From: Solirubrobacterales bacterium
GTDB lineage: Bacteria > Actinomycetota > Thermoleophilia > Solirubrobacterales > Solirubrobacteraceae
Reading direction: 5' to 3'
Assembly: GCA_013813955.1 (NCBI GenBank)
Contig: JACCQW010000286.1
Coordinates: forward strand, 1 to 16,259
DNA length: 16,259 nt
A program made the translations under genes and the position numbers. The notes below the pieces were generated by a model, which saw only the letters and a list, made by a program, of their open reading frames with translations, was not told the DNA's origin and did not search any database. This document shows, one piece after another, positions 1-16,259 of the stretch. Position 1 is the stretch's first letter; each line of letters opens with the position of its first letter.

Positions 1-486
1 CCGCTGCGCGCGCGCCTGGCCCGGGCGAGCGCCGTGCGCCGCGAGCACGGCTTCGCCTTCGCGCTGGACGGCACGCTGCTCACGGGGATTGTCGACGTCC
101 TGGCCGAGGAGCCCGCCGGCGTGCGGCTCGTCGTCGACTACAAGACCGACCGCGTCGAGCCCGGCACGGACCTCGAGGCCTACGTGGCCGCGCACTACGC
201 CGTCCAGCAGCGTGTCTACGCGCTCGCGGTGCTGCGCGCCGGCGCCGAGCGCGTCGACGTCGCCTACGCGTTCCTCGAGCGTCCCGAGCAGCCGGTGCTC
301 GCGGCCTTCGCGGCGGCCGGCGCCGGGCGCCTGGAGGATCAGGTGCGCGTGCTGGCCGCAGGCCCGCTGGGCGGCTGCTACCCGGTCACCGATCGCCCGC
401 ACCGCGACCTGTGCCTCACCTGCCCAGGGCGGCGCGCCCTGTGCTCGCACCCGGAGGAGATGACGCTGCGCGCGAGCCCCGGCTAG
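1..486 (+). CDS. C-terminal fragment of a RecB-family nuclease (UvrD/AddA-type helicase-nuclease)
   Basis: The reading frame is open from base 1, so the 5' part lies outside the window and 161 codons remain. What is visible is the end of a PD-(D/E)XK nuclease domain of the RecB type: an Asp in GIVDVL (codon at about 94), the catalytic motif VDYKTD (about 136-153) and a QxxxY-like QQRVY motif (about 205-219). Such domains end AddA/RecB/AdnAB-type helicases, which resect double-strand breaks. The tail carries a Cys at about 376 and then a CX2CX6C cluster (about 412-441), reminiscent of the Fe-S cysteines near the end of AddB and Cas4-like nucleases. A fourth ligand could be the Cys at about 376 or one upstream of the window. 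The stop codon overlaps the stop of the convergent gene at the shared CTAG. The nuclease assignment is fairly sure; the exact family (UvrD-like, AddA or AdnA/B) cannot be settled from this fragment. Confidence 0.8.
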   Translation, partial: PLRARLARASAVRREHGFAFALDGTLLTGIVDVLAEEPAGVRLVVDYKTDRVEPGTDLEAYVAAHYAVQQRVYALAVLRAGAERVDVAYAFLERPEQPVLAAFAAAGAGRLEDQVRVLAAGPLGGCYPVTDRPHRDLCLTCPGRRALCSHPEEMTLRASPG

Positions 487-1403
487 CTCTGGCGAGCCGG
501 CTCCGGAGCGCTGCCCGGCGGGGCGGGGTGCGCGGGCGAGGGCGGCGGGCTGGGCGGCGGCGGGCCTCCGCGGCCGGCGATCTCGGCGCGCTCGAGCTCG
601 GCGTTGAGCTCCGCGCCGAACAGGAAGGCGATGTTCGACAGGTACAGCCACAGCAGGAGGATCACGGCGCCCGCGAACGCGCCGTAGGTCGCCCCGTAGG
701 AGCCGAAGTTCGCCACGTAGAGAAAGAAGCCGGCCGAGGCGAGGATCCAGATCAGCACCCCGGTGAGCGCCCCCGGTGAGATCCAGCGCAGCTTGCGCGG
801 CTCGATGTCCGGTGCCCACGCGTAGGCGACCGCGTAGATGGCCAGCACCGCTCCGATCGCCGCCGCCCAGCGCGCCACGCGCCAGATCCCGGCCGCCGTG
901 TCGCCCAGGCCGATCGTCCCGAACAGGTCGTCGGCCAGGCCGCCGCCCAGGAAGACGCAGACGAGCGCGATCGCCGCGAGCGCGATGACCACCACCGTGC
1001 AGCCGAGGTCGCTGAGCTTGCGACGCACGAAGCTGCGCCCCTCCTCGACCCCGTAGACGGCGTTGAGCGCGCGACCCGCGCCGCCGAAGGCGCCCGCGGC
1101 GCCGTACAGCGCGACAGCGATGCCGATCACGAGCGCGACGCTCACCGCGCCGCCGGCGCTCTCGATCGTCCCGCGCAGCGAGGCGTCCAGCGCCTCGGTC
1201 ACCTCCGGCGGCGCGCCGTTCTCACGGGCGTAGCGCACCGCGTCTGTGACCAGCGAATGGTCGCCGAGCAGGCCGAGCAGCGACACGCCCACCAGCAGGG
1301 CGGGGAACAGCGACATCATCAGGAAGTACGTCAGGCTCGCGGCGTGGTCGGTCATGCCGTCGGCCAGGAACTTCTGCAGCGCCCGCTTGGCCGTCGGCAG
1401 CAT
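483..1403 (-). CDS. YihY/BrkB-family inner membrane protein
   Basis: A 306-residue polytopic membrane protein of the YihY/virulence factor BrkB family. About six hydrophobic segments are visible (roughly residues 22-45, 80-105, 125-150, 172-193, 208-230 and 240-265). The family-typical N-terminal block DHAASLTYF and the C-terminal block FGAELNAELERA flank them. The protein ends in a Pro/Ser/Ala-rich cytosolic tail of about 35 residues. ATG at 1403 is preferred because GGGGGA lies about 10 bases upstream; a TTG at 1427 would add eight residues but has no Shine-Dalgarno sequence. The gene lies 29 bp behind the ANTAR regulator and is probably co-transcribed with it. It converges on the nuclease gene with overlapping stops. 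The family's biochemical function is not established (older annotations as RNase BN were wrong), so no activity is claimed. Confidence 0.88.
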   Translation of the reverse strand: MLPTAKRALQKFLADGMTDHAASLTYFLMMSLFPALLVGVSLLGLLGDHSLVTDAVRYARENGAPPEVTEALDASLRGTIESAGGAVSVALVIGIAVALYGAAGAFGGAGRALNAVYGVEEGRSFVRRKLSDLGCTVVVIALAAIALVCVFLGGGLADDLFGTIGLGDTAAGIWRVARWAAAIGAVLAIYAVAYAWAPDIEPRKLRWISPGALTGVLIWILASAGFFLYVANFGSYGATYGAFAGAVILLLWLYLSNIAFLFGAELNAELERAEIAGRGGPPPPSPPPSPAHPAPPGSAPEPARQS

Positions 1404-1432
1404 CCGCGTAGCGTCCCCCGCGCGCAATCGAG

Positions 1433-2062
1433 CTAATCGACGGGCTCGGCGGCGCCCTCGGCCTTGGGCAGCAGCCCGTGTCCCTCGCCGACGGACCGGG
1501 CGACGTCGACCACCTTGCGGTTGCGCCCGCGGGCGTGCTCACGCAGCAGCTGGAAGGCCCGGCGCTCATCGGTGCCGTGACGCTCCATGAGGATCCCCTT
1601 GGCCCGCTCGATCAGCGTGCGGCCCTCCAGCGCGCTCTCGAGCTGCTCGACCTGCTCGGCGAGCTTGGAGAGCTCCGCGTGGCGCCTCAGCGCGACGTCG
1701 ATGGCGCCCTGCACCTCCTCGGGGGAGTCACCCCGGGCGAACGCGTAGACCCCGCGATCGGCGGCGCGGCGGGTGAACTCCGGCTCGTCGCCGCCCCCGA
1801 GCGCGATGACCGGCCCGCGCGAGTACTCGCCGATCTCGTCGATCAGGTCGAGCGCGTGGTCGTCGTCGTCGTGCACGACGACGATCGCGACATCGGGGTC
1901 CTCGTGGGCGATCCGCTGCGCCGCCTCGCCGACGCTGATCGCGTAGGCCGCGACCTCGTGGCCCAGCCCCGTGAGCACGGCATCGGTGGCGCGCAGCGCC
2001 TGCTCGTCCTCGTCGGCGAGCAGCACCGTCAGACCTCCCCTGTCCTCAGCATCCGTTGCCAC
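1433..2062 (-). CDS. ANTAR-domain response regulator (putative antiterminator)
   Basis: A 209-residue regulator with a CheY-like N-terminal half (about residues 10-125), a short amphipathic coiled-coil linker (about 126-145) and a C-terminal ANTAR domain (about 142-192) with the typical block LIERAKGILMERHGTDE. ANTAR proteins bind paired hairpins in nascent RNA and prevent transcription termination. The acidic start of the receiver (DEDE) is present. The region where the phosphoacceptor Asp should lie is a run of Asp after VVVH, and the usual C-terminal Lys is not evident, so phosphorylation may be lost or altered. GTG at 2062 is chosen because GGGGGGAT lies about 7 bases upstream; GTG at 2077 is an alternative. 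It leads a probable operon with the YihY-family gene and is divergent from the sigma-factor gene. Its RNA targets cannot be read from the window. Confidence 0.88.
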   Translation of the reverse strand: MATDAEDRGGLTVLLADEDEQALRATDAVLTGLGHEVAAYAISVGEAAQRIAHEDPDVAIVVVHDDDDHALDLIDEIGEYSRGPVIALGGGDEPEFTRRAADRGVYAFARGDSPEEVQGAIDVALRRHAELSKLAEQVEQLESALEGRTLIERAKGILMERHGTDERRAFQLLREHARGRNRKVVDVARSVGEGHGLLPKAEGAAEPVD

Positions 2063-2132
2063 CCGTGATCCCCCCACTGGTCGTCCGTCCGGTCTGCACT
2101 GGTATCATGCCGCACCGGTCCGGTCCAGTCAC
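2046..2132 (-). CDS. Possible 28-codon upstream ORF overlapping the ANTAR gene start
   Basis: A GTG codon at 2132 is preceded by a perfect AAGGAGG (2147-2141 on this strand) at a spacing of 8 bases, which is rare in this GC-rich window. The frame runs 28 codons (starting VTGPDRCGMIP) to a TGA at 2046-2048, about 14 bases past the ANTAR GTG and in a different frame. It could be a leader peptide that couples translation to the ANTAR gene. It has no recognisable domain and codon use is not decisive. The strong ribosome binding site is the main evidence. Confidence 0.3.
   Translation of the reverse strand: MTGPDRCGMIPVQTGRTTSGGITGGNGC
2079..2108 (+). promoter_or_regulatory. Candidate promoter of the sigma-factor gene
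   Basis: TGGTATCAT (2100-2108) reads as an extended -10 element. The same bases also read as TGGTAT, one mismatch from the SigF/SigB -10 GGGTAT, with GGTCG (2079-2083) at a spacing of 16. The sigma gene could therefore be read by the housekeeping enzyme, by its own sigma factor, or by both. Transcription would begin near 2114, giving a leader of about 135 nt before ATG 2251. Confidence 0.4.
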
Positions 2133-2250
2133 CCGCCGTACCTCCTTCGCGCCCCAGACCTCGGCGTCCTCTCGTAAGGGGAAGGTCGTGCGAGTGCATG
2201 CTCCGCCGAGACAGCTCAGGTCCGTCCCCCCGCGTGGCGCGGTGCCGGCG

Positions 2251-3042
2251 ATGAACACCCAGGGGCCCGCTCGCGACCCCGGCGGCACGCACGAGCGCAT
2301 GCGCGAGGACCGCGCGCTGTTCGAGCGCTACCTGCGCGACCGTGAGCCGCACATCCGCGACGCGCTCGTCGAGCGCTTCCTGCCGCTCGCCCGCCAGCTC
2401 GCGCGCCGCTACCAGCGCGGCGAGGAGCCTCTCGACGATCTCGTGCAGGTCGCTTCGCTGGGCCTGATCAAGGCCATCGATCGCTTCGACCTCGAGCGCG
2501 AGGTCGCGTTCTCCTCCTACGCCGTGCCCACGATCCTGGGGGAGATCAAGCGCCACTTCCGCGATCGCACGTGGTCGGTGCGCGTGCCACGCGACCTGCA
2601 GGAGCTCGCGCTGAAGGTCGACGCGGCCGTGACGCGCCTGTCGGTCGACCTGCACCGCCAGCCGTCCGTGCCGGAGATCGTCGCGGTCGTAGGCGCCGGG
2701 GAGGAGGCCGTGCTGGAGGCGCTGCAGGCCGGCGGCGCCTATCGGGCCACCTCGCTGGAGACCCCGCGCGGGGGCGAGGAGGACGCCAACACGCTCGGCG
2801 AGTCGATCGGCGCCGACGAGGAGGGCTTCGACCTCGCGGAGCACCGGGCCACGCTCGGGCGCCTCCTGGCGACGCTTTCCCCGCGCGAGCGCGAGGTGCT
2901 GCGCCTGCGCTTCGAGGAGGACATGACCCAGGCCGAGATCGGCGCTGTCATCGGCGTCAGCCAGATGCAGGTCTCGCGGCTCATCCGCCAGGCGATCACC
3001 CGCCTGCGCGCTGCCGCGACCTCCGGCGACCTCGCCGCCTGA
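2251..3042 (+). CDS. SigB/SigF-family RNA polymerase sigma factor (general stress type)
   Basis: A 263-residue group 3 sigma factor. Region 2 (about residues 20-110) includes LVERFLPLARQLARRY, then DDLVQVASLGLIKAIDRFD, then FSSYAVPTILGEIKRHFRD. Region 3 follows at about 115-170. Region 4 (about 205-255) contains LSPREREVLRLRF and the helix-turn-helix TQAEIGAVIGVSQMQVSRL. This architecture matches the SigB/SigF/SigG family, which is typically held inactive by an RsbW-type anti-sigma kinase; such a protein is encoded at 7556-7999. ATG 2251 is chosen because codons upstream have poor GC3 and include AGA/AGG. A GTG at 2194 has a better Shine-Dalgarno sequence (GGGGAAGG, about 8 bases away) and would add 19 residues. 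The stop overlaps the next start in TGATG, implying translational coupling to the HAD gene. Substrate promoters are inferred to be GGTTT-N15-GGGTA. Confidence 0.93.
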   Translation: MNTQGPARDPGGTHERMREDRALFERYLRDREPHIRDALVERFLPLARQLARRYQRGEEPLDDLVQVASLGLIKAIDRFDLEREVAFSSYAVPTILGEIKRHFRDRTWSVRVPRDLQELALKVDAAVTRLSVDLHRQPSVPEIVAVVGAGEEAVLEALQAGGAYRATSLETPRGGEEDANTLGESIGADEEGFDLAEHRATLGRLLATLSPREREVLRLRFEEDMTQAEIGAVIGVSQMQVSRLIRQAITRLRAAATSGDLAA

Positions 3043-3695
3043 TGGGCGCTCCCGCGGCGATCCTCGACGTCGACGGCACGCTCGTCGACTCCAACTACCA
3101 GCACGCGATCGCGTGGTACCGCGCGCTGCGCCTGCACGGCATGACCGTGCCCGTCTGGCGGGTGCACCGCGCGATCGGGATGGGCGGCGACCACCTCGTC
3201 GCCCACCTCGTCGGCGAGGGCTTCGAGGCCGAGCAGGGAGAGGCCGTCAGGGACGCCGAGAAGGCCCTGTACTCACAGCTCATCGGCGAGGTGCAGCCGC
3301 TGGACGGCGCGCGCGGGCTGATCGAGGATCTCAAGGCGCGCGGGAGCGCGGTGATCCTCGCCTCCTCCGCCAAGCCCGAGGAGCTCGCGCACTACCTCGA
3401 CCTGCTCGACGCGCGCGACCTGGCCGACGGCTGGACGGACGCCGGGGACGTGCAGTCCACCAAGCCCGCGCCCGACCTCGTCACCGTGGCGCTCCAGAAG
3501 GCGGGCGGCAAGCCGGCGGTGATGGTCGGCGACTCGACCTGGGACTGCGAGGCGGCCCGGCGCGCCAAGGTGCAGACGATCGCGGTGCGCACGGGCGGCT
3601 TCGGCGTCGACGAGCTGCGTGAGGCCGGCGCGAGCGCGGTCTTCGACTCGATCGTGGACCTGCGCGACGGGTTGGCCGACACCCCCTTCGGGTAG
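3042..3695 (+). CDS. HAD-superfamily phosphatase (phosphoglycolate phosphatase-like)
   Basis: A 217-residue haloacid dehalogenase hydrolase. Motif I is DVDGTLVDS with nucleophile D9 and acid/base D11. Motif II is the Ser of ILASSAK (about 108-109). Motif III is K141 in STKPAPD. Motif IV is VGDSTWD with D164 and D168, which would hold Mg2+. An alpha-helical cap (about residues 18-85) identifies subclass I, the group of phosphoglycolate and beta-phosphoglucomutase-like enzymes. The substrate cannot be deduced. The ATG shares its A with the TGA of the sigma gene, so it is almost certainly translated from the same mRNA. The last codons overlap the candidate promoter of the following csbD-like gene. 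A metabolite-phosphatase role in a stress operon is only an inference from position. Confidence 0.9.
   Translation: MGAPAAILDVDGTLVDSNYQHAIAWYRALRLHGMTVPVWRVHRAIGMGGDHLVAHLVGEGFEAEQGEAVRDAEKALYSQLIGEVQPLDGARGLIEDLKARGSAVILASSAKPEELAHYLDLLDARDLADGWTDAGDVQSTKPAPDLVTVALQKAGGKPAVMVGDSTWDCEAARRAKVQTIAVRTGGFGVDELREAGASAVFDSIVDLRDGLADTPFG
3670..3695 (+). promoter_or_regulatory. Candidate SigF/SigB-type promoter of the csbD-like gene
   Basis: GGTTG (3670-3674), a 15-bp spacer and GGGTAG (3690-3695) match the SigF/SigB consensus GGTTT-N15-17-GGGTA at all but one key position. The -10 includes the TAG stop of the HAD gene. Transcription would start near 3702, leaving a leader of about 26 nt with the ribosome binding site ACGGAG. 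The spacing is the same as in the site at 8220-8245. csbD is a SigB-regulon gene in Bacillus, which fits. Confidence 0.55.
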
Positions 3696-3727
3696 CGCGG
3701 GGAGGTACCCGACGAACGGAGCTCATC

Positions 3728-3916
3728 ATGGGCCTCATGGACAAGATCACCGGCCGCGCCAAGAAGGCCGCGGGCGATCTCGCTGGCGACTCCTCACTGC
3801 GCCGCCAAGGCCGCGACGAGGAGCGCAAGGGCGAGGCGAAGGACGAGCTGGCCCAGACGCAGGAGACGGCCGACGCCAAGGCCGAGGAGGTCTCGAACCT
3901 GGAGCGCCGCACGTGA
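3728..3916 (+). CDS. CsbD-like general stress protein
   Basis: A 62-residue, highly charged, hydrophilic protein of the CsbD family. The family signature is visible at the start: a short amphipathic opening (MGLMDKITGRAKKAAGDLAG), then a Lys/Glu/Asp-rich stretch with RRQGRDEERKGEAKDEL. CsbD-like proteins are small, probably largely disordered, and strongly induced by stress through sigma-B in Bacillus; their molecular function is unknown. The start is supported by ACGGAG six bases upstream of the ATG. The gene follows the HAD gene by 32 bp but may have its own stress promoter at 3670-3695. Its stop overlaps the ATG of the next small ORF (ATGA). Confidence 0.88.
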   Translation: MGLMDKITGRAKKAAGDLAGDSSLRRQGRDEERKGEAKDELAQTQETADAKAEEVSNLERRT

Positions 3917-4119
3917 TGACCCCGGCCTCCGCGCGGCTGGAGGTCCCGGCGCCCGGAGAGGCGCCGACCCCGGTGGTGCCGGAGGCGCCGACCGTCCCCG
4001 ACCCGGAGCCCGCCCCTCCGGGCGGGCCCCCCGGGTCGCCGCAGCCGCCGTCCGTGCCGGAGGTCGATCCGGACCGCGAGGCCCCGATCGAGCCTCCGGC
4101 CCTGCCCCAGACGGAGTAG
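3916..4119 (+). CDS. Small proline-rich acidic hypothetical protein
   Basis: A 67-residue ORF overlapping the stop of the csbD-like gene by one base in TGATG. GGAG 11 bases upstream (8 bases from an in-frame GTG at 3913) could serve as ribosome binding site. The product is about one third proline, with Glu, Asp, Ala and Pro in PxP and PEAP-like units, and only three basic residues. It has no membrane segment, signal peptide or recognised domain and is predicted to be disordered. The overlap with csbD argues for a translated gene. The simple composition means a chance ORF in GC-rich DNA cannot be excluded. It converges on the ferritin-like gene with a 4-bp gap. Confidence 0.5.
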   Translation: MTPASARLEVPAPGEAPTPVVPEAPTVPDPEPAPPGGPPGSPQPPSVPEVDPDREAPIEPPALPQTE

Positions 4120-4123
4120 CCCG

Positions 4124-4633
4124 CTACGCCAGGCCCTCGGCCTCGTACTCGCGCAGGTAGCCCTCGAACAGCCGCCGGTGGCCCTCCTCGTCGCGCAGGA
4201 TCGCGATGATCATGTCGTTGGTGACGGGGTCGACTCCCTCGGTGATCTCGATCAGGTGGTTGTAGTGCTCGATCGCGCCGGTCTCAGCCTCGATCACGCC
4301 CTTGATGACGTGGACGATGTCGGTCTGGTGCTCCGGCGGCTGCAGGTAGGACTGCTCCGCGGTGAACTCCAGGGAGCCGGGCACGACGCCGTAGAGCTCC
4401 TTGATGCGCGCGGCGAACTGCTGCGCGTGGCCGAGCTCCTCCTGGATGTCGGTGTTCAGTGACTCGACGATCTCCTGCGCGCGCACTCCGTCGGGGTTGA
4501 TCGAGTTGGCGATGTAGGACATCACCGTCTCGAGCTCCATCCAGTACGCCTTCTTGAGCAGCTCGACGATCTCCTCGCGCTGCTCGGAGCGCTCGTCGGC
4601 CAGGATCCCCTGCGCCGCGTTGCGAACGGTCAT
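4124..4633 (-). CDS. Ferritin-like (bacterioferritin-type) diiron protein
   Basis: A 169-residue four-helix-bundle protein. The expected diiron ligands can be seen: E33/E35 in the first helix (WMELETVMSY), E66 and H69 in EELGHAQQ, E115/E117 in IEAETGAIEHY, and E149/E150 with H152 in RDEEGHRRLFE. The two carboxylate/His ExxH pairs mark the ferritin/bacterioferritin/rubrerythrin superfamily. The length is close to bacterioferritin (about 160), but the haem-binding Met cannot be assigned with confidence. Probable role: iron oxidation and storage, or protection from peroxide, in the cytoplasm. ATG 4633 is chosen because AGGAGG lies five bases upstream; longer frames upstream have no ribosome site. 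The gene is divergent from ku, with 146 bp between them. A mini-ferritin or rubrerythrin-like oxidoreductase role is the main alternative. Confidence 0.85.
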   Translation of the reverse strand: MTVRNAAQGILADERSEQREEIVELLKKAYWMELETVMSYIANSINPDGVRAQEIVESLNTDIQEELGHAQQFAARIKELYGVVPGSLEFTAEQSYLQPPEHQTDIVHVIKGVIEAETGAIEHYNHLIEITEGVDPVTNDMIIAILRDEEGHRRLFEGYLREYEAEGLA

Positions 4634-4652
4634 CAATGCCTCCTGTGTGAGT

Positions 4653-4672
4653 GGTAGCCCCACGGTGCTACC
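4653..4672. repeat. Inverted repeat in the ferritin leader/promoter
   Basis: GGTAGC (4653-4658) and GCTACC (4667-4672) form a perfect 6-bp inverted repeat with an 8-base centre, 20 bp upstream of the ferritin-like start codon. It overlaps the candidate -10 for that gene, so it could be an operator or a leader hairpin. It is short and no regulator is assigned. Confidence 0.35.
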
Positions 4673-4694
4673 CCGCATCCCCCGTTCGAGGACC
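4668..4694 (-). promoter_or_regulatory. Weak candidate SigF/SigB-type promoter of the ferritin-like gene
   Basis: Read on the minus strand, GGTCC (4694-4690), a 16-bp spacer and GGGTAG (4673-4668) resemble the SigF/SigB consensus, with a good -10 and a poor -35. It would give a leader of about 27 nt containing AGGAGG. It is weaker than the sites at 3670-3695 and 8220-8245. Confidence 0.3.
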
Positions 4695-4767
4695 TCGGGT
4701 GCCATGGCTGGCGCACCGGAGGGCGTGCAACGTCCCGTGCGTGCGTCCACCGGGGATGAGCACGGGG

Positions 4768-4775
4768 CATACTCT
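4768..4775 (+). promoter_or_regulatory. Candidate -10 element giving a leaderless ku mRNA
   Basis: CATACT (4768-4773) or TACTCT (4770-4775) lies only 4-6 bases before the ku ATG at 4780, and there is no Shine-Dalgarno sequence. This placement is typical of leaderless transcripts, which are common in Actinobacteria. No convincing -35 is seen. Confidence 0.4.
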
Positions 4776-4779
4776 GCCC

Positions 4780-5715
4780 ATGCCCAGGTCGATCTGGACC
4801 GGCGCCATCAGCTTCGGGCTGGTGACCGTCCCCGTGAAGCTCTATTCCGCCGTCCAGCGCAAGACGGTGCGCTTCCATCAGCTCAACTCCAAGACCGGTG
4901 TGCGCATCCAGCAGAAGCGCGTGGATCCGTCGACCGGCGACGAGGTCGCCTACGAGGACATCGTCAAGGGCTACGAGCTCTCGCCCGACCGCTACGTGGT
5001 CGTCGAGCCTGGTGAGCTCGAGGCGCTGGACCCCAAGAAGACCCGCACCATCGACATCGAGGACTTCGTCGCCCTGGACGAGATCGACCCGATCTTCTAC
5101 GACCACCCCTACTACCTCGCTCCCGGACCGGGCGGCGCCAAGCCCTACCGGCTGCTGCTGGAGGCGATGCGCGACACCGAGCGCGTCGCGATCGCCAAAG
5201 TGGTCATCCGCTCCAAGGAGCAGCTCGTCGCGATCCGTCCGATGGGCGACGTGCTCGCGATGGCGACGATGGTCTTCGCCGACGAGGTCGTCGACGCGAC
5301 CAGGCTCGATGAGGTGCCCGACCCCGACGAGATCAAGACCACCAAGCGCGAGATCGACATCGCCAAGCAGCTCGTCGACTCGCTGGCCGCCGCCTTCGAG
5401 CCCGAGAAGTACAGCGACACCTACCGCGATGAGGTGCTCGACCTCGTCGAGCGCAAGGCACAGGGCGAGGAGATCGCCGTGCAGCCCACCGTCGAGGAGG
5501 ACTCCACGCCGGCGCCCGACCTGATGTCGGCGCTGAAGGCCAGCCTCGACGCGGTCCGCGCGCGCGACGGCGGCGGCGACGCGGACGGGGGCGCGCCCGC
5601 CAAGAAGCCCGCGGCGCGCAAGAAGGCCCCGGCCAAGAAGACCCCGGCCAAGAAGCCGGCCGCGAAGAAGGCCCCGGCCCGCAAGAAGGCCGCGACCTCC
5701 AAGTCGAAGTCCTGA
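4780..5715 (+). CDS. ku: Ku protein, non-homologous end-joining DNA end-binding factor
   Basis: A 311-residue bacterial Ku. The core (about residues 1-260) begins with the typical MPRSIWTGAISFGLVTVPVKLY and continues with VRFHQLNSKTG, GYELSPDRYVVVEPGELEAL, FYDHPYYLAP and VAIAKVVIRSKEQLVAIRP, all characteristic of the ring-forming homodimer that threads onto double-strand ends and recruits LigD. The last 40 residues are a Lys/Ala/Pro tail of PAKK/ARKK repeats, like the basic C-terminal extensions of mycobacterial and streptomycete Ku that bind DNA. The ATG at 4780 fits the family's N-terminus; upstream in-frame codons are not conserved. No ligD is present in the window. The next gene, a topoisomerase IB, overlaps the stop codon. 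Expression may come from a leaderless transcript. Confidence 0.96.
   Translation: MPRSIWTGAISFGLVTVPVKLYSAVQRKTVRFHQLNSKTGVRIQQKRVDPSTGDEVAYEDIVKGYELSPDRYVVVEPGELEALDPKKTRTIDIEDFVALDEIDPIFYDHPYYLAPGPGGAKPYRLLLEAMRDTERVAIAKVVIRSKEQLVAIRPMGDVLAMATMVFADEVVDATRLDEVPDPDEIKTTKREIDIAKQLVDSLAAAFEPEKYSDTYRDEVLDLVERKAQGEEIAVQPTVEEDSTPAPDLMSALKASLDAVRARDGGGDADGGAPAKKPAARKKAPAKKTPAKKPAAKKAPARKKAATSKSKS
5596..5712 (+). repeat. Lys/Ala/Pro codon repeats encoding the Ku tail
   Basis: About 115 bp of imperfect repeats built from AAGAAG and CCGGCC-like units. They encode PAKKP, PAKKT, PAKKP, AAKKA and ARKKA blocks. Repeat length is likely to vary between strains. The tail is expected to be disordered and DNA-binding. 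Confidence 0.7.
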
Positions 5716-6725
5716 GCACGCCCCGCCTGCGCCGAGCGGACTGCACCGGGCCCGGGCTGGCCCGGCGCCGCCACGGGCGCGGCTTCACCTACCTCGACGA
5801 CGGAGGCGAGCGCCTGCAGGACGCCGAGGTCCTCACGCGCATCGCGGAGCTGGTCATACCGCCGGCCTGGAAGGACGTCTGGATCTGTCCGTACCCGGGC
5901 GGCCACATCCAGGCCACCGGCGTCGATGAGCGCGGCCGCAAGCAGTACCTGTACCACCCGCGCTGGCGCGAGCGCCGCGACCAGGCCAAGTTCGACGACA
6001 TGCTCACCTTCGCCCGGGCGCTGCCGGCGCTGCGCGAGCAGGTCGCGGCCGACCTCGCCCGCGACGACCTGGGTCGTGAGCACGTCCTCGCCTGCGCCGC
6101 GCGCCTGCTGGACGTCGGGTTCTTCCGCATCGGCTCCGAGGACTACGCGGCGCAGAACGAGAGCTACGGCCTGGCCACGATGCGCAAGGACCACGTGACG
6201 CTGCACGGCGAGACGATCGTCTTCGACTACCCGGCCAAGTCGGGCAAGCAGCGCCGCCAGGCCGTCGTCGACGCCGAGGTGGCGCAGACGGTGCTCGCGC
6301 TCAAGCGCCGCCGCGGCGGTGGGCCCGAGCTGCTGGCCTACAAGGAGGGCCGACGCTGGCAGGACGTGCGCTCACCGGACATCAACGCCTACCTGAAGGA
6401 CACCACCGGCCTCGAGGTCTCGGCCAAGGACTTCCGCACCTGGGCGGCGACCGTGCTCGCCGCGGTGTCGCTCGCGGTCATCGCGCCGGAGGTCAGGAGC
6501 AAGGGCGCCCGCAAGCGGGCGATCACGTGGGCCATCAAGCAGGTCGCGGCGAACCTCGGCAACACCCCGGCGGTGGCGCGCTCGTCCTACATCGACCCGC
6601 GCGTGTTCGACCGCTTCCGCGACGGCAGGACTATTCGCGACACCCTCGGGGAGATCGCCGCCGATCCGGAGGCGACCGCGATCCAGGGACCCGCCGAGAA
6701 GGCGGTGCTCGACCTCCTCGACTGA
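5712..6725 (+). CDS. DNA topoisomerase IB (poxvirus-type, bacterial), probable CTG start
   Basis: A 337-residue type IB topoisomerase, which relaxes supercoils through a 3'-phosphotyrosine intermediate. The N-terminal domain (about residues 4-95) contains RLRRADCTGPGLARRR, GRGFTYLD, IPPAWKDVWICPYPGGHIQA and QYLYHPRWRERRD. The catalytic domain follows with R139 (FFRIG), K176 (YPAKSGK), R242 (KDFRTW), N284 (LGNTP, where poxviruses have His) and nucleophile Y293 (SSYIDP), in order and spacing like the Deinococcus enzyme. There is no in-frame ATG, GTG or TTG upstream of codon 97 (ATG 6000), and starting there would delete the conserved N-terminal domain. The only fitting start is CTG 5712, which overlaps the ku TGA as CTGA, like the usual ATGA coupling. 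The coding frame is -1 to ku. It lies between ku and a convergent STAS gene. Family assignment is very sure; the start is inferred. Confidence 0.9.
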   Translation: MSTPRLRRADCTGPGLARRRHGRGFTYLDDGGERLQDAEVLTRIAELVIPPAWKDVWICPYPGGHIQATGVDERGRKQYLYHPRWRERRDQAKFDDMLTFARALPALREQVAADLARDDLGREHVLACAARLLDVGFFRIGSEDYAAQNESYGLATMRKDHVTLHGETIVFDYPAKSGKQRRQAVVDAEVAQTVLALKRRRGGGPELLAYKEGRRWQDVRSPDINAYLKDTTGLEVSAKDFRTWAATVLAAVSLAVIAPEVRSKGARKRAITWAIKQVAANLGNTPAVARSSYIDPRVFDRFRDGRTIRDTLGEIAADPEATAIQGPAEKAVLDLLD

Positions 6726-6744
6726 CGAGGCGATCGCCCGTCAG
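6722..6744. terminator. Shared hairpin between convergent topoisomerase and STAS genes
   Basis: CTGACG (6722-6727) pairs with CGTCAG (6739-6744) around the self-complementary GGCGATCGCC (6729-6738). Both stop codons, TGA of the topoisomerase and TGA of the STAS gene on the other strand, lie in the arms. No U-tract follows on either strand, so termination would be of the GC-hairpin kind or Rho-assisted. Confidence 0.45.
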
Positions 6745-7103
6745 TGGGTCGCGCCGGCGACGGCGCTGACCGCCTCCTCGCGCGTGGCGAGGATGGTGAA
6801 GATCTGGTCCAGCCCGGTGATCTCGAAGGTCTTGGCGATGTTCTCGTCGACGTTGACGATGGCCAGCGCCCCGTCGTGGAAGCGCAGGCGCTTGACCGCG
6901 CCGATCAGCACGCCGAGCGCCGTGGAGTCCAGGAACGTCGTCTCGGTCAGGTCGACGACGATCCGGTTGCGCCCGCCCTCGATCGACTCGGCGAGGACCT
7001 GCTTGAGCTCCGGGGCGGTGAAGAGGTCGATCTCGCCGCGGACCGCGACGACGTGGCGCTCGGCGTCGATCGGCTCCTCGGTGACGGCGAACTCAGGCGG
7101 CAT
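6741..7103 (-). CDS. STAS-domain anti-sigma factor antagonist (RsbV-like)
   Basis: A 120-residue single STAS domain. It shows the strand RHVVAVRGEIDLFTAPEL, then RIVVDLTETTFLDSTALGVLIGA with phosphorylatable S60 in the DSTALG motif, and a final amphipathic helix. In partner switching, the unphosphorylated antagonist binds an RsbW-type kinase and frees the sigma factor; phosphorylation at this Ser turns it off. ATG 7103 is preferred, with GGAG four bases upstream; a TTG at 7121 is an alternative. It is the last gene of the leftward operon with the degenerate GHKL-like gene and the RsbW-like gene, separated from the former by 51 bp holding a strong hairpin. The partner anti-sigma factor is therefore probably 7556-7999. 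Confidence 0.92.
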   Translation of the reverse strand: MPPEFAVTEEPIDAERHVVAVRGEIDLFTAPELKQVLAESIEGGRNRIVVDLTETTFLDSTALGVLIGAVKRLRFHDGALAIVNVDENIAKTFEITGLDQIFTILATREEAVSAVAGATH

Positions 7104-7122
7104 CCGGCTCCATTGTGTCAAT

Positions 7123-7140
7123 CGGCGGCGGGGGCCGCCG
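7123..7140. repeat. GC hairpin between the second and third rsb-operon genes
   Basis: CGGCGGC (7123-7129) and GCCGCCG (7134-7140) can form a 7-bp stem with a 4-base loop in the 51-bp gap upstream of the STAS gene. On the transcribed strand it is not followed by a U-tract. It could stabilise or attenuate mRNA and so set the RsbV:RsbW ratio, but this is only inference. Confidence 0.4.
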
Positions 7141-7154
7141 CATCGTGGCCGGGC

Positions 7155-7559
7155 TCATCCGGGGAAGCCCAGCCGGATCCGCAGGTGCTCGTCCTCGCCG
7201 TCATCCGCGATCTCCGGTGTCACCTCGTCGGCCACGCGCTCGAGCACGTTGCCGACGCCGGGCAGCTCGGCCGCCGCCACGAGGTCGCTCGCGCCGCGCG
7301 GGCGCAGCGGGCCCACGTGCAGCTCCAGCGAGCCCAGCTCGGCCGTCACGCGCACGGCGATGCGACCGTCGATCGCCGACGCGGTGGCGTTGGCGGCGAC
7401 GGCGTCGGCGATCAGCAGCGCGTCGTCGAGCCGGTCGATCGGGCATCGGGCGCGGGCCGCGAGCATGCCGACCACCCGTGTGAGCACCGGTGCCATGAGC
7501 GGGCCGACGCACACGGTCAGCAGCGCCTCGTTGCGCTGGAGCGCGACGTCCTCGCTCAC
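7155..7559 (-). CDS. Small protein of the rsb operon, probable degenerate GHKL/HATPase-like domain
   Basis: A 134-residue cytoplasmic protein without a signal or membrane segment. The middle (DDALLIADAVAANATAS, about residues 45-61) aligns by eye with the N-box helix of RsbW-type kinases (KLAVTEACTNVVIHA in the neighbouring gene). It is followed by two beta-strand-like segments (RIAVRVTAELGSLELHVGP). A stretch LPGVGNVLERVADEV sits where a G2 box would be, but the DxGxG and GLGLG ATP-binding boxes are missing. I infer a GHKL-fold paralogue that has lost ATP binding. The GTG start at 7559 overlaps the stop of the RsbW-like gene as GTGA, so translation is coupled. It may modulate the anti-sigma kinase or sense a signal. 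Homology is not certain. Confidence 0.6.
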   Translation of the reverse strand: MSEDVALQRNEALLTVCVGPLMAPVLTRVVGMLAARARCPIDRLDDALLIADAVAANATASAIDGRIAVRVTAELGSLELHVGPLRPRGASDLVAAAELPGVGNVLERVADEVTPEIADDGEDEHLRIRLGFPG

Positions 7560-7999
7560 GCCCCCGCCTCGTCGCCCTCGTTCAGCCGGAAGGTCATGCG
7601 AACCTCCGTGTGGTCCCCGTCGTCCTTGCCCAGTTCGAGCGACTCGGCGAGCGTGGCGATGAGCGGCAGCCCGAGCCCCAGCCCCGGGGAGTCGGGCCGG
7701 GGGACGATCCCGCGGCCCCGGTCGCGGACCACGATGGTCAGCCTGTGGTCGTCCACGCTGGCATCGACCTCGAGCGGTCCCTCGCCGTCACCGTCGTCGT
7801 AGGCGTGGATGACGACGTTCGTGCACGCCTCCGTAACCGCGAGCTTGATGTCCGACATCGTGCCTTCGTCGACATCGAACGCCTCACCCAGACCGCCGAA
7901 CGCGTGGCGCACGACCGCCACGTTCTCCGCGCGGGCGGGCAGTTTGAGCTCGAGGTCGGGCGTGGGGGTCACCTCTTCGGGGGTCAGACGCAGACACAT
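7556..7999 (-). CDS. RsbW-like anti-sigma factor serine kinase (GHKL ATPase)
   Basis: A 147-residue protein with a complete HATPase_c domain of the RsbW/SpoIIAB class. The N-box is KLAVTEACTNVVIHAY, with E57 as catalytic base and N61 for Mg2+. The G1 box is VRDRGRGI (D93). The G2 box is PGLGLGLPLIATLA (about 105-118). T131 in HTEVRM corresponds to the final ATP-contact strand. These proteins bind a SigB/SigF factor and phosphorylate the STAS antagonist on Ser. Both partners exist here: the sigma factor at 2251-3042 and the STAS protein at 6741-7103. The ATG at 7999 has only a weak ribosome site. The gene heads the operon and is divergent from gltB, with a candidate SigF/SigB promoter at 8220-8245 and a weaker -10 at 8060-8065. 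Confidence 0.93.
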   Translation of the reverse strand: MCLRLTPEEVTPTPDLELKLPARAENVAVVRHAFGGLGEAFDVDEGTMSDIKLAVTEACTNVVIHAYDDGDGEGPLEVDASVDDHRLTIVVRDRGRGIVPRPDSPGLGLGLPLIATLAESLELGKDDGDHTEVRMTFRLNEGDEAGA

Positions 8000-8059
8000 T
8001 GGCTTGCACCGCAGGTTTCCGGACCGTCAAGGCCATGGTGCCCAGCGTCCCCGAGTTTC

Positions 8060-8065
8060 ACTCTA
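8060..8065 (-). promoter_or_regulatory. Weak candidate -10 element for the rsb operon
   Basis: TAGAGT on the minus strand fits TANNNT and would start transcription near 8053, about 53 nt before the RsbW-like ATG. No -35 is seen at the right spacing. It lies downstream of the hairpin, so it could provide basal expression independent of the SigF/SigB-type promoter. Confidence 0.25.
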
Positions 8066-8099
8066 GTCTGCCCACCGGCGGGCGGCGGGCCGTGAAAGA

Positions 8100-8130
8100 C
8101 GTCGGGACGCTCTAGACAAGCGTCCCGACG
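8100..8130. terminator. Perfect 12-bp-stem hairpin in the rsb/gltB intergenic region
   Basis: CGTCGGGACGCT (8100-8111) and AGCGTCCCGACG (8119-8130) form a perfect 12-bp stem with a 7-base loop. Read leftward it is followed by TCTTTC, a short U-rich run, so it resembles an intrinsic terminator or attenuator for transcripts starting near 8212. Read rightward no U-tract follows. An operator function is the alternative. The structure is certain; its role is not. Confidence 0.55.
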
Positions 8131-8219
8131 CATGTGGGGGAGGTCGTCACGCCGTCCGGGGCAGGGTCCGGCTGGGTGCTTGACGTGACGGTGGGCGAAC
8201 CGAGGTCCGCATGGGGCGG

Positions 8220-8245
8220 GTACCCGGTGGCGGTCCCCCGAAACC
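8220..8245 (-). promoter_or_regulatory. Candidate SigF/SigB-type promoter of the rsb operon
   Basis: On the minus strand GGTTT (8245-8241), a 15-bp spacer and GGGTAC (8225-8220) match the actinobacterial SigF/SigB consensus (GGTTT-N15-17-GGGTA in mycobacteria, GNNT-N14-16-GGGTAC/T in Streptomyces). Transcription would start near 8212 and run toward the RsbW-like gene through the hairpin at 8100-8130. This would place the anti-sigma operon under its own sigma factor. Confidence 0.6.
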
Positions 8246-8271
8246 AAATGGGCCGGATCCGCCTCCGTTGC

Positions 8272-8277
8272 TACCCT
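8272..8277 (+). promoter_or_regulatory. Candidate -10 element of gltB
   Basis: TACCCT fits TANNNT and lies 47 bp before the gltB ATG; transcription would start near 8284. No good -35 is present at 16-18 bp, so an activator may be needed. The ribosome site CGGAGG (8313-8318) sits six bases before ATG 8325. Confidence 0.35.
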
Positions 8278-8324
8278 TCTGCGTCCGCCTCACGGTGCCC
8301 GCATCCGTCGTTCGGAGGCACTCC

Positions 8325-11300
8325 ATGACCCCGCAGACCCCGCCGCCCAAGGCCGCCGGCCTCTACGACCCTCGGTTCGAGCACGACGCGTGCGGTGTCG
8401 CGCTCGTCGCGCGGCTGGACAACCGCGCGACCCACGACGTCGTGGAGAAGGGGCTGCAGGCGGTCGAGAACCTCGAGCATCGCGGGGCCACCGGGGCCGA
8501 CTCGCGCACGGGCGACGGCGCGGGGATGCTGCTGCAGATGCCGCACGAGTTCTTCCGCGGCGTGCTCGACTTCGAGCTGCCCGCGCCCGGGCGCTACGCG
8601 GTCGCGGTCTGCTTTCTGCCCCACGACCCCGCCCGGCGCGCGAAGCTCGAGGCCCTGCTCGAGCTCAACGCCCGCATCGAGGGCCAGCGCGTGCTCGGCT
8701 GGCGCGACGTGCCGGTCGACACCGCCCACGTCGGCGAGACCGCCGACGCCACGCGGCCGGTCATGCGCCAGCTGTTCGTGGAGGCCGGCGCCGGCTACGA
8801 CGACGATCAGGACGCCTTCGAGCGCAAGCTCTACGTCATCCGGCGCATATGCGAGCTGGCCGCCGGGCCGGACCTCTACGTCGCCTCCTTCTCCTCGCGC
8901 ACGATCGTCTACAAGGGGATGCTCGTCCCCGACCAGGTGCGCGGCTTCTTCGTGGACCTGGTCGACGAGCGGATGGCCAGCGCGATGGCGCTCGTGCACT
9001 CGCGCTTCTCGACGAACACGTTCCCGAGCTGGCCGCTCGCGCACCCCTACCGCGTGATCGCCCACAACGGCGAGATCAACACGCTGATGGGCAACGTCAA
9101 CTGGATGCGCGCGCGCGAGTCCCAGCTGGCCTCCGAGCTGTTCGGGCTGGACCTGCAGAAGGTCATGCCGATCGTCACCCCTGGCAACTCTGACTCCGCG
9201 ACCTTCGACAACGTGCTCGAGCTGCTGATGCTCGCCGGGCGCTCGCTGCCGCACGCGGTGATGATGATGATCCCCGAGGCCTACGCCGACCGCGACGACC
9301 TCCCCGATCACCTCAAGGGCTTCTATGCCTTCCACTCCTGCCTGATGGAGCCCTGGGACGGCCCGGCGGCGGTCGCCTTCACCGACGGCAGCGTCATCGG
9401 CGCTACCCTGGACCGCAACGGCCTGCGTCCCGGGCGCTGGGTGGAGACCAAGGACGGGATGGTCGTGCTCGGCTCGGAGGCCGGGCTGCTGCCGATCGCG
9501 CCCGAGGATGTCAAGCGGCTGGGGCGCCTACAGCCCGGCAAGCTGTTCCTGGTCGACCTCGAGCGCCACCGCATCGTCGCCGACGAGGAGGTCAAGCGCG
9601 AGGTCGCCACGCGCCAGCCCTACGGCCGCTGGTACGACGAGAACACCGTCCACTTCGACGACCTCGCCCAGGCGCACGTGACGATGACCGGCGTGCAGCC
9701 CACGCGGCTGCGCCAGCTGGCCTTCGGCTACACCCAGGAGGACGAGCGCGTGCTGATCGCGCCGATGGCCTCCACCGGCGCCGAGCCGATCGGCTCGATG
9801 GGCAACGACAACGCGCTCGCCGTGCTGTCGGACCGCCGCCCGCCGCTGTTCAGCTACTTCAAGCAGCTCTTCGCGCAGGTGACCAACCCGCCGATCGACT
9901 CGATCCGCGAGAACATCGTCATGTCGCTGGGCGCGGGCGTAGGCGCGGAGCGCAACCTGCTCTCCGAGTCGCCCGAGCACGCCCACCAGCTGGTCATGGA
10001 CCAGCCGATCCTGCGCAACCACGAGCTCGAGACGCTCCGCAAGGTCCACGACGAGGTCTTCCGCGCGCACACCATCGACATCACGTGGCCCGTCGAGAAC
10101 GGGCCCCGGGCGATGCGCGCGCGGCTGGCGCGCCTGTGCGACGAGGCCCACGACGCGGTCGCCGCCGGCGTGAACATCCTGATCCTGTCGGACCGCCAGC
10201 TCGGCCCGCGCCGCGTCGCGATCCCGTCGCTGCTGGCCGTCGCCGCCGTGCACAACCACCTCGTGCGCGGGGGCACGCGCCTGCGCACCGGCCTCGTCCT
10301 GGAGTCCGGCGAGCCGCGCGAGGTGCACCACATGGCCACGCTGATCGGCTACGGCTGCAGCGCGATCAACCCCTACCTGCTGTTCGACACCGTGGGCGAC
10401 ATGGTCGCCGGCGGGCGCGTGCCCGCCATCGAGGACGTCGACGCCGCGGAGCGCAACATCGTCCAGGCGATCGGCAAGGGCCTGCTCAAGACGATCTCCA
10501 AGATGGGGATCTCCACGATCCAGTCCTACTGCGGCGCGCAGATCTTCGAGGCCGTCGGCCTGGACCGCGACATCATCGAGCGCCACTTCACCGGCACCGC
10601 GTCGCGGATCGGCGGCATCGGCGTCGAGGTCCTCGCCCAGGAGACGCTCGACCGCCATGCGCAGGCATATCCGGGCTCGCACGACCGGCTGCTGCCGGTC
10701 GGCGGGATCTACGCCTGGCGGCGCGACGGCGAGCAGCACATGTGGAACCCCGACACGATCGCGCTGCTGCAGCACGCGGTGCGCTCCTCGAACGGCAACG
10801 CGCAGGAGAAGTACCGCGAGTACGCGGCGCTGGTCAACGACCACGCCTCGCGGCGGGCCACGCTGCGCGGGCTGATGAAGTTCCGCACCGAAGGGGTCGA
10901 GCCCGTGGCGCTGGAGGATGTCGAGCCGGCCAAGGAGATCGTCAAGCGCTTCGCCACCGGCGCGATGTCCCTGGGCTCGATCTCGCGCGAGGCCCACGAA
11001 ACGCTGGCGCAGGCGATGAACCGCCTCGGCGGGCGCTCGAACACCGGCGAGGGCGGGGAGGACCCCGTTCGCTTCACCGACGACCGCCGCTCCTCGATCA
11101 AGCAGGTGGCCTCCGGGCGCTTCGGCGTCACGATCCACTACCTCGTCAACGCCGACCAGCTGCAGATCAAGATGGCCCAGGGCGCCAAGCCCGGCGAGGG
11201 CGGCCAGCTGCCCGGCCACAAGGTCGACGGGTACATCGGAGGCGTGCGCCACACGACGCCGGGCGTGGGCCTGATCTCGCCGCCGCCCCATCACGACATC

Positions 11301-12938
11301 TACTCGATCGAGGACCTCAAGCAGCTCATCTACGACCTGCGCTGCGCGAACCCGCGCGGGCAGGTGTCGGTGAAGCTCGTCGCCGAGGTGGGCGTGGGCA
11401 CGGTCGCCGCCGGCGTGGCCAAGGCCAACGCCGACCATGTGCTGATCTCCGGCCACGACGGCGGCACCGGCGCGTCGCCGCTGTCCTCGATCCAGGCAGC
11501 GGGCGTGCCGTGGGAGATCGGACTGGCCGAGACCCAGCAGACGCTGCTGCGCAACGACCTGCGCTCGCGCATCATCGTGCAGACCGACGGCCAGCTGAAG
11601 ACCGGGCGCGACGTGGCGATCGCCGCGATGCTCGGCGCCGACGAGATGGGCTTCTCCACGGCGCCGCTGATCGCCACGGGCTGCATCATGATGCGCGCCT
11701 GCCACCTGAACACCTGCCCGGTGGGCATCGCCACGCAGGATCCCGAGCTGCGCAAGCGCTTCACGGGCGCACCCGAGCACGTCATCAACTTCTTCTTCTT
11801 CGTGGCCGAGGAGACGCGCGAGATCATGGCCTCGCTGGGCGTACGCTCCATGGACGAGCTGATCGGCCGCAGCGACCTGCTGGAGGCCGACGCGGCGGTC
11901 GACCACTGGAAGGCTCGCGGGGTCGACCTCACGAACATCCTGCTGCGCCCCGAGCTGCCCGACGGGGCGCCGCTGCACCGCGTGCGCCCCCAGGAGCCGG
12001 TGCTCGACGACGCGCTGGACTGGGAGCTCGTCGAGCGGGCGCGCCCCGCGCTGGACCGTGGTGAGCACGTCGCGATCGAGACCGAGATCCGCAACGTCAA
12101 CCGCTGCGTCGGCGGGATCCTCTCCAGCCACATCGCGACGGCCCACGGCGCCAAGGGCCTGGCGGCGGACACGATCGAGGTCGAGCTGCACGGCTCGGCC
12201 GGGCAGTCCTTCGGCGGCTGGCTGGCGCCGGGGGTGAGCTTCCGGCTGCACGGCGACGCCAACGACTACACGGGCAAGGGCCTGTCCGGTGGCACCCTGA
12301 CCGTGATGCCGCCCGACGGCGCGAGCTACCCGGCCGAGGAGAACGTGATCATCGGCAACACGGTCCTGTACGGCGCGACGAGCGGCAAGGCGTTCTTCCG
12401 CGGCCTGGCCGGCGAGCGCTTCGCTGTGCGCAACTCGGGCGCGAGCGCCGTGGTGGAGGGCGTGGGCGACCACGGCTGCGAGTACATGACCGGCGGGCGC
12501 GTGGTCGTCCTCGGCCCCACGGGGCGCAACTTCGCCGCGGGCATGAGCGGCGGGCTGGCCTTCGTGCTCGACGAGGACGGCGCTTTCGCCGGGCGCTGCA
12601 ACCCGACGATGCTCGATCAGCTCGAGGCGCTGGACGAGGGCGACGCGATCGAGGTGCGCAGCCTCGTCTCCGAGCACGCCGAGCGCACCGGCTCGCCGCT
12701 GGCCCGGCGCGTGCTCGAGGCCTTCGACGAGCTGCTGCCGCGCTTCGTCAAGGTCTTCCCGGCCGACTACAAGCGCGTCCTCGCCGAGATGGCCGACGAG
12801 GAGGCCGCGGCCGCGTCCGCAAACGGCTCCGCACCCGCCGGCCCCGACCCCGGCGGCTCGCCGCGGGCCGACGAGTTCGCCGGCGAGACGGTCGACGTCG
12901 TCGGTGCGCCGCACACCCGCGAGGGCGACGGGGAGTAG
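8325..12938 (+). CDS. gltB: Glutamate synthase (NADPH) large subunit
   Basis: A 1537-residue GOGAT alpha subunit, full length for the family. It transfers the amide of glutamine to 2-oxoglutarate to form two glutamates. The class II amidotransferase domain (about 23-430) starts at Cys23 in HDACGVALV, implying removal of a 22-residue propeptide, and contains [21 protein letters not shown] and HNGEINTL. A central domain (about 450-740) follows. The FMN/2-oxoglutarate barrel (about 800-1190) has [10 protein letters not shown] and the 3Fe-4S cysteines C1120, C1126 and C1131. A GXGXG beta-helix (about 1230-1480) ends the catalytic protein. An extra Ala/Gly/Pro-rich tail of about 45 residues follows. 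The start is supported by CGGAGG six bases upstream. gltD follows after 3 bp. Confidence 0.98.
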
Positions 12939-12941
12939 CCG

Positions 12942-14477
<1,536 letters not shown>

Positions 14478-14494
14478 TGCGCCGCGCCCGCCGG

Positions 14495-14500
14495 TAGTCT
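14495..14500 (+). promoter_or_regulatory. Candidate -10 element giving a leaderless glsB-like mRNA
   Basis: TAGTCT fits TANNNT and ends eight bases before ATG 14509, with no Shine-Dalgarno sequence between them. This fits leaderless transcription, as proposed for ku. No clear -35 is seen; read-through from gltD is also possible. Confidence 0.35.
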
Positions 14501-14508
14501 GGCCCACC

Positions 14509-14802
14509 ATGAACTTCTTCGTCTATCTCCTGCTGTTGCTGCTCAACGGCTTGGTCGTCGGCGCGCTCGCGCGCCTGGCGCTCCCGGGCAAGGACCCCAT
14601 GTCGATCCCGCAGACGATCGGGATCGGGATCGCCGGGTCGTTTCTCGCGGGCCTCGTGCTGGCGCTGCTCGGCGCGCAGAACGCGGGCGGCTGGCTGCTG
14701 TCGCTGGCCTTCGCGGCCGCCGGCGTGTACCTCGTCCGCCGCTCACGGGGCGGCGACCTGACGAGCCCGGGCAGCCCGCCGGGGGTCGATCGCGGGATCT
14801 GA
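14509..14802 (+). CDS. GlsB/YeaQ/YmgE-family small membrane protein
   Basis: A 97-residue protein with three hydrophobic segments (about residues 3-24, 35-57 and 60-75). It has the family block [17 protein letters not shown] followed by the Gly-rich [15 protein letters not shown] short hydrophilic tail of about 20 residues follows. Members of this family (older name transglycosylase-associated protein) are small inner-membrane proteins often tied to stress responses; no molecular function is established. ATG 14509 begins right before the first membrane segment. The gene lies 31 bp after gltD but may have its own leaderless promoter. A 5-bp GC hairpin soon after the stop (about 14808-14820) could end the transcript. 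Confidence 0.85.
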
Positions 14803-14825
14803 CGGACGACGCGGGCGTCGCGAAC

Positions 14826-14855
14826 TTGACGGGGGCGTCACCTTTCTCGTAGGGT
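14826..14855 (+). promoter_or_regulatory. Housekeeping-type promoter of the monooxygenase gene
   Basis: TTGACG (14826-14831), an 18-bp spacer and TAGGGT (14850-14855) form the best sigma-70-type promoter in the window. Transcription would start near 14862, followed by GGAGG at 14881-14885, 12 bases before the ATG. Confidence 0.65.
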
Positions 14856-14897
14856 GATGCGCCCGCCGTCACGCGCACCAGGAGGCCCGCCGTCCCC

Positions 14898-16256
14898 ATG
14901 TCTGAGCTGCCCACCGCCGCCGTCATCGGCGCCGGCTGTTCCGGCATCGCCGCCGCCAAGGCCCTGCACGAACGGGGGATCGAGTTCGACTGCTACGAGG
15001 CATCCGACAGCGTCGGCGGCAACTGGGTCTTCGGCAACCGCAACAACATGTCCTCGGCCTACCGCACGCTGCACATCAACACCTCGCGCGACCGCATGGA
15101 GTACACGGACTTCCCCATGCCGAAGTCCTATCCGGACTTCCCCCACCACAGCCAGATCGCCGAGTACTTCGACGCCTACGTCGACCACTTCGGCTTTCGC
15201 GACCGCATCCGCTTCGACACCCCCGTGAAGCACGCCGGTCGCGAGGGCGACGAGACGTGGACGCTGACGCTCCCCGGCGGCGAGACGCGCCGCTACGACG
15301 CGCTGCTCGTGGCCAACGGCCACCACTGGGACGCGCGCTGGCCCGAGCCCGCCTTCCCCGGCGCGGAGGACTTCGAGGGCGAGCAGATCCACGCCCACGA
15401 CTACAAGGAGACCGACCAGCTCGCGGGCCGCAAGGTCGTCGTGCTGGGGATCGGCAACAGCGCGATGGACATCGCCGTCGACGCCAGCTACCACGCGGCG
15501 CAGACCCATCTCGCCGCCCGCCGCGGGGCCTGGATCATCCCCAAGTACCTCTTCGGCCGGCCGCTGGACCAGCTGTCGACGAACGCGCGCACCCCCTTCA
15601 AGGTCTTTCAGAAGAGCTTCGAGCTGATGATCAGGTCGCACGTCGGCCGCCCCGAGCGCTACGGGCTGCCCAAGCCCGACCACGGCATCGGCGAGGCGCA
15701 CCCGACGATCTCCGGGCGCATCCTGGACCGCATCGCCCACGGGGCGGTGGTGCCCAAGCCGAACATCGCGCGCCTGCACCCGCGCGAGGTGGAGTTCGCC
15801 GACGGCACGCGCGTGGAGGCCGACCTCGTCGTCTACTGCACCGGCTACCGGATCACGTTCCCGTTCTTCGACGCTGAGCTGGTCTCGGCGCCCGACAACC
15901 ACATCGAGCTGTTCCGCCGGGTCTTCCATCCGGACATCGACAACGTCGCGTTCATCGGTCTGCTACAGCCGCTGGGGGCGATCATGCCGCTCGCCGAGGC
16001 GCAGGGGCAGTGGCTGGCCGACTACCTGCGCGGCGAGTACCACCTGCCCCCGCGCGCCGAGCTGGTGGCCGGCATCCGCGCCGACCAGGAGGCGATGCGC
16101 AAGCGCTACGTGGCCTCCAAGCGCCACACGATCCAGGTCGACTTCGACCGCTACCTGCTCGACCTCGAGCGGGAGCGCCGCCGCGGGGCGCAGCGCGCCC
16201 GCGCGGCCGGCTTCGGCCTGCCGGTGCCCCCGCGGGCGGAGACGGTCGCGGCGTGA
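14898..16256 (+). CDS. Flavin-containing monooxygenase (FMO family)
   Basis: A 452-residue class B flavoprotein monooxygenase, complete in the window. The FAD-binding Rossmann motif is GAGCSG (11-16). The FMO fingerprint FxGxxxHxxxY is seen at F159-Y169. The NADPH-binding motif GIGNSA lies at 184-189, and the CTGY motif near 314-317 completes the family pattern. FMOs use NADPH and O2 to oxygenate soft nucleophiles (N or S). Baeyer-Villiger enzymes carry a related but different fingerprint, FxGxxxHxxxW, so Tyr at the last position points to the FMO branch. The substrate is unknown. The ATG is preceded by GGAGG at 12 bases, rather far. A housekeeping promoter at 14826-14855 shows that this is a separate transcription unit. 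The protein has an Arg-rich C-terminal helix. It is probably cytosolic. Confidence 0.93.
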   Translation: MSELPTAAVIGAGCSGIAAAKALHERGIEFDCYEASDSVGGNWVFGNRNNMSSAYRTLHINTSRDRMEYTDFPMPKSYPDFPHHSQIAEYFDAYVDHFGFRDRIRFDTPVKHAGREGDETWTLTLPGGETRRYDALLVANGHHWDARWPEPAFPGAEDFEGEQIHAHDYKETDQLAGRKVVVLGIGNSAMDIAVDASYHAAQTHLAARRGAWIIPKYLFGRPLDQLSTNARTPFKVFQKSFELMIRSHVGRPERYGLPKPDHGIGEAHPTISGRILDRIAHGAVVPKPNIARLHPREVEFADGTRVEADLVVYCTGYRITFPFFDAELVSAPDNHIELFRRVFHPDIDNVAFIGLLQPLGAIMPLAEAQGQWLADYLRGEYHLPPRAELVAGIRADQEAMRKRYVASKRHTIQVDFDRYLLDLERERRRGAQRARAAGFGLPVPPRAETVAA

Positions 16257-16259
16257 GCG

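Follow-up and report, generated by a model that had tools for sequence, protein, structure and literature searches.

A stretch of 16,259 nucleotides from a Solirubrobacterales bacterium (hereafter, the window), which is contig 69 of a draft genome (G000; 483 contigs, 77% complete), carries a gene for the Ku protein (ku) followed on the same strand by a gene for bacterial DNA topoisomerase IB (topIB; Table 1). The ku product is a DNA end-binding protein of end joining with a C-terminal tail rich in Lys, Ala and Pro; the tail (5550-5712, + strand) bears a weak resemblance, scoring below the cut-off, to the histone H1-like protein HC2 (E = 0.00026). The TopIB frame, which follows directly on an in-frame TGA at 5430-5432, stays open over 5433-6725, and between that stop and the ATG at 6000 it contains no ATG, GTG or TTG. 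At the end of ku, a CTG codon in the TopIB frame and the TGA stop of ku have the letters TG in common, so that the two genes would overlap by four nucleotides (CTGA) with topIB in the −1 frame relative to ku. An earlier note, made from the window sequence alone, had drawn attention to the missing canonical start and to this overlap, and also to the lack of a Shine-Dalgarno sequence nearby; all three were borne out on reading the frames, no Shine-Dalgarno core being visible before the CTG in the window. Translation from this CTG yields (L)STPRLRRADCTGPG..., and this sequence can be aligned with the N-terminus of TopIB in relatives, which is conserved and marked by the sequence RLRR. As the note had supposed, the conserved N-terminal part is encoded from the junction onward, and a start at ATG 6000 would remove the Top1B_N_bact domain from the protein.

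Table 1. Features of the ku-topIB locus, in positions of the window.
Feature	Position	Strand	Details
ku	4780..5715	+	ATG 4780, TGA 5713-5715; 311 residues; Pfam Ku (PF02735), E = 4.5e-52
CTGA junction	5712..5715	+	proposed CUG start of topIB (5712-5714) and UGA stop of ku (5713-5715)
topIB (bacterial DNA topoisomerase IB)	5712..6725	+	337 residues if read from CTG
Top1B_N_bact (N-terminal domain)	5781..5927	+	PF21338; residues 24-72 of the CTG product (P0001); E = 6.8e-24
Topoisom_I (catalytic core)	5961..6584	+	PF01028; residues 84-291 of P0001
ATG, first canonical start codon of the TopIB frame	6000..6002	+	gene callers begin a 241-residue product here

The gene pair is flanked by a gene for a sigma-70 type factor with regions 2, 3 and 4 (2116-3042, + strand) and by genes for a STAS domain protein (6741-7121, − strand) and an HATPase_c_2 protein (7556-7999, − strand), which together look like a SigB-like set. 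Between the latter two lies an ORF of 134 residues without a Pfam match (7155-7559, − strand). Upstream of ku, a (T/C)GCAA...TGCG element and, a few bases before the ATG, a TACT-like −10 sequence can be recognized by eye, both in the window (4720-4779) and in many of the related loci L003-L039, which suggests a leaderless ku mRNA with a conserved operator.

The protein read from the CTG scores above the cut-off for both of its Pfam domains (Top1B_N_bact, 83.8 bits against 27; Topoisom_I, 111.2 bits against 23.7), and its residues 19-310 match the structure PDB 2f4q (E = 1.1e-56), which we take to be the topoisomerase IB of Deinococcus radiodurans. The active site of TopIB presumably consists of Arg, Lys, Arg, Asn or His, and Tyr, and the predicted set is complete, as R138, K175, R241, N283 and Y292 are invariant in a 14-row alignment (A1). 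Among full-length TopIB proteins that carry an organism name, the closest comes from a Solirubrobacteraceae bacterium (74%), so that the window probably derives from a relative of that group. The window protein has a sequence match and both Pfam domains in common with the 2f4q-type TopIB, an ordinary enzyme, and is unusual only in its start and its tie to ku.

Where does the coding of TopIB begin? Third-position G+C in the TopIB frame is 0.55 within the overlap with ku (5436-5711), 0.95 between the junction and the canonical ATG (5715-5999) and 0.96 beyond it (6000-6722). This jump at the junction indicates that TopIB coding starts there. Two related genomes with the same kind of junction, G016 and G166 of the genus g11, provide a second measure: dN and dS between them are 0.091 and 0.668 in the part of TopIB before residue 96, as compared with 0.133 and 0.541 in the C-terminal part, and by these values the N-terminal part is under purifying selection in this pair. 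Taken together with the third-position G+C, the stretch before ATG 6000 thus looks translated and kept.

The starts of relatives were read from DNA. Searches covered 61 genomes, 38 of them with TopIB, and a family search covered 146 genomes, 84 of them with TopIB; 12 of these 84, with distant, partial or broken matches, were left out. Among the 72 family loci read, L016 falls short of the N-terminus, leaving 71 to be counted, and in 65 of the 71 a canonical start (ATG, GTG or TTG) lies no more than 40 codons from the conserved RLRR. Seven were flagged as having none within that distance, and one of these (L078) was cleared by the presence of GTG. The remaining six are the window (L002), the two g11 loci (L011 in G016 and L037 in G166), L010, L050 and L065. 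L010 (G012), where the ku frame ends after 102 codons with about 60 residues missing, was set aside; there, a reversed piece of topIB adjoins topIB, which itself lacks a canonical start, and the arrangement is probably a misassembly. L050 (G107) and L065 (G108), both of genus g25, have topIB away from ku; the position held by ATG or GTG in relatives is taken there by CTG-CCC-(A/G)CA. In L050 this CTG follows GGGTAG at a distance of 10 nt, and a TTG is found 42 codons upstream of RLRR. TopIB may tolerate weak starts in general. Among 80 distant loci, two (L104 and L142) lack a start near RLRR but have ATG or GTG further upstream.

In 25 family loci, including the window, ku lies within 103 nt upstream of topIB (ku-linked loci); seven others, with ku at least 366 nt upstream (L025, L041-L044, L047 and L010), were not counted as linked. 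A canonical start is absent from three of the 25, the window, L011 and L037, and each of these has an in-frame CTG over the TGA of ku; the other 22 have ATG, GTG or TTG further down. The earlier note had proposed looking for ATGA or GTGA at this place in relatives. Neither occurs in phase at any of the 25 ku-linked junctions; what L011 and L037 have instead is CTGA, which supports the note's idea of a CTG start coupled to ku, and the CTG of CTGA is the sole NTG codon common in position to all three loci. In L037, moreover, no other NTG codon of any kind stands in frame between the upstream stop (codon −26) and the end of codon 44. Hence CUG is conserved in two genera where the canonical start is absent. 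The junctions of G016 and G166 are identical letter for letter over CTGACCCGCGCGATC, while about one residue in five or six differs between their TopIB proteins; in both, AAGG, noted by eye, precedes the CTG. From the stop of ku to the RLRR codon there are 11, 14 and 14 nt in the CTGA loci vs 18-103 nt in the remaining 22. The three genomes with CTGA are draft assemblies, of 483, about 80 and about 250 contigs. In-phase CTGA is not confined to these three loci: two of the 22 ku-linked loci with ordinary starts also have it, L004 at 98 nt ahead of RLRR, with an in-frame stop behind it, and L038 at 65 nt, where it is not required, the frame staying open and a GTG following. In L038 (G062) the order is CTGA at the ku stop, GGGTAT and then the ordinary GTG, and this locus may be a picture of the state before loss of the intergenic stretch.

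CTGA by itself is cheap by chance in such a genome. The 1.47 Mb examined in G016 contain 1256 gene ends, of which 827 are TGA, with C in front of the stop in 468 of the 827; from these gene ends, the expected share of junctions with CTGA in the right phase is computed to be about 0.12. What goes beyond chance is that the junction fits the N-terminus of the protein, that a canonical start is absent and that a second lineage repeats the arrangement.

Database proteins bear on how far this junction may extend. The earlier note had predicted that automatic annotation would shorten the protein by 96 residues, and P0122 (241 aa), known as a protein only, turned out to be just such a product: it starts at the same Met and agrees with the truncated window product in 239 of 241 residues. 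With the truncated TopIB of G016 as query, the best 15 of 120 listed matches (79-100% identity) are all truncated, with lengths of 242-315 aa, and among the remaining 105 listed matches 11 are shorter than 325 residues. A truncated prediction was rejected as sole proof of a missing start, as P0158, which matches L003 with its GTG, is also truncated. DNA was read at the CTGA junction for the window, L011 and L037, the other clade members being truncated predictions, and the junction without a canonical start probably spans the whole clade.

TopIB trees built without the N-terminal part place these proteins in two positions. In one, the window protein and P0122 join P0002 (support 95/82); in the other, the g11 clade joins P0153, P0155 and P0159 (100/99). 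All four of these neighbors are predicted with ordinary starts. Forcing the ten rows without a canonical start, seven of them labeled from truncated predictions, into one clade was rejected (p-AU 0.00025). Two changes on the tree are needed when only the DNA-read rows are considered; with all labels, three are needed on the careful tree and two on the quick tree, the third being due to P0152, a truncated prediction that stands beside P0153, P0155 and P0159 in the careful tree. By these trees the CTGA junction would have arisen at least twice, or once with losses, and it has apparently evolved twice. This goes beyond the earlier note, as does the apparent loss from the window of a motif that precedes topIB in relatives.

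Of the 22 ku-linked loci with ordinary starts, 20 carry this motif, GGGTA, in the 130 nt ahead of the RLRR codon, in some cases with its last letters supplied by the TAG or TAA of ku; the three CTGA loci have none there. The probability of this contrast is 0.004 uncorrected and about 0.02 when the g11 loci are taken as one, a rough correction for kinship. In the family as a whole, GGGTA is found at most 40 nt before the start in 29 of 65 loci (2.3 expected from shuffles), at a distance of 9-18 nt in 26 of the 29, and within 130 nt in 33 of 71 loci (7.3 expected). It is not peculiar to the family, as it was also found in 3 of 8 control loci from other families of the order (0.2 expected) and in 9 of 79 from other actinomycetes (3.6 expected). 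In Streptomyces, GGGTAT, GGGTAC and GGGTAG are reported to serve SigB-type promoters as −10 elements (PMC8346170). The GGGTA before topIB in relatives matches the −10 element of such stress promoters (GTTTAA-N12-14-GGGWAW) and can be read as a SigB-like promoter −10, the element missing at the three CTGA loci. Its position and this likeness suggest that topIB in relatives is probably transcribed separately, as a nearly leaderless mRNA. Deletion of promoter and start would explain both the missing GGGTA and the shortest distances between ku and RLRR.

On these grounds, we consider it likely that topIB at the CTGA loci no longer has a promoter and start of its own and is expressed from CUG by termination-reinitiation coupled to ku. 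An outline of the proposed process is as follows: in relatives with ordinary starts, topIB is usually preceded by GGGTA with the look of a SigB-type −10, mostly 9-18 nt before ATG, GTG or TTG. In the window lineage and, independently, in genus g11, the stretch with motif and start would have disappeared, a deletion being the simplest cause, and CTGA would have remained as the sole workable junction. Translation of ku would bring the ribosome to this junction, and the ribosome that ends ku at UGA would restart one base back, in the −1 frame, on the CUG at 5712. The CUG would most likely be read with initiator Met-tRNA through a first-position mismatch, as may be supposed for natural CUG and other near-cognate starts of bacteria, so that the protein would begin with Met. 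TopIB output would thereby be tied to the translation of ku, and it would probably be low.

Overlaps of four nucleotides (ATGA, GTGA) are described as the commonest coupled arrangement in prokaryotes (PMC10666635), and PPE2 of Mycobacterium tuberculosis is made mainly by termination-reinitiation at an AUGA (uPPE2-PPE2), with a fusion as a minor product (PMC11260477). The ku-topIB pair has in common with these the shared bases of stop and start, the −1 frame and adjacent genes on the same strand, but its start would be CUG instead of a canonical codon, making it a variant of the arrangement; the main text of two overlap surveys does not contain "CTG". Against the proposed reading, CUG as a start is reported to reach 0.86% of AUG and to account for 0.024% of bacterial starts (PMC11497404), and 2 switches from AUG to CUG were counted in 61,358 (PMC5622118). 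In mycobacteria, CTG was ineffective at the leaderless position (M. smegmatis) and not enriched at the leadered one (PMC4633059), and CUG was employed as a non-start in the work on M. tuberculosis (PMC11260477). Natural CUG starts are thus reported as extremely rare and weak, whereas here one clade has apparently fixed such a start, which seems to have arisen twice at the same gene pair. A CUG start at a stop codon is thinkable because inactivation of the ribosome recycling factor leads to random initiation at non-canonical codons downstream of stops (work cited in PMC2268962), and reinitiation at the ku-topIB junction would tolerate CUG.

Could ribosomes instead use another near-cognate codon nearby, reinitiating a few bases past the end of ku? 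Candidates are ACG 5718 or CTG 5727 in the window and ATC at codon 4 in G016 and G166. A start at ACG 5718 would give MPRLRR, the N-terminus of several relatives (L024 and L028, for example), and the ATC is kept in both g11 species. The candidate, however, differs by lineage, whereas CTG(A) is common to both; the counterpart of CTG 5727 in L037 is CTC, and IRLRR is an ordinary inner sequence in relatives with an upstream ATG or GTG (L033 and L038). To our knowledge, neither ACG nor ATC surpasses CUG as a start. We regard such a use as improbable, if less so than the other alternatives.

Slightly less credit is due to a Ku-TopIB fusion as the main source of TopIB, made by a shift into the −1 frame where ku ends or by suppression of its stop. 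The −1 frame is indeed open for 279 nt ahead of the junction (5433-5711), and the AUGA-coupled M. tuberculosis pair does yield its minor fusion product (PMC11260477). Long open alternative frames arise without meaning at such G+C, however; L008 is open for 1125 nt upstream. No slippery heptamer of the form X-XXY-YYZ was seen by eye before the ku stop, in agreement with what the earlier note had remarked, and the ends of ku differ between the lineages: the last codon is TCC in the window and AGC in g11, neither of which would pair again after a −1 shift. The relative phase of ku and topIB, moreover, varies among the 22 ku-linked loci with ordinary starts.

About equally doubtful is a de novo start at the CUG from a short-leader or leaderless mRNA, independent of ku. 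The topIB mRNAs of relatives may be near-leaderless, given the usual spacing of GGGTA, and L050, which is away from ku, has its CTG just after GGGTAG. For this promoter type, the one that was scanned, the three CTGA loci have nothing within 130 nt upstream, and CTG at the leaderless position failed in M. smegmatis (PMC4633059).

It is very unlikely that only the truncated TopIB from ATG 6000 is made, or that topIB is decaying. ATG 6000 is the first canonical start and was chosen by the gene caller behind P0122, but the part before it retains coding composition in the window and evolves under purifying selection in the g11 pair; against decay, columns without variation in the 14-row alignment extend from RLRR almost to the C-terminus, and no stop interrupts the window frame. 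Least credible is an ordinary start hidden by an assembly or sequencing error, for, fragmentary as the window genome is, the non-identical P0122 shows the same truncation and the G016 and G166 junctions agree over CTGACCCGCGCGATC despite their diverged TopIB proteins. A start at 6000 and a sequencing error, which the earlier note had named as what would overturn its reading, were both rejected on the selection acting on the N-terminal part, the near-identical P0122 and the junctions of the two further species, L011 and L037.

CUG-coupled reinitiation, the favored reading, does not appear to reflect a general change in start-codon use. When 1256 gene ends in the 1.47 Mb of G016 were scanned, clean overlaps numbered 37 for ATGA, 37 for GTGA and 2 for CTGA; the controls gave 1 among 429 TAG or TAA ends and 2 for the +1 frame. 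topIB itself escaped the scan, probably through the Lys-rich tail of ku. CTGA junctions are thus at the level of control noise, which argues against a general shift and makes topIB a special case. Neither of the two hits of the scan has a canonical start close by. One is a TetR-type regulator (P0222) that follows an alpha/beta hydrolase-like ORF (L169:15586-16212, − strand), a doubtful case, as an ATG lies close to where its HTH domain begins; the other is a protein of membrane type (P0223) without a Pfam match (L199:9130-9690, + strand). A third candidate, from a looser scan, was dropped, its most probable start being an ATG of its own 17 codons further on.

Lineages with and without CUGA are ready constructs, and they offer a natural test of restart at a codon that bacteria almost never use. 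Gene callers limited to ATG, GTG and TTG cut a domain from TopIB across a clade, which reveals a blind spot of annotation. The conserved neighborhood of topIB and ku raises the question of a role of TopIB in end joining or repair; among the papers searched, none names both topoisomerase IB and LigD. The interest of the CUGA junction lies in the fact that CUG is nearly dead as a start in the cited reporter measurements (PMC11497404, PMC4633059): a natural, apparently twice-evolved junction of this kind suggests that start-codon strictness may be relaxed during reinitiation. As a tentative extension, the post-termination ribosome may be far less codon-strict, so that CUG becomes workable at a stop overlap; topIB would then have twice dropped a stress-type promoter and start to become a CUG-coupled passenger of ku, with a small dose of TopIB tied to the end-joining protein.
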